A stretch of DNA of 64,000 nucleotides. Source: Psychroflexus planctonicus (GTDB lineage Bacteria; Bacteroidota; Bacteroidia; Flavobacteriales; Flavobacteriaceae). The notes under the pieces are model-generated. The model was not told the DNA's origin. It searched no databases and saw only the letters and a program-made list of their open reading frames with translations. This document shows positions 1-64,000 of this stretch, in pieces (the first letter of the stretch is position 1; each line of letters begins with the position of its first letter). Both the position numbers and the translations under genes were made by a program. Where the stretch lies: NCBI RefSeq assembly GCF_014640195.1, contig NZ_BMGM01000006.1, positions 1 to 64,000 on the forward strand, given 5' to 3'.

Positions 1-3000
1 ATCACAAACTACTAAAGGTTCGGGTGCTGGAATCGTGGGTAGTGGATCTACCACTAAAGTTAAAGTTGTCGTCGCTACACAATCCGTATCATCACTAAAC
101 ACACTTATTTCGATGGTTTGTGGGTTATCGGTGTTTTGGTAGTTTTCGATATCGGTGATTGGGTTATTGTTTTCCTGATCGCTTTCATTGGCGTAGAAGA
201 CTACGTTTAAGGCGTTGTTATTATTGGTGATTTCTTCGATTTTTTGACTTAAGTCGAAACTCGATGTTTCATCGGTGGTGCTGCCGCTCTCTACATCGTC
301 ACATTCCGCTAATAAGGTTGGTGGGGTGATTTCTGGGAGTGGGTCGACAATGAGTTCTATCGGTTCGATATTAAAGCAGTCTAGCGGTGATGTGGGATCG
401 CTTACGCGTACATACACCGTTTGTGGGGATGTTTGGTTTTGGTAAGCGGTCGGGGTGCCGATCAATCCGCTGTTGTTGTTGGCAGCGTTTTCACTTAGGT
501 GGTAACTGATCTCAAAGTCTTCGGTGTTTTGACCTTCGACAAATAAATCTGCTTCTACTTGGGTTAAATCGAAAAACTGTTTACCCGTTTCATTCGTGTC
601 GCAGGCGATAAGTGGTTCGATTTCTTCTAGTAAAGGTGAATCATAAACGAATAAATCTAAGGTGGTGGTTTGAACGCAGTCATTTTCCGGGTTTTCAATT
701 CGAACAAAAAGCGTTTGTTCGTAAGGATTTACATTGGCATAAGGACTTTCAACTGCATTGATATCGGTTAGTGCATCGCTTTCAGTTAAATGAAAAGACA
801 CTTCTAAATCAGGATTATTAAAACTAACTTCATCAATTTTGGAATTGATATTAAAGCCAGCAAAAAAACCATCGTTATTTTCATCACAGGCTTCTAAAGG
901 AGCCAATTCGTCATTGAATACAATTTCTAAAACTTCAATAGTAATACTGAAGCTTTGTGATGAACATTCGCTATTTAAAGGAGTAAAGGTGTAAGTAGTA
1001 TCTTCATCTGAGTTGAAATCTGGACTCCAAGTTCCTTGATAACCGTTGTTTGAAACTTCTGGAAACTCAACTATATCTGATTGGCAAATTGAAGTTGGTA
1101 AATCAAATTCGGGTGCTTCATCTGGAAGAACAGTTAATTCAATTTCAAAAGGTTCAGCACATTCTTCTGCATCGGGTGTAAACGTATACGTTCCTGATGA
1201 AAGCACTTCATCAGATGGGCTCCAAGTTCCTTCAATAGTATTATCTGATGTGTTAGGAAGCGTAAAGTTATCTCCTTCGCAAAATTCATTTGGAAAAGAA
1301 AAATCAGGAATTTGCGGGTCTTCAATAGTAATTATAATTTCAGCTGAAGGTCTACAATTTTGGTTGGTAGGTAATTCACCTAAAATGGCATATACATAAT
1401 AAGTACCTGGTAAATTAGGTAGCGAATTGGCTTCGCCTAGTGGTGGAAAATTATAAGAGGCAGTTGAAATAGCTGAATCTTGACCTAACTCAACACCGCT
1501 TTGATACATTTCGTCGCCAACTTGTGGAGTTGTAAAATAAACAAAACTAATTTCTTGGGGTGTAGCATCTTCAAGAACTAAATCTACACTAATAGGTGAA
1601 AGTGCTTCATTTAAGCAACTGGTCTGAAAACCTTGTGGATTAGTTATTTCTGGACAGAAACAGTCTTCAACTTCTACAGTTACTTCTTGGGTTTCAACAC
1701 AGGTTTGAGTAGTCAAAAATTGAATGTTATCTAGACCAAAATCGTTTCCATCTACAGCTGTTTCTCGATTGTAAATGCAAATTTCAGCTAAATTATTGGC
1801 TCCAGAATTCCATGTGTAATTTCGTTCTTGCCAATCGCATCCATTAGTTGGCGAAAAGTCTTGACCAATAGAAACGCCATTGATTTCAACTTCCATATTA
1901 GCTGGGTTATTATCAAAACCAACTACAGTTTGTATCCAATAAATAAACTCATATTCTTGGTTGGGTGTTACAGCAACTGTTTGACACCAAACACGATCGT
2001 TTCCGTCATTAGAAATTGAGCCATCTGCAACATAAAAGTTTCCATCGTCAGGCTGAAAAGCAGTACAATCTTCAAAAGCAAAAAACCAATCGTTTGCGTT
2101 GCTGGTAATTGAATAAGCGCCTTGACTTCCACTTGGGTTATTTTGAAGGTAATTATAATCGGTTTCAAAAGCCTGGTTTCCAAGTGAAAAATCTCCGTTG
2201 TAAATTAAATCTATCTCTTCTGTTGTTTCTGTTTCTGCCAGATAAACTGTAGTTTCATTTGGACTTACTTCAATAGGATTTTGATTTGCATCAGCTATAC
2301 TTTCATCTTCAGGTGTAGATGTCCATGTAACATCGAGATCTGTAAAAGCTTCAATGGTAGCTGATTCTCCATTACATATTAGTTGATCTTCAGAAACTGT
2401 CAATTCTTGACCAGTTGCAGCTTCAATTGGAATTTGTAAAACACTTGAGTCACCGTTTGAGTCGCTTATTTGAACTTGATAATCTCCAGCAGGTAAATTT
2501 TCAAAAAAACCAATGGTATTGGTTTCATTAATCGGCGATAATATAGTGTAAGTATAAGGTGCAACTCCGTCTTCAGCATACAAAGCAATAAAACCATCTT
2601 GCTGTTCTGCACAAGTTTCATCTACTTTTGAAAAACTTACATCTAGTGAATTATTTAAAGAAATGAGTTGCATATCATCTATAGCAAAATCATTTCCAAC
2701 GGGGTTTGTATTGGTGTTCCACAGTTCAATGTTGATATTTTGACTAGTTGGAATAAAAGTAAAAACCAATTGTTGCCAGCCTTCACTGGGAAGTGGAGCT
2801 AAGGCGCTTCCGCTTTCCAGTATTAGATTGGTTGCATTATTAACCTGAATATCTATACTTGCTTGTGTGCTTGGATTCTGGACAGATGTAGCAATAGATT
2901 TTATCCAAAAACTGAATTGATATTCTTCAAACGGGATTAATCCGCCTACTCCACTTCCATTATTTCCAGCTCTCCAAAAACGCTGCTCACCACCTATATC

Positions 3001-3294
3001 ATTTCCATCAAAAGCCATCATTAAACCTGTTCCAGAAGTATGATCACCCCCATTTATAAAAAAATTGGTATTCATAACTTGCGGATTAGCTACAAAAGCA
3101 AAATCTCCAGGATTTGTAGTACCTGCAAAAGGCGGAAATAATTGATTATAACCTTGGCCATTTATATCAAACCCAGTTATAGTACCTTCTTCAAAATCTC
3201 CATTGTTCAGTAAATTCTGTGCTTGAATAGAAGTAAAATTACTTATCAAAAAAACTGAAAAAAATAAAAATCTTGAGATAAATGAATGAAGCAT
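1..3294 (-). CDS. Large secreted multidomain adhesin-like protein, 3' end outside window
   Basis: The reading frame is open from an ATG at 3294 down to base 1, giving 1098 codons with no stop, so the C-terminus lies outside the window. Residues 1 to about 25 form a signal peptide ending near SIQAQ. Two jelly-roll-like segments, each opening with a NGDF motif, cover roughly residues 27-210 and 365-540. An Ig-like stretch follows (about 668-790), with repeated GTW-SP and TYTFTP motifs. From about 797 there are at least three tandem units of roughly 100 residues with motifs such as ACDxN, FDL and a D/E-DC-VxTTTL segment. This architecture is typical of Flavobacteriaceae surface adhesins that end in a type B T9SS sorting domain, but that domain cannot be seen here. 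The exact ligand is unknown. Confidence 0.85.
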   Translation of the reverse strand, partial: MLHSFISRFLFFSVFLISNFTSIQAQNLLNNGDFEEGTITGFDINGQGYNQLFPPFAGTTNPGDFAFVANPQVMNTNFFINGGDHTSGTGLMMAFDGNDIGGEQRFWRAGNNGSGVGGLIPFEEYQFSFWIKSIATSVQNPSTQASIDIQVNNATNLILESGSALAPLPSEGWQQLVFTFIPTSQNINIELWNTNTNPVGNDFAIDDMQLISLNNSLDVSFSKVDETCAEQQDGFIALYAEDGVAPYTYTILSPINETNTIGFFENLPAGDYQVQISDSNGDSSVLQIPIEAATGQELTVSEDQLICNGESATIEAFTDLDVTWTSTPEDESIADANQNPIEVSPNETTVYLAETETTEEIDLIYNGDFSLGNQAFETDYNYLQNNPSGSQGAYSITSNANDWFFAFEDCTAFQPDDGNFYVADGSISNDGNDRVWCQTVAVTPNQEYEFIYWIQTVVGFDNNPANMEVEINGVSIGQDFSPTNGCDWQERNYTWNSGANNLAEICIYNRETAVDGNDFGLDNIQFLTTQTCVETQEVTVEVEDCFCPEITNPQGFQTSCLNEALSPISVDLVLEDATPQEISFVYFTTPQVGDEMYQSGVELGQDSAISTASYNFPPLGEANSLPNLPGTYYVYAILGELPTNQNCRPSAEIIITIEDPQIPDFSFPNEFCEGDNFTLPNTSDNTIEGTWSPSDEVLSSGTYTFTPDAEECAEPFEIELTVLPDEAPEFDLPTSICQSDIVEFPEVSNNGYQGTWSPDFNSDEDTTYTFTPLNSECSSQSFSITIEVLEIVFNDELAPLEACDENNDGFFAGFNINSKIDEVSFNNPDLEVSFHLTESDALTDINAVESPYANVNPYEQTLFVRIENPENDCVQTTTLDLFVYDSPLLEEIEPLIACDTNETGKQFFDLTQVEADLFVEGQNTEDFEISYHLSENAANNNSGLIGTPTAYQNQTSPQTVYVRVSDPTSPLDCFNIEPIELIVDPLPEITPPTLLAECDDVESGSTTDETSSFDLSQKIEEITNNNNALNVVFYANESDQENNNPITDIENYQNTDNPQTIEISVFSDDTDCVATTTLTLVVDPLPTIPAPEPLVVCD

Positions 3295-3500
3295 ATTTTA
3301 AATATTTGAAGCTATACAAAGTATATAATCTTAAATAGCAAACATAGAAAATTAAAAAGGTTTACTAAAACCTTTTCTTTAGCAGTAAACTGTTGCGTAT
3401 ACATTGAAAATTGAATACTCAAAAACCAAATACTAAACCTTTTCGTTTTGAATACTTCGCAACTAATAAATATAAATTATTTTACAATTATTTTACAATT

Positions 3501-3520
3501 TTATTATGCACGCATAATAA
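3501..3520. promoter_or_regulatory. Perfect palindromic operator upstream of the marR-fad operon
   Basis: TTATTATGC and its exact reverse complement GCATAATAA are separated by two bases (AC), giving a 20-bp dyad. It ends 8 bases before the candidate -7 box at 3529 and 32 bases before the marR ATG. MarR dimers bind dyads of this size, so autorepression of the fad operon is the natural reading. Binding itself is inferred. Confidence 0.7.
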
Positions 3521-3528
3521 AAAATGCT

Positions 3529-3536
3529 TACATTTG
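3529..3536 (+). promoter_or_regulatory. Promoter -7 box of the marR-fad operon
   Basis: TACATTTG matches the Bacteroidota -7 consensus TAnnTTTG and lies 16 bases before the marR start. No clear -33 TTG is visible. The palindrome at 3501-3520 occupies the region where the -33 element would be, so a bound repressor would block polymerase. Confidence 0.6.
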
Positions 3537-3552
3537 AAATTCAATTTTAAAA

Positions 3553-3987
3553 ATGAAAGAAAAAACCATTGATTATGTTTTGCGTGCCACTTGGATGGCA
3601 GTTGCCAAAATGTACAACGAAGAAGCTGGAAAACAAGGAAGTACAATGGCTACGGGTTTTGTGTTATTAAATATAGATCCTGAAAATGGCACTCCTTCTA
3701 CTTCACTTGGTCCATTGATGGGAATGGAAGCCACAAGTCTTTCTAGAACATTAAAAACCATGGAAAATAAAGGCTTAATATCTAGAGAAAGGAATCCTGA
3801 AGATGGTAGAAGCGTGCTCATTAAACTAACCGAATTTGGCGTAGAAATGCGAAATTACTCCAAACAAGTGGTTTTAAAATTTGATGAAAAGGTGCAGGAA
3901 AAAATTCCAAGTGAAGATTTACAAACCTTTAAAGAAGTGGCTAATACCATATCAGACTTAATTGCAAATCGAAAAATTTATAACTAA
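3553..3987 (+). CDS. MarR family transcriptional regulator
   Basis: This 144-residue protein has the MarR winged-helix layout. A central recognition region (SLSRTLKTMENKGLI, about residues 60-75) is followed by a wing carrying the family motif DGRS, with dimerisation helices at both ends. It is the first gene of a run that continues with fadJ 13 bases downstream, then fadA and fadE. By analogy with other MarR proteins beside acyl-CoA genes, it probably represses beta-oxidation until an acyl-CoA or fatty acid is bound. A perfect dyad at 3501-3520 is its likely operator. The ligand is inferred; the family assignment is firm. Confidence 0.88.
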   Translation: MKEKTIDYVLRATWMAVAKMYNEEAGKQGSTMATGFVLLNIDPENGTPSTSLGPLMGMEATSLSRTLKTMENKGLISRERNPEDGRSVLIKLTEFGVEMRNYSKQVVLKFDEKVQEKIPSEDLQTFKEVANTISDLIANRKIYN

Positions 3988-4000
3988 AATTTTATAGTTC

Positions 4001-6406
4001 ATGAAAAGAAGAATCAACAAAGTAGCAGTCATTGGCTCAGGAATTATGGGAAGTGGTATTGCTTGCCATTTTGCCAATATTGGAGCCGAAGTACTTTTGC
4101 TAGACATTGTGCCCAGAGAACTCAATGAAAAAGAGAAAAAACAAGGATTGACTTTAGAAGACAAACAAGTGAGAAATCGCCTTGTTAATGAAGCGCTTCA
4201 AGCTTCCTTAAAATCCAATCCTTCACCTATTTATCATAAAGATTTTGCAAACCGAATTTCAACAGGAAATTTAGAAGACGATATTTCAAATGTAAAGGAT
4301 GCAGATTGGATCATAGAAGTGGTAGTTGAACGACTTGACATTAAAAAGAAAGTTTTCGATAATCTTGAAAAACACAGAAAGCCAGGATCGTTAATCACTT
4401 CCAACACCTCTGGAATTCCTATCAAATTTATGAATGAAGGAAGAAGCGACGACTTCAAAAAACATTTTTGTGGTACACACTTTTTTAATCCACCGCGTTA
4501 CTTAAAGCTTTTCGAAGTAATTCCAGGTCCAGACACTGCTAATGAAGTGATTGATTTCTTAAATGAATATGGCGAAAAATTCTTAGGAAAAACTTCAGTA
4601 GTCGCAAAAGATACACCTGCATTTATCGGAAACCGAGTAGGTATTTTTTCCATCATGTCGCTTTTCCACCAGGTGAAAGATTTAGACATGACCATTGAAG
4701 AAATCGACAAGCTGACTGGCCCATTAATTGGAAGACCCAAATCAGCTACCTTTAGAACAGTTGATGTGGTTGGTCTAGACACTTTAGTGCACGTAGCTAA
4801 CGGTTTGCATGAAAATTGTCCAGATGATGAACGAAATGAATTGTTCAAACTTCCCGATTTCATCGACAAAATGATGGAAAATGAATGGTTAGGAAGCAAG
4901 TCGGGTCAAGGTTTTTACAAGAAAGTGAAAAACAAAGACGGTTCCAGTGAAATTAAATCCTTGGATTTAGATTCCATGGAATACCGCGATAAACAAAGTC
5001 CACGATTTGACATCATGGACAAAACTAAATCGATTGATAATGTAGCTAAACGTTTTCCAATTTTAATTGAAGACGACAGCAAAGCAGGAAAATTCTTTCG
5101 AAAAAACTTTGCTGCATTGTTTGCTTATGTTCAAAATAGAATTCCTGAAATTTCAGAAGAATTATACAAAATAGACGATGCCATGAAAGCTGGTTTTGGT
5201 TGGCAACATGGACCGTTTCAGATTTGGGATGCCGTTGGTTTAGAAAAAGGCATCGAATTGATGAAGGAAGATGGTTATGAAGTAGCCCAATGGATACAAG
5301 ATTTATCGGCTTCAAACCAAAATACATTCTACACCGTAAAAGATGGTAACACCTATTTTTACGATATTCCTTCAAAAGAGCAAACCAAAGTGCCGGGTCA
5401 GGATGCATTCATTATCTTAGACAACATCCGCGAAAGCAAAAAAGTTTTTGAAAACAAAGGAGTTTCCGTTCAAGATTTAGGCGATGGTATTCTGAATGTA
5501 GAATTCAGAAGTAAAATGAATTCCATTGATGGCGATGTACTCAACGGGTTGAACCACGCCATTGATTTAGCTGAAAAAGAATACCAAGGATTAGTCGTGG
5601 CAAACAACGGACAGAACTTTTCGGTTGGCGCCAATATCGGAATGATTTTCATGTTTGCCGTAGAGCAAGAATATGAAGAGTTACACGCCGCCATTAAATA
5701 TTTCCAAGATACCATGATGCGCATGCGATACTCTTCTATTCCAACCGTTGCTGCACCGCATCAAATGGCTTTAGGTGGCGGTTGCGAATTGAGTTTGCAT
5801 GCTGATAAAGTAGTTGCTTCAGCAGAAACCTACATCGGTTTAGTTGAATTTGGTGTTGGCGTAATTCCTGGCGGTGGCGGTTCAAAAGAAATGACGCTTC
5901 GTGCCGCTCAAACTTTTCAAAAAGATGATGTAGAATTGAATCGTTTACGCGAACATTTCTTAACCATCGGAATGGCAAAAGTAGCTAAATCTGCTCATGA
6001 AGCTTACGATTTGAATATTCTTCAAAAAGGAAAAGATGTTGTAGAAGTAAACGACAACCGAAGAATTGCAACCGCTAAAAAACATGCTTTGCTAATGGCA
6101 GAAAGCGGCTATACCAAACCCGTAAAAACCAATAGCGTAAAAGTATTGGGTCGTCAAGCCTTAGGAGCATTTTTAGTAGGAACCGACCAAATGTTAGCTG
6201 GAAAATACATCAGTGAACACGACAAGAAAATAGCCAATAAATTGGCTTACGTAATGTCTGGTGGAGATTTATCTGCCCCAAGCATGGTAAGCGAACAATA
6301 TTTATTAGACCTAGAACGCGAAGCTTTCTTATCCCTTTGCGGAGAAAGAAAAACGCTTGAGCGTTTACAGCATATGATCAAGAAAGGGAAGCCGTTGAGA
6401 AATTAA
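4001..6406 (+). CDS. fadJ: 3-hydroxyacyl-CoA dehydrogenase / enoyl-CoA hydratase bifunctional enzyme
   Basis: This 801-residue enzyme of fatty-acid beta-oxidation hydrates 2-enoyl-CoA and oxidises the resulting 3-hydroxyacyl-CoA with NAD+. The N-terminal half is the dehydrogenase. It has a dinucleotide-binding GSGIMGSG motif at residues 12-19, followed by SNTSGIP and HFFNPP. The C-terminal part is crotonase-like, with an oxyanion-hole segment (NFSVGANI), GGGCEL and GVIPGGGG. The order is the reverse of E. coli FadB, where the hydratase comes first, and is usual in Flavobacteriaceae. It lies 13 bases after marR and before the thiolase, which performs the next step. Confidence 0.93.
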   Translation: MKRRINKVAVIGSGIMGSGIACHFANIGAEVLLLDIVPRELNEKEKKQGLTLEDKQVRNRLVNEALQASLKSNPSPIYHKDFANRISTGNLEDDISNVKDADWIIEVVVERLDIKKKVFDNLEKHRKPGSLITSNTSGIPIKFMNEGRSDDFKKHFCGTHFFNPPRYLKLFEVIPGPDTANEVIDFLNEYGEKFLGKTSVVAKDTPAFIGNRVGIFSIMSLFHQVKDLDMTIEEIDKLTGPLIGRPKSATFRTVDVVGLDTLVHVANGLHENCPDDERNELFKLPDFIDKMMENEWLGSKSGQGFYKKVKNKDGSSEIKSLDLDSMEYRDKQSPRFDIMDKTKSIDNVAKRFPILIEDDSKAGKFFRKNFAALFAYVQNRIPEISEELYKIDDAMKAGFGWQHGPFQIWDAVGLEKGIELMKEDGYEVAQWIQDLSASNQNTFYTVKDGNTYFYDIPSKEQTKVPGQDAFIILDNIRESKKVFENKGVSVQDLGDGILNVEFRSKMNSIDGDVLNGLNHAIDLAEKEYQGLVVANNGQNFSVGANIGMIFMFAVEQEYEELHAAIKYFQDTMMRMRYSSIPTVAAPHQMALGGGCELSLHADKVVASAETYIGLVEFGVGVIPGGGGSKEMTLRAAQTFQKDDVELNRLREHFLTIGMAKVAKSAHEAYDLNILQKGKDVVEVNDNRRIATAKKHALLMAESGYTKPVKTNSVKVLGRQALGAFLVGTDQMLAGKYISEHDKKIANKLAYVMSGGDLSAPSMVSEQYLLDLEREAFLSLCGERKTLERLQHMIKKGKPLRN

Positions 6407-6407
6407 C

Positions 6408-6529
6408 GGCCCATCTGCCTAAGGCATCTCACCTTAGGGGGAGAAATAAGAAATGAAAATGATTTTAATAACATAAAACCCTATTCACCCCTAATAGTTG
6501 TTCCCCCTTCGGGGGATAGGGGGCATCTT
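6408..6529. repeat. Intergenic palindromes between fadJ and fadA
   Basis: Two short palindromes fill the gap. CCTAAGG (6418-6424) pairs with CCTTAGG (6432-6438), and CCCCC (6503-6507) pairs with GGGGG (6511-6515) across a TTC loop, the latter 14 bases before the fadA start. Neither is followed by a T-run, so they do not look like terminators. Their GC-rich sequence stands out from the AT-rich surroundings and resembles dispersed intergenic repeats of Bacteroidota genomes. Confidence 0.55.
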
Positions 6530-7717
6530 ATGAAAACAGCATATATAGTAAAAGGATACAGAACCGCAGTAGGAAAAGCAAACAAAGGCGTTTTCCGATT
6601 TAAACGACCAGATGATTTGGCAGCAGAAACCATTCAATATATGATGGAGAAATTGCCAGATTTCGACAAAACTAGAATAGACGATGTAATGGTAGGTAAT
6701 GCCATGCCAGAAGCCGAACAAGGTTTAAACGTAGCGAGATTGATTTCACTTATGGGTTTAAAAACCGAAGAAGTTCCTGGCGTAACCGTAAACCGTTATT
6801 GCGCATCTGGAATTGAAACCATTGCCATGGCAAGTGCAAAAATTTCTTCAGGAATGGCAGATTGCATTATTGCAGGTGGTGCAGAAAGTATGAGTTATAT
6901 TCCAATGGGTGGTTACAAACCCGTTCCGAATTACCAACTCGGTAAAGAAGGAAACGAAAGCTACTATTGGGGAATGGGTCTTACCGCCGAAGCTGTCGCC
7001 AACAAATACAAAGTGAGTCGAGAAGACCAAGATGAATTTGCCTACAACTCTCATATGAAAGCTTTGAAAGCACAAGAAGAAAATCGATTTAAAAATCAGA
7101 TTGTTCCTATTGATGTGGAAGAAGTCTTTGTAGATGATAACGGAAAAAAAGCCAAGAAAAATTACACGGTAACCCAAGATGAAGGACCGCGAAAAGGAAC
7201 AAATATAGAAGCTTTAAGCAAACTTAAGCCCGTATTTGCCGAAGGTGGTAGCGTAACCGCAGGTAATTCTTCACAAACCAGTGATGGAGCTGCTTTTGTA
7301 ATGGTAGTTAGTGAAGCTTTTATGAAAGAACACAACCTTGAACCTATTGCTAGGTTAGTTAGTTACGCTACTGTTGGTGTTGAACCCAAAATTATGGGAA
7401 TTGGCCCAGTAAAAGCTATTCCAAAAGCCTTGAAACAGGCTGGATTGAAAAAAGAAGACATCGATTTAATCGAATTGAATGAAGCCTTTGCATCTCAATC
7501 TTTAGCTGTAATCAGAGAATTAGACTTGAACCAAGACATCGTGAACGTAAATGGTGGAGCTATTTCATTAGGACATCCATTAGGTTGTACGGGAGGGAAA
7601 CTTTCAGTTCAATTGTTTGACGAAATGAATCAACGTGGACTTAAAAATAAATACGGAATGGTAACCATGTGCGTAGGAACAGGACAAGGCGCTGCTGGAA
7701 TTTATGAGGTGTTTTAG
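6530..7717 (+). CDS. fadA: Acetyl-CoA C-acyltransferase (3-ketoacyl-CoA thiolase)
   Basis: This 395-residue thiolase cleaves 3-ketoacyl-CoA to acetyl-CoA and a shortened acyl-CoA, the last step of each beta-oxidation cycle. The nucleophilic cysteine is Cys91 (NRYCASG). The GHPLGCTG loop with His349 and the second catalytic cysteine Cys381 (MCVGTGQG) are in place near the C-terminus. Length is normal for the family. It follows fadJ, as the two normally form one complex. The 123-base gap contains two palindromes (6408-6529), so processing or a separate promoter is possible. Confidence 0.94.
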   Translation: MKTAYIVKGYRTAVGKANKGVFRFKRPDDLAAETIQYMMEKLPDFDKTRIDDVMVGNAMPEAEQGLNVARLISLMGLKTEEVPGVTVNRYCASGIETIAMASAKISSGMADCIIAGGAESMSYIPMGGYKPVPNYQLGKEGNESYYWGMGLTAEAVANKYKVSREDQDEFAYNSHMKALKAQEENRFKNQIVPIDVEEVFVDDNGKKAKKNYTVTQDEGPRKGTNIEALSKLKPVFAEGGSVTAGNSSQTSDGAAFVMVVSEAFMKEHNLEPIARLVSYATVGVEPKIMGIGPVKAIPKALKQAGLKKEDIDLIELNEAFASQSLAVIRELDLNQDIVNVNGGAISLGHPLGCTGGKLSVQLFDEMNQRGLKNKYGMVTMCVGTGQGAAGIYEVF

Positions 7718-7758
7718 TAGTTAGTTTCTAGTTGGTAGCTATTACCTGTAAAAGTATA

Positions 7759-8178
7759 AGAGATTAGAGATTAGAAATAATACACTAGAAATATTGAAGT
7801 TTTTAATATGGTAAAAAGGAAAAGACATAATCATCGTAACTTAAGAATTTGGCAGCTTGGGACTGAGATAATGAAAGATGTGTATGATATTACTTCAAAT
7901 TTTCCTAAAAAAGAAGATTTCAGATTAACCTCTCAACTTACAGGTTGTGCAGTATCAATACCTTCAAACATAGCTGAAGGTTCTGCAAGAACTGACAAAG
8001 CTTTCAATCATTTTCTAGATATTTCTTTAGGTTCTTCATTTGAGCTTGGAACACAATTAATAGCAGCTCATCATGCAAAATATATTACTGATTTAGAATT
8101 CAAAGAACTAGACGATAAAAATAATGAATTTCAAAGAATGACTATAGGTTTTATTGAGACTTTATAAATCTAATCTCT
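7759..8178. repeat. 10-bp inverted repeats flanking the four-helix-bundle gene
   Basis: AGAGATTAGA at 7759-7768 is the exact reverse complement of TCTAATCTCT at 8169-8178. The left arm is followed by a second, partial copy (GAGATTAG at 7767-7774). The arms bracket one small gene: the left lies about 40 bases before its ATG and the right begins 1 base after its stop. In a fad operon transcript they could pair into a stem that loops out the gene. Confidence 0.6.
7808..8167 (+). CDS. Four-helix bundle protein (S23 / 23S rRNA intervening-sequence family)
   Basis: This 119-residue protein carries the family signatures: RIWQLGTEIMKDVY at the N-terminus, RLTSQLTGCAVSIPSNIAEG in the middle, and FLDISLGSSFELGTQL. 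The family forms pentameric four-helix bundles. Members were first found inside intervening sequences of 23S rRNA genes, and relatives act as Avd in diversity-generating retroelements. Here the gene is free-standing between fadA and fadE, a place with no metabolic logic. It is framed by 10-bp inverted repeats (7759-8178), which suggests a small inserted cassette. No retroelement or variable repeat is nearby. The biochemical role is unknown. Confidence 0.88.
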   Translation: MVKRKRHNHRNLRIWQLGTEIMKDVYDITSNFPKKEDFRLTSQLTGCAVSIPSNIAEGSARTDKAFNHFLDISLGSSFELGTQLIAAHHAKYITDLEFKELDDKNNEFQRMTIGFIETL

Positions 8179-8224
8179 CATTTCTCATATCTAAATTCTT
8201 TAACAATATTAATAAACAAACAAG

Positions 8225-10027
8225 ATGGAAACAAAAGAAAAACAAGTAATTAGAGGTGGGCAGTTTCTAGTAAAAGAAGCTCAGCCACAAGACATCTTCA
8301 CTCCAGAAGATTTTACAGAAGAACAAAAAATGATGCGCGACTCGGTGAAAGAATTTGTCGACCGTGAAATATGGCCTAAAAAAGAAGAGTTTGAAAAGAA
8401 AAATTATGCCTTAACCGAAGAAGTAATGCGCAAGGCAGGAGAGCTTGGATTTCTAGGCGTGGCTGTTCCTGAAGAATACGAAGGATTAGGGATGGATTTT
8501 GTTTCAACCATGTTGGTATGTGACTATATCTCGGGTGCAACAGGTTCGGTAGCGACTGCATTTGGCGCACACACTGGAATTGGCACTTTACCTATTACGC
8601 TATACGGAACCGAAGAACAAAAGCAAAAATACATTCCCAAATTAGCTACAGGCGAATGGTTTGGTGCCTATTGCTTGACCGAACCAGGTGCAGGTTCTGA
8701 TGCCAATTCAGGAAAAACAAAAGCTGTTCTTTCTGATGATGGTAATCACTACAATATTACAGGACAGAAAATGTGGATTTCAAATGCTGGATTTTGTGAT
8801 CTCTTTATCGTATTTGCTAGAATTGAAGATGATAAATACATCACTGGATTTATTGTAGAAAAAGACTTAGAAAATGGTATTTCACTTGGTGAAGAAGAGA
8901 AAAAATTAGGAATTCACTCATCTTCTACTCGTCAAGTATTTTTTAACGATACCAAAGTTCCAGTTGAAAATATGTTAGGCGAACGCGGTGGCGGTTTCAA
9001 AATAGCGATGAATGCATTAAACGTAGGTCGAATTAAACTAGCTGCTGCTTGTTTAGATGCGCAACGTAGAGTAATTGATGGAGCTGTAAAATATGCAAAT
9101 GATCGCGTTCAATTTAAAACTCCTATTTCGAGTTTTGGTGCTATTCGTGAAAAATTAGCACAAATGGCAACACGTGCTTTTGTAGATGAATCGGCTTCTT
9201 ACCGTGCTGCAAAAGATATAGAAGATAGAATCAACACTAGAAAAGAAAGCGGAGCTTCACATCAAGAAGCTGAATTAAAAGGGGTTGAAGAATATGCCAT
9301 TGAATGTTCCATCTTAAAAGTTATTGTTTCTGAACACTGCCAAACTTGTACAGACGAAGGAATTCAAATTTTTGGTGGAATGGGATTCTCAGCTGATGCT
9401 CCAATGGAATCGGCTTGGAGAGATGCGCGTATTTCTAGAATTTATGAAGGCACCAATGAAATCAACCGAATGCTTTCCGTAGGAATGTTAATCAAAAAAG
9501 CCATGAAAGGCCAAGTTGATTTATTAGGCCCAGCAAGTGAAGTAAAAGACGAGTTAACAGGAATTCCTTCTTTTGATACGCCAGATTACTCGGCTACACT
9601 TTCAGAAGAAACTGCCATGATCAAGAAGTTGAAAAAAGCATTTTTAATGGTAGCTGGTGGAGCCATGCAGAAATATGGTGAAGATATTGAAAATCACCAA
9701 GAATTATTGATGGCTTCGGCTGACATTCTAATGGAAATTTATATGGCTGAGTCAGCCATTTTAAGAGCTAGGAAAAATGCAGATCGTTTAAGCGAAGATG
9801 AAAATAAATATCAAATTGCCATGGCGCAATTGTATTTATATTATGCAGTTGAGAAAGTAAACGAAAAAGCCAAAAAAGGAATTATTTCTTTTGCTGAAGG
9901 CGATGAGCAAAAAATGATGTTAATGGGGTTAAAACGCTATACTAAATACGAAAATTACCCTAATATTATTGCATTACAAGAATTAGTAGCTAAAAAAGTA
10001 GTTGACGAAAACACCTATCCTTTTTAA
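8225..10027 (+). CDS. fadE: Acyl-CoA dehydrogenase
   Basis: This 600-residue flavoenzyme introduces the first double bond in beta-oxidation. Visible signatures are CLTEPGAGSDA (flavin and substrate contact), WISNAGF, the FGGMGFSADAPMESAWRDAR segment, and YEGTNEINRM, which holds the catalytic-loop glutamate. A C-terminal helical extension of about 150 residues makes it longer than the 380-residue short form; this is typical of the Bacteroidota enzyme and of very-long-chain dehydrogenases. It is the last gene of the marR-fadJ-fadA operon and is followed by a strong terminator. The symbol is given by function, not by close similarity to E. coli FadE. Confidence 0.9.
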   Translation: METKEKQVIRGGQFLVKEAQPQDIFTPEDFTEEQKMMRDSVKEFVDREIWPKKEEFEKKNYALTEEVMRKAGELGFLGVAVPEEYEGLGMDFVSTMLVCDYISGATGSVATAFGAHTGIGTLPITLYGTEEQKQKYIPKLATGEWFGAYCLTEPGAGSDANSGKTKAVLSDDGNHYNITGQKMWISNAGFCDLFIVFARIEDDKYITGFIVEKDLENGISLGEEEKKLGIHSSSTRQVFFNDTKVPVENMLGERGGGFKIAMNALNVGRIKLAAACLDAQRRVIDGAVKYANDRVQFKTPISSFGAIREKLAQMATRAFVDESASYRAAKDIEDRINTRKESGASHQEAELKGVEEYAIECSILKVIVSEHCQTCTDEGIQIFGGMGFSADAPMESAWRDARISRIYEGTNEINRMLSVGMLIKKAMKGQVDLLGPASEVKDELTGIPSFDTPDYSATLSEETAMIKKLKKAFLMVAGGAMQKYGEDIENHQELLMASADILMEIYMAESAILRARKNADRLSEDENKYQIAMAQLYLYYAVEKVNEKAKKGIISFAEGDEQKMMLMGLKRYTKYENYPNIIALQELVAKKVVDENTYPF

Positions 10028-10046
10028 GCAGAAAATAAATCGTTTT

Positions 10047-10085
10047 AAAAAAGCCTTTTCATTACATTTGAAAAGGCTTTTTTTG
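10047..10085 (+). terminator. Intrinsic terminator of the fad operon
   Basis: The stem AAAAGCCTTTTC / GAAAAGGCTTTT with a short loop is followed by a T-run. It lies 20 bases after the fadE stop. The loop contains TACATTTG, a match to the promoter -7 consensus for the next gene. Confidence 0.85.
10063..10070 (+). promoter_or_regulatory. Candidate promoter -7 box inside the terminator loop
   Basis: TACATTTG fits TAnnTTTG exactly and lies 39 bases before the ATG of the hydrolase/OsmC gene. No -33 TTG is evident upstream. The box sits in the loop of the fad terminator, so termination and initiation would share one site. Confidence 0.45.
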
Positions 10086-10108
10086 TTTCATTTCATAAAA
10101 AAACAACA

Positions 10109-11326
10109 ATGCAAAAAGAAAAAATTAGTTTCAAAAACAACAAGGGAGAAAATTTAAAAGCAATTTTATACACTCCTGCAACAAGAGCAGCTCATTCATA
10201 TGCAATTTTTGCACATTGCTTCACTTGCAATAAAAATTTCAAAAATATAAAAAACATCAGCCAATCTTTAACCGATAAAGGTTTTGGCGTATTTAGTTTC
10301 GATTTTACAGGCTTAGGAGAAAGCGAAGGAGAATTTTCAGATACAGATTTCAGTCACAATATTCAAGATTTGTTAGCCGCAGTTGAATATTTAAAAGAAA
10401 ATTACTCATCACCAAGTTTATTGGTAGGTCATTCGCTCGGAGGTACAGCTTGTATTTATGCTTCATTAGAAGTTAAAAGCTGTAAAGCAGTAGTTTCCAT
10501 AGGAAGTCCACACGATCCAGAGCATGTAAAAAGATTACTGAAAGAAAATATTGATGAAATAAACGAAAACGGGGAAGCTCATGTAAATATTGGTGGCAGA
10601 GGCTTTAAAATAAAAAAATCTTTTCTTACCGATATCGAAAAACAAAGTGAAAAAAATGCCCTTAATAACTTAACCGCTTCCTTGCTAATATTGCATTCTC
10701 CACAAGATAAAATTGTGGGTATTGCTAATGCGGAAAAATTATACAAAGCAGCTAAACACCCAAAAAGTTTTATAAGTTTAGATGGAGCCAACCATTTACT
10801 AACTAATGAAAATGATTCTAAATATGTTGGAGAAGTAATTGCCAGTTGGTCTAGTCGATACCTAGATACAACTGATGAAACTAAAGATTTAAAAACCAAG
10901 CATCAAGTAATGGCAAATCTAGAAAAGGGTGATGACTTTACAACTGAAATGAAGGCAGGTATACATTATTTTAAGGCAGACGAGCCAGAAGATTTTGGCG
11001 GCAAAAATTTAGGACCATCTCCATATGAATTAGTTTCTTCTGGTCTAGCAGCATGTACTGCCATGACACTACAAATGTATGCCAAGCAAAAAAATTGGAA
11101 TTTAAATGATGTGGAAATCCACATAAATTATCAAAAAGTGCATGCAGAAGATGCAGAGAATTGTGAGGACAAAAAAAGTAAAAAAATAGACACGTTTTCG
11201 AGAGAAATCGTTCTGAAAGGAAATTTAGACGAAAAACAACAACAAAAACTATTAGAAATAGCAAACAAATGTCCCGTCCATAAAACCTTAAGTAGCGACA
11301 TTAATATAGAAACCAAACTTCAATAA
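10109..11326 (+). CDS. Bifunctional alpha/beta hydrolase / OsmC family protein
   Basis: This 405-residue fusion joins two enzymes. Residues 1 to about 255 are an alpha/beta hydrolase, with nucleophile Ser109 in GHSLGG, Asp200 (HSPQD) and His229 (GANH). Residues from about 270 are an OsmC/Ohr-like thiol peroxidase domain with the cysteine pair Cys316 (LAACTAMT) and Cys388 (NKCPVH). OsmC domains reduce organic hydroperoxides, and the hydrolase may release or remove an ester substrate. The fusion is known from several phyla; its substrate is not. It stands alone between two terminated units, next to the fad operon, where peroxidised lipids are a plausible target. Confidence 0.88.
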   Translation: MQKEKISFKNNKGENLKAILYTPATRAAHSYAIFAHCFTCNKNFKNIKNISQSLTDKGFGVFSFDFTGLGESEGEFSDTDFSHNIQDLLAAVEYLKENYSSPSLLVGHSLGGTACIYASLEVKSCKAVVSIGSPHDPEHVKRLLKENIDEINENGEAHVNIGGRGFKIKKSFLTDIEKQSEKNALNNLTASLLILHSPQDKIVGIANAEKLYKAAKHPKSFISLDGANHLLTNENDSKYVGEVIASWSSRYLDTTDETKDLKTKHQVMANLEKGDDFTTEMKAGIHYFKADEPEDFGGKNLGPSPYELVSSGLAACTAMTLQMYAKQKNWNLNDVEIHINYQKVHAEDAENCEDKKSKKIDTFSREIVLKGNLDEKQQQKLLEIANKCPVHKTLSSDINIETKLQ

Positions 11327-11372
11327 ACTGTTAAGGTTTTATTGCATCCAATGGATAATGAGTTAAGAATAG

Positions 11373-11380
11373 TAATTTTG
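11373..11380 (+). promoter_or_regulatory. Candidate promoter -7 box of the lipoprotein gene
   Basis: TAATTTTG matches TAnnTTTG and lies 18 bases upstream of the ATG at 11398. No -33 TTG is seen at the usual distance. Confidence 0.45.
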
Positions 11381-11397
11381 GTGAAAATATAACAAAT

Positions 11398-12243
11398 ATG
11401 AAGAAATTAAACTTTTTAATTGCCTTTGCATTAATGGCATTGTTTGTAGCATGTGAAGATGCTCCAAAAAAGGAAAATACATCTAGTGAAAAGGATAGTG
11501 AAACAAAAATGGAAGAGAAAGAGAAGAGCATTAAAGTTTACGAGCTTGAAGGTTCTCCAGAATTTCCTGATGCTGAAATTTCTATGCTTTCACCAACTTC
11601 ACCTAATGTGGAAGCTGGAGAAGTAGAATTTGCTTTTCAAGTTGAAAATTATAATTTGAAAGATCAAACAGAAAATGCTGGTGAAAACGGTTTAGCTAAT
11701 TCTCACCACGGCCAGCACGTTCATTTTATTTTAAATAACGGACCTTATTCTGCTCACTATGAAGATGCTTTTATTAAAGAACTTCCAGAAGGAGAACATG
11801 TAGTTTTGGCATTTTTATCACGATCTTATCACGAGTCAGTAAAAAACGAAAAATCCTACACTTTAGCTAAATTGAGTGTTGGTGAACCTACAGAAGAACA
11901 AAAATTAGATGTAGATTTTGAAGCGCCACACTTGTTTTATAGCAGACCAAAAGGAACTTACAAAGGCAAAGAGCAAACCGATAAAGTTTTGCTAGACTTT
12001 TTCTTGTTGAATGCTGAATTAGCAGCAGACGGACACAAAGTAAAAGCTACCATTAATGGAGAAGAATTTATGCTAGACAATTGGGTGCCTTATGTAATGG
12101 AAGGTTTGCCGTTAGGCGAAAATACCGTTGCACTAGAATTGGTTGATGCAGATGGAAATTTTGTTGAAGGACCATTCAATAAAGTTGAAAGAACATTTAC
12201 TTTAGCAGAAGCCGATAAAGAAGAAAACGAAATGGAAATGTAA
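11398..12243 (+). CDS. Lipoprotein of unknown function with His-rich motif
   Basis: This 281-residue protein starts with a type II signal peptide with lipobox LFVAC, so Cys19 would be lipidated. An acidic, lysine-rich linker follows. The body looks all-beta, with one half containing the His-rich stretch SHHGQHVHFILN (near residues 100-112) and HYEDAF. The second half (about 185-265) repeats an Ig-like pattern, including the LPLGENTVALELVDADG segment. I recognise it only as a conserved flavobacterial lipoprotein. Metal binding by the histidines is possible but unproven. It is monocistronic, with its own promoter and terminator. Confidence 0.75.
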   Translation: MKKLNFLIAFALMALFVACEDAPKKENTSSEKDSETKMEEKEKSIKVYELEGSPEFPDAEISMLSPTSPNVEAGEVEFAFQVENYNLKDQTENAGENGLANSHHGQHVHFILNNGPYSAHYEDAFIKELPEGEHVVLAFLSRSYHESVKNEKSYTLAKLSVGEPTEEQKLDVDFEAPHLFYSRPKGTYKGKEQTDKVLLDFFLLNAELAADGHKVKATINGEEFMLDNWVPYVMEGLPLGENTVALELVDADGNFVEGPFNKVERTFTLAEADKEENEMEM

Positions 12244-12266
12244 TATTTCTGTATATTTAAAATGAT

Positions 12267-12299
12267 AAAGCTGTCTTTTAAAAGAGACAGCTTTTTTTA
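12267..12299 (+). terminator. Intrinsic terminator after the lipoprotein gene
   Basis: AAAGCTGTCT pairs perfectly with AGACAGCTTT across an 8-base loop and is followed by a T-run. It begins 24 bases after the stop codon. Confidence 0.85.
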
Positions 12300-12344
12300 T
12301 TTAAACGCAAAAGTTTCATTTATCTTTACCAATTAATTTATTTT

Positions 12345-13532
12345 ATGAACCCATCAACTCAAGGTTGGATTGATAAATTACAGTTACAATCTAAGCTTTT
12401 TTTTGAAGAAGTAAAAAGTTGGAACGAGCAAGATTTGTACTACACTTTACTAGAATCAGGTTTCATTTATGGTACAAATGTAAATTGTATCAATCCACAT
12501 TTAAAAAGTGAATTAAGCTACACGCAAGAAGAGTTAGCAAAGCTCAACTTGATGTACGCATTGATTCAGGTGTATCAATCGAAAGAAAATGACGGAGCTG
12601 AAATTAAAAAAATAATAGCTTTTTATAATCAAGTTACCTCCAATTCTAAATCTAGTTTTGGTATTTCATTTTCCGCTAAAAATGAATCCAACGAACTAGA
12701 AAAAATAATTCACCATCGCATTCAACCAAAAGGCGGTTTGCTTCAAAAAAACTTCAGCAAGCTACTTACCAATGCCATGCTGTTTATCGATGTGCTTTGC
12801 TTTCAACTTTGGTTGGAACATCCTGAAAAACTGAACAAGTTTGCCATTCAATTAGAAGGCATTTTAATCAATTTGGTATATCTCGCTATTCAAGAAAAAA
12901 CAGAATTAGGCAAGTATGAAGAATTAATCATGAAGCTGCTAAAATCTTCTTTGCGCTATGAAAAGCAAACCCAAAACGAAATGCTTGCCTTCGATGAAAT
13001 GAATTTTGACATCATCGATCATTATTCCATTAAAAAATATGCTGTAGATTTAATTTGCATGGCGATGTATAGTGACGAATTGATTGAAGTATCAGAATCT
13101 GAATTTGTTTTTCAACTAGCAACAAAAATTGACTTACCCCATGTTGAAGTAAAAAAATCTATTTCAGCATTGCAAGAGTTCGTACAAAATCATAAATCTA
13201 AAATTGCTTATTTCAATTATAAAAATCCATTGCAAACTTTCTATAATCGAACGCAGCGTAACACACAAGTTTTATTAAGAAGAAACAAAAAAAGATTGAT
13301 TCAAGAAATCATGGAAAGCAAAGAGTTGTTTCTTTTGTTGAAAGCCTCTACTGTACGAGATTTAAATAACAATGAAAAACAAAAAGTGAAAGAACAACTT
13401 TTTGACATCTTTAAAAGCATTCCTTCCCTAGCCATTTTTGCGCTTCCAGGCGGTGGAATCTTGCTTCCTATCATCATCCGCTTTATTCCAAAACTACTGC
13501 CTTCTTCTTTTAATGAAAATAATAAAAGTTAG
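12345..13532 (+). CDS. LETM1-related biofilm-associated-type protein
   Basis: This 395-residue, mostly helical protein ends in a segment that closely resembles the membrane portion of LETM1. The motif PSLAIFALPGGGILLPII, followed by RFIPKLLPSSF near the C-terminus, is the diagnostic part. The preceding region (about 210-330) is an acidic helical domain with a TerB-like look (MAMYSDELIEVSESE). In mitochondria LETM1 is a cation/proton antiporter component. Bacteroidota homologues are annotated as LETM1-related and biofilm-associated, without a proven mechanism. Only one hydrophobic hairpin is visible. It has a near-consensus -7 box (TATCTTTA) about 17 bases before the start and no operon partner. 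Confidence 0.8.
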   Translation: MNPSTQGWIDKLQLQSKLFFEEVKSWNEQDLYYTLLESGFIYGTNVNCINPHLKSELSYTQEELAKLNLMYALIQVYQSKENDGAEIKKIIAFYNQVTSNSKSSFGISFSAKNESNELEKIIHHRIQPKGGLLQKNFSKLLTNAMLFIDVLCFQLWLEHPEKLNKFAIQLEGILINLVYLAIQEKTELGKYEELIMKLLKSSLRYEKQTQNEMLAFDEMNFDIIDHYSIKKYAVDLICMAMYSDELIEVSESEFVFQLATKIDLPHVEVKKSISALQEFVQNHKSKIAYFNYKNPLQTFYNRTQRNTQVLLRRNKKRLIQEIMESKELFLLLKASTVRDLNNNEKQKVKEQLFDIFKSIPSLAIFALPGGGILLPIIIRFIPKLLPSSFNENNKS

Positions 13533-13640
13533 AGAACAAATTGATGCTCTTTTGTAAAAACACAAAGCAACTATTGCAATAATAATGTTAATGTATTAGT
13601 GCGTTAGTGGCATCAAAAAAAATATTTCTACAATAAAGAA

Positions 13641-14924
13641 TTAAAGCTCATTTTTCACCACTTCCCCTTCCTTTATCACCAAGACAGGTTTCATAAAAGC
13701 ATCCAGATTTTTTTCATCAAAATCGCCTTCAATTGCGACTAAATCAGCGATGAAGTTTTCTTTTACTTGTCCGATTTCATTATCAATTTGAAGCAATTTA
13801 GCATTGGTTAATGTTGCCGATTGTAATACTTCCATCAACGGCATTCCTGCTTCTACCATAAATTGAAACTCTAGTGCATTATCTCCATGATAAAAAACAC
13901 CTGCATCGGTACCAAATGCAATGGGAACCCCTTTTTTATAAGCTCTTCCAAAAGTAGATTGTATTTTTGGACCAATTTCTAAAGCCTTGGGTCTAACGAT
14001 TTCTGGATAGTACCCTTCTTTTTTTCCCATTTCAGAAACAAATTTACCTGCGCTGATAGTTGGCACATAATACGCATTGTATTTTTTCATCAGTTCCATG
14101 GTTTCGTCGCTCATTTTGGTTCCGTGTTCAATGGTTTTAACGCCACCTAAAATAGCGCGTTGCATACCTTCATCGCCATGTGCGTGAGCTGCCACATGAA
14201 AACCATAATCTGCTGCTGTTTCGCAAATGGCTTTTATTTCTTCTAAGGTAAATTGTGGATTATCACCACTTTTGGCTTCACTCAGAACACCGCCAGTTGC
14301 AGTGATTTTAATTAAATCAGCTCCGTTTTTGTAACGCTGCCGAACCGCTTTTTTGGCATCGTCTTCACCGTTCACTACGCCTTCTTTTGGACCAGGATCT
14401 GAAATATATCTTCGGCTGCTTCCGTTAGTCGGATCTGCATGACCTCCGGTAGATGCTAAGGATTTTCCTGCGGTAAAAATACGTGGACCAATCACATCAC
14501 CACGATTAATGGCATCGCGTAAGTTGATGTTTACTCCTGTTCCGCCTAAATCGCGAACCGTGGTAAATCCAGCAAGCAAAGTTCGTTTGGCAAAAACCGT
14601 AGATTTATAAGCAATATCTGCTTCTTCATCTTGGTATTTTTCTAAGTATTTTTTCGGATTGGTTTCACTTTCTAAATGCACATGCATATCTATCCAACCT
14701 GGCATTAAAGTATGCTTTTTCAAGTCGATGTATTCTTCAAAATCAGCTTCATCAGCATAGCCTTTTTCAATAGAAACTATTTTATTACCTTCAATAATAA
14801 TGCTGGATTCGCCTATAATTTTTCCTTTTTCAACATCAATATAATTCTTGACATGAATCAAGGTTTGCTGTGCAATACAAAAATTGGTAAGTAAAAGCGC
14901 CAATAAAAAAATACTCTTTTTCAT
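13641..14924 (-). CDS. Secreted amidohydrolase family protein
   Basis: This 427-residue metal-dependent hydrolase has a signal peptide (residues 1-18, ending CIAQQ). The metal-binding signature DMHVHLE sits near residue 80. Further conserved features are TTVRDLGG, GGHADPT, the carboxylated-Lys-type segment ADLIKITATGG, HAHGDEG, IEHGTKM and the catalytic Asp in FGTDAG. It belongs to the imidazolonepropionase/prolidase-like group of amidohydrolases. Likely substrates are small amides or dipeptides outside the cytoplasm, but the sequence does not fix one. It ends just upstream of nothing related and follows the DegT gene by 10 bases on the same strand, so the two may be co-transcribed. Confidence 0.88.
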   Translation of the reverse strand: MKKSIFLLALLLTNFCIAQQTLIHVKNYIDVEKGKIIGESSIIIEGNKIVSIEKGYADEADFEEYIDLKKHTLMPGWIDMHVHLESETNPKKYLEKYQDEEADIAYKSTVFAKRTLLAGFTTVRDLGGTGVNINLRDAINRGDVIGPRIFTAGKSLASTGGHADPTNGSSRRYISDPGPKEGVVNGEDDAKKAVRQRYKNGADLIKITATGGVLSEAKSGDNPQFTLEEIKAICETAADYGFHVAAHAHGDEGMQRAILGGVKTIEHGTKMSDETMELMKKYNAYYVPTISAGKFVSEMGKKEGYYPEIVRPKALEIGPKIQSTFGRAYKKGVPIAFGTDAGVFYHGDNALEFQFMVEAGMPLMEVLQSATLTNAKLLQIDNEIGQVKENFIADLVAIEGDFDEKNLDAFMKPVLVIKEGEVVKNEL

Positions 14925-14934
14925 AATATTAAAT

Positions 14935-16101
14935 TTAGTCTACCACTTTCAAAATTTCAGTAGTAATGTATTCAATTTGATCATCTTCCAATTCGGTATG
15001 CATCGGTAAGGCAATTACTTCTTTCACCAATTGATTGGTAACGGTAAAATCGGCTTCATCATAGCGTTCATCTGCATAAGCTTTCTGCAAATGCAAAGGA
15101 ATTGGGTAGTAAACTCCATGTGGAATTCCTTTTTCTTGGAAGTGTTTTACTAACTCATCTCGTTTTCCATTCGTAATTCGCAAGGTGTATTGATGAAAAA
15201 CATGGCAATCGCAAGTATCGCAAATGCTGCATTTTACATCGCAACTTTTGTGAGTGAAAGTTGTAGGTGTAATGATGTTTTCTGACTTAGATAAAGCTTC
15301 AGAATATTTTCTGGCTGCATTTTGTCGAGCGGCATTATACGTATCTAGATTGGGTAATTTAGCGCGCAAAACTGCCGCTTGAATACTATCTAATCTAGAA
15401 TTTACGCCTACCACATCGTGGTGATAACGCTCGTACATTCCGTGATTTACAATTCCACGAATGGTATGGGCTAAATCATCATTATTGGTAAAAATTGCTC
15501 CGCCATCGCCATAACAACCCAAATTTTTAGATGGAAAAAATGAAGTTGCTCCTACATCGCCTATAGTTCCTGCTTTTTGTTTTTTTCCATTTTTAAAGGT
15601 GTAATCCGCACCAATAGCTTGTGCATTGTCTTCAATAACAAATAAATTGTGTTTTTTAGCCAAATCCATCACCGCGTCCATATTGGCAACATGTCCAAAT
15701 AAATGCACAGGAACAATGGCTTTGGTTTTAGGTGAAATGGCTTTTTCAACAGCATCCACATCGATGTTGTAGGTTTTTGGGTCTACATCAACCAAAACAG
15801 GCGTTAAATTTAAAAGTGCAATTACTTCAACCGTAGCAGCGAAAGTGAAATCGGCTGTAATTACTTCATCGCCGGGTTGCAAACCCAAACCCATCATGGC
15901 AATTTGTAAAGCATCTGTCCCATTAGCACATGGAATGACATGTTTTACTCCTAAATATTCTTCCATTTCCTTTTGAAATCCATGTACTTCTGGACCGTTG
16001 ATATAAGCTGTTGAGTTTACTACTTCTATAATAGATTGGTCTACTTGCTCTTTTATTTTTTCGTATTGACCTTTTAGGTCAACCATTTGTAATTTTTTCA
16101 T
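14935..16101 (-). CDS. DegT/DnrJ/EryC1/StrS family sugar aminotransferase
   Basis: This 388-residue PLP enzyme transaminates keto-sugar nucleotides for surface polysaccharides. Landmarks are NGTDALQIA, the PLP Asp in VIEDNAQAIGA, the Schiff-base lysine in FFPSKNLGCYGDGG, and RLDSIQAAVL. An unusual Cys-rich insertion lies at residues 287-303: Cys287, 291, 294, 297 and 299 plus His300 and His303, just before the conserved HQYTLR strand. I recall similar Cys clusters at this place in other flavobacterial relatives. The enzyme probably makes an amino sugar, but no other sugar-nucleotide genes are adjacent. Confidence 0.92.
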   Translation of the reverse strand: MKKLQMVDLKGQYEKIKEQVDQSIIEVVNSTAYINGPEVHGFQKEMEEYLGVKHVIPCANGTDALQIAMMGLGLQPGDEVITADFTFAATVEVIALLNLTPVLVDVDPKTYNIDVDAVEKAISPKTKAIVPVHLFGHVANMDAVMDLAKKHNLFVIEDNAQAIGADYTFKNGKKQKAGTIGDVGATSFFPSKNLGCYGDGGAIFTNNDDLAHTIRGIVNHGMYERYHHDVVGVNSRLDSIQAAVLRAKLPNLDTYNAARQNAARKYSEALSKSENIITPTTFTHKSCDVKCSICDTCDCHVFHQYTLRITNGKRDELVKHFQEKGIPHGVYYPIPLHLQKAYADERYDEADFTVTNQLVKEVIALPMHTELEDDQIEYITTEILKVVD

Positions 16102-16224
16102 GTGTAAAATTATATCGATTGTACTGAATGTCTAAAAACATCACTTTAACAAAGCTAACAAATAAGCCCACTAAGCGCAATTCATTTTGTATTAAAAACT
16201 TATTTTAGTCGAAAATTTAGCAAT

Positions 16225-17457
16225 TTGAAAAGTATTTATTCAGCTTTAATTCAATTTTTGGAATGGATTCTTCCGTTGACCACTTGGATTAGCCCGAAAC
16301 AGAAACAATTTGTTGAAGGCAGAAAGTCGGTTTGGAAGCAATTAAAATCAATTGAAGCGACCCAAATCATTTGGATACATACCGCTTCCTTAGGCGAATA
16401 TGAGCAAGCCGTTCCGGTGATGAAGGAACTCAAAACTAAATTTCCAGACCATAAATTGCTCGTCACCTTTTTTTCGCCTTCAGGCTTTGAAGTTAAAAAG
16501 AAAGACCCACTACCCGATTTTGTTTTTTATTTGCCATTAGACACCAAATCCAATGCGAAAAACTTTGTAGAATCGCTAAACATCAAACTTGCCATTTTTG
16601 TAAAATATGAAATCTGGCCAAACTATTTAAATGCATTAGCTAAAGCTGAAATTCCTACTTATTTAATTTCGGCTTTATTCAGAAAAGAACAAATTTATTT
16701 TAAACCGATTGGTCAATTTTTGAAACAAGCTTTATATCAATTTGAACACATTTTTGTACAAAATGAAAGTTCATTAAATCAATTGAAACAGGCAGGTTTC
16801 ACAAACATGAGTATTTCTGGCGATACGCGCTACGACCGTGTTACGCAACAATTACAAATGGACAATCAATTGGATTTTATGGATGAATTTAAGCAGGATA
16901 AAATCTGCTTTGTTTTCGGGAGTTCTTGGCCAGAAGATGAAGCTGTTTTTATGGATTTTATCAATTCAACTACCAATGTAAAATTTGTCATCGCTCCACA
17001 TGAAATCAAAGCACAAAAAGTGCAAAGTTTAGTTGAAAAGCTGAATAAGAAAGTGGTTTTGCACAGCAAGATGAAAAATAAAAATCTAGCTGAAGCTGAA
17101 GTTTTGGTAATTGACCGCATTGGATTATTATCCAAAATTTATGCTTATGCAGACATCGGTTATGTAGGTGGTGGAATGGGAAATGCCGGTTTGCACAACA
17201 TCTTAGAACCCGCCACTTTTGGGGTTCCTATTGTAATTGGCAAGAATTTTCAAAAATTTCCAGAAGCCATTGAACTTAGAAAATACGCAGGATTGTTTAG
17301 TGTAGAAAATGCAAGTGAGTTTAGCAAAATAGCTTCTAAATTAGTTAAAAATCATCAGCTCAGAAAACAAACTGGAATGATTGCTGGACATTTTGTAGAA
17401 GCTAGAGCTGGTGCGACTCGACTTATCATTGAAAAAATAGTGGGAAAAATCGGCTAA
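16225..17457 (+). CDS. waaA: 3-deoxy-D-manno-octulosonic acid (Kdo) transferase
   Basis: This 410-residue GT30 enzyme transfers Kdo from CMP-Kdo to lipid IVA in the inner membrane. The N-terminal helix is the membrane anchor. The motif IWIHTASLGEYEQ with its catalytic Glu is near residue 50, and GYVGGGMGNAGLHNILEPATFG is a family signature that binds CMP-Kdo (about 312-333). The start is TTG, since no in-frame ATG lies close upstream and homologues begin here. It stands alone, divergent from the DegT gene. Together with the InaA-type kinase at 32142 and the glycosyltransferases it indicates a Kdo-containing lipopolysaccharide. Confidence 0.92.
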   Translation: MKSIYSALIQFLEWILPLTTWISPKQKQFVEGRKSVWKQLKSIEATQIIWIHTASLGEYEQAVPVMKELKTKFPDHKLLVTFFSPSGFEVKKKDPLPDFVFYLPLDTKSNAKNFVESLNIKLAIFVKYEIWPNYLNALAKAEIPTYLISALFRKEQIYFKPIGQFLKQALYQFEHIFVQNESSLNQLKQAGFTNMSISGDTRYDRVTQQLQMDNQLDFMDEFKQDKICFVFGSSWPEDEAVFMDFINSTTNVKFVIAPHEIKAQKVQSLVEKLNKKVVLHSKMKNKNLAEAEVLVIDRIGLLSKIYAYADIGYVGGGMGNAGLHNILEPATFGVPIVIGKNFQKFPEAIELRKYAGLFSVENASEFSKIASKLVKNHQLRKQTGMIAGHFVEARAGATRLIIEKIVGKIG

Positions 17458-17460
17458 TTT

Positions 17461-17769
17461 TTACTTTACAAACTTTTTGAGATGCCTTTTTAAAATTGCA
17501 AAACGGTAAACACCAATCACAAAAAACAAGAAGCTAAACGAAATACCAACGACTCCCACCCATTTAAGGTTTCCTAGGCTTTCATTATCAATTCTCATTA
17601 AAGCCGAGCCACCCAAAAACAAATACAAAGAAGTTCGCAAATACGATAGTAAAGTTCTTTCGTTGGCAAGTTTAGTTCGTTCTAAAGCCAAATGATCACG
17701 AAGAATAATACGTTCTTCGTTGTTGAAATCATCGGTTATTTTAATGGCTTTTTTAAGTTGCTTTTTCAT
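17461..17769 (-). CDS. DUF202 small membrane protein
   Basis: This 102-residue protein matches the DUF202 (YidH-like) family. The motif ALERTKLANERTLLSYLRTSL (about residues 28-48) leads into a first membrane helix, followed by a second helix (GVVGISFSFLFFVIGVYRF). The function is unknown. It converges with waaA, 3 bases apart, and precedes no partner on its own strand; DUF2461 lies 46 bases upstream. Confidence 0.85.
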   Translation of the reverse strand: MKKQLKKAIKITDDFNNEERIILRDHLALERTKLANERTLLSYLRTSLYLFLGGSALMRIDNESLGNLKWVGVVGISFSFLFFVIGVYRFAILKRHLKKFVK

Positions 17770-17815
17770 TTTACACCCATTTTTTCATTGTTTTGATGAT
17801 TATTTTAGCTAGTTT

Positions 17816-18469
17816 CTAAACCGTTACCGCTTTGTTCAAATACCTTCTAAATTGTAGCATGGCTTGGTAAGTTTCTATAACCAATTCATCAAAATCTTTG
17901 CTCAACACTTGCTTTCTTGAAATAGGCCGGTGCGCTGCAAAGCTTTTATGCCGAAGCAATTCGATATGTGGGTGATCTTTTGAAAATCCTTTGGGGGAAG
18001 TTTTCAACTTTTCATCTTCCATTAAACCACCAAACAGTTTTTGAAATTGGGGTTGTTCAATTATTTCTTTCAAAACTTCCCCATTGTAATCAATGGCATC
18101 GCGAATACTTTTTAAAAATTCTGCTTTAGGTCTATAAAATCCCCCAGCCAGAAAACATTCATTTACACCCAAGTGAATATAAAAATCGCTGGTTTTTGGT
18201 CGTTTGTCTAATCCTGCACCAAAATGATCTTTGTAAGTAGGTTTGTTGGGATGGTATAACAGATTGTTGTTTATGCGGTTGATGGCTTTTTTCCCCGTGG
18301 TGTGGTAGTAATCTTCATCGATTTCTGCCAACTTAATGTCCATGTTATTGAGCCACTCGATATACGCATCACGAACTTTTTCATATTCGTCTCGATGTGC
18401 ATCCATCCAGTCTTTGGAGTTATTTTTGGTGAGTTTTTCCAAAAAGGAAAAAAGCGATTTAAAATCCAT
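17816..18469 (-). CDS. DUF2461 domain-containing protein
   Basis: This 217-residue protein has the family signatures FLEKLTKNNSKDWMDAHR near the start, RINNNLLYHPNKPTYKDHFG around residue 65, and YIHLGVNECFLAGGFYRP around residue 98. The family is widespread and uncharacterised. The gene follows the S24 regulator on the same strand with only 9 bases between them, so the two are probably one transcript. Confidence 0.9.
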   Translation of the reverse strand: MDFKSLFSFLEKLTKNNSKDWMDAHRDEYEKVRDAYIEWLNNMDIKLAEIDEDYYHTTGKKAINRINNNLLYHPNKPTYKDHFGAGLDKRPKTSDFYIHLGVNECFLAGGFYRPKAEFLKSIRDAIDYNGEVLKEIIEQPQFQKLFGGLMEDEKLKTSPKGFSKDHPHIELLRHKSFAAHRPISRKQVLSKDFDELVIETYQAMLQFRRYLNKAVTV

Positions 18470-18478
18470 AGTTTGTAA

Positions 18479-19252
18479 TTAAGAAGATTGTTTGAACGAA
18501 GCTAATTGTTCTTTTAAATCTTCCATAGAAGCTTCTAACTTTTTTAACACCGTATTTTCTGAATTTTCATTTAAGGTGAAAGTAAGCTTACTTTTTACTT
18601 CCCACAATTCCTGAATACTGGATATTTCCACTTCGTAAGGTGGGTAAGTTTCGTTGCTGGATAATAAAACCACCGTGCTTGGATTTTGGGTTTTGTGCAA
18701 CTTCTTCACCAAAACCGAATCTTGTAATACAAAAACATAAATTTTATGTTGTTTGGCTTCCGCTAAATTTTCTACTGCTTTTGCCAACACCCAATCTTCT
18801 GGACGCAAATCGGGTAACATGGAATCGCCTTCAACCTGAAAACCACGATAAGTAGCATTTCTAAATTGCGGCAAAGGCAAATCGAAAGCAGGAAGTTGTT
18901 GGTAGTATTCGTTGTTTTGAAGGTTTTGCGGATAACCCGCCGCCGCTTTTTGATTGACCAACAATAAGTTTTCTTGGTCGCTATTGTTCACCGTTACCAC
19001 TTTCGGCATCATACTTTGGTTTTGCAGACTGATTTCTTTCTGAAAACTTTCGCCATACAACCAAAGCGGATTAATTTGATATTCTTTTAAAAGTTGAGCT
19101 ACCACACTTCCTAATAAACGGGTTTTTCCGCGTTCAATATCGGCAGTAGAATTTTTGATGCCAAGTACTTCGGCAAATTCAGCTTGGGTTAAATTTTGCT
19201 CTTCACGGATTTGTTTAAAACGTTTTACTTCTAAGGGTAAGTCAGCTTTCAT
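18479..19252 (-). CDS. XRE-family regulator with S24 (LexA-like) peptidase domain
   Basis: This 257-residue protein combines an N-terminal helix-turn-helix (residues 10-65, LTQAEFAEVLGIKNSTADIE) with a LexA/UmuD-type self-cleaving domain. The likely cleavage site is Ala105-Gly106 (KAAAGY). The catalytic serine is Ser144 (EGDSMLP) and the lysine Lys183 (LVKKL). A coiled tail follows residue 220. Such proteins repress stress or mobile-element genes and are cleaved on a signal such as RecA filaments. No phage genes are nearby, so it may control the DUF2461 operon or act elsewhere. Confidence 0.87.
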   Translation of the reverse strand: MKADLPLEVKRFKQIREEQNLTQAEFAEVLGIKNSTADIERGKTRLLGSVVAQLLKEYQINPLWLYGESFQKEISLQNQSMMPKVVTVNNSDQENLLLVNQKAAAGYPQNLQNNEYYQQLPAFDLPLPQFRNATYRGFQVEGDSMLPDLRPEDWVLAKAVENLAEAKQHKIYVFVLQDSVLVKKLHKTQNPSTVVLLSSNETYPPYEVEISSIQELWEVKSKLTFTLNENSENTVLKKLEASMEDLKEQLASFKQSS

Positions 19253-19574
19253 ATCAAATGTATTTACCTACCAAATATAGTTTATTTTGGAATATATCCA
19301 AACTACTTGTCTTATTTCCTTAAACTTTATAATTCCAAAAAGATAATAGACCGCTGTGCTGTTAGAAATAAGAATTGAGATTTATTTATAACTAATTGAT
19401 TATCAATATTAGCTTAGTACACGATAAAAAAATCACTTAATCATGTACATACAGGTTTTTAATCTTATGCGATTTAGACCTCACAGGTCTCAATGACCTG
19501 TGAAGTATTGCTGATCAAACATTTAGAATTAGATTCGAGTTTTTGTCATGTACTATCCAACATTAACTTAAAAT
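19253..19574. other. Intergenic region without a gene, containing palindromes
   Basis: No coding frame is supported in these 322 bases. Two structures stand out. TCACAGGT (19481-19488) pairs with ACCTGTGA (19496-19503). TAGTACACGA (19415-19424) is nearly the reverse complement of TCATGTACTA (19546-19555), one mismatch. The outer pair brackets the inner palindrome, a layout resembling a small non-autonomous element. The promoter of the S24 regulator should lie at the low-coordinate end. Confidence 0.45.
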
Positions 19575-21464
19575 TCACGTCTCTAAATTATATAACATAA
19601 ACGAATATGCTTCATCGTAGAGTTGGTTTAGTTTTTCACCCTTGAAATGATGACCCACATCTTGAAAAACTTTCAAGTAAGCTTCATTTTCAAATTCTTG
19701 CAAACCATGTACAAATTTATAGGAATTAAATGGCGATACGCGATCGTCTTTATCACCAGTAATGAGTAAAACTTCTAAATTTTGATTCGAGATTTTTTTC
19801 AATTGATGCAAAGGCGAATAAGTTTTTAGGTATTTTTTTATCGATCTATTTTTTGGATAGCCAAATTCATTATACCATTTGGGCTGGTCATATTTATCGA
19901 AATTGACCATATCTGACAAACCAAATATACTTACGGCAACTTTGAATTTTTCGCTGTGGTTTAAAATGGCATCGTTAATAATTAACCCTCCATTTGAAAA
20001 TCCATAAATTCCGATTTTTTTTGGTTTAGAAATCTTATGTTCTGAAATAAAATCTAAGCATTTTCCAAAATCAGCAAAGCTATTTTTCTTGTTTTCTAGC
20101 GTAGCGGAAGTATGCCAGCTAATTCCATTTTCTCCACCGCCGCGTACTCCTGCAATAGCATAAACACCACCATTTTGTACAAATAAATTGATATGTTCTG
20201 AATAAGCTGGCATTACACTTTGTTTGAAGCCGCCGTACACATGTAAAAGCAAAGGCGAATTGCTGTTTAATAAGGAGTCTTTGTAGTAGAAAATCATTGG
20301 TATACTGTCACTTTGATTTTTGACCCACTTTTGTTCAATTTTGAAATTGGATAACTCAGGTGTCAAATTTTCTGTGATTTTAACTAAAGAACTATCTGCT
20401 TTCAATTCATAGCTTATATTTGGAATATGAAAAGAAGTGTAGTCAATTTTAATCGATGTCTCTGTATATTTTTTAAATTGAATTCTTGCTAATTCATTTC
20501 TAAAAATCGGCTTGTAATTATGATTATGAATATCAAAACTGAATAAATTGCTTTTCCCTTTTTCAATAAAACTGAAGTAGATAAATCCATTATTGAGAAT
20601 GCATTTTTCGATGCTAATTTTTTTATCCATCTTAAAAATTTCCTTCACTTTATCATTCTGCAAATCGTAGCTATAAAAGGCAGTAAAATCCATTTGATTG
20701 TCATAAAAAAACAAAGTTTCATCGCTTGCACCGAAAAAATCGAACTCATTTTCAAAATCAATTGTTTTGGGTTCATCCTTTTCAGTCTGATCTGTATACA
20801 AGTAAAATTCGTTTTTTAGTTGAGTAATAAGACTTGAAGAATTGATAACTTGTAAAGAGAATTTACTTTTTAAATCCAGTAAATCTATAGTTTGCTTTTC
20901 AAAATCAAATTTCTTAAGCACAGTCTTGCCTTCATCGTCAGCTTCAAAGAAATAAAGAAATTTAGAAGTTGCTTGTGCCTTAGGAAAATCGTAAATAATG
21001 AAATCTGCAATCAGCTGTTTATTTTCAATATCCCAAACCTGAAGAGCTACTTCATCATTTAAAAAACGAGACCCTTTTATAATTAAATAATTGCTGAAAT
21101 TAGTTTCCAATAACTTTGGTTCAAATTGAAGCGCATCTGAACTTAAAAACAAAGTGGGTTTTTCTGTTTCTTCATCATGCTGGTAATAAATCCCATCTTG
21201 GGCTTCATAAAAGAAGTAGTTTCCGATTGTTGTTTTAAGATTAAGTACTAAAGAATCCGATTTAACTTCTTCATTTTGTTTTTTGAAAAAAAGAGATGTG
21301 TCTTCGTAATTCGATTTAAATTTAATGTAATTTTCATCTTGTTTTTGAAGCCATGCTGCTAGCTGTTTGTCGTCATTTTCCATCCACATATACCGATCGT
21401 CGCTTGAGAAGTTAAGACTACAGGAAACCAAAAATATAAAACTAAGGATGAGTAGTTTTTTCAT
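19575..21464 (-). CDS. Prolyl oligopeptidase family serine peptidase (lipoprotein)
   Basis: This 629-residue protein has the POP (S9) layout: a beta-propeller-like N-terminal region (about 30-380), then an alpha/beta-hydrolase domain. The catalytic triad reads Ser490 (GFSNGG), Asp574 (DKDDRVSP) and His605 (DVGHHF). The motif VRGGGENG near residue 440 is typical of the family. The signal peptide ends in LVSCS, so Cys15 would be lipidated and the enzyme anchored outside the cytoplasm. It probably cleaves short proline-containing peptides. It is monocistronic and lies upstream of the tRNA array in coordinates, on the same strand. Confidence 0.9.
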   Translation of the reverse strand: MKKLLILSFIFLVSCSLNFSSDDRYMWMENDDKQLAAWLQKQDENYIKFKSNYEDTSLFFKKQNEEVKSDSLVLNLKTTIGNYFFYEAQDGIYYQHDEETEKPTLFLSSDALQFEPKLLETNFSNYLIIKGSRFLNDEVALQVWDIENKQLIADFIIYDFPKAQATSKFLYFFEADDEGKTVLKKFDFEKQTIDLLDLKSKFSLQVINSSSLITQLKNEFYLYTDQTEKDEPKTIDFENEFDFFGASDETLFFYDNQMDFTAFYSYDLQNDKVKEIFKMDKKISIEKCILNNGFIYFSFIEKGKSNLFSFDIHNHNYKPIFRNELARIQFKKYTETSIKIDYTSFHIPNISYELKADSSLVKITENLTPELSNFKIEQKWVKNQSDSIPMIFYYKDSLLNSNSPLLLHVYGGFKQSVMPAYSEHINLFVQNGGVYAIAGVRGGGENGISWHTSATLENKKNSFADFGKCLDFISEHKISKPKKIGIYGFSNGGLIINDAILNHSEKFKVAVSIFGLSDMVNFDKYDQPKWYNEFGYPKNRSIKKYLKTYSPLHQLKKISNQNLEVLLITGDKDDRVSPFNSYKFVHGLQEFENEAYLKVFQDVGHHFKGEKLNQLYDEAYSFMLYNLET

Positions 21465-21654
21465 AAGAATACAGCTATTAAATGTGAAGATTTAAAAGTA
21501 CTGATAAATTGATTAGGGGAGATTAAAAATTTTAAGCAAAAGAACGATAGAATATATTGCAAACAAGGAAACCTTGTTAATTACTGATTAACAAGTTCTT
21601 GTACTCGAATCGGCTCCAGAAATTCGGAAGAACCTACATAAAAATTTACTGTAA

Positions 21655-21685
21655 CAAAAAAAGCCTGCAAAAAATTGCAGGCTTT
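21655..21685 (-). terminator. Second copy of the tRNA terminator
   Basis: AAAGCCTGCA pairs with TGCAGGCTTT across AAAAAT, and on the minus strand a T-run follows. It is identical in its stem to the terminator at 21741-21771. Confidence 0.75.
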
Positions 21686-21740
21686 GCACTCGGAGCGGCC
21701 CCGAAACTTCGGGGGAACCCGCATAAAAATTTATTGAACA

Positions 21741-21771
21741 AAAAAAAAGCCTGCAAAAAATTGCAGGCTTT
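21741..21771 (-). terminator. Terminator of the tRNA-Gly/tRNA-Leu transcript
   Basis: AAAGCCTGCA (21746-21755) pairs with TGCAGGCTTT (21762-21771), with a run of T on the minus strand. It begins one base after the mature 3' end of tRNA-Leu. Confidence 0.85.
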
Positions 21772-21772
21772 G

Positions 21773-21857
21773 TACTCGGAGCGGGACTTGAACCCGCACG
21801 GCCATAATGGCCATTGGATTTTAAGTCCAACGTGTCTACCAATTCCACCATCCGAGC
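21773..21857 (-). tRNA. tRNA-Leu (anticodon TAA)
   Basis: The 85-base minus-strand sequence folds with acceptor stem GCTCGGA / TCCGAGT (one G-U pair), D-arm GGTAGAC, an anticodon arm TTGGACTTAAAATCCAA with TAA in the loop, a long variable arm with TGGCCATTATGGCCG, and T-arm GGGTTCAAGTCCC. The long variable arm is the mark of a class II tRNA. The CCA end is not encoded, so it relies on the CCA-adding enzyme at 34512. Confidence 0.97.
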
Positions 21858-21872
21858 AGGATATGTTCTTTG

Positions 21873-21944
21873 AGCGAAAGACGGGATTTGAACCCGCGAC
21901 CCTCACCTTGGCAAGGTGATGCTCTACCCCTGAGCTACTTTCGC
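21873..21944 (-). tRNA. tRNA-Gly (anticodon GCC)
   Basis: The 72-base minus-strand sequence has acceptor stem GCGAAAG / CTTTCGC, D-arm AGCTCAGGGGTAGAGC, anticodon arm CACCTTGCCAAGGTG with GCC, and T-arm GCGGGTTTGAATCCCG. CCA is not encoded. It lies 15 bases upstream of tRNA-Leu in the same transcript. Confidence 0.97.
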
Positions 21945-22075
21945 ATAATGTATATGAACTTTTATTGCGGGTGCAAATTTAATCTTTTTATTGAGTTCTC
22001 AAACTTTTTTTTGAACAAAAATTATTCATTTCGTCTGATTAAATTGCTTACTGCATTTTATAAGAATACAAGTTG

Positions 22076-22963
22076 CTAATATTCAAATAAATCTGATGAC
22101 AAATATCGATCTCCACGATCACAGACAATACTCACAATCACTCCACTTTCTAAGAAATTACCTAATTTGATAGCGGCAGTTGTAGCTCCACCACTACTCA
22201 TCCCGGAAAAAACACCCAATTGTGAAGCCAACTTTCTTGCCATTTGTCGAGCATCATCTTCATTCACTTCTATAATTTGATCTACTCGAGATGCATCGAA
22301 TATCTTAGGTAAATATTCGGGTTTCCACTTTCTAATACCAGGAATACGAGCATCATCACTTGGTTGTACTCCTACAATCTGAATGTTTTTATCTTGCTCT
22401 TTCAAAAAAGTAGATGTTCCCATGATGGTTCCGGTTGTTCCCATAGAAGAAACAAAATGGGTAACTTTTTGGTTTGTGTCTCGCCAAATTTCAGGTCCTG
22501 TAGTTTTATAATGTGCTTTCCAATTATCAGGATTGGCAAATTGGTTGAACATATAATAATTACCAGTTTTCACTTTATCTTCAACGAAATCTCTTGCACC
22601 TTCTATTCCAACATCAGCACTGGTTAAAGTTACTTTTGCTCCAAAAGCACGCATGGTTTTTACCCGTTCTATAGTTGAATTTTCGGGCATGACCAATTCA
22701 ATGGATAAGCCGAAAACACTTGCAATCATAGCTAAAGCAATGCCTGTGTTACCACTAGTGGGTTCGATTAATTTTGTGTTTTTATCAATTTCTCCCCGTT
22801 CTAAAGCAGATTGAATCATGTTTAAAGCTGCACGATCTTTTACGCTACCACCAGGATTGTGACCTTCTAACTTCAATAATAGTTTTACATTTTTATTTTC
22901 CAATAAACTAGATGCATCTACTAATGGAGTGTTTCCTACTAAATCTATAATCTTAGTCGACAT
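22076..22963 (-). CDS. cysM: Cysteine synthase (O-acetylserine sulfhydrylase B type)
   Basis: This 295-residue PLP enzyme makes cysteine from O-acetylserine and sulfide. The Schiff-base lysine is Lys42 (GGSVKDR). [11 protein letters not shown] binds the substrate, SSMGTTGT binds the PLP phosphate, and SGMSSGGA and [10 protein letters not shown] close the active site. The start chosen is the ATG at 22963 ([14 protein letters not shown]), where homologues begin; a longer frame exists upstream but only overlaps cysE. It overlaps the end of cysE by 11 bases, so the two steps of cysteine synthesis are translationally coupled. Confidence 0.93.
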
Positions 22964-23747
22964 GCTTTTGTGTTTTAATATCGGTTTTACTCTGATTTGA
23001 AACAATAGAATTTGGCGCCACAGAACTAGTTAACCATACATTTCCTCCAACAACTGAATTTTTCCCAATTACTGTTTTACCTCCTAAAATAGTAGCATTG
23101 GCATAAATAGTAACATGATCTTCAATGCTTGGATGGCGCTTGGTCTCTTGCATAGATTTATCTACTGAATGTGCTCCCAAAGTTACTCCTTGGTAAATTT
23201 TTACATGATTTTGAATATGAGATGTTTCCCCAATTACAACTCCGGTTCCATGGTCTATAAAAAATGGAACTCCAATTTCTGCTCCCGGATTAATGTCAAT
23301 TCCAGTAGTACTATGAGCGCATTCTGCCATTAATCTTGGAACCAATGGAAGACCAAATTTTAGCAATGCATGACTTAAACGATAAGTAGCAATGGCGTAA
23401 AAACCTGGATAGGCAAGATATACTTCTGCTAAGGAATGTGCTGCTGGGTCGTTTTCTAATATAAACTGCGCATCTTCATTAAGTTGTTTTTGTATTTTGG
23501 GAATTTCAGAAATGTAATCTTCCCAAATATTCCTACAAGTCTGCTCTGGTTTGTAGCAAACTAAATCGGCTAATTCTTCAAAAGATGTTTCCAGTTTTTG
23601 TAGGGTTTCATTAACCGCAGTATCGGAATCGAATAAACATAAAAATAGCTTCCTCGTAAAAGCAGTGGTTTTTTCTTTTATAATGTAGGACTGCTTTAAC
23701 TTGCTTTTTATTTCTTGAATATCTTCTTGAATGCTTTTTGTAATCAA
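22953..23747 (-). CDS. cysE: Serine O-acetyltransferase
   Basis: This 264-residue enzyme acetylates serine, the substrate supply for CysM. The N-terminal half is helical, with [20 protein letters not shown] near residue 100. The C-terminal half is a left-handed beta-helix of hexapeptide repeats with [11 protein letters not shown], the catalytic-histidine segment [13 protein letters not shown] and [19 protein letters not shown]. The start is TTG: an in-frame stop lies at 23769-23771 and no ATG occurs between. A consensus -7 box lies at 23764-23771. The length matches the Bacteroidota EpsC-type enzyme. Confidence 0.92.
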
Positions 23748-23763
23748 ATGCTTTATTTTTAAA

Positions 23764-23771
23764 CAAAATTA
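23764..23771 (-). promoter_or_regulatory. Promoter -7 box of cysE-cysM
   Basis: On the minus strand TAATTTTG fits TAnnTTTG and lies 16 bases before the TTG start of cysE. No -33 TTG is visible. Confidence 0.5.
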
Positions 23772-23891
23772 AGGTAGATGGTGAATTACATCTAAAGATT
23801 ATCATTTTATTAGGGATTAGGTAAATTCAGAATTGGGAATGTCACCCCTAACGGGGTTGAATTACTTTACCATGCTTTTGTTAATGATATT

Positions 23892-23943
23892 TCGCCCCTA
23901 ATGGGGCTATTGTTATTTCGCTCCTACAGAGCTTAATATTATT
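23892..23943 (+). repeat. Left REP-like dimer
   Basis: Two 26-base units each start TTCGC and contain a palindrome: GCCCC-TAAT-GGGGC and GCTC-CTACA-GAGC. A third related palindrome, ACCCC-TAAC-GGGGT, lies 50 bases further left at 23844-23857. The stems vary while the pairing is kept, which is a sign of selection on structure. Confidence 0.7.
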
Positions 23944-24018
23944 TTTTCTATCTTTATTTTTTGAATTTTAATATGTTGTTTTGCAATTGATTAACTAGCT
24001 TTTATTTAAAGATAAATT

Positions 24019-24480
24019 ATGGCTAATACATTTACACAAGTCTATATACAAATCGTATTTACTGTTAAGGGTAGACAAAATCTAATTCATAAAAAATGGA
24101 AAGATGAACTATATAAATACATATGTGGTATTGTCAATGCTAAGCAACAAAAAGTTTATGCTATTGGTGGAGTTGCTGATCATATACATATCTTGGTGAG
24201 TATAAAACCAAATATTTCAATTTCAGAACTGGTAAGGAGCATAAAGGCAAATTCATCTAAATGGATCAATGAAAAAGGATTGGTTTTAGGGAAATTTCAA
24301 TGGCAAGGTGGTTTTGGAGCTTTTTCATATGCACAATCTCAGTTAGATACTGTAATTAAGTATATCAATAACCAAGAAAAACATCACAAAGTGAAAACCT
24401 TCAAAGATGAATATACTGAATTTTTAGAAAAATTTGAAATTGATTATGATGAAAAATATTTATTTAAATTCATTGAATAA
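24019..24480 (+). CDS. IS200/IS605-like (REP-associated type) tyrosine transposase
   Basis: This 153-residue single-domain HUH enzyme has the metal-binding pair His55 and His57 (ADHIHILVS) and a catalytic tyrosine, most likely Tyr115 in VIKYINNQ, with Gln119 following. The sequence appears intact. Y1 enzymes of this kind cut single-stranded DNA at hairpins and join ends through a 5'-phosphotyrosine. No TnpB gene accompanies it. The inverted palindrome pairs on both sides suggest that it belongs to the RAYT group, which maintains or spreads REP sequences and is often kept as a single-copy domesticated gene. Confidence 0.87.
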   Translation: MANTFTQVYIQIVFTVKGRQNLIHKKWKDELYKYICGIVNAKQQKVYAIGGVADHIHILVSIKPNISISELVRSIKANSSKWINEKGLVLGKFQWQGGFGAFSYAQSQLDTVIKYINNQEKHHKVKTFKDEYTEFLEKFEIDYDEKYLFKFIE

Positions 24481-24534
24481 ATACAATTAATAGCTCCGTG
24501 AGGAGCAACATCACAATAGCTCCGTTAGGAGCGA
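24481..24534 (-). repeat. Right REP-like dimer, inverted relative to the left one
   Basis: GCTCC-GTGA-GGAGC (24493-24506) and GCTCC-GTTA-GGAGC (24519-24532) follow directly after the transposase stop. Read on the minus strand they begin TCGCTCC, as the left dimer does on the plus strand. Confidence 0.7.
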
Positions 24535-24590
24535 CATAATTTCAGGAAACAATAAAATTCAACAGTTTATAAAGAAATCCCTTTTTTTTT

Positions 24591-24626
24591 CGCAAAGTCC
24601 GCAAAGGATTCGCAAAGAACACGAAG
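24591..24626. repeat. CGCAAAG short-period repeat
   Basis: CGCAAAG-TC-CGCAAAG-GATT-CGCAAAG is followed by AACACGAAG. A reverse-complement version lies at 48308-48332, and a looser one at 37637-37662. All three sit in non-coding gaps. Confidence 0.55.
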
Positions 24627-24649
24627 AAAAATCTTTAATGAAAATTAGG

Positions 24650-26755
24650 CTAACTAATATAATTCCACAATTGCTTGTTTTTCATGTTGGTTTGATAGGT
24701 AAAATTGACCATGCTATTCTTCGGTAACAGCATTTTAGGATCTTCTTTCAACAATACATGAGCTTCTTTTCTGGCCAATGCCAAAATGGAACCATCTTGA
24801 ACCAAATCGGCTATTTTTAATTGCAAAACACCGCTTTGTTGAGTTCCCATCAAATCGCCAGGACCGCGTAATTTTAAATCTACCTCAGCAATTTTAAAAC
24901 CATCGTTGGTTTGGGTCATGGTTTCAAGTCGGGTTTTTCCGTCCTTGCTCAATTTGTGGCCCGTAAGTAAAACACAATAACTCTGTTCTGCTCCACGACC
25001 TACTCTACCACGCAACTGATGCAATTGCGATAAGCCAAAACGCTCCGCACTTTCAATTAGCATAATACTGGCATTGGGCACGTTTACGCCGACTTCAATT
25101 ACCGTTGTAGCCACCATAATTTGGGTTTTCCCTTCTACAAAACGCTGCATTTCAAAAGCTTTATCTTCGGGTTTCATTTTACCATGAACTATGGAAACTT
25201 GGTAATCGGGTTTGGGAAAATACCGCACAATACTTTCGTAACCATCCATCAAATCTTTGTAATCAAAATTATCCGATTCTTCAATTAATGGATAAACCAC
25301 ATAAGCTTGCCTGCCTTTGGTCAATTCATCTTTTAAAAATTTAAAAACCTTTAAACGATTTGCATCATACCGATGAACTGTTTTTATAGGTTTTCGACCG
25401 GGTGGCAATTCATCGATCACCGAAATATCTAAATCGCCATACACACTCATGGCTAAAGTCCGTGGAATTGGTGTTGCCGTCATGACCATTACATGTGGCG
25501 GTAAGCTATTTTTCTTCCAGAGTTTAGCGCGTTGAGCCACGCCAAAACGATGCTGCTCATCGATAATGGCTAAGCCCAAGTTTTTAAATTTCACCTTGTC
25601 TTCAATTAACGCATGGGTACCGATTAAGATGTGCAATTCGCCAGAAGCTAACTCTTCATGTAATAATCTTCTTTCTTTGGTTTTAGTCGAACCCGTAAGT
25701 AATTTCACGTTCAACCCAACTTTTTCAGCTAATTCAGAAATGCCTTCAAAATGTTGTATCGCTAAAATTTCGGTAGGCGCCATCATGCAAGCTTGGTATC
25801 CATTTCCGATGGCAATGAGCATGCTTAAAAAACCAACAATGGTTTTCCCTGAACCTACATCGCCTTGTAACAAACGATTCATTTGTGCGTTGCTGCGCAA
25901 ATCTTTCCTGATTTCTTTCAAAACTCGTTTTTGAGCATGGGTAAGTTCAAAAGGCAAATGATTTTTATAAAAATCCATAAAATAATCACCTACTTCAGGA
26001 AAGGGAAAGCCTTTAATTTTATGTTTGGCAACTAAATTTCTACGAATGAGTTGCAGCTGAACATAAAAAAACTCTTCAAACTTCAATCTAAACCGAGCTC
26101 TTTCTAAATCTTGTACCGATGCCGGAAAATGAACATCAAAAATGGCTTTGGTTTTCGAAACTAACTTATGTTTTTCACGGATTTCTTCAGGCAAAGTTTC
26201 GGTAAATCCTTTGGTACACTGCTTCAACAAATTGAAGGTCATCGTGTTCATTTTCCGGTTAGTTAAACCCCGTTTTTGCAATTTTTCAGTAGACGGATAA
26301 ACCGGTTGCATGCGTTGTGCTTTCTTTTTTTCAAAATCTTCCAACAAATCCAATTCAGGATGCGGCATGCTGGGCTTGTTTCCAAACCATTTCAACTTTC
26401 CAAAAGCCAGATAAGGCGTGTTGGTTTTTATGTTTTCTCGAATCCATTTATGACCTTGAAACCATACCAGTTCCATCTGACCGGTTTCGTCTTCAAAAAC
26501 AGCTACCATACGCTTTCCACGCTTTTGTGGAACCATTTTCACAGCCGTAATTTTACCGATAATCTGCACTTCCGCATTGGTGTTTTGCAAAGCCGAAATT
26601 TTATAAAACTGAGTACGGTCTATGTAACGGTAGGGAAACAAACTCAACAAATCTTGAAACGAATGGATATTGAGTTCAGTGCGCAACAAATCGGCCCGAG
26701 CGGGACCAACGCCTTTTAAATATTCAATTGGAGCTTTTAAATCTTGCGCATTCAT
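24650..26755 (-). CDS. recG: ATP-dependent DNA helicase RecG
   Basis: This 701-residue helicase remodels stalled replication forks and Holliday junctions. The N-terminal wedge domain holds an OB-fold (about 60-160). Walker A is GDVGSGKT, Walker B is the DEQH box in IIDEQHRFGVAQR, and further motifs are TATPIPRTLA, TTVIEVGVNVPNA and QLRGRVGRG. The start chosen is the ATG at 26755 (MNAQDLKAPIEYLKGVGP), where homologues begin; the frame extends 22 codons upstream without typical sequence. It stands alone on its strand. Confidence 0.94.
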   Translation of the reverse strand: MNAQDLKAPIEYLKGVGPARADLLRTELNIHSFQDLLSLFPYRYIDRTQFYKISALQNTNAEVQIIGKITAVKMVPQKRGKRMVAVFEDETGQMELVWFQGHKWIRENIKTNTPYLAFGKLKWFGNKPSMPHPELDLLEDFEKKKAQRMQPVYPSTEKLQKRGLTNRKMNTMTFNLLKQCTKGFTETLPEEIREKHKLVSKTKAIFDVHFPASVQDLERARFRLKFEEFFYVQLQLIRRNLVAKHKIKGFPFPEVGDYFMDFYKNHLPFELTHAQKRVLKEIRKDLRSNAQMNRLLQGDVGSGKTIVGFLSMLIAIGNGYQACMMAPTEILAIQHFEGISELAEKVGLNVKLLTGSTKTKERRLLHEELASGELHILIGTHALIEDKVKFKNLGLAIIDEQHRFGVAQRAKLWKKNSLPPHVMVMTATPIPRTLAMSVYGDLDISVIDELPPGRKPIKTVHRYDANRLKVFKFLKDELTKGRQAYVVYPLIEESDNFDYKDLMDGYESIVRYFPKPDYQVSIVHGKMKPEDKAFEMQRFVEGKTQIMVATTVIEVGVNVPNASIMLIESAERFGLSQLHQLRGRVGRGAEQSYCVLLTGHKLSKDGKTRLETMTQTNDGFKIAEVDLKLRGPGDLMGTQQSGVLQLKIADLVQDGSILALARKEAHVLLKEDPKMLLPKNSMVNFTYQTNMKNKQLWNYIS

Positions 26756-27066
26756 CAAACGAAAATACAAAAACTTCCATTTTTGTACAGCACTAAAATT
26801 AGAATGTTTTTTTGGGCGCAACCCCGATTGTTAATCGGGGTCGGGCTTTCCATTTCATAGGCTTCGCAAAAACAAAGTTTTATAAGTGGTTAAGTAGCTT
26901 CTAAAGTCGCCCCAAAACCACAACAAAACTAAAGTGTTTTTCGCTGCAGGCTAACATTTCAATCCCTTGCGCGTGTTACAACTTAAAACAAAAAATAAGG
27001 CAGATTAAGTTCGCTTCTTTATACAAACAATAACTACTACCTTTGTTTTAATTTTAGAAACAAAAC
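26756..27066. other. Intergenic region between recG and the glycosyltransferase
   Basis: This 311-base gap between divergent genes holds no supported coding frame. It contains the perfect palindrome ACCCCGATT-gtt-AATCGGGGT (26821-26841) and, near its right end, a -7 box for the glycosyltransferase. The palindrome lacks a T-run and resembles a dispersed Bacteroidota repeat. Confidence 0.5.
27038..27045 (+). promoter_or_regulatory. Promoter -7 box of the GT4 gene
   Basis: TACCTTTG fits TAnnTTTG and lies 21 bases before the ATG at 27067. A -33 TTG is not seen. Confidence 0.5.
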
Positions 27067-28104
27067 ATGAAGATACTTTTTGCAGGCAAATCAAAATTAG
27101 ATTACAATCGAGTGAAAGTAATAAAAGCTGGATTGGCACAATTAAAAGATGTGCAAATCATCGAATTCAAAATTGTAAAAGGCAATGCCGAGAATCTAAA
27201 TAAATTAAAGCAATTAAGTAACGAAGTCGATTTTATTTACATTCCGCCAATGCGACATAGCGATGTTAGCTATGTAAAAAAACATACTTCAAAACCCATT
27301 GTATTCGACCCTTTAATTTCAAAATACCTTACCAAAGCTGATTATGGACAATTTTGGAAATTGCCTGTTAAATATTATTTAGATAAAATTCCGTTTACCA
27401 AAGCCGATATTCTTCTGAGCGATACCAATGCACATCGTTCTTATTTTATCGAAAAATTTAAGTTGAATGCACAAAAAGTACATACCTTATACATCGGTGC
27501 AGACACACAAACATTTTATAAACAAGAAAAAGAAACACATAAAGACAAAAAATTAGTAGTTGGATTTTATGGCAGTTTCATTCCCTTACAAGGAACTGAT
27601 AAAATTGTGGAAACAGCTTATGAATTAAGAGATAGAAAAGATATTTTTTTCGAAATTATTGGAAACGGCTACACCTTTAAAAAAGCCAAAGCCTTAGCCA
27701 AAAAATGGAAACTTACCAATATTCATTTTCATGGAAAAGTAAGTTACGAAGAGCTAAGTCCGTTAATCAACACTTTTAATATTTGCTTGGGTATTTTTGG
27801 AGATTCTAAAAAAAGTGATATGGTGATTCCCAACAAAGTTTATCATTATGCTTCCATCGGAAAATGCATTTTAAGTAAAGACACACATGGTATTAAGGAG
27901 CTTTTTACTGAAAATGAAAACATTGTACTTTGTGAAAATTCGCCTAAAGTTATGGCAAAGAAAATAACCGATTTAAAAGAAAATCCTGAGCAGATTAAAA
28001 AAATAGGCGTGGCAGCAGAAAAGCTATTGCGCACAGAATACAATGAAGTAGAAGTCGCCAAACGATTCCTTTCTATTTTAAAGAAATATAGAAATACCCA
28101 TTAA
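27067..28104 (+). CDS. Glycosyltransferase, GT4-like (group 1)
   Basis: This 345-residue protein has a GT-B layout. The C-terminal nucleotide-sugar domain starts at VVGFYGSFIPLQGTD (about residue 160) and continues with FHGKVSYEEL and a donor-binding segment NKVYHYASIGKCIL. The N-terminal half contains a Rossmann-like acceptor domain. It probably adds a hexose to lipopolysaccharide or another envelope glycan in the cytoplasm. The specific sugar cannot be read from the sequence. It has its own promoter and converges with prmC, 8 bases away. Confidence 0.85.
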   Translation: MKILFAGKSKLDYNRVKVIKAGLAQLKDVQIIEFKIVKGNAENLNKLKQLSNEVDFIYIPPMRHSDVSYVKKHTSKPIVFDPLISKYLTKADYGQFWKLPVKYYLDKIPFTKADILLSDTNAHRSYFIEKFKLNAQKVHTLYIGADTQTFYKQEKETHKDKKLVVGFYGSFIPLQGTDKIVETAYELRDRKDIFFEIIGNGYTFKKAKALAKKWKLTNIHFHGKVSYEELSPLINTFNICLGIFGDSKKSDMVIPNKVYHYASIGKCILSKDTHGIKELFTENENIVLCENSPKVMAKKITDLKENPEQIKKIGVAAEKLLRTEYNEVEVAKRFLSILKKYRNTH

Positions 28105-28112
28105 CTTACAGC

Positions 28113-28958
28113 TTAAAACTCAGCTTTAATCATTCTCGGGTTGTTGAAGATATCTTTTTTTAACACCACTTTTTTAAAACCAGCTTGACTGAATAAATTT
28201 TTGGATTCTTCACCTAAAGCCTGATTGATTTCTACATAAACCGCAGGCACTTTTTCTTGTGCTAGAGCCAATTCAATAATTTTTTCATAGAACACCAAAG
28301 CAGATTCATTTTCCACAAATAAAGCTAAATGCGGTTCAAAATCTAAAACATTAGCTTTAATGCCGTGTTTTTCGTCTTGCTTTACATAAGGCGGATTAGA
28401 AACAATAACATCTGTTTGCATGGGAAGGTTTTCTAAAGCCAACACGTCTTGCTGTATAAATTCGATTTTTACCTGGTTTAGTTTTGCATTTTCTTTTGCA
28501 ATTTCAAGTGCTTCCGCAGAAATATCGAAGGCGGTGAGTTGTAAGTTTTTGTTGTTCTTTGCCAAACTTATAGCAATGCAACCGCTGCCTGTTCCTATTT
28601 CAACAACTTTAAGACTTCTATCATGGTTTTTATAATCTTCTAAAACCCATTCAACTAATTCTTCCGTTTCAGGACGTGGAATTAAAACCGCTTCGGTAAC
28701 TCGAAAAGGCAAACAAAAAAATTCGGTTTCGCCTAAGATATATTGAATGGGTTTTTGCTTCTTCAATTCTGTTAAAGCCTGTTCAAAAAGTTTAATTTTT
28801 TCATCTGCAATTGTTTCGTCAGCTTTTAATAAAACTTGAGTAGTATTCCAGCCTAGATAAGCTTCAACTAGCCAATTAAAGAAAGTTCTTATTTCAGTTT
28901 GAGGATATATGCTGACTAGTTCTGCAGCAAAGTCTTGTTTTAGTTGTTTTAATTTCAA
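28113..28958 (-). CDS. prmC: Release factor glutamine N5-methyltransferase
   Basis: This 281-residue SAM-dependent enzyme methylates the GGQ glutamine of release factors RF1 and RF2. The SAM-binding motif is VVEIGTGSGCIAISLA (about 112-127), and the catalytic NPPY motif (VIVSNPPYV) follows around 185. An N-terminal helical bundle precedes these. The start codon appears to be TTG at 28958, with no ATG nearby in frame. It is preceded by a hairpin (28975-29003) that probably ends the DUF5606 transcript. Confidence 0.92.
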   Translation of the reverse strand: MKLKQLKQDFAAELVSIYPQTEIRTFFNWLVEAYLGWNTTQVLLKADETIADEKIKLFEQALTELKKQKPIQYILGETEFFCLPFRVTEAVLIPRPETEELVEWVLEDYKNHDRSLKVVEIGTGSGCIAISLAKNNKNLQLTAFDISAEALEIAKENAKLNQVKIEFIQQDVLALENLPMQTDVIVSNPPYVKQDEKHGIKANVLDFEPHLALFVENESALVFYEKIIELALAQEKVPAVYVEINQALGEESKNLFSQAGFKKVVLKKDIFNNPRMIKAEF

Positions 28959-28974
28959 AAGATTCTAGAATAAC

Positions 28975-29003
28975 AAACGGCCTAAATTTGCTTAGACCGT
29001 TTA
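28975..29003 (-). terminator. Probable terminator after the DUF5606 gene
   Basis: On the minus strand AAACGGTCTAA pairs with TTAGGCCGTTT with a single G-U pair. It begins 22 bases past the DUF5606 stop. The following T content is modest, so this is a moderate call. Confidence 0.55.
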
Positions 29004-29024
29004 AAAATACAATTAATTTATTTT

Positions 29025-29480
29025 TTACTTTTCAGTAGAATTTTCTTCTTCTGTTTGGGTTTCTACTTTTTCTTCTTCGGTTTCATCTTCTTCTTCAACA
29101 AAAGTGGTAAATCCTTTTTCAATTAAGGTATTGTACCATTGAATGATTTTCTTGATGTCGCTTTGGTAAACGCGATCTTCATCAAATTCAGGTAAAACTT
29201 CTCTGAAATAGGCAATCATTTCATTTTTAGAAGTCTTCGGATCAATGCTCTTTTCAAAGTTTTCCTTTTCTCCTATTTTCTGAAATACTTCACGTAACGG
29301 AATTTCTTCAGCATAGGTATAAATGGAAATTTCACCCAACATACTGATGTTGTTTTTTACGTTAACCGGTATTTTTTTTCCATCTATCAAAGATTCAGCT
29401 AACACACCACCGCGGGTTTGCGCTTTCATTTCCCATAAACCTGGGCGTCCTCCTATGGATAAAATTTTATTGATGTCCAT
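29025..29480 (-). CDS. DUF5606 domain-containing protein
   Basis: This 151-residue protein matches the flavobacterial DUF5606 family. The N-terminal hallmark is INKILSIGGRPGLWEMKAQT, followed by RGGVLAESLIDGKKI, then a highly acidic tail (about residues 125-151) rich in Glu and Thr. The start is the ATG at 29480, since homologues begin with this segment. The function is unknown. The gene lies 73 bases after def in the ruvX-def group, a neighbourhood I recall as conserved in the family. Confidence 0.88.
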   Translation of the reverse strand: MDINKILSIGGRPGLWEMKAQTRGGVLAESLIDGKKIPVNVKNNISMLGEISIYTYAEEIPLREVFQKIGEKENFEKSIDPKTSKNEMIAYFREVLPEFDEDRVYQSDIKKIIQWYNTLIEKGFTTFVEEEDETEEEKVETQTEEENSTEK

Positions 29481-29553
29481 GTTTATTTTTTTTGGTTGGC
29501 AAATATGCAATCTAAGTTGTTAACTGCCATATTTTATTTGCCCTTATTTTTAA

Positions 29554-30144
29554 TTATCTTCTTTTTTTGGCTTTTGGAAACTTCATATTGTAGCTTACAT
29601 TAACCTTTCCTTTTTCAATGTTAGCCAATTTGCCTTTGATTAATCTTTTTTTGAAAGCAGAAAGTTTATCAGTAAACAAAACGCCTTCAATATGGTCGTA
29701 CTCATGTTGAACCACACGCGCAGCTAAACCATCTAATTTTTCAACATGTTTATTGAAATCTTCATCAAAATATTCAATTTTAATTTTGGGTTTTCTGAAC
29801 ACATCTTCCCGAACATCTGGAATGCTCAAGCAACCTTCATTAAAATCCCAATCGTTTCCTTCTTCTTCTAAAATAGTAGGATTGATGAATACTTTTTTAA
29901 AGTCTTTTAAATCTTCTTGTTCGTTTTCTATCAAATCGTCATCTTCTGAAAAAGGCGAAGCATCAATAACAAACAAGCGAATTGGAAGCCCGATTTGTGG
30001 CGCTGCCAGTCCAACACCGCTGGCGTTGTACATGGTTTCCCACATGTTTTCGATTAATTCCTTCAATTTAGGATAATCAGGTGTAATGGGTTTAGCTTTC
30101 TTTTTTAATACTGGATTTCCGTAAGCTATTATAGGAAGTATCAT
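29554..30144 (-). CDS. def: Peptide deformylase
   Basis: This 196-residue metalloenzyme removes the formyl group from nascent proteins. The three family motifs are present: [10 protein letters not shown] (about 41-50), EGCLSIP with the metal-binding cysteine, and QHEYDHIEG with the two metal-binding histidines and catalytic Glu. A short basic tail (KAKKRR) ends the protein. It follows the sulfotransferase-like gene by 3 bases, so it is in one operon with ruvX. Confidence 0.95.
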
Positions 30145-30147
30145 AGA

Positions 30148-30741
30148 TTATTTTTTTGGGTAATTAAAATACTCGAAATCGTCTTTATAGAGTTTATTTA
30201 CAATTTTGTACATGGTATCATTCCACTGCAAATCAAATTTAGCTTTTTCGGTTGTATTTGCCTTTTTACTCAAGTCTAATTTCAAATTTTCTTCGATGAA
30301 ATGTTTATCTTCTTCAGCTTCCATTTTGAATTTCTTTTCGACTTTTAAATTTTTGAAAATTTTATATTGCGGATGCAAATGCCTATTATTCATATACACT
30401 TCTGGCAAGAAATGAATAAATTCTTTAAAACTGATGTTTTTTAAAGCTGTATATTTTTTTTCAATAGAAGCTGATTTTTTAATTTCTAAAGGTTTAAAAA
30501 ATATTTTTTGACTGCGTAACCAATAATCCGTCTGGTCTAAATCTTTGTTTAATTTGTCTCGATAAAAGGATTCCAATCGCGTATACGGATTTCTACCAAT
30601 GACGTATTTTGGTTTTGAACTTAGCCGCAACCAAAAGAGTTTGATTTTTTTTAAGTGCTTTTGTATTCGTAAACTGGAATACATGACTTTAAAATTCACA
30701 CTTATAAAATATTGTTCTTGTTTGTTATAAAAATGCGGCAT
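30148..30741 (-). CDS. Putative sulfotransferase family 2-like protein
   Basis: This 197-residue protein is not strongly conserved, but the segment VIGRNPYTRLESFYRDKL (about 47-64) resembles the 3'-phosphate-binding region of Sulfotransfer_2 enzymes. The later FKEFIHFLPEVYMNNRHLHPQY and the end DDFEYFNYP fit the family too. The usual 5'-phosphosulfate loop (PKxASTS) is weak here: FISVNFKVMYSSLR would be its counterpart, with the proline missing. It may therefore be inactive or use a different donor. It sits between ruvX and def with 3-base gaps on both sides. Confidence 0.6.
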   Translation of the reverse strand: MPHFYNKQEQYFISVNFKVMYSSLRIQKHLKKIKLFWLRLSSKPKYVIGRNPYTRLESFYRDKLNKDLDQTDYWLRSQKIFFKPLEIKKSASIEKKYTALKNISFKEFIHFLPEVYMNNRHLHPQYKIFKNLKVEKKFKMEAEEDKHFIEENLKLDLSKKANTTEKAKFDLQWNDTMYKIVNKLYKDDFEYFNYPKK

Positions 30742-30744
30742 GTA

Positions 30745-31149
30745 TTAATGAATGTAAGATTGTAAAATTAGCGTAGCACTAATTTGGTCAACCGTTGCTT
30801 TGTCTCTTCTTTTTTTTCGCTTCAATCCGCCATCAATCATGGTTTGAAATGCCATTTTTGAAGTATAGCGTTCATTTTCTCTTTTTACTGAAATGCTCGG
30901 AAACTTCTTCTGAAAATCTTCGATAAAAAAAGCGATATTTCGTTCTATGGGTGAAGCTGTTCCGTTGGCATTAGTAGGCTCACCAACAACCAATTCATCA
31001 ACTTTTTCATTGTTGAAGTAATCTTCTAAATAGGACATTAAGTCTTTGGTTAAAACCGTAGTAAGACCAGAAGCAATCAAACGCATTTCGTCAGTTGCAG
31101 CAATACCTGTGCGTTTCATTCCAAAATCGATTGCCATTATCCGACCCAT
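30745..31149 (-). CDS. ruvX: Holliday junction resolvase-like RuvX (YqgF)
   Basis: This 134-residue RNase H-fold nuclease starts at the ATG at 31149 (MGRIMAIDFGMKRTGIA), where the family begins. The catalytic Asp lies in AIDFG; further motifs are VVGEPTNANGTAS and DKATVDQISATLILQ with the C-terminal Asp residues. YqgF proteins process pre-16S rRNA and have been linked to Holliday junctions. It is first in the operon with the sulfotransferase-like gene, def and DUF5606, and divergent from dapD. Confidence 0.93.
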   Translation of the reverse strand: MGRIMAIDFGMKRTGIAATDEMRLIASGLTTVLTKDLMSYLEDYFNNEKVDELVVGEPTNANGTASPIERNIAFFIEDFQKKFPSISVKRENERYTSKMAFQTMIDGGLKRKKRRDKATVDQISATLILQSYIH

Positions 31150-31213
31150 TTTCAAAATTTTGCACAAAGGTAATACTTCTGTAACAATTGAATACTTTTG
31201 CTAATTGAAGCTT

Positions 31214-31221
31214 TATATTTG
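31214..31221 (+). promoter_or_regulatory. Promoter -7 box of dapD
   Basis: TATATTTG fits TAnnTTTG and lies 13 bases before the dapD ATG. A TTG at 31188-31190 is a possible -33 element with 23 bases between. Confidence 0.55.
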
Positions 31222-31234
31222 CAAAAAAAAATAA

Positions 31235-32050
31235 ATGAATTCACTTAAAGAAACCATCCTAAAAGCTTGGGATAACCGAGAATTGTTAAAAGAAAGCGAG
31301 ACTATTTCTGCCATTCGAGAAGCCATTGAATTTTTAGACCAAGGTAAATTGCGTTGTGCAGAACCTACTGAAAACGGCTGGCAAGTAAACGAATGGGTTA
31401 AAAAAGCAGTGGTTTTGTACTTCCCTATCCAAAAAATGCAAACCATGGAAGCGGGAATTTTTGAATACCATGATAAAATGCCTTTAAAAACAGGTTACAA
31501 AGAACGTGGGATTCGTGTAGTACCGAATGCAGTTGCTAGACATGGTGCATATATTTCTAGCGGAGTAATCATGATGCCGAGCTACGTAAACATCGGTGCT
31601 TATGTAGATGAAGGAACTATGGTAGACACCTGGGCAACTGTAGGAAGTTGTGCACAAATTGGAAAAAACGTTCACCTTTCCGGTGGTGTTGGAATCGGTG
31701 GTGTTTTAGAACCCTTACAAGCTGCACCTGTAATTATTGAAGACAATGCATTTTTAGGATCGCGTTCCATAGTAGTTGAAGGCGTTCGCGTAGAAAAAGA
31801 AGCAGTTTTAGGCGCAAACGTTGTTTTAACGGCTTCTACCAAAATTATAGATGTTACTGGCAACGAACCCAAAGAAATGAAAGGAATTGTTCCAGCTCGT
31901 TCAGTAGTGATTCCAGGTAGTTACACCAAAAAATTTCCTGCTGGAGAATTTAATGTTCCTTGTGCGTTAATCATTGGAAAACGCAAAGAAAGCACCAACA
32001 AAAAAACATCCTTAAACGATGCGTTACGAACGTATGATGTAGCTGTTTAA
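31235..32050 (+). CDS. dapD: 2,3,4,5-tetrahydropyridine-2,6-dicarboxylate N-succinyltransferase
   Basis: This 271-residue enzyme transfers succinyl from succinyl-CoA in the lysine/diaminopimelate pathway. The N-terminal helical domain carries NGWQVNEWVKKAVVLYF. The centre is a left-handed beta-helix of hexapeptide repeats (about 100-200), with GVIMMPSYVNIGAYVDEGTM and HLSGGVGIGGVLEP. Its presence shows that this organism uses the succinylase branch to make meso-diaminopimelate. It has its own promoter and terminator. Confidence 0.95.
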   Translation: MNSLKETILKAWDNRELLKESETISAIREAIEFLDQGKLRCAEPTENGWQVNEWVKKAVVLYFPIQKMQTMEAGIFEYHDKMPLKTGYKERGIRVVPNAVARHGAYISSGVIMMPSYVNIGAYVDEGTMVDTWATVGSCAQIGKNVHLSGGVGIGGVLEPLQAAPVIIEDNAFLGSRSIVVEGVRVEKEAVLGANVVLTASTKIIDVTGNEPKEMKGIVPARSVVIPGSYTKKFPAGEFNVPCALIIGKRKESTNKKTSLNDALRTYDVAV

Positions 32051-32070
32051 AATACAAGTACAAAATTTAA

Positions 32071-32104
32071 AAGCCTAACTGAACATTTTCTGTTGGGCTT
32101 TTTT
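32071..32104 (+). terminator. Intrinsic terminator of dapD
   Basis: AAGCCTAAC pairs with GTTGGGCTT (one G-U pair) and is followed by a T-run, starting 20 bases after the dapD stop. Confidence 0.8.
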
Positions 32105-32141
32105 AATGTATCCTTTTGGTAATCATTTTTAAACTTAAAAA

Positions 32142-32906
32142 TTACTTCCAGAAACGCAGCTTACTTTTGAGTTCGTGTTTTTTATTGAATTTGGTTCTAA
32201 AGGCTTCCACTTCACTCCAAATTTGTTCAAAAACTTGCTTTGGATCTTTTTGAATCAGTTTAGCATATTCATCTGCCATAATGCGATACATTTCCTTTTT
32301 AGGCGTTAGTCTAGCAAAATTTCTTAGGCGTTCTTCATAGGTTAAAACTTTGAACTGCATTCGGTTTAAATCAACCAAATAAAACCCATAGGTTCCATCT
32401 TGTTTAATTTCAATTAAGGTATTTCCAGGGGAATGATCCAAGAAAAATACACCTTGGTTGTGAAAGTGAAAAGTAAATTGTGTAAACGCCCGTAAAATTT
32501 TTTCTCGATTGGGATAGTTTGGATTATGTATTAATTCTCTATAGGTTAAATCGTGTGCTTGCTGCACACTTACATAATAACTTTTTCCAATTCCAAAAGA
32601 TGTAAAATTTACCTGATACGCTAAAGGCAGTGGAGTTCCAACCTGTTTTTCTAAAAGTAAATTAGCAAATAAATAAGAACGTTCCGCTTTCGATTTTCGG
32701 AACCAACGGTATGCAATTTGGTTTACCAAATGCGGTTTTTTAAAGCGTTTAATGTTCACTTTCAAATTACCTATTGGTTTCACTTTTAATTCGTTTCGAG
32801 TGCCTTTGTAAATGCTTTCGCCTTCATTATCAAAATTATCTATAAAAGAAAGGATTTCTCTTTCAATGGATTTGAATTGTTCTTGAATTTGAAAGTGATG
32901 TTTCAT
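32142..32906 (-). CDS. LPS core heptose/Kdo kinase-like protein (InaA family)
   Basis: This 254-residue protein has a reduced protein-kinase fold. A lysine-rich beta region near the start (KVKPIGNLKVNIKRFKKP) is followed by an AERSYLFANLLLEK helix. The catalytic loop is VFFLDHSPGNTLIE with its Asp and Asn, and the metal-binding segment is YLVDLNRMQF. These are marks of the WaaP/KdkA/InaA family, which phosphorylates lipopolysaccharide sugars. The start chosen is the ATG at 32906 (MKHHFQIQ), where the homologous part begins. It is divergent from the GT2 gene, 154 bases apart. Confidence 0.86.
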   Translation of the reverse strand: MKHHFQIQEQFKSIEREILSFIDNFDNEGESIYKGTRNELKVKPIGNLKVNIKRFKKPHLVNQIAYRWFRKSKAERSYLFANLLLEKQVGTPLPLAYQVNFTSFGIGKSYYVSVQQAHDLTYRELIHNPNYPNREKILRAFTQFTFHFHNQGVFFLDHSPGNTLIEIKQDGTYGFYLVDLNRMQFKVLTYEERLRNFARLTPKKEMYRIMADEYAKLIQKDPKQVFEQIWSEVEAFRTKFNKKHELKSKLRFWK

Positions 32907-33060
32907 AGTTATATTGAATCCCGCAAATATACTTTTTTTTAAAAAGCTTTTTGGTAAAGTAGATTTGTATACAATCCATAAACTAAATTTTAGTTTAATT
33001 AGTTTATATAGTACTTTTGGCAAAGTATTTTATCAATACCAAATTGACTGATCCTTTAAT

Positions 33061-33822
33061 ATGCATCAACTTTCTGCTGTTATCATTACTTTTAACGAAG
33101 AAGAGCATCTGGAAAAATGCTTGCAATCTCTACAAGGAATTGCAGATGAAATAGTAGTAATAGATTCGTATTCAACCGACAACACAAAACAGATTTGTCA
33201 AAAATTTGAAGTCAAGTTCATCGAACAAAAATTTCTTGGTTACTTAGAGCAAAAAAACTTTGCAATTACCAAAGCTTCACATGACTACATTTTGTCCTTA
33301 GATGGAGATGAAGCACTTTCTAAAGAGTTACAAGAATCCATTCTAGCGATCAAAAAAGATTGGAAATACGATGCATATTTTTGCAATAGAAGAAACAATT
33401 ATGCTGGATATTGGGTAAAGCATTCGCATTGGTATCCCGATAAAAAAATTCGCTTATTTAAAAAGGGAAAAGGCGAATGGAAAGGCATTAATCCGCATGA
33501 TTGTTACTGCGTTTACAATTCCAAAAGCATCGGGAAACTAAAAGGTGATATTCTGCATTGGATTTACCGAGATTTCACAGAACACAACCAAAAAGTAGAT
33601 CGATTTTCAACTATTTCAGCAAATGCATATTATCAATTAGGGAAAAAATCTTCCGTTTGGAAAATCGTTTTTAGACCAACTTGGGCATTTTTAAAGTCCT
33701 ATTTTTTAAAACTTGGTTTCTTAGACGGACTTTACGGATTTGTCATTTGTGTACAAGCTTTTCATGCTACTTTTCTGAAATACCTAAAGCTTTATGAGCT
33801 TCAGCAAAAAAACAAGGAATAA
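33061..33822 (+). CDS. Glycosyltransferase family 2 (LPS core type)
   Basis: This 253-residue GT-A enzyme opens with AVIITFNEEEHLEKCLQSL, then EIVVIDSYSTDNT and the metal-binding site LDGDEAL near residue 82. The later motif HWYPDKKIRLFKKGKGEW is typical of WaaE/KdtX-like enzymes that add glucose to the lipopolysaccharide inner core. Two hydrophobic helices near the C-terminus suggest membrane contact. Its neighbour on the other strand is a sugar kinase of the same pathway. Confidence 0.88.
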   Translation: MHQLSAVIITFNEEEHLEKCLQSLQGIADEIVVIDSYSTDNTKQICQKFEVKFIEQKFLGYLEQKNFAITKASHDYILSLDGDEALSKELQESILAIKKDWKYDAYFCNRRNNYAGYWVKHSHWYPDKKIRLFKKGKGEWKGINPHDCYCVYNSKSIGKLKGDILHWIYRDFTEHNQKVDRFSTISANAYYQLGKKSSVWKIVFRPTWAFLKSYFLKLGFLDGLYGFVICVQAFHATFLKYLKLYELQQKNKE

Positions 33823-33924
33823 GATTTTATTTTGCTCAAATAGCATTTCATTCAAAAATGACTATATAAGTTTAATTTTTTCCTTAAAGCACTTCTATTA
33901 CAAGCTAAATAAACTTCAAAGGCT

Positions 33925-33932
33925 TAACTTTG
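33925..33932 (+). promoter_or_regulatory. Promoter -7 box of the tsaC-cca-ctaA group
   Basis: TAACTTTG fits TAnnTTTG and lies 13 bases before the ATG at 33946, so the leader would be very short. Confidence 0.5.
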
Positions 33933-33945
33933 CAAAAAAATTGAA

Positions 33946-34506
33946 ATGCGCGAAGAAATCGAAAAAACCATACAAGTCCTTAAACGCGGCGGACTTATTT
34001 TATATCCTACCGATACCGTTTGGGGAATTGGCTGCGACGCTACCAATGCCGAAGCAGTAGATAAAGTTTTTGCTTTGAAAAAAAGAGCCGAAGCCAAGTC
34101 TTTAATTTGCTTGGTAAGCGATTTCAAAATGCTGAATCAATATGTAGAAGAAATCCCTGAAATGGCATACGATATTTTGAAGTATGCCGATAAACCTACC
34201 ACCATTATTTATCCCGACCCTATTCGTGTGGCGATGAATGTAATTAACGACGACAACACATTAGGAATTCGGGTTTGTAGAAATGCTTTTTGCAATAAGC
34301 TATTGAAGAAATTCAGAAAACCATTGGTTTCAACTTCAGCAAACATTAGTGGTGAGCCAACACCTCTACATTTCAATGAAATAAGCCAAACCATAAAAGA
34401 TGGTGTAGATTATATTGTTGATTTTGATAGAGATGTTAAAAACAACAAACCATCAACCATAATTAAATTAGACCTCGACGGAAAAGTAGAAGTGATTAGA
34501 AAGTAA
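33946..34506 (+). CDS. tsaC: Threonylcarbamoyl-AMP synthase
   Basis: This 186-residue YrdC/Sua5-family enzyme makes threonylcarbamoyl-AMP from threonine, bicarbonate and ATP for the t6A modification of tRNA. Motifs are LYPTDTVWGIGCDATN near residue 20, FALKKRAEAKSLICLV, the PTTIIYP segment and STSANISGEPTP near residue 128. It is the short form without the C-terminal Sua5 domain. The cca gene starts 5 bases downstream, so two tRNA-related genes are joined. Confidence 0.93.
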   Translation: MREEIEKTIQVLKRGGLILYPTDTVWGIGCDATNAEAVDKVFALKKRAEAKSLICLVSDFKMLNQYVEEIPEMAYDILKYADKPTTIIYPDPIRVAMNVINDDNTLGIRVCRNAFCNKLLKKFRKPLVSTSANISGEPTPLHFNEISQTIKDGVDYIVDFDRDVKNNKPSTIIKLDLDGKVEVIRK

Positions 34507-34511
34507 TTAGT

Positions 34512-35951
34512 ATGCCTACACCAAATTATAAAGAAGCCTTAACGCATCCCATTTTTGAAATTGTATCCGAAGCTGCAGATGAATTGAATTTGCCTGCTTT
34601 TGTTATCGGTGGATTTGTTAGAGACTTTTTTTTGAAACGCGGAAATAAAAACGATATTGATATTGTTGCGGTGGGCAACGGAATTGAATTGGCTAAATTG
34701 GTAGCTGCAAAAATTCCGAACAAACCCAAAGTACAAATCTTTAAAACCTACGGCACGGCCATGTTGAAGGCTTTTGATGCCGAAATTGAATTTGTAGGTG
34801 CTAGAAAAGAATCCTATAACGAAAATTCCCGCAATCCAGAAGTAGAACAAGGAACGCTAACCGACGACCAAAATAGACGTGATTTTACCATCAATGCACT
34901 TGCGCTTCAACTTAACCAAAAGCATTTTGGCGATTTGTTGGATCCATTTGATGGCATTTCACATTTAGGTCAAGAGTTGATTAAAACTCCATTGAATCCA
35001 GATATAACTTATTCTGACGATCCCTTACGAATGATGCGCGCCATTCGCTTTGCAAGCCAATTGAATTTTAAAATTGAAAATCATTCTTTAGATGCCATTA
35101 CCAAAAATGCAGACCGCATAAAAATTGTTTCTAAAGAACGGTTAATGACGGAATTCAACAAAATTATGTTGAGTGAAGTTCCTTCGGTGGGTTTAAAATT
35201 GATGCACAAAACCAACTTGTTGCATACAATTTTACCTGAACTCATCGCTTTAAAAGGAATTGACGAAATCGATGGTCAGCGGCACAAAGACAATTTTTGG
35301 CATACTTTAGAAGTGGTAGATAACATTGCACAAGAAACCGACGATTTGTGGTTGCGTTGGGCGGCATTGCTTCACGATATAGGCAAAGCACCCACCAAAA
35401 AATTCACCAAAAGAAACGGTTGGACTTTTCATGGTCACGAATTTATGGGAGCCAAAATGGTGTTTCAAATTTTTAAACGTCTGAAGCTCCCATTGAATGA
35501 TAAAATGAAGTTTGTTCAAAAATTAGTCTTGCTAAGTTCAAGACCAATTGCAGTGGTCGATGAAGAAACCACCGATTCTGCAGTACGCAGACTTATTTTT
35601 GATGCAGGAGATTACTTAGAAGATTTAATGATGCTTTGCGAAGCCGATATCACTACCAAAAATCCTAAACGTTTCAAACGATATCATGAAAATTTCAAAA
35701 AGGTTCGTCAGAAAATAAAAGAAGTAGAAGAACGCGACCATGTTCGAAATTTTCAACCACCCATTTCAGGTACAGAGATTATTGAATGGTTTGATTTAAG
35801 TCCGGGAAGAGAAGTTGGTGAATTGAAATCAAAAGTAAAAGAAGCCATTTTAGACGGAGAGATTCCCAATGAATATGAAGCGGCAAAGGAATTTTTGATG
35901 CAAGAAGCGGAAAAATCAGGCATTGCCTTACAAAAGAAAGAAGATGTATAG
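34512..35951 (+). CDS. cca: CCA-adding tRNA nucleotidyltransferase with HD domain
   Basis: This 479-residue enzyme adds or repairs the 3' CCA of tRNAs. The class II nucleotidyltransferase head has VIGGFVRDF, the catalytic DIDIV and NRRDFTINAL. The neck and body follow (DPLRMMRAIRFASQL). An HD phosphohydrolase domain begins at about residue 255 with WAALLHDIGKAPT and HGHEF. Both tRNAs in this window lack an encoded CCA, so the enzyme is needed. It is translationally linked to ctaA by an 8-base overlap. Confidence 0.94.
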   Translation: MPTPNYKEALTHPIFEIVSEAADELNLPAFVIGGFVRDFFLKRGNKNDIDIVAVGNGIELAKLVAAKIPNKPKVQIFKTYGTAMLKAFDAEIEFVGARKESYNENSRNPEVEQGTLTDDQNRRDFTINALALQLNQKHFGDLLDPFDGISHLGQELIKTPLNPDITYSDDPLRMMRAIRFASQLNFKIENHSLDAITKNADRIKIVSKERLMTEFNKIMLSEVPSVGLKLMHKTNLLHTILPELIALKGIDEIDGQRHKDNFWHTLEVVDNIAQETDDLWLRWAALLHDIGKAPTKKFTKRNGWTFHGHEFMGAKMVFQIFKRLKLPLNDKMKFVQKLVLLSSRPIAVVDEETTDSAVRRLIFDAGDYLEDLMMLCEADITTKNPKRFKRYHENFKKVRQKIKEVEERDHVRNFQPPISGTEIIEWFDLSPGREVGELKSKVKEAILDGEIPNEYEAAKEFLMQEAEKSGIALQKKEDV

Positions 35952-36963
35952 AAAATGGGTTAAAATATCATTAATTATCGTTTACTTGGTGATTGTAGCT
36001 GGTGCTGTGGTGCGCATGACTGGCAGCGGAATGGGTTGTCCGGATTGGCCAAAATGTTTTGGCTATTTAATTCCACCTACAGAAGAAGCTGAAATTACCT
36101 GGCAAGCCAACCAAGATTATTTTGAAGGACAAATTATTGTCTATGAAGAAAGCTTAAAAGTAGCACAAAGCGATTTTACTTCTTCAAAAGAATTCAATAC
36201 AACTAACTGGAAAAAATACGAGAAACACTCCTACTCTACTTTTAATGCCACCCATACGTGGATAGAATACATCAATCGTTTGTTGGGTGCTTTATCGGGC
36301 TTAGCCGTGTTGATTATGGCTTTGCTTTCCATTAAAAAATGGAAAGTGAAAAAACGCATTACTTTGGTTTCTTTTTTTACTTTAGGCTTGTTGTTGTTTC
36401 AGGCTTGGTTAGGTGCCACCGTGGTATATTCTGAATTATTGCCTGCAAGAATTACCATGCACATGTTGGTAGCGCTTATTATTACAGCCTTGTTAATTTA
36501 CTTGCTGAGTACAACCAAAGAAAGAAACGAAAATCAAGTATCCACAAAATTATTTAGAAACTTACTGGGCATCGGGATTTTGCTTTCGTTGATACAAGTT
36601 GCTTTAGGAACGCAAGTACGCCAAAGCGTAGACGAAATGGTTCGTGCCAACGGAAGTGAAGGGAAAATACTTTGGATAGACGACCCTGGAATCAAATTTT
36701 ACATTCACCGTTCCTTTTCTATTTTGGTGGTATTGATTAATTTGGGAATTTGGTACATCAACAAAAAGAAGAATTTAGGCTTTTCATGGACAAACTTGCT
36801 CATCCTTTTCATAGGAATAGAAGTGCTTTCAGGAATTGCCATGTATTATTTAGATTTCCTATTTGGTATGCAAGCGCTTCATTTAGTCATGGCAGCTCTG
36901 TTTTTTGGCGTACAATTTTATATCTTTATGCAAGCTTACAAAGCCAAATTGAAGACCGCATAA
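35944..36963 (+). CDS. ctaA: Heme A synthase, COX15/CtaA family
   Basis: This 339-residue polytopic membrane protein oxidises heme O to heme A for cytochrome oxidase. Eight hydrophobic helices are visible. Heme ligand histidines lie in THTWIEYINR, ITMHMLVA, YIHRSFS and ALHLVM, and the first helix bears the signature GAVVRMTGSGMGCPDWPKC. The start is the ATG at 35944, within the last codons of cca. It implies an aa3-type terminal oxidase elsewhere in the genome. Confidence 0.92.
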   Translation: MYRKWVKISLIIVYLVIVAGAVVRMTGSGMGCPDWPKCFGYLIPPTEEAEITWQANQDYFEGQIIVYEESLKVAQSDFTSSKEFNTTNWKKYEKHSYSTFNATHTWIEYINRLLGALSGLAVLIMALLSIKKWKVKKRITLVSFFTLGLLLFQAWLGATVVYSELLPARITMHMLVALIITALLIYLLSTTKERNENQVSTKLFRNLLGIGILLSLIQVALGTQVRQSVDEMVRANGSEGKILWIDDPGIKFYIHRSFSILVVLINLGIWYINKKKNLGFSWTNLLILFIGIEVLSGIAMYYLDFLFGMQALHLVMAALFFGVQFYIFMQAYKAKLKTA

Positions 36964-36988
36964 TTTCAACAAAACAAAAGATTACAAC

Positions 36989-37513
36989 ATGAGAATTTTC
37001 AGAATTCGCGCAATATTAGATGTTTTAGACGATGTTTTTAGAGATATCGAAATCAAAGAAGACAACTCTTTAGAAGATTTACACAACGTCATCAACCAAT
37101 CTTTCGGTTTTGATGGTACCGAAATGGCTTCGTTTTACGTAAGCGATGAAGAATGGAATCAAGGCGAAGAAATCGTCCTTTTTGATGTGGGTGAAGGTCA
37201 AGCTAATTCACGTTTAATGAACGAAACCAAGCTAAGTGATGTTTTATCTAAAGAACAAACCAAGCTGATTTACGTGTACGATTTTTTAAACATGTGGACG
37301 TTCTATGTGGAATTAGCCGACATTGCCACTCCAGTTGATACTACCGATTACCCCAACTTGCTTTTTGCTCAAGGTCAACTGCCTGATTCGCCACCAGAAA
37401 AACAATTTGAAGCTGAAAAATTAGACGATTTTGATGACGAATTTGAAGATGGCTTTGAAAATGATGATTTTGAAAATTTAGACGATTTTGATTTTGACCA
37501 AAATTGGAATTAG
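36989..37513 (+). CDS. Plasmid pRiA4b Orf3-like family protein
   Basis: This 174-residue protein opens with FRIRAILDVLDDVFRDIEI and has LEDLHNVINQSFGFDGTEMA and LIYVYDFLNMWTFYVEL, the marks of the pRiA4b Orf3 / IS1096 passenger family. The tail (about 135-174) is strongly acidic, almost only Asp, Glu and Phe. Despite the plasmid and transposon names, in Flavobacteriaceae this is usually a stable chromosomal gene. The function is unknown. It follows ctaA by 25 bases. Confidence 0.85.
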   Translation: MRIFRIRAILDVLDDVFRDIEIKEDNSLEDLHNVINQSFGFDGTEMASFYVSDEEWNQGEEIVLFDVGEGQANSRLMNETKLSDVLSKEQTKLIYVYDFLNMWTFYVELADIATPVDTTDYPNLLFAQGQLPDSPPEKQFEAEKLDDFDDEFEDGFENDDFENLDDFDFDQNWN

Positions 37514-37636
37514 TTTTGATTGATTATTTTATCATCAATTAGGACTGAATTTTATTTGCTTGCAATTTTACTCTTTTGCTTTTATGAACTCTTTGTCCCT
37601 AATATGTAGGCAAAAAATTCTGTGGTGAGATAATCA

Positions 37637-37662
37637 AACCACGAAGTCTCAAAGCTCAGAGA
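37637..37662. repeat. Loose copy of the CGCAAAG-type intergenic repeat
   Basis: CCACGAAGTCTCAAAGCTCAG resembles the repeats at 24591-24626 and 48308-48332 (a CACGAAG part followed by CAAAG units). The copy is degenerate. Confidence 0.35.
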
Positions 37663-37678
37663 AAAATTTCGGACTACT

Positions 37679-37975
37679 TCAAAATTTTCGTTTAAAATTG
37701 TCTTGTCTATTATCCCAAAATGATACAATTTCAATGGTGTCTTTATGTATTTCATAAAAAATCAGAAATACGCTCATTGGTATTACACGGGTTTTCCTAT
37801 TTGAAGTTAATCGACCTATAAACTCACTTTCAGCTAAGGTGTTTAATAAATTTTCTGTTTTAGCAAGTAATTTCAGACTATACTCAGCAGATTTATTTCT
37901 TTCTGTGTAAAATTCTAAATTTTCTTTGAATTCTGCTTTCGCTATATCGGACCAAATTATTTTTTTTCTAGCCAT
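37679..37975 (-). CDS. RelE/ParE family toxin
   Basis: This 98-residue protein has the ParE-like layout: a basic start (MARKKIIWSDIAKAEF), a helix with LEFYTERNKSAEYS, the GRLTSNRKTRVIPM strand and a C-terminal IEIVSFWDNRQ. It likely inhibits growth, by blocking gyrase (ParE) or cleaving mRNA (RelE); the end pattern favours ParE. The start overlaps the antitoxin end by 19 bases. Confidence 0.87.
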   Translation of the reverse strand: MARKKIIWSDIAKAEFKENLEFYTERNKSAEYSLKLLAKTENLLNTLAESEFIGRLTSNRKTRVIPMSVFLIFYEIHKDTIEIVSFWDNRQDNFKRKF

Positions 37976-38193
37976 TCTTTCATTTCTGAAATTACCTTTT
38001 CATTTAGAGAAAACTGACCATTTTTAATTTGTGCTCTACCAATCGAAATCGAATTTTCTTGTCCTGTAGACAATTGATATAAAGCTTTTTCAGATGAATC
38101 AATTATGGTTTGTAGCGCTTTTAGGAAAGTTAAATCTTCTGACTCCTTAATTCTTGAAATCAAGTCATTTTTTATTTGAGCGGTTGTATCCAT
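37957..38193 (-). CDS. Antitoxin of the ParE-type system
   Basis: This 78-residue, mostly helical protein precedes and overlaps the toxin, the usual order. The N-terminal half (NDLISRIKESEDLTFLKALQ) and the short C-terminal EMKEWLEKK helix fit small antitoxins of this group, where the C-terminus wraps the toxin. No clear DNA-binding motif is seen. Confidence 0.8.
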   Translation of the reverse strand: MDTTAQIKNDLISRIKESEDLTFLKALQTIIDSSEKALYQLSTGQENSISIGRAQIKNGQFSLNEKVISEMKEWLEKK

Positions 38194-38478
38194 AATAATT
38201 CGATTTAATTTATCTCAAAAATAATGATTTTATTTGATTCATTATTTATTCTGTTTATTTTCATTGTTTCCATTTCATGAAATAACTAAAGTTTTCAGGC
38301 TCTTTACATATTGATAGTCAGCAATTTTGTTATAATTTATTGGAATACAATCTACCAAAAAATGCAAGATCACTTGAACTGAAATACGTTTTAAGTAAAA
38401 ACACCTAGCAATTTAAGTTATTCACAAGCCTACAATAGCTGGGTAAGATTTTGCATATTTGCGCAAAATTAAAATTCG

Positions 38479-39537
38479 ATGATCAACTTATTTTCAGCAC
38501 AAATTGAAAGCCTTTCTGTTCACCGTGTGGGCAATAAAAGCCGAAATGAAAACTTATTTATTTCAAAAGAAGCTTATCCACTTTCAGACGAATTGAATCC
38601 GCTTATTAAAGAGTATTTCTTGAAATCGTTTCGCGATAAAGAAGAAAATTACTACCAATTTGTACATGAAACCGATTTAGAATTTCATGCTTTGTACAAT
38701 TTAGTAAACGAGATTTTTTTGAATCCTTTACAAGCGCATGAAGTTTCTAAAAAAATTACCACCTTGTTGTACGAGCAATCGCTTCACCAACACATAAAAG
38801 GTGGAGAAGTGTATGTGACTTATTTTGAAAATGTAATCATCGACAATGAAAAGGTAGATGCTGTGGGTATTTTTAAATCAGAATTGAAGCACGATTTCCT
38901 TCAATTTACTGAAAAAGAAAACAACCTAGACATCATTCTTCAACAAGGCGTGTATTTGAACAAGTTAGACAAAGGTGCGCTGATTATCAACAAAGAGCAA
39001 GACAAAGGCTACAAAATTCTTTCGGTAGATTCCAATAAATACGACACCAAATATTGGCTGGAAAGCTTCTTGGGAGTCGACTTTTTTCAAGATGAAAATT
39101 TCTACACAAAGAAGTATTTAAAGTTCTGTGAGAACTTTGCCAAAGATGTAGTTTTACCAGCCGAAGACAAGCAGCAAGAAGTTTTGTTTATGAATCGTGC
39201 GATGAATCATTTTGCGAGTAATGATAATTTTGATGAGCAAAAGTTTATCGGCGAAGTCATCGAAAATCCAGATTTACAACCGGAGTTTAAACACTACAAA
39301 GAGCAACAAGCACCCAAATATAAAATTGAAGACTTAGCCAATTTTCCCATTTCCAATTCAGCCGTTACCGATGCACGGAAAAAGGTAAAAAGCGTTATCA
39401 ACTTAGATACGCATGTGCAAATCAAAATGGATTTTGTGAGTGGCGAAAGTGCAGAGAAATTCATTGAAAAAGGCTGGGACGAAGATCGACAGATGTATTA
39501 TTATTTGGTGTATTTCAATAAGGAAGAGAAGAAATAA
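38479..39537 (+). CDS. Nucleoid-associated protein (YejK/NdpA family)
   Basis: This 352-residue protein belongs to the 37-kDa nucleoid-associated family. The N-terminal domain has SVHRVGNKSRNENLFIS, and the middle holds a conserved core HIKGGEVYVTYFENVIID with VGIFKSELKHDF. A helical C-terminal region follows. E. coli YejK binds DNA and interacts with topoisomerase IV; the Bacteroidota version is less well known. It stands alone. Confidence 0.87.
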   Translation: MINLFSAQIESLSVHRVGNKSRNENLFISKEAYPLSDELNPLIKEYFLKSFRDKEENYYQFVHETDLEFHALYNLVNEIFLNPLQAHEVSKKITTLLYEQSLHQHIKGGEVYVTYFENVIIDNEKVDAVGIFKSELKHDFLQFTEKENNLDIILQQGVYLNKLDKGALIINKEQDKGYKILSVDSNKYDTKYWLESFLGVDFFQDENFYTKKYLKFCENFAKDVVLPAEDKQQEVLFMNRAMNHFASNDNFDEQKFIGEVIENPDLQPEFKHYKEQQAPKYKIEDLANFPISNSAVTDARKKVKSVINLDTHVQIKMDFVSGESAEKFIEKGWDEDRQMYYYLVYFNKEEKK

Positions 39538-39577
39538 AAATTTTTGATATTGATGATTTTTGATTTGGAAATTTACA

Positions 39578-41608
39578 TTATCGTTTTATAATTTGAAAGC
39601 TTGTAGATTGATTTTCAGTTTCTACAACGGCAATATAAGTTGATGTTGAAAGCCGTACTAGATTAATATCTATTTCAGCATTATTAAATTGCTTTTCGAG
39701 CAAAAGCTTACCCGAAAGGTTGTATATCTTAACCCGTTGAATAGGTTCAGCATTAACAATCCGTAGGTTGTTTTTCACCGGATTTGGAAAATATTGCAAG
39801 GAAACAAAATCATTATTTTGAATACTTAAGGTTAAAAAAACAGTAATCGCAAATGGTTCCCTTCTACATAAGCCATCATCATTAACAGCAAAGTAATCTG
39901 TTGAATCTTCTAGTTCGGTAGTTATCGGAATTTCGTTTGTGTTGGCTACCGCATCTTCTAAACTTGCATACCAAACTATGGTAGATGGATTGATTTCTAT
40001 ATCGGCTAGTGTGCTGCCTGAAACAAAAGTTTGTTGAGCTTCTCCGGTTGGATTTTCGACCGAATTCACATTAATGCTAAGGCTTGTTTCTAGAGCACAT
40101 TCTCCTTCGTTTGGAGTAAATGTATACGTAGTTGTTTCAGTGGAATTAAATTCTGGAAACCAAGTACCAGTAATTCCATCATCAGAAATGGATGGCAATG
40201 GTGAAACCTCTTCACCTTCACAAATTGAATTATTTATCGAAAAATTAGGAATTGTACTTAACACGTCATGACCCGAAAATCCCCAACCTTTATTTACCAC
40301 AAGATTTTCAATAGCATCTTCTGCTTCAGGGCCATACTCCAAGAAAGTTGCTCCTAAAATTTTATTATTGGGTGTATTGGGATTGTTGTTCCATGCAATT
40401 AAAGTCTGGCTATAATTTCCACAGTCTAATCCTGATCGGTCCAACATTCCAAATAAATCTACATCATCATTTAAATTCCAATTCCCTAGATTGTAATTAA
40501 AAGATTCTGCTTTTAAAAACATTTCAGACATGTTTACAATGTTAGATGTATCCCAATTTTCGATAGATGAACTTCCACCATTATTGAAATTACTATCATA
40601 GGACAAATTAGAAAAAATGGGAATAAAAAACATTCGGGCGGTATTGGTTACGTTAGCCATATCCCAATTGCCAATATTCTGGTTAAAAGAATATGCTTCT
40701 CTAAACATATCAGACATATCGGTTACGCTAGATGTTTCCCAATTACCAATATCTTGATTAAAAAAAGCTGCACCTCGAAACATACCAGACATGTTTGTAA
40801 CATTAGCAGTATTCCAGTCGCCAAGATTTTTATTGAATTGATATGGTATAGACGCATTTGTTAAACCAAAGAACATTTCAGACATATCGGTTACATTTTC
40901 TGTATTCCAATTATTAATGTTTCTGTCAAAACTCTGAGCTTCTTTAAACATTTTACGCATTGTAACTACATTAGACGTATTCCAACTGCCGATATTTTGA
41001 TTGAAAAGTCTAGCATCCTGAAACATGCTCGACATATTGGTTACGCTTGAAACGTCCCATTGACTCAAGGCTTGGTTAAAGGCTCGGCAACCTTGAAACA
41101 TTCCTGACATATTTGTAATGTTTGAAACATCCCAAAAATTAATATTGAAAGGTGAATTCAATAATATGCTACCTTTAAACATATTTTTAAGGCTAGTACA
41201 ATTGGATAAATTAGGTATATCTGTTGCTGTAACTGATTCAATTTGCACAAAAGCGTCTTCCATGGTTTCCCATTCAACATCACCCCATTGACTAACATTT
41301 TTCAATCTGTAAGCAAAAAAACCGAACACATTTTTAAATGCCTTAAGGTTTTCAGATTCCATTGCCAAGGAAAAATTTTGATTGATAGGCAAATCAGAAA
41401 GTGTCACTACTGGACCTTCAAAACTTCCTGAACCAGATTCAGATGAGTTTAAAGCCTGCCATGTATAGCTAACGGGGCCATCAGTCGTAACTTCAAAAGT
41501 AATCGATGAATTACTATTTATTGTTGCCCAAGTTGTAATAAATTCTTGAGCACTTAAGCAAGTATAAAAAGCAAAAAATACAGCTGTGAAAAATAAATAT
41601 TTCTTCAT
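39578..41608 (-). CDS. BspA-like repeat surface protein with type A T9SS sorting domain
   Basis: This 676-residue secreted protein has a signal peptide (1-20, ending LSAQ). From about residue 125 to 390 there are about ten tandem units of roughly 25-40 residues with the pattern NMSxMFxxAxxFNQxIGxWxTSNVTD, the DUF285/BspA type of leucine-rich-like repeat. An Ig-like region follows (about 440-530). The last 75 residues form the T9SS type A sorting domain (YFPNPVKNNLRI ... GKLLLEKQF). Related repeats adhere to host or bacterial surfaces, so attachment is the likely role. Confidence 0.92.
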   Translation of the reverse strand: MKKYLFFTAVFFAFYTCLSAQEFITTWATINSNSSITFEVTTDGPVSYTWQALNSSESGSGSFEGPVVTLSDLPINQNFSLAMESENLKAFKNVFGFFAYRLKNVSQWGDVEWETMEDAFVQIESVTATDIPNLSNCTSLKNMFKGSILLNSPFNINFWDVSNITNMSGMFQGCRAFNQALSQWDVSSVTNMSSMFQDARLFNQNIGSWNTSNVVTMRKMFKEAQSFDRNINNWNTENVTDMSEMFFGLTNASIPYQFNKNLGDWNTANVTNMSGMFRGAAFFNQDIGNWETSSVTDMSDMFREAYSFNQNIGNWDMANVTNTARMFFIPIFSNLSYDSNFNNGGSSSIENWDTSNIVNMSEMFLKAESFNYNLGNWNLNDDVDLFGMLDRSGLDCGNYSQTLIAWNNNPNTPNNKILGATFLEYGPEAEDAIENLVVNKGWGFSGHDVLSTIPNFSINNSICEGEEVSPLPSISDDGITGTWFPEFNSTETTTYTFTPNEGECALETSLSINVNSVENPTGEAQQTFVSGSTLADIEINPSTIVWYASLEDAVANTNEIPITTELEDSTDYFAVNDDGLCRREPFAITVFLTLSIQNNDFVSLQYFPNPVKNNLRIVNAEPIQRVKIYNLSGKLLLEKQFNNAEIDINLVRLSTSTYIAVVETENQSTSFQIIKR

Positions 41609-41755
41609 AAACTTTTACATATTAGATAATAAAATTACGATTTAAAATTTTAAAACCTTAAAAAATTCAATAAAAAAGGATTTCTACTCATCATGTATTA
41701 GTCAGATTTTGTTTGATTTGAAAAAAATAAGCTTTAAAAATATTTTAGAGTTAAG

Positions 41756-42223
41756 CTAAACTATATGCTGAATCTCAAAAGAAGTATTCCTAAAACTTAT
41801 TTTGTCACCTTCCACTTTTCCCAATAATTCCTGTGCGATGGGCGTTTGTTTCGAAATGGCATAAAACGAAATATCATCTAGTTTTATTTCACCTAAACTT
41901 ACCGAAATAAAATAGTTATGTTGGGTAGTTTTTACGAAACTACCCAACTGAATTTTGTGGAGTTTTTGTTCAGTTGAAATCGAAAACAAAACTTGCTCCA
42001 ATTGTTCCAATTCGGCTAGTTGTTTCCCTAGTTTTTCACGTTCAATTTGCAGCATAGCACGACCAGTTTCGTATTTATCGCCTGCGCTGCTTTTGCTTTC
42101 GTTGGCCAAATCAGCTTGAATCTCATTCAATTGATTATGGCAGACTTGCATTCTGACTTGTAATTTTCCTAAACAAGCTGCTTTTGCTTTTTGTTTCAAT
42201 CCTAGGTCTAAATCGTTTTTCAT
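41756..42223 (-). CDS. GreA/GreB-like protein
   Basis: This 155-residue protein has an N-terminal coiled coil with Glu- and Lys-rich heptads (about 20-80), including ESKSSAGDKYETGRAML. The C-terminal domain holds SKQTPIAQELLGKVEGDKISF, which closely matches the Gre-factor C-terminal signature. The usual acidic tip of the Gre coiled coil is not obvious, so it may be a Gre-like RNA polymerase regulator without transcript-cleavage activity. Relatives are sometimes labelled 3-oxoacyl-ACP synthase, which the sequence does not support. The stop of the oxidoreductase and its ATG overlap (TAATG). Confidence 0.75.
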   Translation of the reverse strand: MKNDLDLGLKQKAKAACLGKLQVRMQVCHNQLNEIQADLANESKSSAGDKYETGRAMLQIEREKLGKQLAELEQLEQVLFSISTEQKLHKIQLGSFVKTTQHNYFISVSLGEIKLDDISFYAISKQTPIAQELLGKVEGDKISFRNTSFEIQHIV

Positions 42224-43338
42224 TAATCAATTAAATTTGCTAATTCTTTACCTATATTGCTTCCAATCGCCACACCCATTCCGCCTAAACGCACAGCGCA
42301 ACGTACCCGATTTTCAACTGTTTTTACAATGGGTTTTTTCTGATTTCCAACACCTAAAATTCCACTCCAACGTTGGTCAATGTCAACTTGTTGATCAGGT
42401 AAAATTACTTGATGAAGCAAATTTTCCAACGCATTTTGAATGCGTTCTGTGGTAGCTAAAACCGAAGTGGTCTCCCCTACTTCATCCAAATTTCTGCCGC
42501 CGCCAAGCAAAATCCGATGGTGAATGTTTCTGAAATAATAAAAACCTTCATCCAAATGAAAAGTACCTTTTATGTGTAAATTTGGAATAGGTTGAGTAAT
42601 CAAGACTTGGTTTCTTGCAGGAGTAACTTCCAAATTTAGTAATTCAGATGCAAAAGCATTGGTGGCGATATAGAAATGCTTGGTTTTGAAACTGAAATTA
42701 TTCAACTGAATATGTACTGCTTCGGCTTCCGTTGAAAAAGACTTGACTTTTACCGAATTCAAAACAAAAACACCTTGGCTTTGCACTTTTTGCAATAAAG
42801 TTTGCATCATCTTTCCCGTATCGATTTGCCCTTCAAAAGGATTGAAAATCAATTGTTCTAATGTATTTTTAAATCCAAAGCTGTTGGTTTTCAACTGAAA
42901 AAAATCCGCTTTAAAAACAGGTTTCAATAATTTATTGAGCCGATTTAAATTGGCTTTGCATTCTTCAAACAAGGCTTTGTCTTTCTTCAAAAAAACTTCA
43001 TAACCGCCGTTTTGTTGGTAATCGATTTGCTTTTCACCTAAAGTAGATTTCAACAACTCTAGTCCATCGATGCGTTGTTTTACTAAATTCACAACTTCTT
43101 CTTCGCTGTGGTTTTTTAAATCTGAAAGTAATTCGCTTGCGCTTCCAAAACAGGCAAAACCTGCATTTTTGGTACTAGCACCTTGGGGTAAAATTCCTTT
43201 TTCTAAGACTATAATTTTAGCTTTGGGATGCCTTTTTTTTAGTTGAAGTGCACAAGATAAGCCTACGATGCCGCTACCTACAATGCAAAAATCTACATTG
43301 CTAAACCAAATTCTTTGCTCCCAATACGATAAATTCAA
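42223..43338 (-). CDS. FAD-dependent oxidoreductase (DAO family)
   Basis: This 371-residue protein has an N-terminal FAD-binding GxGxxG motif (FCIVGSGIVGLSCALQL) and the second FAD contact NAGFACFGSASE. The C-terminal end has RLGGMGVAIGSNIGKEL, typical of the D-amino acid oxidase/glycine oxidase superfamily. The substrate is probably a small amine or amino acid. The start appears to be TTG at 43338, where homologues begin (MNLSYWEQ). It is coupled to the Gre-like gene by a one-base overlap. Confidence 0.87.
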   Translation of the reverse strand: MNLSYWEQRIWFSNVDFCIVGSGIVGLSCALQLKKRHPKAKIIVLEKGILPQGASTKNAGFACFGSASELLSDLKNHSEEEVVNLVKQRIDGLELLKSTLGEKQIDYQQNGGYEVFLKKDKALFEECKANLNRLNKLLKPVFKADFFQLKTNSFGFKNTLEQLIFNPFEGQIDTGKMMQTLLQKVQSQGVFVLNSVKVKSFSTEAEAVHIQLNNFSFKTKHFYIATNAFASELLNLEVTPARNQVLITQPIPNLHIKGTFHLDEGFYYFRNIHHRILLGGGRNLDEVGETTSVLATTERIQNALENLLHQVILPDQQVDIDQRWSGILGVGNQKKPIVKTVENRVRCAVRLGGMGVAIGSNIGKELANLID

Positions 43339-43615
43339 ATTGTGTTGATTTTTAGCAAAGATAGGTTATTGAATTCTGTCTAATTTCTATCTCTAATTCA
43401 ATTTTCTCACCAAGTATATCGACTACAAACATAATTGTTTGTTCTGTGATATGTATAACAGCCATTTACACTATTATGATGTGTATATACGGCAAATAAC
43501 TATAATTGCCGTGTTTTTGTACTTTAAATATGTATTTAGTGTAATTTTTTCTTACAGTCGAACTGTAAAATTAAATTCCTATATTTTTCCTTACATTCAA
43601 CCAAAATTCTCAAAA

Positions 43616-43762
43616 GTGAAAAAAATAGTAATCAGCTTACTTATTGTGATTGCAGTAGTAATGATTGTTTTAGGAGCAAAAAACGACATGTTACCACCTT
43701 TGCTTACGGGAGTTGGATTTATTTTGATTGCCGCTCTGTTTTTGAAGCAAGAGATGAAATAG
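43616..43762 (+). CDS. Small membrane protein, 48 residues
   Basis: A GTG codon starts a 48-residue protein with two hydrophobic helices (KIVISLLIVIAVVMIVLGA and LLTGVGFILIAALFL) separated by KNDMLPP. A longer frame extends upstream to 43439, but that part is not protein-like. Similar short two-helix proteins occur in other Flavobacteriaceae. The function is unknown. It lies 85 bases before sbcD. Confidence 0.65.
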   Translation: MKKIVISLLIVIAVVMIVLGAKNDMLPPLLTGVGFILIAALFLKQEMK

Positions 43763-43847
43763 CCCCAGTATAAATTTGAAAAACACGAGGAGACAATTTC
43801 AGTAAAATAATAGTTTTTATGTATTTTCATCTTCAAAATTAAGCAAG

Positions 43848-45059
43848 ATGAAAATCCTTCACACCGCCGATTGGCACATTGGTAAAAAGCTACATAAACA
43901 AGATTTATCGGAAGATTTTGAGTTATTCATACAATGGCTTTGCAAAGAAATTGATGAACAGCAAGTAGATGTACTACTGGTTTCTGGTGATGTTTTCGAT
44001 TTGGCAAATCCTTCAAACGAAGCAAAACGCTTGTATTATCAATCTATATTGAAGCTCAGAAACCTAGGATTGCAAATCATCATCACGGGTGGTAACCACG
44101 ATTCGCCTTCCATGTTGAATGCTCCACAGGCCATTTTAAACGAACTCAATGTGCAAGTCATGGGAAGTCTTCCTGAAAAATTGAAAGAAGTTTTGATTCC
44201 TATCCCTTCAAAAAATGGAGAAATTGAATTGGTGGTGGCAGCCATTCCATTTTTACGAAACAAGGATTTACAAAGTGCAGAAGTAGCCAAAACCTACGAA
44301 GAACGACTGCAAAATTTGAAAGAAGCCATTGCCAATTATTATACAGAAGCTGCCGAGATTGCCCAAACCAACTATCCTGAAATTCCCTGCATTGCCATGG
44401 GACATTTGTTTACCCACGGCGTGAGCACTTCCGAAAGCGAACGCGATATCCAAATCGGAAATCAAGCAGGTGTAGAAGCTTCGCAGTTTGGAAATTATTT
44501 TAGTTATGTGGCGTTGGGACACATTCACCAACCCCAACAAGTAAAAGCGGAAATTCCAATTTACTACAGCGGTTCGCCAATTCAACTTTCGTTTAGTGAA
44601 CGTAAAGATGAAAAAAGGGTTTTACTCATCGATACAAAAAATGGTTTTGTACCCACTTCAATTGCTGTTCCGAGTTTCCGAAAATTGATTAAGTTGAAAG
44701 GAAATTTGAATGAAATTCAACAGAAATTAGCCAACTTAGAAACTAATAACCGACTCACCCATTTTATTGAAATTGAACTCATTGAAAAAAAACACAATCC
44801 ACAAATTGTATTCTTATTGAATAACTTGATGGAAAACTTTCAACTTGCTGGATACAGCATTGTAAAACACCGCATTCATTTTGAAGAAAAGCAAAAAGGC
44901 TTGAGCGAAGTTGCACATCCCGACCAAAATTTAGATGAAATGAAAGCCAAAGATGTGTTTGAAAAACGCATTGCGGAAACGGAACTCAACAGCGAACAAA
45001 AACAAAACTTGATGTCTAATTTTGAAATATTGCTTCAGGAAATTGAAGAAAACCAGTAA
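43848..45059 (+). CDS. sbcD: Exonuclease subunit SbcD (Mre11 family)
   Basis: This 403-residue calcineurin-like nuclease works with SbcC on DNA hairpins and double-strand ends. All five metal-binding motifs are present: HTADWHIGKKLH, VSGDVFDLAN, TGGNHDSP, MGHLFTHG and LGHIHQPQ. A capping domain and a C-terminal helix that contacts SbcC follow. sbcC is 113 bases downstream; a strong palindrome occupies the gap. Confidence 0.95.
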   Translation: MKILHTADWHIGKKLHKQDLSEDFELFIQWLCKEIDEQQVDVLLVSGDVFDLANPSNEAKRLYYQSILKLRNLGLQIIITGGNHDSPSMLNAPQAILNELNVQVMGSLPEKLKEVLIPIPSKNGEIELVVAAIPFLRNKDLQSAEVAKTYEERLQNLKEAIANYYTEAAEIAQTNYPEIPCIAMGHLFTHGVSTSESERDIQIGNQAGVEASQFGNYFSYVALGHIHQPQQVKAEIPIYYSGSPIQLSFSERKDEKRVLLIDTKNGFVPTSIAVPSFRKLIKLKGNLNEIQQKLANLETNNRLTHFIEIELIEKKHNPQIVFLLNNLMENFQLAGYSIVKHRIHFEEKQKGLSEVAHPDQNLDEMKAKDVFEKRIAETELNSEQKQNLMSNFEILLQEIEENQ

Positions 45060-45065
45060 GAACCT

Positions 45066-45105
45066 AGCCATCTTTGACCCGCCCGCCTTAGGCGGGTGGA
45101 TGGCT
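45066..45105. repeat. Two-tier palindrome between sbcD and sbcC
   Basis: The outer arms AGCCATC (45066-45072) and GATGGCT (45099-45105) enclose the inner arms CCCGCC (45082-45087) and GGCGGG (45091-45096) around TTA. No T-run follows. The inner part is much richer in GC than its surroundings. Confidence 0.7.
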
Positions 45106-45172
45106 GAATTATAAGAATTAATATTAAACATTATGAGAAAGATGAAATTGTTTCATCTTAAAATATCAAAAA

Positions 45173-48100
45173 ATGAAAATTTTACAAATCAAATTTAAAA
45201 ACATAAACTCTTTAAAAGGTGAGCATTTCATCGACTTTGAAGCCGAACCTTTGCAATCCAATTCTTTGTTTGCCATTACTGGACCTACCGGAAGCGGAAA
45301 AAGCACTTTACTGGATGTCATTTGTTTGGCGCTGTTCAATCAAATTCCACGCATGAACAAAGTTTCAAAAGCAGAATTGACCAAAACGGGAGCGGTAATT
45401 ACTCGGCACCAAAAAGAAGCATTTGCTGAAGTGGTGTATGAATCTGCAGCTGGGAAATTTCTATCACATTGGGATATTCAATACAATAGAAACAACAATT
45501 TGAATGAATACGAAATGCGGATTAGAAACTTGATTACCGATGAAGAATTGGACATCAAACGCAGTGAAGTTCCAGCTAAAAATGAAGCATTAATCGGTTT
45601 GAATTATACGCAATTCATAAAATCAATTTTGTTGGCGCAGGGTGAATTTGCGAAGTTTCTACAAGCCAAGGACAGCGAGCGAAAACAGATTTTAGAACAA
45701 ATTACAGGAACAGCCATCTACCGAAAATTGGGCATGTTGGCGTATGAAAAGGCAAAAGCCATTCAGCAAGAAATCGCACTAAACAAACAACGCAAATCTG
45801 ATGTGGAAGCAAAATTATGGGAAGATGAAGTGTACCACAAAAAACAGCAGGCTTTTCAACTAAAAAAAGATGAAAAAGAAAAACTAGTAGAAGAATTAAC
45901 CGCATTGCAAAAGCAAAAAGAGTTGGTGGACGAGCAGAAAAAATGGCAAATTAAATTCAGTCAATTTGAAGCTAAGTTAGCGAAGATAAAAGTGAATATC
46001 AAACAATTCAACGAAGCCAATGAAACTAAAATGCAGAAGCATCAACACACCCAAGCTTTTGCAGAAGACTTGCAAGATTGGCAAAAATGGAACGAAGAAG
46101 TTCGCCACATCAATGCACAAATCAAACAAGTTTCCAATGAAATTGAAAAGCTAAAAGAAGACAAAGAAAAGTGTTTAAAAGTTGGAAGTAATTTGGTGCA
46201 ATCGGATTTATCAGCTGAAAATTTCAGTGTGAAATTGGAAGATTTTCGACAAAAAGTAAAAGCTTTAGAAAGTGATTTAAAGGAAGTAAGAAGTGAATAT
46301 TCCTTCATCAAAAAACCGCTTCAACAAGATTTGGAAAGTTTAAGTATCACTTGCGATTTAAATAAACTTGAAGAGGCTGAAATCAAAATCAAACAAAGTG
46401 CTTCATCGCTAAAAAATGAATTGAATGAAATTGAGAATTTATTAAATCAAAATGCAATTGGTGAACAAGATGTAAATCAGCTTTCTAACCAAATTGAAAT
46501 GGCAGTTGAAGCAAAACAGCTAGACCAGACCATTTCAAATTTGAAAGAGCAGGAAGATGAATTAAATGAACAATCAAAAGCAACAGAAGGCGAAATAGCA
46601 GCTCTTCCGAAGCAACTCGAAAAGTTGGCAACCGATTTGAAATTGAGTAAGCTTCAACTGGAAAACCTTCAACTTCAAGAAAAACAAGAACTTTTAAAAG
46701 CCAGTTTAGAAAAACACCGAGCCAATTTAAAAGATGGTGAAGCTTGCCCGCTTTGTGGCTCCTTGGAACATCCGTTTGCTGAAGAAAATCCTGAAAATAA
46801 AGGTGAAATTTCAGCTAAAATTGAAAAGAAAAAAACAGAGATTAATACACTAGAAAAACAACATCAAGAGCAAAAAAGAAAGCTTAATCAAGGTGAAACC
46901 AAGTTGGAAGGTTTTCAAAAACAGTTAAAAGCAAACCTAGAAAAACTGGAAAAAAGTCAACAAATTTGGAAAGAAAGATTCCAATCCTTAGCTGAGCAAA
47001 AAGCAGATTCCCAATGGACTGAATTTATTGACAAATTGAAAGCATTACGAACTGCCTTAGAAAGAAAAAGCAAGTTGAAAAACCAAATTAGTTTAATAGA
47101 TTCGGTTTTAGTAAATCTGAACGATTTGCAGAAAATTGCCATCAAAGGCAAAAAAGTGAGAGCTGAATTGGCTTCAATTTACAATGGAAAAGAAATTGAC
47201 AACGAAGTAAATTCCTTAAAATCCAATTGGGATAAGTTGCTTGAGAATCTTCGAATAAAAGAAGAAAGTCAACAAACTATATCAGAAGATGCAAAGAATT
47301 TAGGATCAAAACTTGAAAAAGCAGAACAAGATTTATTGCTTCAAGTGAAGGAAAAAGGCTTCCAAAATATTGAAGAAGCTGCTGCTTCACGCTTAAAAGA
47401 ATTGGATTACCAAGCGCTCCAAAATCAACTTACCGAACTTACTCAAACTCAACAACAAGCTGAAATTGATGTAAAACATACACAACAAGCCATTGAAGAA
47501 CTCAAAGGAAAAATTACAATTGAAGACCTTGAACATCTTCAACAAAACATTCAAGAAAAACAACTAGAGCTTAAAGAAACTGAGAAGCTCCTTCTTGAAC
47601 TTTCCAGAACCATTGAAAACCAAAAAGAGTTCAAAAAAGAAATACAAGCTCTACAAAAACAAATTGAACAAACCCAAGCTAAAAATGAAAATTGGCTGCT
47701 AATGAATGAACTAATTGGCGACAAAACGGGCAAGAAATTCAATGATTTTGCACAGGATTTAAGTTTGCAACACTTGTTGAGTATGGCGAACAAGCGATTA
47801 TTCAAATTGAATGACCGGTATCAATTGGACAGACCAACAAAAGATGAAGGTGATGATTTGGTGGCGGTAGATTTCCACATGGGTAATGAGCGCAGGTCGG
47901 TAAGAACTTTGTCGGGTGGGGAAACTTTTGTGGTGAGTTTAGCCTTGGCATTGGCACTTTCAGATTTGGCTTCGAAAAATGTAAGCATAAACAGTATGTT
48001 TATCGATGAAGGTTTTGGCACTTTGGACCCAGAAACTTTAGACCAAACTCTGGACACCTTAGAACGCTTGCAAGCCGAAAGCAACAAAACCATCGGCATC

Positions 48101-48193
48101 ATCAGCCATGTAGAAGCTTTGAAAGAACGCATTCAAACGCAAATAAAACTCAGTAAAAACGGACAGGGTTATTCTAGTTTGGAAGTGGTTTAG
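45173..48193 (+). CDS. sbcC: Exonuclease subunit SbcC (Rad50-like ATPase)
   Basis: This 1006-residue SMC-like ATPase has Walker A in GPTGSGKST near residue 40, two long coiled coils (about 170-520 and 540-830) and the zinc hook Cys525-x2-Cys528 (ACPLCGS) between them. The ABC signature LSGGETFVVSLALALALSDL and Walker B FIDEGFGTLD are at the C-terminus. Dimers bridge DNA ends and power SbcD. It shares a transcript with sbcD. Confidence 0.96.
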   Translation: MKILQIKFKNINSLKGEHFIDFEAEPLQSNSLFAITGPTGSGKSTLLDVICLALFNQIPRMNKVSKAELTKTGAVITRHQKEAFAEVVYESAAGKFLSHWDIQYNRNNNLNEYEMRIRNLITDEELDIKRSEVPAKNEALIGLNYTQFIKSILLAQGEFAKFLQAKDSERKQILEQITGTAIYRKLGMLAYEKAKAIQQEIALNKQRKSDVEAKLWEDEVYHKKQQAFQLKKDEKEKLVEELTALQKQKELVDEQKKWQIKFSQFEAKLAKIKVNIKQFNEANETKMQKHQHTQAFAEDLQDWQKWNEEVRHINAQIKQVSNEIEKLKEDKEKCLKVGSNLVQSDLSAENFSVKLEDFRQKVKALESDLKEVRSEYSFIKKPLQQDLESLSITCDLNKLEEAEIKIKQSASSLKNELNEIENLLNQNAIGEQDVNQLSNQIEMAVEAKQLDQTISNLKEQEDELNEQSKATEGEIAALPKQLEKLATDLKLSKLQLENLQLQEKQELLKASLEKHRANLKDGEACPLCGSLEHPFAEENPENKGEISAKIEKKKTEINTLEKQHQEQKRKLNQGETKLEGFQKQLKANLEKLEKSQQIWKERFQSLAEQKADSQWTEFIDKLKALRTALERKSKLKNQISLIDSVLVNLNDLQKIAIKGKKVRAELASIYNGKEIDNEVNSLKSNWDKLLENLRIKEESQQTISEDAKNLGSKLEKAEQDLLLQVKEKGFQNIEEAAASRLKELDYQALQNQLTELTQTQQQAEIDVKHTQQAIEELKGKITIEDLEHLQQNIQEKQLELKETEKLLLELSRTIENQKEFKKEIQALQKQIEQTQAKNENWLLMNELIGDKTGKKFNDFAQDLSLQHLLSMANKRLFKLNDRYQLDRPTKDEGDDLVAVDFHMGNERRSVRTLSGGETFVVSLALALALSDLASKNVSINSMFIDEGFGTLDPETLDQTLDTLERLQAESNKTIGIISHVEALKERIQTQIKLSKNGQGYSSLEVV

Positions 48194-48194
48194 G

Positions 48195-48490
48195 GATTGG
48201 CGATTGATGATTTTTGATTGCGAATTGTAGATTTCTGATTGTAGATTTTTGATTGCTGATTGTAGATTGGGGACATGAGAGGTGAGAGATAAGAAATGAG
48301 ACATAAACTTTGCGGCTTTGCGGCTTTGCGAGAGTTTAGAAAATTATTGGAGATAAAAAATACTTTGCGATTCTTTGTGCTCAGACTCTGTGAACCCTGC
48401 CTCGCCGGCAGGCAGGTTTGTGTGAAATATAATGTTATAAAAAATCAGAAATCGAAAATCAGAAATCTGAAATCGAAAGTTGTATTTTCG
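48195..48490. repeat. Repeat-rich intergenic region
   Basis: No gene is supported here. The left part (48197-48267) repeats GATT-GTAGATTT-TTGATT blocks. The right part (48440-48480) has AATCAGAAATC-GAAAATCAGAAATC, approximately the reverse complement, so the region has imperfect inverted ends. Between them lie TTTGCGGC repeats (48308-48332) and the palindrome CCTGCC ... GGCAGG (48396-48416) with GCCGGC inside. This looks like nested short repeat elements. Confidence 0.55.
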
Positions 48491-48504
48491 CAAAAACTAT
48501 AATA

Positions 48505-49272
48505 TTGAAGCGCATCTTCAAATTTGTATTGAATAGCATTCCCAGACCATTCTTAATTCGCTTGAGTTATTGGGTTCGGCCGTTGTTGGTTTTGTATTAC
48601 AAAGGAAATAAACACCAAGACCCAATTGATGGGAAGCAGTTTCGGAGTTTCTTACCTTATGGATACGAAAAACAAAGACCCAATGTACTTTCGCCTTCAA
48701 CTTTATCTTTAGAAAGGCATCGATTACTATGGCTGTGGTTGAAAAATGAAACCGACTTTTTCACTAAACCACAAAAAGTATTGCATTTTGCTCCAGAGCA
48801 AGCATTTTACAAACGTTTCAAGCAAATGAAGCATTTGGAGTATACCACAACCGATTTAAATTCACCTTTAGCCGATGTAAAAGCCGATATTTGCGATTTA
48901 CCTTTTGATGAAAATACCTTCGATTGTATTTTTTGTAATCACGTTTTAGAACACATTCCTGATGATGAAAAAGCGATGCAGGAGTTATTCCGAATTTTAA
49001 AGCCTGGTGGAATGGCGATTTTGCAAATTCCACAGGATTTAAATAGAGCTGAAACTTTTGAAGATGATAGTATTACCGACCCAAAAAAAAGAGCTGAAAT
49101 TTTTGGTCAATACGACCATGTTCGCGTTTATGGAAGAGATTATTTTGATAAATTAAGAACAGTTGGCTTTACAGTAGATAAAGTAGATTACACTTCAAAA
49201 TTATCTGAACAGAAAATTGAAAAATACCGATTGGCAAAAGGAGAAATTTTACCGGTTTGTTATAAGGCTTAA
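48505..49272 (+). CDS. Class I SAM-dependent methyltransferase
   Basis: This 255-residue protein has a methyltransferase domain with VLHFAPEQAFYKRFK (motif I region, about 91-105), DICDLPFDENTFDCIFCNHVLEH, and the motif FRILKPGGMAILQIPQ. A basic N-terminal region precedes it (residues 1-50). The substrate is not evident; relatives act on envelope sugars or lipids. The start is TTG, as no ATG fits nearby. It stands alone behind the repeat-rich gap. Confidence 0.85.
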   Translation: MKRIFKFVLNSIPRPFLIRLSYWVRPLLVLYYKGNKHQDPIDGKQFRSFLPYGYEKQRPNVLSPSTLSLERHRLLWLWLKNETDFFTKPQKVLHFAPEQAFYKRFKQMKHLEYTTTDLNSPLADVKADICDLPFDENTFDCIFCNHVLEHIPDDEKAMQELFRILKPGGMAILQIPQDLNRAETFEDDSITDPKKRAEIFGQYDHVRVYGRDYFDKLRTVGFTVDKVDYTSKLSEQKIEKYRLAKGEILPVCYKA

Positions 49273-49320
49273 AATTGAATTACTTTAAAAGATTTATTTT
49301 GAAGTGAATGAAAAATTGAT

Positions 49321-50331
49321 CTAGTCAATGATAAAATCAGCTAAATTATCTGAAATATAGGTTTCCACTTCTTGTCCTTTTGCATGAATTAAAATAACGT
49401 CGATATCTTCAAGTTTCGGAATTAAATCAATTGTTTTATCAAAACCCATAGCCATGAATGCGGTAGCATAGGCATCGGCAGTCATACAATTTTTAGTAAA
49501 AACGGTTGCACTTAATATATCTGACGCTTCGCTTTTACCTGTTTTTGGGTTGATGGTATGTACAAATTTATTTCCTAAGGAATCGGTTTTAAACTTTCTA
49601 TAGTTACCTGAAGTTGCCATGGCACGGTTTTCTAATTGGACTATAAATTGAAGCAGTTCTCTCTGATCAGTTTCATTTGAACTGGGTTTATCAATTCCAA
49701 CTCGCCACGAACTGTTATTTGCTAGGTTTTTGCCGCTTGCTACTAACTCACCTCCAACTTCAACTAAATAATCTTCAACTTGCAGTTGGTCTAACAAAGC
49801 AGCTAGACGATCTACTGCAAAGCCTTTTGCAATGGAATTGAAATCTAAAAAAGTTTTAGGATGCTTTTTTATTACATGATTATTAGCATCCATAATAACT
49901 TTATCGAAACCTACGAAAGTCATTAATGAATCGATGTTTTTATCATTCATTTGAATATTATACTTTACGGGTCCAAAGCCATACGCATTTACTAAAATTC
50001 CTACACTAGGGTCGAAATAACCATCAGTGATTTCAAAAATTTGTTTAGACGTGTTGAAATTTGTAACAAATTGTTGATCAACAACAATAGTAGAATCACC
50101 ATGGTTGATTTTAGAAATATCAGAAGTAGGTATATACGTACTCAAAGACTGATTAAGTACTGTAAAAGTAGAATCGATTTGCTTTGCTATTTCCAATTCG
50201 TTTTCATGAAAAAACTGAATTTGAAAAGTAGTTCCTAAAGCATTTCCTGAATATACTTGTGGACTTGGATTTTTATCTAATTCACACGAAAATAGAATTA
50301 CTGTAATACATAAGAAATATATTTTTTTCAT
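49321..50331 (-). CDS. apbE: FAD:protein FMN transferase
   Basis: This 336-residue ApbE lipoprotein attaches FMN covalently to threonines of Nqr subunits, using FAD as donor. The signal peptide ends FSCEL. Motifs include ALGTTFQIQF, FNSIAKGFAVDRLA, VEVGGELVASG, MATSGNYR, HTINPKTGK and MTADAYATAFMAMG, which carries the Mg-binding residues. It lies downstream of the nqr operon, the expected place: NqrC (SGAT) and NqrB (SGET) are its likely targets. Confidence 0.94.
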   Translation of the reverse strand: MKKIYFLCITVILFSCELDKNPSPQVYSGNALGTTFQIQFFHENELEIAKQIDSTFTVLNQSLSTYIPTSDISKINHGDSTIVVDQQFVTNFNTSKQIFEITDGYFDPSVGILVNAYGFGPVKYNIQMNDKNIDSLMTFVGFDKVIMDANNHVIKKHPKTFLDFNSIAKGFAVDRLAALLDQLQVEDYLVEVGGELVASGKNLANNSSWRVGIDKPSSNETDQRELLQFIVQLENRAMATSGNYRKFKTDSLGNKFVHTINPKTGKSEASDILSATVFTKNCMTADAYATAFMAMGFDKTIDLIPKLEDIDVILIHAKGQEVETYISDNLADFIID

Positions 50332-50332
50332 A

Positions 50333-50692
50333 TCAGACTATTTCTTTTAAACCTGCATATTGAACCACATAATCATCATCAGAATTAACTGGCAATTCGT
50401 AGTTAGCTTGATGAGCTAAACCTACACCAGCGTAAAAGGTTCTGGCGTTGAACTTGTCAGCATGATCTTTCATTTTAGTCATTAATTTTTCATCATATAA
50501 AGCAGGATCATTTGGATACCTTACTGCCCTAACCACTACGAAATGGAGTTTTTTATCACGAAGTGCAACAAACTGGGGATTTTTTTTCAATTTAGAATTT
50601 ACACCAAGAAATTCATATCCTTGTTTTTCTAAATCTTTTCCTACAATATTCATTGCTAAATTATGCAGTTGTTGTTCGTCGAGTATTGCCAT
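50333..50692 (-). CDS. Small Nqr-linked protein, nuclease-like fold without catalytic residues
   Basis: This 119-residue protein lies between nqrF and apbE, one base before apbE. Related proteins in this position are often labelled NqrF, but it has no FAD, NADH or iron-sulfur motif. The stretch LEKQGYEFLGVN ... PQFVALRDKKLHFVVVRAVRYP (about 22-59) follows the layout of UPF0102/YraN nucleases (GY-x-N ... GEID ... LVFVEVKAR). The acidic and lysine residues are replaced (FVVVRA for FVEVKA), so it would be inactive. The comparison is by eye. A role in Nqr assembly is suggested by position only. Confidence 0.65.
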   Translation of the reverse strand: MAILDEQQLHNLAMNIVGKDLEKQGYEFLGVNSKLKKNPQFVALRDKKLHFVVVRAVRYPNDPALYDEKLMTKMKDHADKFNARTFYAGVGLAHQANYELPVNSDDDYVVQYAGLKEIV

Positions 50693-50699
50693 ATTACAA

Positions 50700-50738
50700 A
50701 ATAAAATAAAAAACCCGAGCGAATAAAAAGCTCGGGTT
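50700..50738 (-). terminator. Terminator after nqrF
   Basis: On the minus strand AACCCGAGC pairs exactly with GCTCGGGTT across a 9-base loop and is followed by a T-rich run. It separates nqrABCDEF from the small gene and apbE, so those need read-through or their own promoter. Confidence 0.85.
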
Positions 50739-50760
50739 AAATTTATATATGATTTTAGGT

Positions 50761-52050
50761 TTATCCACCAAAATCGTCAAAACGAATGTTTTCATCTGGG
50801 ATTCCAAAATCTTCACCCATTTTTTGAACAGCTTGGTTCATCAATGGTGGTCCACAGAAATACAATTCAATTTCTTCTGGTTCTTCATGGTGATTCAAAT
50901 AATTATCAATCACACATTGGTGAATGAAACCTACGAAACCATCACCATCGTCTTCTAAGTCTTTTTTCACTTTCCAATTGTCTTCTTCTAAAGGTTCAGA
51001 AAGCGCTAAATAGAATTTGAAGTTAGGGAAATCTTTCTCTAAAGCTCTAAAGTGATCTGTGTAGAACAATTCACGTTTAGAACGACCTCCATACCAATAG
51101 GTTACTTTTCTACCCGTTTGAAGAGTTCTGAATAAGTGATACAAGTGTGAACGCATAGGCGCCATTCCTGCACCACCACCTACATATAGCATTTCTGCTT
51201 CAGACTCGTTGATGAAGAATTCCCCGTAAGGGCCAGAAATCACACACTTATCGCCTTCTTTTAAATTGAAAATATAAGATGATGCCACGCCTGGATTTAC
51301 ATCCATCCAGCCGTTTTTCTCGCGATCCCATGGTGGTGTAGCAATACGCACATTTAGCATGATTCGTCTTCCTTCAGCTGGGTAAGAAGCCATGGAATAG
51401 GCTCGCTCTACAACTTCATCATTTTTCATAGTCAATGGCCATAAACCAAAGTTGTCCCATTCTTTTTGAAACTTGTCTTTATGATCTGGATGTTCTTCTG
51501 GATGAGCAGTGATATCCATATCTTTAAAATCAACTGTACACTTGGGTACTTCAATTTGAATATAGCCACCTGCTTTATAATCCATATCTTCAGGAATTTC
51601 AACAACAAATTCCTTGATAAAAGAAGCTACGTTATAGTTTGAAACTACGGTAGCATCCCATTTTTTAATTCCGAAAATCTCTTCTGGAATTTCAATTTTC
51701 ATGTCTTGCTTTACTTTCACTTGGCAACCTAATCTCCAGCCTTCAGCAATTTCTTTTCTGGTGAAGTGTGGTTTTTCGGTGGGAAGTATTGCTCCACCAC
51801 CATCTTTCACGATACATTTACATTGTACACACGTACCACCACCACCACAAGCAGAAGGTAAAAATAACTTATTGTCGCCTAGAGTAGAAAGCAAAGTAGA
51901 ACCTGATCCTACTTCCATATCTTTTTCGCCATTTACATTAATTGTAACTGGTCCAGAAGGAGAAAGTTTAGCTTTAGCTGTTAATAAAATAACCACCAAT
52001 AATAAAACTAGGGTTAAGAAAACAACAATACTTGATAATATAACTGTCAT
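50761..52050 (-). CDS. nqrF: Na+-translocating NADH:quinone reductase subunit F
   Basis: This 429-residue subunit is the NADH entry point of the sodium pump. Residues 1-25 form a membrane anchor. The 2Fe-2S ferredoxin domain has Cys68, Cys74, Cys77 and Cys109. The FAD-binding domain has RAYSMASYP, and the NADH-binding domain has [15 protein letters not shown] and [11 protein letters not shown]. It is the last gene of the nqr operon. Confidence 0.96.
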
Positions 52051-52061
52051 AATTTTTTCTT

Positions 52062-52676
52062 TTATAAATCGATTCCCATAAAACTCATAAATCCAATCGC
52101 CATCAATCCGGTAATTATAAAGGTAATTCCTAAGCCTTTTAACGGAGCTGGAACGTTAGAATATGCAATTTTTTCGCGTATTGCCGCAATTGCTAAAATT
52201 GCAAGAAAAAATCCAATTCCACTTCCTAATCCATAAACTCCTGCTTCGTGTATTCCTATAAAATCTTTTTGCTGCATAAATAATGAGCCACCTAAAATAG
52301 CACAATTTACAGCAATAAGCGGTAGGAAAATACCTAGTGAGCTATATAAAGCTGGAGCAAATTTTTCAACTGTCATTTCAACTAACTGCACCATTGATGC
52401 AATTACAGCAATAAACATAATAAATGACAAAAAGCTTAAATCTACTTCTGCAAATTCAGCACCTAACCAAGATAAAGCACCTGGTTGTAACAAATAGTTG
52501 TCAATTAAGTAGTTTACTGGAACGGTAATAAAAAGCACAAATATTACTGCCGCTCCTAAACCTACTGCAGTCTTAACTGTTTTTGAAACCGCTAAGTAAG
52601 AACACATTCCCAAGAAATAGGCAAAAACCATATTCTCTATGAAAATACTCTTTGTAAATAAATTAATTAAATCCAT
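52062..52676 (-). CDS. nqrE: Na+-translocating NADH:quinone reductase subunit E
   Basis: This 204-residue membrane subunit has six helices and shares ancestry with NqrD. Conserved pieces include [21 protein letters not shown] with the iron-binding cysteine near residue 26, and [11 protein letters not shown] with the second cysteine. These cysteines, with those in NqrD, hold an intramembrane iron-sulfur centre. Confidence 0.95.
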
Positions 52677-52700
52677 AATTTAAAATAGTTTTTTGAGAAT

Positions 52701-53429
52701 TTAGTTTTCTTCAATTAGTGAACGGTTTCTACTTCTTTGAACCCAAATTACAATACCTACTACAATCAAAGCCATTGGCGAAAGTAAAAAGAATCCGTTA
52801 TCTACATATCCTCCTTCATAAAATGCTTCTGGAATTACAGGAACACCAAAAAGTTTTCCAGATCCAAATAATTCTCTAAAAAAGGCTACCACAATTAATA
52901 TTAAGCCATAACCTGCAGCATTTCCAATTCCATCTAAAAATGATTTGTATACGCCATTACCTAAAGCAAAAGCTTCTAAACGACCCATGATAATACAGTT
53001 AGTAATAATCAAACCAATAAAAATAGAGAGTTGTTTACTTACATCATAAGCATAGGCTTTTAGTATTTGGTCTACTAAAATTACCATAGCAGCTACAACA
53101 ACTAATTGAACAATAATACGTATTCTACTAGGAATAGAATTTCGTAAAATAGAAATAATTACATTACTTAAAGCCATTACAAACATTACCGCTAAAGACA
53201 TAACAATAGCTGGTTTTAACTGAACGGTAATCGCTAAAGCTGAACAAATACCTAAAACTTGAACTGTAATGGGGTTGTTATCATTTAAAGGGTCTGACAA
53301 AAGTTTTCTATTCGCTTTTGAAAGCAAACCTTCTTTTTCTTCAGAACTGGAAAGAAACAATATCATTTCTTTCTTTTTCTCTTCATCTGAATATTTTTTT
53401 TCAGACTTGATCTCGTTTGTTTCTTTCAT
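52701..53429 (-). CDS. nqrD: Na+-translocating NADH:quinone reductase subunit D
   Basis: This 242-residue membrane subunit has six helices. The cysteine in VQVLGICSALAITVQLKPA and the one in GLIITNCIIMGRLEAFALG are the expected partners of those in NqrE. The N-terminal 30 residues are a highly charged extension (Lys/Glu-rich) that is longer than in proteobacterial NqrD. Confidence 0.95.
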   Translation of the reverse strand: MKETNEIKSEKKYSDEEKKKEMILFLSSSEEKEGLLSKANRKLLSDPLNDNNPITVQVLGICSALAITVQLKPAIVMSLAVMFVMALSNVIISILRNSIPSRIRIIVQLVVVAAMVILVDQILKAYAYDVSKQLSIFIGLIITNCIIMGRLEAFALGNGVYKSFLDGIGNAAGYGLILIVVAFFRELFGSGKLFGVPVIPEAFYEGGYVDNGFFLLSPMALIVVGIVIWVQRSRNRSLIEEN

Positions 53430-53431
53430 AA

Positions 53432-54184
53432 TTATCGAGTTGCGAGTTTAGAATTCTTCTTTGTTTTAAAATAAGGTAGATATCTGCTTAATCGTTCTTG
53501 CATCATATCTGTAACTCCGTCTCCAGTAATTGTTGCACCAGATATAGAATTCACACGATTATCACCTTTTTTATTAGCTGAGTAACCTTTTTCAACAATT
53601 ACTCCAACTAATTCTCCTTCGTCATTAAATACCTCTTCGTTGGTAAAGCGCTCTTGGAACCAATCTGTAGTAATTTCCGCTCCTAAACCAGCAGTTTCTC
53701 CTTTGTGGTCAAAAGTTACGCCCTTAATAGTGTTAATGTCTTCTTTTAAAGCAACATAACCCCAAATAGCATCCCATAAACCTTTACCGCGTAACGGTAC
53801 CACATAATAGGTTTCTCCTTCAAAATTGGCAACGTATAATGGAAAAACTTGCTCATCAACTGGTTTTTTTAGTTCTCTTGCTAGATTAACTTGAAATGCA
53901 TCTACATCATCAAGTTGATTTCCTTCGTGGTCTAAAGTTAATTGTTCAGAAACATATTCTTTGTATACTTTTGATGCCACTGCTCTATCTAGCTCAACTT
54001 TTTTTCCGTCTAAGACAATTGAGTCTCCAATAAAGGTTGATAAAATGTCTTGCATTTTTTCTTGACGCACATTTTCTGCTTGCATTGGCTGCAAAGAAGT
54101 TGCCGCAAAACTCAAGGCTACTGCAACCACAATTACCATAGCAATAGCAAATAAAATTGTATATTGATTACTATTCTTATCCAT
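53432..54184 (-). CDS. nqrC: Na+-translocating NADH:quinone reductase subunit C
   Basis: This 250-residue subunit has one N-terminal helix and an FMN domain outside the membrane. The flavinylation motif SGAT (in NSISGATITGDG) puts the FMN on Thr218. KGLWDAIWGYVAL and HKGETAGLGAEI are further family segments. The stop is 2 bases before nqrD. Confidence 0.95.
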   Translation of the reverse strand: MDKNSNQYTILFAIAMVIVVAVALSFAATSLQPMQAENVRQEKMQDILSTFIGDSIVLDGKKVELDRAVASKVYKEYVSEQLTLDHEGNQLDDVDAFQVNLARELKKPVDEQVFPLYVANFEGETYYVVPLRGKGLWDAIWGYVALKEDINTIKGVTFDHKGETAGLGAEITTDWFQERFTNEEVFNDEGELVGVIVEKGYSANKKGDNRVNSISGATITGDGVTDMMQERLSRYLPYFKTKKNSKLATR

Positions 54185-54188
54185 AATA

Positions 54189-55379
54189 TTATGCTGTTTT
54201 AACTGTTTGGGTTTGCATACGTTTTTTACGTCGCTTCACGTTAGCTTCAACTATATAATGATCTATAGTTGGAGCGAATACATTCATTAATAAAATAGAA
54301 AGCATAATTCCTTCTGGGTATGCTGGATTTAATGTTCTAATTAAAATAGCAATTAAGCCGATTAAAATTCCATAAATCCATTTCCCTTTCATAGTTTGTG
54401 CTGCGCTAACTGGGTCGGTTGCCATAAAGACAATTCCAAAAGCAAAACCACCAACTATTAAATGATTATACCAAGCAAAGTTGGTTAATGCGTTTCCATC
54501 AACACCTAAGGATGGCAAAGCATTTAATAATAATCCCATGGCTGCAGCACCAACAACACCACCTACAATAATTCGCCAATCTGCCACTTTAGTAAGCACG
54601 ATTAACAATGCGCCTGCTAAAATACAAAGAGTTGATGTTTCTGAAATTGAACCCGGAATCATTCCTGTAAACATGTGTGCAGAAGATAATCCCATTTCAG
54701 TAATAGCATCTTTACCTGCAGCTAAAGAGCCCAATATAGTTTCACCTGAAACACCATCTACATTAGCAGCTTCAGAAACCCATACTTCGTTACCAGACAT
54801 GTAGGTTGGGTAAGCAAAGAAAGCAAAAGCTCTTGCTGTTAATGCGGGGTTTAAAATATTCATTCCTGTTCCACCAAAAGCTTCCTTACCAATCAGTACT
54901 GCAAAAATTACTGATAAAGCAACCATCCAAAGTGGAATATCAACGGGCATAATCATCGGGATTAATAATCCAGTTACCAAGTAACCCTCATTAACCTCGT
55001 GACCACGCATAATGGCAAAAGCAAATTCTAAAGCTAATCCAACTCCGTAAGAAACCACAATCATAGGTACAATTTTCCATGCACCATGAATAAAGGCGTC
55101 CATAAAGCCAAATTCTTCTCCTGTTTGCGAATAATATTGGTAACCTGTGTTCCACATTCCAAATATTAAAGCAGGAATTAAAGCCAAAACAACCGTTATC
55201 ATTGTTCGCTTTAAGTCTACTGCATCTCTGATATGTGCACCTTTCTTAGTAGTGTGATCAGGAACAAATAAAAAAGTATCTAGAGCATTTACTGCTGGAG
55301 CATATTTTTCAAATTTATTTCCTGGCTGAAAGGGTTCTTTAATTTGATCAAGTTTTTGTCTTATCCAATTCATAGTCAT
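54189..55379 (-). CDS. nqrB: Na+-translocating NADH:quinone reductase subunit B
   Basis: This 396-residue subunit is the polytopic core of the pump, with about ten helices. The flavinylation site appears as SGET with Thr214 (DGVSGETILG), rather than the usual SGAT. Other conserved parts are GYLVTGLLIPMIMP, FGGTGMNILNPALTARAFAFF and FMATDPVSAAQTMKGKWIYG. Starts at 55379 and 55373 are both possible. Confidence 0.95.
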   Translation of the reverse strand: MTMNWIRQKLDQIKEPFQPGNKFEKYAPAVNALDTFLFVPDHTTKKGAHIRDAVDLKRTMITVVLALIPALIFGMWNTGYQYYSQTGEEFGFMDAFIHGAWKIVPMIVVSYGVGLALEFAFAIMRGHEVNEGYLVTGLLIPMIMPVDIPLWMVALSVIFAVLIGKEAFGGTGMNILNPALTARAFAFFAYPTYMSGNEVWVSEAANVDGVSGETILGSLAAGKDAITEMGLSSAHMFTGMIPGSISETSTLCILAGALLIVLTKVADWRIIVGGVVGAAAMGLLLNALPSLGVDGNALTNFAWYNHLIVGGFAFGIVFMATDPVSAAQTMKGKWIYGILIGLIAILIRTLNPAYPEGIMLSILLMNVFAPTIDHYIVEANVKRRKKRMQTQTVKTA

Positions 55380-55385
55380 TCTTTT

Positions 55386-56729
55386 TTAACCAACTTCTGT
55401 TATCATTAAATCTAAACCTTGTCTGATAATGTCTTGCGCTTCAATTTTAGATGTGTTTGTATAATCTATAAGCGCGAAATCTTCAGGAATAACTTCATAA
55501 ATTCCAAGGCTTTCCATTTTCTCGATATCACCTGCCATACAAGCTTTAATCAATTGCATAGGGTAAATATCCATAGGCATTACTTCTTCCATTTCACCGG
55601 TAACAACCAATGCTCTTTCTTCTCCATTAAGGTTGGTATTTACATCGTACTTTCTGTTGGGGAATAACCAAGAAAGCGATGTTTTTGACATGGAGTGAAT
55701 ATTGTTATATGTAAAAGGAATCCAACCAAACATACGGTATTGATTTCCTTCTGGTATTAGTGTTAATTCGTTTGCGTGGTAATTGATGTAATTATTGTAA
55801 TCTATTTTTTGACCTGACAGAACATTACCTGATATAATTCTAGTATTTTCAGGTTCTTCAGACAAAATGGATTTTACTTCTGCACCGATAATTGTTTTGA
55901 AATATTTGGTTTCTTTAGCTGCATTACCAACTACAGCAACAGTTCGTTCTGCGTTAAATTTACCAGTTTCAAAGAGTTCACCAATAATAGCAACGTCTTC
56001 TGGACGAATTGTCCAAACGCGCTCACCCTGATTAATAGGATTTACTTTATGTATTTGCACACCCACATTACCCGCTGGATGTGGACCTTTAACAGTAATC
56101 AATTCTACATTTTGGACATTTCTAATTTCACCAGTTGAATCTTTATCTACACCTAAATGAACTTTTCCAGAAGTTAGTTTAGTTAATACATTGATTCCTG
56201 TTTGGAAAAAATTCATTTTGTTCTTCAAAATAAATTCTTGAGAAGCGCTCAAAGGAGCTGTATCTACTGCTGAAACAAAAATAGCTTTTGGAGTATCTTC
56301 TCCATTTGCTAAAATGTCATAAGGACGTTGCATTATCAATGCTCCTAAGCCTGAAGAAAATACATGATCTTTTACTTTTTGAGCATCTGTTTTTAAAGGA
56401 TCCATTGTAGGATATTCTTTAAATTCTTGTTCTTTGTCAGGAGAAATCACGATTTGTAATATCCTTCTTTTTTCGCCACGAACAATTTCTTTAACAGTGC
56501 CACTAACAGGAGAAACAAATCTTGTTTTATCCGAATATTTCGAAAAAAACAATTCGTCTCCAGCTTTCAACTTTGCTCCTTCCTTAACTACCATTTTAGG
56601 AACAATGGAATGAAAATTAGGTGGTTGTACGGCAATTGTTTTTGAAATTGGTGCGTCTACTAAAATCTTTTCAGCTTCACCTTTTAGATTAAGCTTTAAT
56701 CCGCGTTTAACTCTAACGTCTATAGACAT
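55386..56729 (-). CDS. nqrA: Na+-translocating NADH:quinone reductase subunit A
   Basis: This 447-residue, largely soluble subunit on the cytoplasmic side binds quinone. It opens with VKRGLKLNLKGEAEK and has the beta-rich barrel FVSPVSGTVKEIVRGEKRRIL, KGPHPAGNVGVQIHKVNPI and SWLFPNRKYDVNT. It is the first gene of the operon, followed by nqrB after 6 bases. Confidence 0.95.
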   Translation of the reverse strand: MSIDVRVKRGLKLNLKGEAEKILVDAPISKTIAVQPPNFHSIVPKMVVKEGAKLKAGDELFFSKYSDKTRFVSPVSGTVKEIVRGEKRRILQIVISPDKEQEFKEYPTMDPLKTDAQKVKDHVFSSGLGALIMQRPYDILANGEDTPKAIFVSAVDTAPLSASQEFILKNKMNFFQTGINVLTKLTSGKVHLGVDKDSTGEIRNVQNVELITVKGPHPAGNVGVQIHKVNPINQGERVWTIRPEDVAIIGELFETGKFNAERTVAVVGNAAKETKYFKTIIGAEVKSILSEEPENTRIISGNVLSGQKIDYNNYINYHANELTLIPEGNQYRMFGWIPFTYNNIHSMSKTSLSWLFPNRKYDVNTNLNGEERALVVTGEMEEVMPMDIYPMQLIKACMAGDIEKMESLGIYEVIPEDFALIDYTNTSKIEAQDIIRQGLDLMITEVG

Positions 56730-56755
56730 CTATTATCACTTTTTATTAAGCGTTG

Positions 56756-56785
56756 CAAAAATAATAATTTAATATTCAAATTCAA
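56756..56785 (-). promoter_or_regulatory. Promoter of the nqr operon
   Basis: On the minus strand the -7 box TATTTTTG (56756-56763) fits TAnnTTTG, and TTG at 56783-56785 lies 19 bases upstream, as the Bacteroidota -33 element should. The nqrA ATG is 26 bases downstream of the -7 box. Confidence 0.65.
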
Positions 56786-56873
56786 CTTAAACAAATATTT
56801 ATGTCCTGCTATTTTTAATTGTTCTAAATAAGATTATTTAGAATTTAATACCTTTACAAAAACTAAAATCAAA

Positions 56874-58127
56874 ATGAAAAAAGCTTTCTTATTACTATTC
56901 ATGTTTACATTTTTAAGTAAAGTGAATTCCCAAGTTTTTGAAGTAATTCCACCGAAACACATTAAAACTGTACAATTGCTCAGCAGTGAAAATGAATTTA
57001 ACGGTACACCTATTATTCGACTCGGCTCGGGATTCACCTTGAGTTTTGACGATATCCGTGCTGCTGAAGAAGACTATTATTATGTAATTGAGCACTTTAA
57101 TTACGATTGGACTCCTTCTAAACTTTCTAAAAATGAATACATAGACGGCTTTGATAATCAAAGGATTTTTGATTACACCAATTCTTTTAACACCCTACAA
57201 TCTTACTCTCATTACGAATTAAAAATTCCTAATCAAAATGTAAGAAGCATAAATGTAAGTGGTAATTATAAAATTAAAATCCTGAATTACAACGGAGACA
57301 CCGTGTTTTCTAGACGGTTTATAGTTTATGAAAACTTAGCCAAGGTACCTGTTGAAATTAGACGTTCTCGTGATTTAGAGTACATCCGAGAGAAGCAAGT
57401 AGTATACTTTAGTGTTAATAGTGAAGATTTAATATTTAGAAATCCTGAGCAAACCATAAAAACCACGATCATTCAAAACAACGATTTAAATGAAGCCATT
57501 TACGGTCTGAAACCACAATACACTTCTGGAAATAATTTGATTTACAGATATGATGAAGAAGCTTCATTTTGGGGCGGAAACGAATATCGATTTTTTGATA
57601 ATTCTGACATAAGATTAGCATCACAAGGAATTGACCGTATCGAACTGGGTAAAGAATTATATAACACTTATTTACGTGTTCATGGACCAAGGTATAACAA
57701 TAAATACGTTTTTAATCCAGACATTAACGGTGGCTTTAAAATCAATACACAACAAGGAGATGATAAGCGCAGAGAAGCAGAATATGCTTGGGTTCATTTT
57801 AGGTTAAATGAAGACAAACAAGAAAACGGTGGAGAATTTCATCTATATGGAAGGTTCAATAATTATGTAATTGATGATGATACGCATCTTGTTTACAATG
57901 AAGCTTCTAGACTTTATGAAACAAAATTGCTACTCAAACAAGGTTTCTATAATTTTAAGTACGTTTACCTGAGCCCTGAAGGTAATTTTGATAGTGGTTA
58001 TGTCAGCGGAAATCACGATGTAACTGAAAACGATTACACAGTTTTAGTTTACTACCGAGAAATTGGCGCAAGATTTGACCGACTTATAGGTGTAGGAAGT
58101 GGTAATTCTCGAAATATAATCAACTAA
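56874..58127 (+). CDS. Type IX secretion system plug-domain protein (DUF5103)
   Basis: This 417-residue secreted protein has a signal peptide (1-19, ending VNSQ). The first domain (about 20-165) has IIRLGSGFTLSFDDI and VIEHFNYDWTPSKL, and is all-beta; the second covers most of the rest, with YAWVHFRLNEDK and LYGRFNNYVIDDDTHL. Both match the T9SS plug family, which closes the SprA translocon pore when no cargo is passing. Loose -7 box TACCTTTA lies at 56849. The window's adhesin, BspA-like protein and 60166 protein are its likely system's cargo. Confidence 0.88.
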   Translation: MKKAFLLLFMFTFLSKVNSQVFEVIPPKHIKTVQLLSSENEFNGTPIIRLGSGFTLSFDDIRAAEEDYYYVIEHFNYDWTPSKLSKNEYIDGFDNQRIFDYTNSFNTLQSYSHYELKIPNQNVRSINVSGNYKIKILNYNGDTVFSRRFIVYENLAKVPVEIRRSRDLEYIREKQVVYFSVNSEDLIFRNPEQTIKTTIIQNNDLNEAIYGLKPQYTSGNNLIYRYDEEASFWGGNEYRFFDNSDIRLASQGIDRIELGKELYNTYLRVHGPRYNNKYVFNPDINGGFKINTQQGDDKRREAEYAWVHFRLNEDKQENGGEFHLYGRFNNYVIDDDTHLVYNEASRLYETKLLLKQGFYNFKYVYLSPEGNFDSGYVSGNHDVTENDYTVLVYYREIGARFDRLIGVGSGNSRNIIN

Positions 58128-58180
58128 AGTAAGAACTTTTCAAAAGCTTAACACTTCTTAAATAAACCTTACCATCTAAG

Positions 58181-58212
58181 ATTTTTGTTTCCTTTTAAAA
58201 TATTTATCTTTG
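58181..58212 (+). promoter_or_regulatory. Promoter of pruA
   Basis: TATCTTTG (58205-58212) is an exact TAnnTTTG. TTTG at 58184-58187 is 17 bases upstream as a -33 element. The ATG is 27 bases downstream. Confidence 0.65.
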
Positions 58213-58239
58213 AAGTCAATTCAAAAAAAATAATAAATA

Positions 58240-59868
58240 ATGGGAAAAGGATTTTTTCACGTACCGCCAGCTGTTAACGAGCCGGTAAAAACATATGCTC
58301 CAGGAACACCAGAACGCGATGCTGTATTAAGCACCTATCGCAAAATGTGGGAGTCTCAAGTTGAAATACCACTTTTTATTGGTGGCAAAGAAATAAAGTC
58401 AGGAAAAACAAAAGATATTCTTCCTCCACACGATCATCAACACATTGTAGGCAAGTATCACACTGCTGAAAAAAAACATGTTCAGGATGCAATTGAAAAC
58501 TCACTAGAAGCAAGAAAAGCTTGGGCAGATTTACCATGGGAACAACGTGCAGCTGTATTTTTAAAAGCGGCTGATTTAGTTGCTGGTCCTTACCGATACA
58601 AATTAAACGCATCGACTATGATTGGTCAATCTAAAAATATTTATCAAGCCGAAATTGATGCAGCTTGTGAATTGGCGGATTTTTTACGTTTTAACGTAGA
58701 ATATATGTCGCAAATTTATGACGATCAGCCTGAATCCGACTCAAGTGCCTGGAATCGAGTAGAACACCGACCGCTTGAAGGTTTCATTTACGCAATTACA
58801 CCTTTCAATTTTACTGCAATTGCTGGAAACCTTCCTACAAGTGCAGCCATGATGGGTAACGTTTGTGTTTGGAAACCAAGCGATAGCCAAATGTTTTCGG
58901 CTAAAATTGTGATGGATGTGTTCAAAGAAGCTGGAATTCCAGATGGTGTGATTAATATGATTGTAGGAGATCCTGAAATGATTACAGATACCATACTTGC
59001 CCATCCAGATTTCTCTGGTGTTCACTACACCGGAAGCACAGAAGTATTTAAAGGAATTTGGTCAAAAATTGGACAAAATATCACAAAATATAAAACCTAC
59101 CCAAGAATTGTAGGTGAAACAGGAGGAAAAGATTTTATCGTAGCTCACGGCTCTGCAGATGCTAAAGTAGTAGCTACCGCTTTATCTCGTGGAGCTTTTG
59201 AATTCCAAGGACAAAAATGTTCAGCCGCTTCAAGATCTTACATTCCAAAAAGTTTATGGCCTAAGGTAAAAGATTTCTTAGTTGAAGATGTAAAATCTTT
59301 TAAAATGGGATCTCCAGAAGATATGCGTAATTTTATTACAGCCGTTATTCATGAAGGTTCGTTTAATAAATTGGCAAAATATATCGACCAAGCTAAAGCT
59401 TCAGATGAAGCAGAAATTATTGTTGGAGGAAATTATGATAGGTCTAAAGGTTGGTTTGTAGAGCCCACCGTAATTGTAACTACCAATCCTAAATATGAAA
59501 CCATGGAAACCGAACTATTCGGTCCTGTGTTGACAATTTATGTGTATGATGATGCTAAATTTGAAGAAACGCTTCATTTGGTAGATGAAACAAGTCAATA
59601 TGCGTTAACTGGCTCTATTATTTCAACAGACCGATATGCCGCAAGCTTAGCTACAAAAATTTTAGAAAACGCGGCTGGTAACTTCTACATAAATGATAAA
59701 TGTACCGGTGCGGTTGTAGGTAGACAACCATTTGGTGGAGCTAGAAATAGCGGAACTAATGATAAAGCTGGATCTAAATTAAATTTATTGCGTTGGGTAT
59801 CTCAACGATTGATAAAAGAAACTTTTGTTCCTGCAACAGATTACCGTTATCCATTTATGGGAGAATAA
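58240..59868 (+). CDS. pruA: L-glutamate gamma-semialdehyde dehydrogenase
   Basis: This 542-residue NAD-dependent enzyme converts glutamate semialdehyde (pyrroline-5-carboxylate) to glutamate in proline breakdown. The general-base Glu293 (VGETGGKD) and catalytic Cys327 (GQKCSAASR) are in place. FNFTAIAGNLP and GSTEVFKGI contact the cofactor. The proline dehydrogenase is not fused and is not in the window. The form is that of the single-function Bacteroidota enzyme. Confidence 0.94.
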   Translation: MGKGFFHVPPAVNEPVKTYAPGTPERDAVLSTYRKMWESQVEIPLFIGGKEIKSGKTKDILPPHDHQHIVGKYHTAEKKHVQDAIENSLEARKAWADLPWEQRAAVFLKAADLVAGPYRYKLNASTMIGQSKNIYQAEIDAACELADFLRFNVEYMSQIYDDQPESDSSAWNRVEHRPLEGFIYAITPFNFTAIAGNLPTSAAMMGNVCVWKPSDSQMFSAKIVMDVFKEAGIPDGVINMIVGDPEMITDTILAHPDFSGVHYTGSTEVFKGIWSKIGQNITKYKTYPRIVGETGGKDFIVAHGSADAKVVATALSRGAFEFQGQKCSAASRSYIPKSLWPKVKDFLVEDVKSFKMGSPEDMRNFITAVIHEGSFNKLAKYIDQAKASDEAEIIVGGNYDRSKGWFVEPTVIVTTNPKYETMETELFGPVLTIYVYDDAKFEETLHLVDETSQYALTGSIISTDRYAASLATKILENAAGNFYINDKCTGAVVGRQPFGGARNSGTNDKAGSKLNLLRWVSQRLIKETFVPATDYRYPFMGE

Positions 59869-59900
59869 CATTCTGAGATTCTTAAAAAGTACAGATGCTA

Positions 59901-59939
59901 AAAACCCTTGAAAACCTAAAAGTTTTCAAGGGTTTTTTA
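59901..59939 (+). terminator. Intrinsic terminator of pruA
   Basis: AAAACCCTTGAAAAC pairs with GTTTTCAAGGGTTTT, a 15-base stem, followed by T-run. It lies 32 bases after the stop. Confidence 0.88.
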
Positions 59940-60103
59940 TTGAAGCGAATGCAAATACCTATCTCAAAATTAAAGCCTAAGAACAAAGTTAAATCAACCC
60001 TATTTTAAGAGTCTTACAAATCTAATGAGTAGATATTTTCTTTATCATATGTTATGTCAATAGGTCTATTTTACTTTAAGCCAAGATAAGAGAAAAATAT
60101 ACT

Positions 60104-60138
60104 TCAAAAAAAAGACTGCCTTATAGGCAGTCTTTTAA
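60104..60138 (-). terminator. Intrinsic terminator of the T9SS cargo gene
   Basis: AAAGACTGCC pairs with GGCAGTCTTT across a short loop, and a T-run follows on the minus strand. It lies just after the stop of the gene at 60166-61050. Confidence 0.85.
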
Positions 60139-60165
60139 ATATTATATAAAAATTACAATCTGAAA

Positions 60166-61050
60166 TTATTCAACAATAACTCTTTGTGATAAAGAACCTC
60201 CTGTTGTTTCAATATTAAGGATGTAAATCCCACTTGAAAGTTTAGCCACATCCATTGAACCATTGCTCATTTTCACTCCAGTATCTCTTCCTAATAAATC
60301 ATGTAAAGAAGCATCATTAAGTATAAGATTTGATGGTAACTTTACATTTAAAATATTATCTGCTGGGTTAGGATAAACTGAAATTTGAGATAATAAAAAA
60401 TCATCAGTATTTAAGTTTGTATCTCCAATTAAATTCAAGATAAGATGGTTATCTGGAAAGTTAATAGCTGCAAATGTTCCTGGGCTAGTAAGACCACAAG
60501 CTTCAGATGATAAATAACTAGGTGCATCTTGTCCTGCATCATTCACTCCAATTCTAAAATCGTAGTTGTTTGGTAATTCTGGGCTAGCCTGAATGTCTAC
60601 AGCTACAATAAGTTCTGTTGAAGAATCTACGATAAAAGGTGTATCGAACATAACTTCAAAAAGCTCACCATCATCAGCAGCAGAAACATCAAAATCTTGA
60701 GATGCAACTTCAGTCAAAGTTCCATTAGGAAATGTTCCTGTTGTTGTGAATAATCTAACTGTGTTAGTTACTGTAGGATTACTTCCTCCAACATCTACAA
60801 ATCGTGCAACAAAACCAACACCCATAGCTTCAAAATCTCCTGTAAAATCAAAATCTGATGGAGTGTAAGATCTGTAAAAGATATTATCTGATACACCTTC
60901 ATCTCCAGATCCCGCAGTTTCATCTGGGTCTGATGCACATGCAACACCACCACCTGCTGAAGTTTGACTCACTGAGTGAGATAAAGTTTCTTGTGCGAAT
61001 GCTCCAATTGAAATAATTGAAAGCGCTAATAGTAAAGTAATTTTTTTCAT
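60166..61050 (-). CDS. Secreted protein with type A T9SS sorting domain
   Basis: This 294-residue protein has a signal peptide (1-19, ending GAFAQ). A beta-rich domain of about 180 residues follows, with SDNIFYRSYTPSDF and a jelly-roll-like VDSSTELIVAVDIQA pattern, ending with two cysteines (ACASD and EACGL). The last 75 residues are the sorting domain (SVYPNPADNILNVKL ... SSGIYILNIET). The function of the main domain is unknown; similar ones occur next to proteases or reprolysin-like modules. A near-consensus -7 box lies upstream. Confidence 0.88.
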   Translation of the reverse strand: MKKITLLLALSIISIGAFAQETLSHSVSQTSAGGGVACASDPDETAGSGDEGVSDNIFYRSYTPSDFDFTGDFEAMGVGFVARFVDVGGSNPTVTNTVRLFTTTGTFPNGTLTEVASQDFDVSAADDGELFEVMFDTPFIVDSSTELIVAVDIQASPELPNNYDFRIGVNDAGQDAPSYLSSEACGLTSPGTFAAINFPDNHLILNLIGDTNLNTDDFLLSQISVYPNPADNILNVKLPSNLILNDASLHDLLGRDTGVKMSNGSMDVAKLSSGIYILNIETTGGSLSQRVIVE

Positions 61051-61346
61051 ATGTATATATTTTTGGTAAATATAAATTTTTTATTTAAAACAAAACAAAC
61101 ACTGCATAAATATTGATACTTTTTAGCATTATTTATCAAAAAAAAGATATAAACGCCTTCAAATTTTGTTTTAAAAAAGAAAATGTCTCAAATTTTGAAT
61201 ATCCCATAATTGAAAATGAATTAAAAATAGAGAAGCAGTATATACCAAATGCAGCTTAGTAAATTTGCTAAATTAAAAACGAGTTTCTGATCAATTTACT
61301 TTTAAGTTTTTAATTTCACGAAACATTGCTTTTGAATGAAATACAA
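61051..61346. other. Intergenic region without recognisable feature
   Basis: These 296 bases are very AT-rich and contain no supported gene, palindrome or repeat. Promoter elements of the cargo gene are expected at the low end. Confidence 0.5.
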
Positions 61347-61850
61347 CTAATACAACTGCACATTTGCATGTTCACCAAACTTTACTTGAACCATTTCATT
61401 TAAAGATGTAGATAAGGAAACTCCTTTGTAGTCAGCTTTAACTGGAAACTTTTTATGGCTTCTATCTACTAAAACAGCTGTTTTTAATTGTTTTAATGAG
61501 ATTTCTAAAAAAAACTTTACCGCATAAATTAAAGTTGCACCAGAATTCAAGACATCATCTACAATAACAACAGATCCTCCTTCTACTTCTGAAAGTTTTA
61601 AACTACACTCAACTGCTTCTAAGGGATTTTTCTTATTGATTCGCAAACTTCCTAAAGTAATTTGTAAAGACGAAATAGTACGTAATTCTTCAACAAGAGC
61701 TTGAGCAAATGCGTAACCAGATTTCTGAATTCCAACCAAAACCAGATTGTCTTCATTTAAATGGTCTTCTAGAATTTGATATGCAATGCGTTTGGTTTTC
61801 TGTTGAATTTGTATTGCATTTAAAATAATATTGGTGTTGTTTTTTTTCAT
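61347..61850 (-). CDS. Phosphoribosyltransferase family protein
   Basis: This 167-residue type I PRTase has the PRPP-binding motif VVIVDDVLNSGATLIY (about 93-108), and LVLVGIQKSGYAFAQALVEEL near residue 36. The length and loop fit the PyrR/hypoxanthine group. The role could be nucleotide salvage or regulation. It overlaps the upstream methyltransferase gene by 4 bases, in an operon of three. Confidence 0.85.
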   Translation of the reverse strand: MKKNNTNIILNAIQIQQKTKRIAYQILEDHLNEDNLVLVGIQKSGYAFAQALVEELRTISSLQITLGSLRINKKNPLEAVECSLKLSEVEGGSVVIVDDVLNSGATLIYAVKFFLEISLKQLKTAVLVDRSHKKFPVKADYKGVSLSTSLNEMVQVKFGEHANVQLY

Positions 61851-62443
61851 TTTCTTTTCAATTTAATAAATAGTTCTTTGCCTTCTCGGGTTACGTGAGA
61901 AAATTCTTCTCTCTCGAAGGTTTCAATTATAAAATAAGGTTCAAAGTAGCTAAGGTATTCTTGTTTGCTTCCACCATAAGGTGGCCCTTTTTCTGATAAA
62001 GGAAAATCAAATAATAAACCCACTAAGCTTTTTTCTCTTGGAAGAATTTGAGACATTTTTAAGGCGTATTCACTTCTCAAGTTTGGATTTAAAGCACAAA
62101 AAAATGTTTGCTCTAAAACCAAGTCAAACTTCATTTGCAGATCAAAAAAATTCTGATGTAGAAGTTGACTTTCAGGAAACCAGGGGCATCTTCTTCTAAA
62201 ATCCTGAAGTGCGGTTTCAGCAATATCAAGTACATATACATTCTTAAATCCCTGACTAAAAAGATATTCTGCTTCATAAGCATTTCCTGCTCCAGGAATG
62301 AGTATGTGCTGTGAAGTATCTTGAAGTTGATCAATAAAATTTTTTAGTGGTGGAGAAACTACACCTAAATCCCATCCTATATCCTTTCGTTGATATCTAT
62401 CATCCCAATATTCAGAAATATTCTTTGTTGTTTCCAAAATCAT
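61847..62443 (-). CDS. TPMT-like SAM-dependent methyltransferase
   Basis: This 198-residue protein matches the thiopurine methyltransferase family: YWDDRYQRKDIGWDLGVVSPPL at the start, the SAM motif ILIPGAGNAYEAEYL near residue 48, and the later QTFFCALNPNLR. The family methylates thiol or halide compounds, so detoxification is plausible. It overlaps both neighbours, by 4 bases and by 1 base. Confidence 0.9.
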   Translation of the reverse strand: MILETTKNISEYWDDRYQRKDIGWDLGVVSPPLKNFIDQLQDTSQHILIPGAGNAYEAEYLFSQGFKNVYVLDIAETALQDFRRRCPWFPESQLLHQNFFDLQMKFDLVLEQTFFCALNPNLRSEYALKMSQILPREKSLVGLLFDFPLSEKGPPYGGSKQEYLSYFEPYFIIETFEREEFSHVTREGKELFIKLKRK

Positions 62444-62829
62444 TACCAGTCTAAGTCTAAATTATCATCATCTAAATAATCATCTATTTCTCTTCTGTCT
62501 TTTTTGGTTGGTCTACCTGCTCCTTTTTTGCGGTAATAGTCTTTAGAATATTTCAATAAATCTAATTTTTCTAAATTTTCTTTTGGTGTAATGTCTAAAG
62601 CATAAATACTAACCAACTTTGCTCCTACTCGAGATGGCGGCATATCCAATACTTCAATTTTATAATTAATTTGATTTTTCCTTACTTGAATAATGTCAGT
62701 CGGGTAAATTTCACGAGAAGGTTTTACAGATTCATCGTTTATTTTTACCTGCCCTTTTTTACACGCATTTGTAGCTATTGTTCGGGTCTTAAAATAACGT
62801 ACACACCATAAGTATTTATCTACTCGCAT
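62443..62829 (-). CDS. S4-domain RNA-binding protein (Hsp15 / HslR type)
   Basis: This 128-residue protein has the S4 fold at its start (MRVDKYLWCVRYFKTRTIA, then ACKKGQVKINDESVKPSREI). The C-terminal tail is basic, then acidic (KDRREIDDYLDDDNLDLDW). E. coli Hsp15 rescues stalled 50S subunits that carry a peptidyl-tRNA. It is the first gene of the operon. Confidence 0.92.
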   Translation of the reverse strand: MRVDKYLWCVRYFKTRTIATNACKKGQVKINDESVKPSREIYPTDIIQVRKNQINYKIEVLDMPPSRVGAKLVSIYALDITPKENLEKLDLLKYSKDYYRKKGAGRPTKKDRREIDDYLDDDNLDLDW

Positions 62830-62906
62830 AATCTTTACATCTAAACTTCGTTATACCAACAAAAATAAGAGAAAATTGTATCTTGCGCCCAAATTAAAGA
62901 CGAATA

Positions 62907-63821
62907 ATGAATAAGTTTAAATCAATATTACTTTTATCTAGTATAATACTAATTTTTGCTAGTTGCGATGATGACGATGATGGCCCTACCAGCGAACCTT
63001 TACGTGATGCTGACGAAGTTAGGCTAGAAAATGAGATTACTATTAATCAATTTTTAGAAGACCATTACATAGAACAGCAACCCAACCAAGCCAATCCAAA
63101 TTTTGATCGCATTGTTTTTAAGCCAATTAACTCTCCTGATGCACCTTCTGACGCGGTGGCTGTAAAAGACTCTGAGCTTTTAAAATCTAAAACAATTACA
63201 CAAAATAACATTGAATACGATTTATTTTATGTCCAAATTAGAGAAGGCGCAGCTTCAGAACGCAAACCTACATTTGCAGATTCGCTTTTGGTAACTTATG
63301 AAGGATATACCATAGAGAATGAATTATTTGACGGAACACCAAACCCGATTTGGTTAGATGGAAGTAACCTTGTAGTTGGATTTAGAGAAGCAATGACGGA
63401 GTATCGTGGTTCCAGCGGTTTTGTTGAAAACCCAGATGGAAGTTTTGCATTTAACGACGACTTTGGAATTGGTGCAGTTATTATACCATCAGGTTTAGCC
63501 TATTTTGCTACACCACCTATCAACTCTGGTATTGAAAGATATAAACCTATTGTATTTACTTATCAATTATACCGATCTAGATTAATTGACCACGACCGTG
63601 ATGGAATTCCTTCTTACATGGAAGACCTCAACGGAACAAGAAGACTAAACGATGTAGATACAGACGGTGACCGAATATTTAATTACCTTGATGAAGATGA
63701 CGATGGCGATGGTGTTCCTACTCGTGATGAAATTACCATAGAAGAAGATGGAACAATTGTTTTTCCAGATAGCAATGGTAATGGAACTGCTGATTACCTA
63801 GACTCAACTTACCCAGAATAA
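62907..63821 (+). CDS. FKBP-type peptidyl-prolyl isomerase-like lipoprotein with Ca-binding repeats
   Basis: This 304-residue protein has a lipobox FASC, with an Asp run right after (CDDDDDG). A FKBP-like domain spans about 120-225, with VTYEGYTIENELFDGTP, then FREAM and IIPSGLAYF. The end (about 230-300) has several DxDxDG segments (DHDRDGIP, DTDGDRIF, DDDGDGVP and DSNGNGTA) like thrombospondin type 3 or EF-hand calcium loops. It resembles the gliding-motility GldI type of lipoprotein but is distinct. The tail probably binds calcium outside the cell. It may be co-transcribed with the TPR gene 6 bases downstream. Confidence 0.85.
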   Translation: MNKFKSILLLSSIILIFASCDDDDDGPTSEPLRDADEVRLENEITINQFLEDHYIEQQPNQANPNFDRIVFKPINSPDAPSDAVAVKDSELLKSKTITQNNIEYDLFYVQIREGAASERKPTFADSLLVTYEGYTIENELFDGTPNPIWLDGSNLVVGFREAMTEYRGSSGFVENPDGSFAFNDDFGIGAVIIPSGLAYFATPPINSGIERYKPIVFTYQLYRSRLIDHDRDGIPSYMEDLNGTRRLNDVDTDGDRIFNYLDEDDDGDGVPTRDEITIEEDGTIVFPDSNGNGTADYLDSTYPE

Positions 63822-63827
63822 TAAAAA

Positions 63828-64000
63828 ATGAAATATAATATATTCATCCTACTAGCAGTAGTAAGTATTTTTACTGCTTGCAATACAAAAGAAAACGACA
63901 GAGAATTAGCAGAGCAACTCAATAACGAAGGCGTAGACCAACTTCAAAAACAAAACTTTGATGAAGCTACTGAATTACTGAATTCTGCAATTGAAGCTGA
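63828..64000 (+). CDS. TPR-type lipoprotein, 3' end outside window
   Basis: An ATG at 63828 opens a frame that runs off the window. The signal peptide ends FTACN, so Cys18 would be lipidated. The sequence after it (LNNEGVDQLQKQNFDEATEL) has the start of a tetratricopeptide repeat. Only 57 full codons are visible, so no function is assigned. It is 6 bases after the FKBP lipoprotein gene. Confidence 0.75.
   Translation, partial: MKYNIFILLAVVSIFTACNTKENDRELAEQLNNEGVDQLQKQNFDEATELLNSAIEA

Follow-up and report, generated by a model that had tools for sequence, protein, structure and literature searches.

Probable REPtron-like units of the IS200 lineage: palindromes with a 3' tag at loci of a TnpA-Y1 subclass 1.2 transposase in Psychroflexus planctonicus and its relatives

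INTRODUCTION

The closest described systems to the locus analyzed here are the REPtron, in which a RAYT enzyme is accompanied by REPs (as at E. coli rayT), the IS200/IS605 elements IS608 and ISDra2 (subclass 1.1), and the REPINs and BIMEs. Canonical REPs carry the tetranucleotide GTAG 5' of the hairpin, and the right end of IS200/IS605 elements such as IS608 consists of a hairpin, then about 10 nt, then a tetranucleotide. IS608 has been described as cutting single-stranded DNA where it pairs with a guide located 5' of each hairpin (PMC5934647), and TnpA-REP as having GTAG in the guide position and cutting at CT or CA (PMC8266576). TnpA-Y1 subclass 1.2 is characterized by Quentin et al. (2018, PMC6006769) as proteins of about 150 aa with the motifs DH[IV]H, WQ, and Y---Q--HH, present at low copy number in Bacteroidetes, and the table of that paper gives no REPs for it. 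CGTC-tagged repeats in Bacteroidetes are mentioned in one paper (PMC3733652), and RepRanger tabulates palindrome counts for two Flavobacterium species (PMC12306157); in the parts of the open-licence literature consulted, we found no description of REPs for subclass 1.2.

Here we analyze a stretch of 64,000 nucleotides from P. planctonicus (hereafter, the window, meaning the whole stretch), in which a preliminary description had noticed a RAYT-like transposase framed by inverted palindromes, and compare its locus with those of relatives.

RESULTS

The window contains a real open reading frame of 153 aa, flanked by two minus-strand genes that we take to be cysE and recG:

24019..24480, plus strand: Y1 HUH transposase with TnpA-Y1 subclass 1.2 motifs, assigned from profiles, alignment, and the motif definition in PMC6006769

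The protein scored 100.3 bits against Y1_Tnp (PF01797; cut-off, 23), and the HUH motif and one catalytic Tyr within this domain mark it as a Y1 HUH transposase with predicted catalysis. The residues His55, His57, and Tyr115, already named in the preliminary description, were invariant in an alignment of the window protein with 37 relatives. Its assignment to the canonical RAYTs was not supported, as the protein reached 27 bits against the REP_Tyr (RAYT) model, far under the cut-off of 80, and 72 bits against the IS200 model, above the cut-off of 55; the best fold matches were IS608 TnpA and ISDra2 TnpA. The signature of subclass 1.2 was found in full, with D54-H55-I56-H57, W95-Q96, and Y115-INN-Q119-EK-H122-H123, and the copy number was low, with a single copy in the 3.1-Mb genome. 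The same genome holds three more Y1 transposases (L151, L152, and L153) with class-2-like motifs (NHVH, NHLH, and NHFH; YVHKNP, YIHNNP, and YINANA), which adjoin what by eye look like palindromes of their own.

We compared 95 loci, comprising 80 of 116 confirmed loci, 14 from a search of the genus, and the window. Of the 32 rows from the genus search, the window aside, 14 entered the comparison directly, two (P. salis and another) were represented by L042 and L073, and 15 were excluded as partial, broken, or weak; the window and its near-identical counterpart L042 were each counted. Among the 93 proteins readable in one frame, the window's included and those of L109 and L120 left out as unreadable, Y[IV]..Q..HH was present in 91 and [DN]HxH in 92. 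Hairpins were scanned as a 5-bp stem with a loop of 3 to 5 nt and at least 3 G or C; with 6-bp stems, scanning failed to pick up the family of the window itself. Their density was 7.30/kb within 300 nt of the gene versus 0.98/kb at 1.2 to 2.8 kb, and at least three similar hairpins formed a family in 55 of the 95 loci. Many family consensuses had a 13-nt tail on one side (e.g., GACATCATAATAG, GACATATTTATAG, TCCATGTCTGTAG, and AATCTGTTTGTAG). As read from sequence, most relatives appear to share one design, consisting of a 5-bp stem, a loop of 3 or 4 nt, and a 3' tail of 13 nt whose last three bases are TAG (ATAG or GTAG in most cases), which we call the full rule.

The position of the tag was scored without alignment. 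Of 811 proximal flanks read in orientation, 164 (60 loci) had TAG starting at position 11 of the tail, compared with 2 to 22 flanks for each other offset and with 22 of 498 distal flanks, from 6 loci; with the window's stem type excluded, the count was 102 of 533 flanks, from 41 loci. Within 500 nt of the gene, 189 full-rule sites were found in 59 of the 95 loci, while 20 first-order Markov shuffles gave 0 to 4 sites and distal sequence held 20 in 262 kb. The 131 distinct tails carried A or G at position 10 in 125 cases, A at position 4 in 112, and T at position 5 in 116. Sites defined by the tail alone had at least 4 of 5 stem pairs in 60 of 72 cases, versus 5 of 72 after the upstream letters were shuffled and 8 of 45 in distal sequence, and each stem position showed several Watson-Crick pair types (scored on 44 sites that had a 3-nt loop and three or more of the 5 pairs).

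With 5-nt loops also allowed, the full rule was found at 60 of the 95 loci. A full-rule REP within 500 nt was absent in 35 of the 95 loci, and in 24 it was absent even with one stem mismatch; the flank was shorter than 500 nt in 15 of the 95. A Bacteroidales-type clade (L111, L112, L114-L118, and L121) showed no full-rule REPs even with one stem mismatch and could possibly serve as a natural control. Two further loci had features of their own. At L043, the transposase and its REPs are surrounded by four copies of a short sequence that codes for a protein tail (QLVYQLY-LT-EEI); with the same pattern, L046 gave one copy and the remaining 93 loci gave none. At L018, the transposase is immediately flanked on each side by direct repeats of about 300 nt, and part of a second transposase copy lies upstream, an arrangement suggestive of a tandem duplication.

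At the window locus, three palindromes lie to the left of the transposase on the minus strand and two to the right on the plus strand:

23844..23857, minus strand: outer left palindrome, ACCCC-GTTA-GGGGT as read on the minus strand; the tail starts with GACAT and is without TAG
23881..23907, minus strand: left REP 1, GCCCC-ATTA-GGGGC (palindrome at 23894-23907) with tail GAAATATCATTAA, without TAG
23907..23932, minus strand: left REP 2, GCTCT-GTA-GGAGC (palindrome at 23920-23932), with one stem mismatch and tail GAAATAACAATAG
24493..24519, plus strand: right REP 1, GCTCC-GTGA-GGAGC (palindrome at 24493-24506) with tail AACATCACAATAG, in agreement with the full rule
24519..24545, plus strand: right REP 2, GCTCC-GTTA-GGAGC (palindrome at 24519-24532) with tail GACATAATTTCAG, carrying CAG instead of TAG

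That the transposase is bordered by palindromes of one family, as had been proposed, was confirmed by a consensus drawn from them, which with up to three mismatches matched four times in the 64 kb, always at this locus (0.06 expected). The spacing of 26 bases between left edges, the inversion of the left pair relative to the right pair, and the extra palindrome at 23844-23857 were likewise described correctly. Counted along the tail-bearing strand, the spacing is 25 on the left, where the loop has 3 nt, and 26 on the right, where it has 4 nt; left REP 1 opens with the G of the TAG of left REP 2, and right REP 2 opens with that of right REP 1. Only one of the five palindromes follows the full rule, and this one, right REP 1, is the sole full-rule site in the 229-kb contig (C6), so that the window locus itself is degenerate. 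Its tails point outwards on both sides, an arrangement that none of the 37 loci with full-rule REPs upstream and downstream shows, and the REPs of the window may be surviving outer members of arrays whose inner REPs were lost.

The polarity of the design was compared with that of the E. coli rayT locus, which was analyzed with a similar script. None of its six hairpins had TAG at position 11; five had CTAC at tail positions 10 to 13 on one strand, which corresponds to a 5' GTAG, and one had neither. At the loci compared here, 417 hairpins were read on both strands, and of the 834 feet, 11 (6 loci) had GT[AG]G at 0 to 2 nt 5' of the stem. The REP design of these loci, with its tag 3' of the hairpin, is the mirror image of that of canonical REPs.

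The REPs are also oriented relative to the gene. An unbiased alignment of upstream with downstream flanks in 92 loci (sequence was too short at L082, L107, and L015) outscored each of 60 shuffles in the inverted sense in 54 loci and in the direct sense in 38; inverted alignments were not favored over direct ones (41 versus 48, with 3 ties), because long direct repeats of array segments dominate, and orientation was therefore scored on single REPs. The full-rule REP nearest to the gene faced inward in 41 of 47 loci upstream (41:6) and in 43 of 50 loci downstream (43:7). Where full-rule REPs were present on both sides (37 loci), 31 loci had inward orientation on both and none had outward orientation on both; some loci also contained outer REPs of the opposite orientation. 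The next similar hairpin on the same strand as a full-rule REP followed at 25 nt in 13 cases, 26 nt in 5, 27 nt in 5, and 44 to 69 nt in 112, with no spacing of 28 to 43 nt. A spacing of 25 always went with 3-nt loops (13/13) and one of 26 with 4-nt loops (5/5), as is expected if the next stem begins with the G of the TAG, a relation that the spacing of 27 does not fit. The longer array spacings cluster at 47 to 59 nt, roughly twice the 25/26 unit.

Copies elsewhere in the P. planctonicus genome were few. The 4-nt-loop pattern matched three times, always at the transposase locus, and a longer version of it with up to three mismatches matched eight times (four at the locus; reversed control, two). 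The 3-nt-loop pattern with up to two mismatches gave five matches (reversed control, one), one at the locus, three at C2:7285-7377, and one with 2 mismatches on C1. A candidate at C1:51453 was set aside, as it lies inside an open frame. In these searches, which used GCYCC-type stems, repeats were found at two places, with no wide scatter. The region at C2:7285-7377 (L231) is a tandem array of four direct repeats whose starts are separated by 25, 24, and 25 nt, with the tags TAG, TTG, and TAG and a last unit without a tag at the expected place. It is intergenic, between two genes on the same strand that are presumably hisB and hisH, and no convincing match to a transposase was found there (best E value, 7.6). 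The exact form of the array was absent from P. salis at the pattern AGCYCCNNNGGRGCGRHAT, and the counterpart of the array region did not turn up in about 1.0 Mb of P. salis covered, in which what we take to be hisA is preceded by another gene. The preliminary description had expected REPs scattered through the genome; one further intergenic array is in keeping with this, while two places fall short of the scale of a REP population. The array does supply the palindrome copies away from the locus that it had proposed to look for, and the transposase is present in one full-length copy, not in multiple ones as in an ordinary IS.

In other genomes, the association of transposase and REP-like palindromes noticed in the preliminary description recurred. 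A full-rule REP lay within 600 nt of 9 of 15 Y1 genes examined and was lacking at 6; one of the nine (L212) is without Y---Q--HH, and some of the six have the motif. F. phragmitis and F. foetidum have several Y1 genes each, and the paralogs compared within each of the two were 36 to 65% identical, with no near-copies. Three F. phragmitis paralogs with Y---Q--HH, 53 to 65% identical, have stems GCTTC, GTTCC, and GCCTC, and their tails differ as well.

The pattern AGCYCCNNNGGRGCGRHAT occurred 276 times in 31 of 40 genomes and zero times in every reversed control. Counts per genome were mostly below 15, with more in F. phragmitis (27), F. foetidum (40), G037 (41), and G042 (55). Among the matches listed, those in G028, G029, G033, and G036 were all close to the transposase, and those in F. 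foetidum and G037 were spread across many contigs. At 12 F. foetidum places, chosen by hand and mostly for a pair-like look, 10 held a convergent pair 20 to 63 nt apart, so that such hairpins are dispersed as inverted pairs in this genome; 25 of the 26 hairpins at these places lay outside open frames of 80 codons, and only 4 of the 26 had TAG at the expected place. Across 249 Flavobacteriaceae, 27 of which have the transposase (E value, 1e-15 or lower), the degenerate pattern CYCNNNGRGNNNNATNTTNRTAG gave 38 matches in 32 genomes compared with about 33 in the reversed control; it was not clearly enriched, and being too loose, it gives no evidence of wide dispersal.

The transposase of P. salis is 99% identical to that of the window, and the similarity extends to the surrounding DNA:

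23690..24650, no strand assigned, approximate limits: island of near-99% identity with P. salis, against a mean of 80-81% over the aligned DNA

The contig of the window and the P. salis contig C6 aligned over 39 kb with a mean identity of 81%, and 500-bp windows above 95% occurred over the transposase locus only (up to 99.6%). With a further 800 kb of P. salis included, 51 kb aligned with a mean of 80%, and the island at the transposase locus was still the only one; a 173-bp stretch at 98% is a tRNA pair. On the right-hand side, P. salis has five REPs and the window two, and the difference is exactly 78 nt, that is, three 26-nt units. The identity tract runs roughly 110 to 150 nt past the outermost REPs on both sides, which fits homologous exchange.

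In 13 genomes of relatives outside Psychroflexus, identity was 68 to 82% for the transposase and 51 to 58% for the presumed recG; in other Psychroflexus, it was 67 to 74% for recG (full-length matches) and 43 to 63% for the transposase (where there was a full-length match). In a tree, the window and P. salis stood among non-Psychroflexus rows, apart from other Psychroflexus, on branches with SH-aLRT of 88 to 91 (none at 95 or above). Among 27 loci with flanks of about 1.5 kb, the adjacency of cysE and recG was seen in the window genome and P. salis only, and no empty site was seen among these loci. Judged by identity and tree position, the transposase locus appears to have moved horizontally between species.

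DISCUSSION

Motifs, size, copy number, and host group place the window protein with TnpA-Y1 subclass 1.2 as defined in PMC6006769, whose table has the subclass without REPs, whereas REP-like hairpins accompany 60 of the 95 loci analyzed here by the full rule. This contradicts the published description and not the membership by motifs; by the same rule, 35 of the 95 loci agree with the published absence of REPs. We consider it likely that the locus is a REPtron-like unit of a lineage on the IS200 side, in which a single-copy subclass 1.2 enzyme is accompanied by palindromes of its own. It resembles the REPtron of E. coli rayT in the single-copy Y1 enzyme bracketed by palindromes, in the inverted arrangement, and in the divergence of repeats from one paralog to another, but differs in the class of the protein and in a tag located 3' of the hairpin, 9 nt away, in place of a 5' GTAG. 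IS608 and ISDra2 are closest in fold and sequence profile and share the hairpin followed by a short 3' motif, as at a right end; unlike them, the family of the window has single or divergent copies and inverted, repeated hairpins, with no left end recognized. The convergent hairpin pairs of F. foetidum outside long open frames recall REPINs and BIMEs, from which the P. planctonicus genome differs in having one further array found, made of direct repeats.

Several steps can be envisaged for such a unit: (i) the enzyme would bind the hairpin as single-stranded DNA; (ii) cleavage would occur about 10 nt 3' of the hairpin at the RTAG tag, with the geometry of an IS200/IS605 right end; (iii) units would be rejoined next to an existing RTA|G, which would give rise to arrays of 25/26 nt; (iv) the enzyme would act in trans at least at times, so that the array found in the his region would be accounted for; and (v) the locus would spread horizontally between species. 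RTAG is probably the cut or target site, at which units would rejoin, because the constant element lies 3' of the hairpin, like the cleavage site of a right end. No clear 5' guide was seen beside isolated (nontandem) REPs in 42 flanks.

Other readings of the locus have to be weighed against a REPtron-like unit. An ordinary IS200/IS605 insertion sequence, the palindromes being its left and right ends, would account for a protein above the IS200 cut-off with a fold like that of IS608 TnpA and for the succession of hairpin, some 10 nt, and tetranucleotide, which resembles the right end of these elements. Such an element would be expected in multiple near-identical copies, and what we found is one genomic copy and, in F. 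foetidum and F. phragmitis, paralogs 36 to 65% identical; moreover, the REPs occur in inverted orientation and often in several copies, unlike a single left end and a single right end that share a strand, and the genome contains a REP array without a transposase. We therefore regard an ordinary insertion sequence as unlikely. It is very improbable that the enzyme is a canonical RAYT (TnpA-REP, class 2) whose GTAG-type REPs drifted in Bacteroidota: the protein stays under the model cut-off (27 bits versus 80), a 5' GT[AG]G stood at 11 of 834 hairpin feet, the motifs are those of subclass 1.2, and in the E. coli rayT control no hairpin has TAG at position 11 and 5 of 6 show the opposite polarity, even though the RAYT model is matched by 34 of 38 aligned members with an E value of 0.001 or lower, the gene is a single copy bracketed by REPs, and inverted pairs are dispersed in F. 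foetidum. The palindromes might also have no connection with the transposase and be transcription terminators or RNA elements, given two terminator-like sites in the region (shuffled mean, 0.4) and a his array between genes on one strand, yet no Rfam family reached threshold in the window region and nine relatives, arrays stand on both sides with inward polarity, and paralogs differ in stems and tails, which makes this account highly doubtful.

The island shared with P. salis is a matter apart. It quite probably arose when an intergenic stretch happened to undergo homologous recombination with P. salis, in which the transposase had no role; this reading concerns the island only and is compatible with a REPtron-like explanation of the locus. 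The overshoot beyond the outermost REPs on both sides is what a recombination tract would leave, while the centering of the island on the transposase, and its being the sole place above 95% in 39 kb and then 51 kb of aligned DNA, speak against chance. A bolder proposal would be a second, independent REP system that arose from the IS200 side with reversed tag polarity, whose enzyme, by nicking its own REPs, would drive a homing-like exchange of the locus and leave islands of the P. salis type; we offer it as a speculation that is rather improbable.

To conclude, a REPtron-like unit of this kind would assign REP-like substrates to a transposase subclass that the published table gives as having none, and a simple rule (a hairpin, 9 nt, and RTAG) may be used to find such repeats. 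The REP system would stand near the well-studied IS608 enzyme in sequence and fold, which would make the domestication of a transposase testable.
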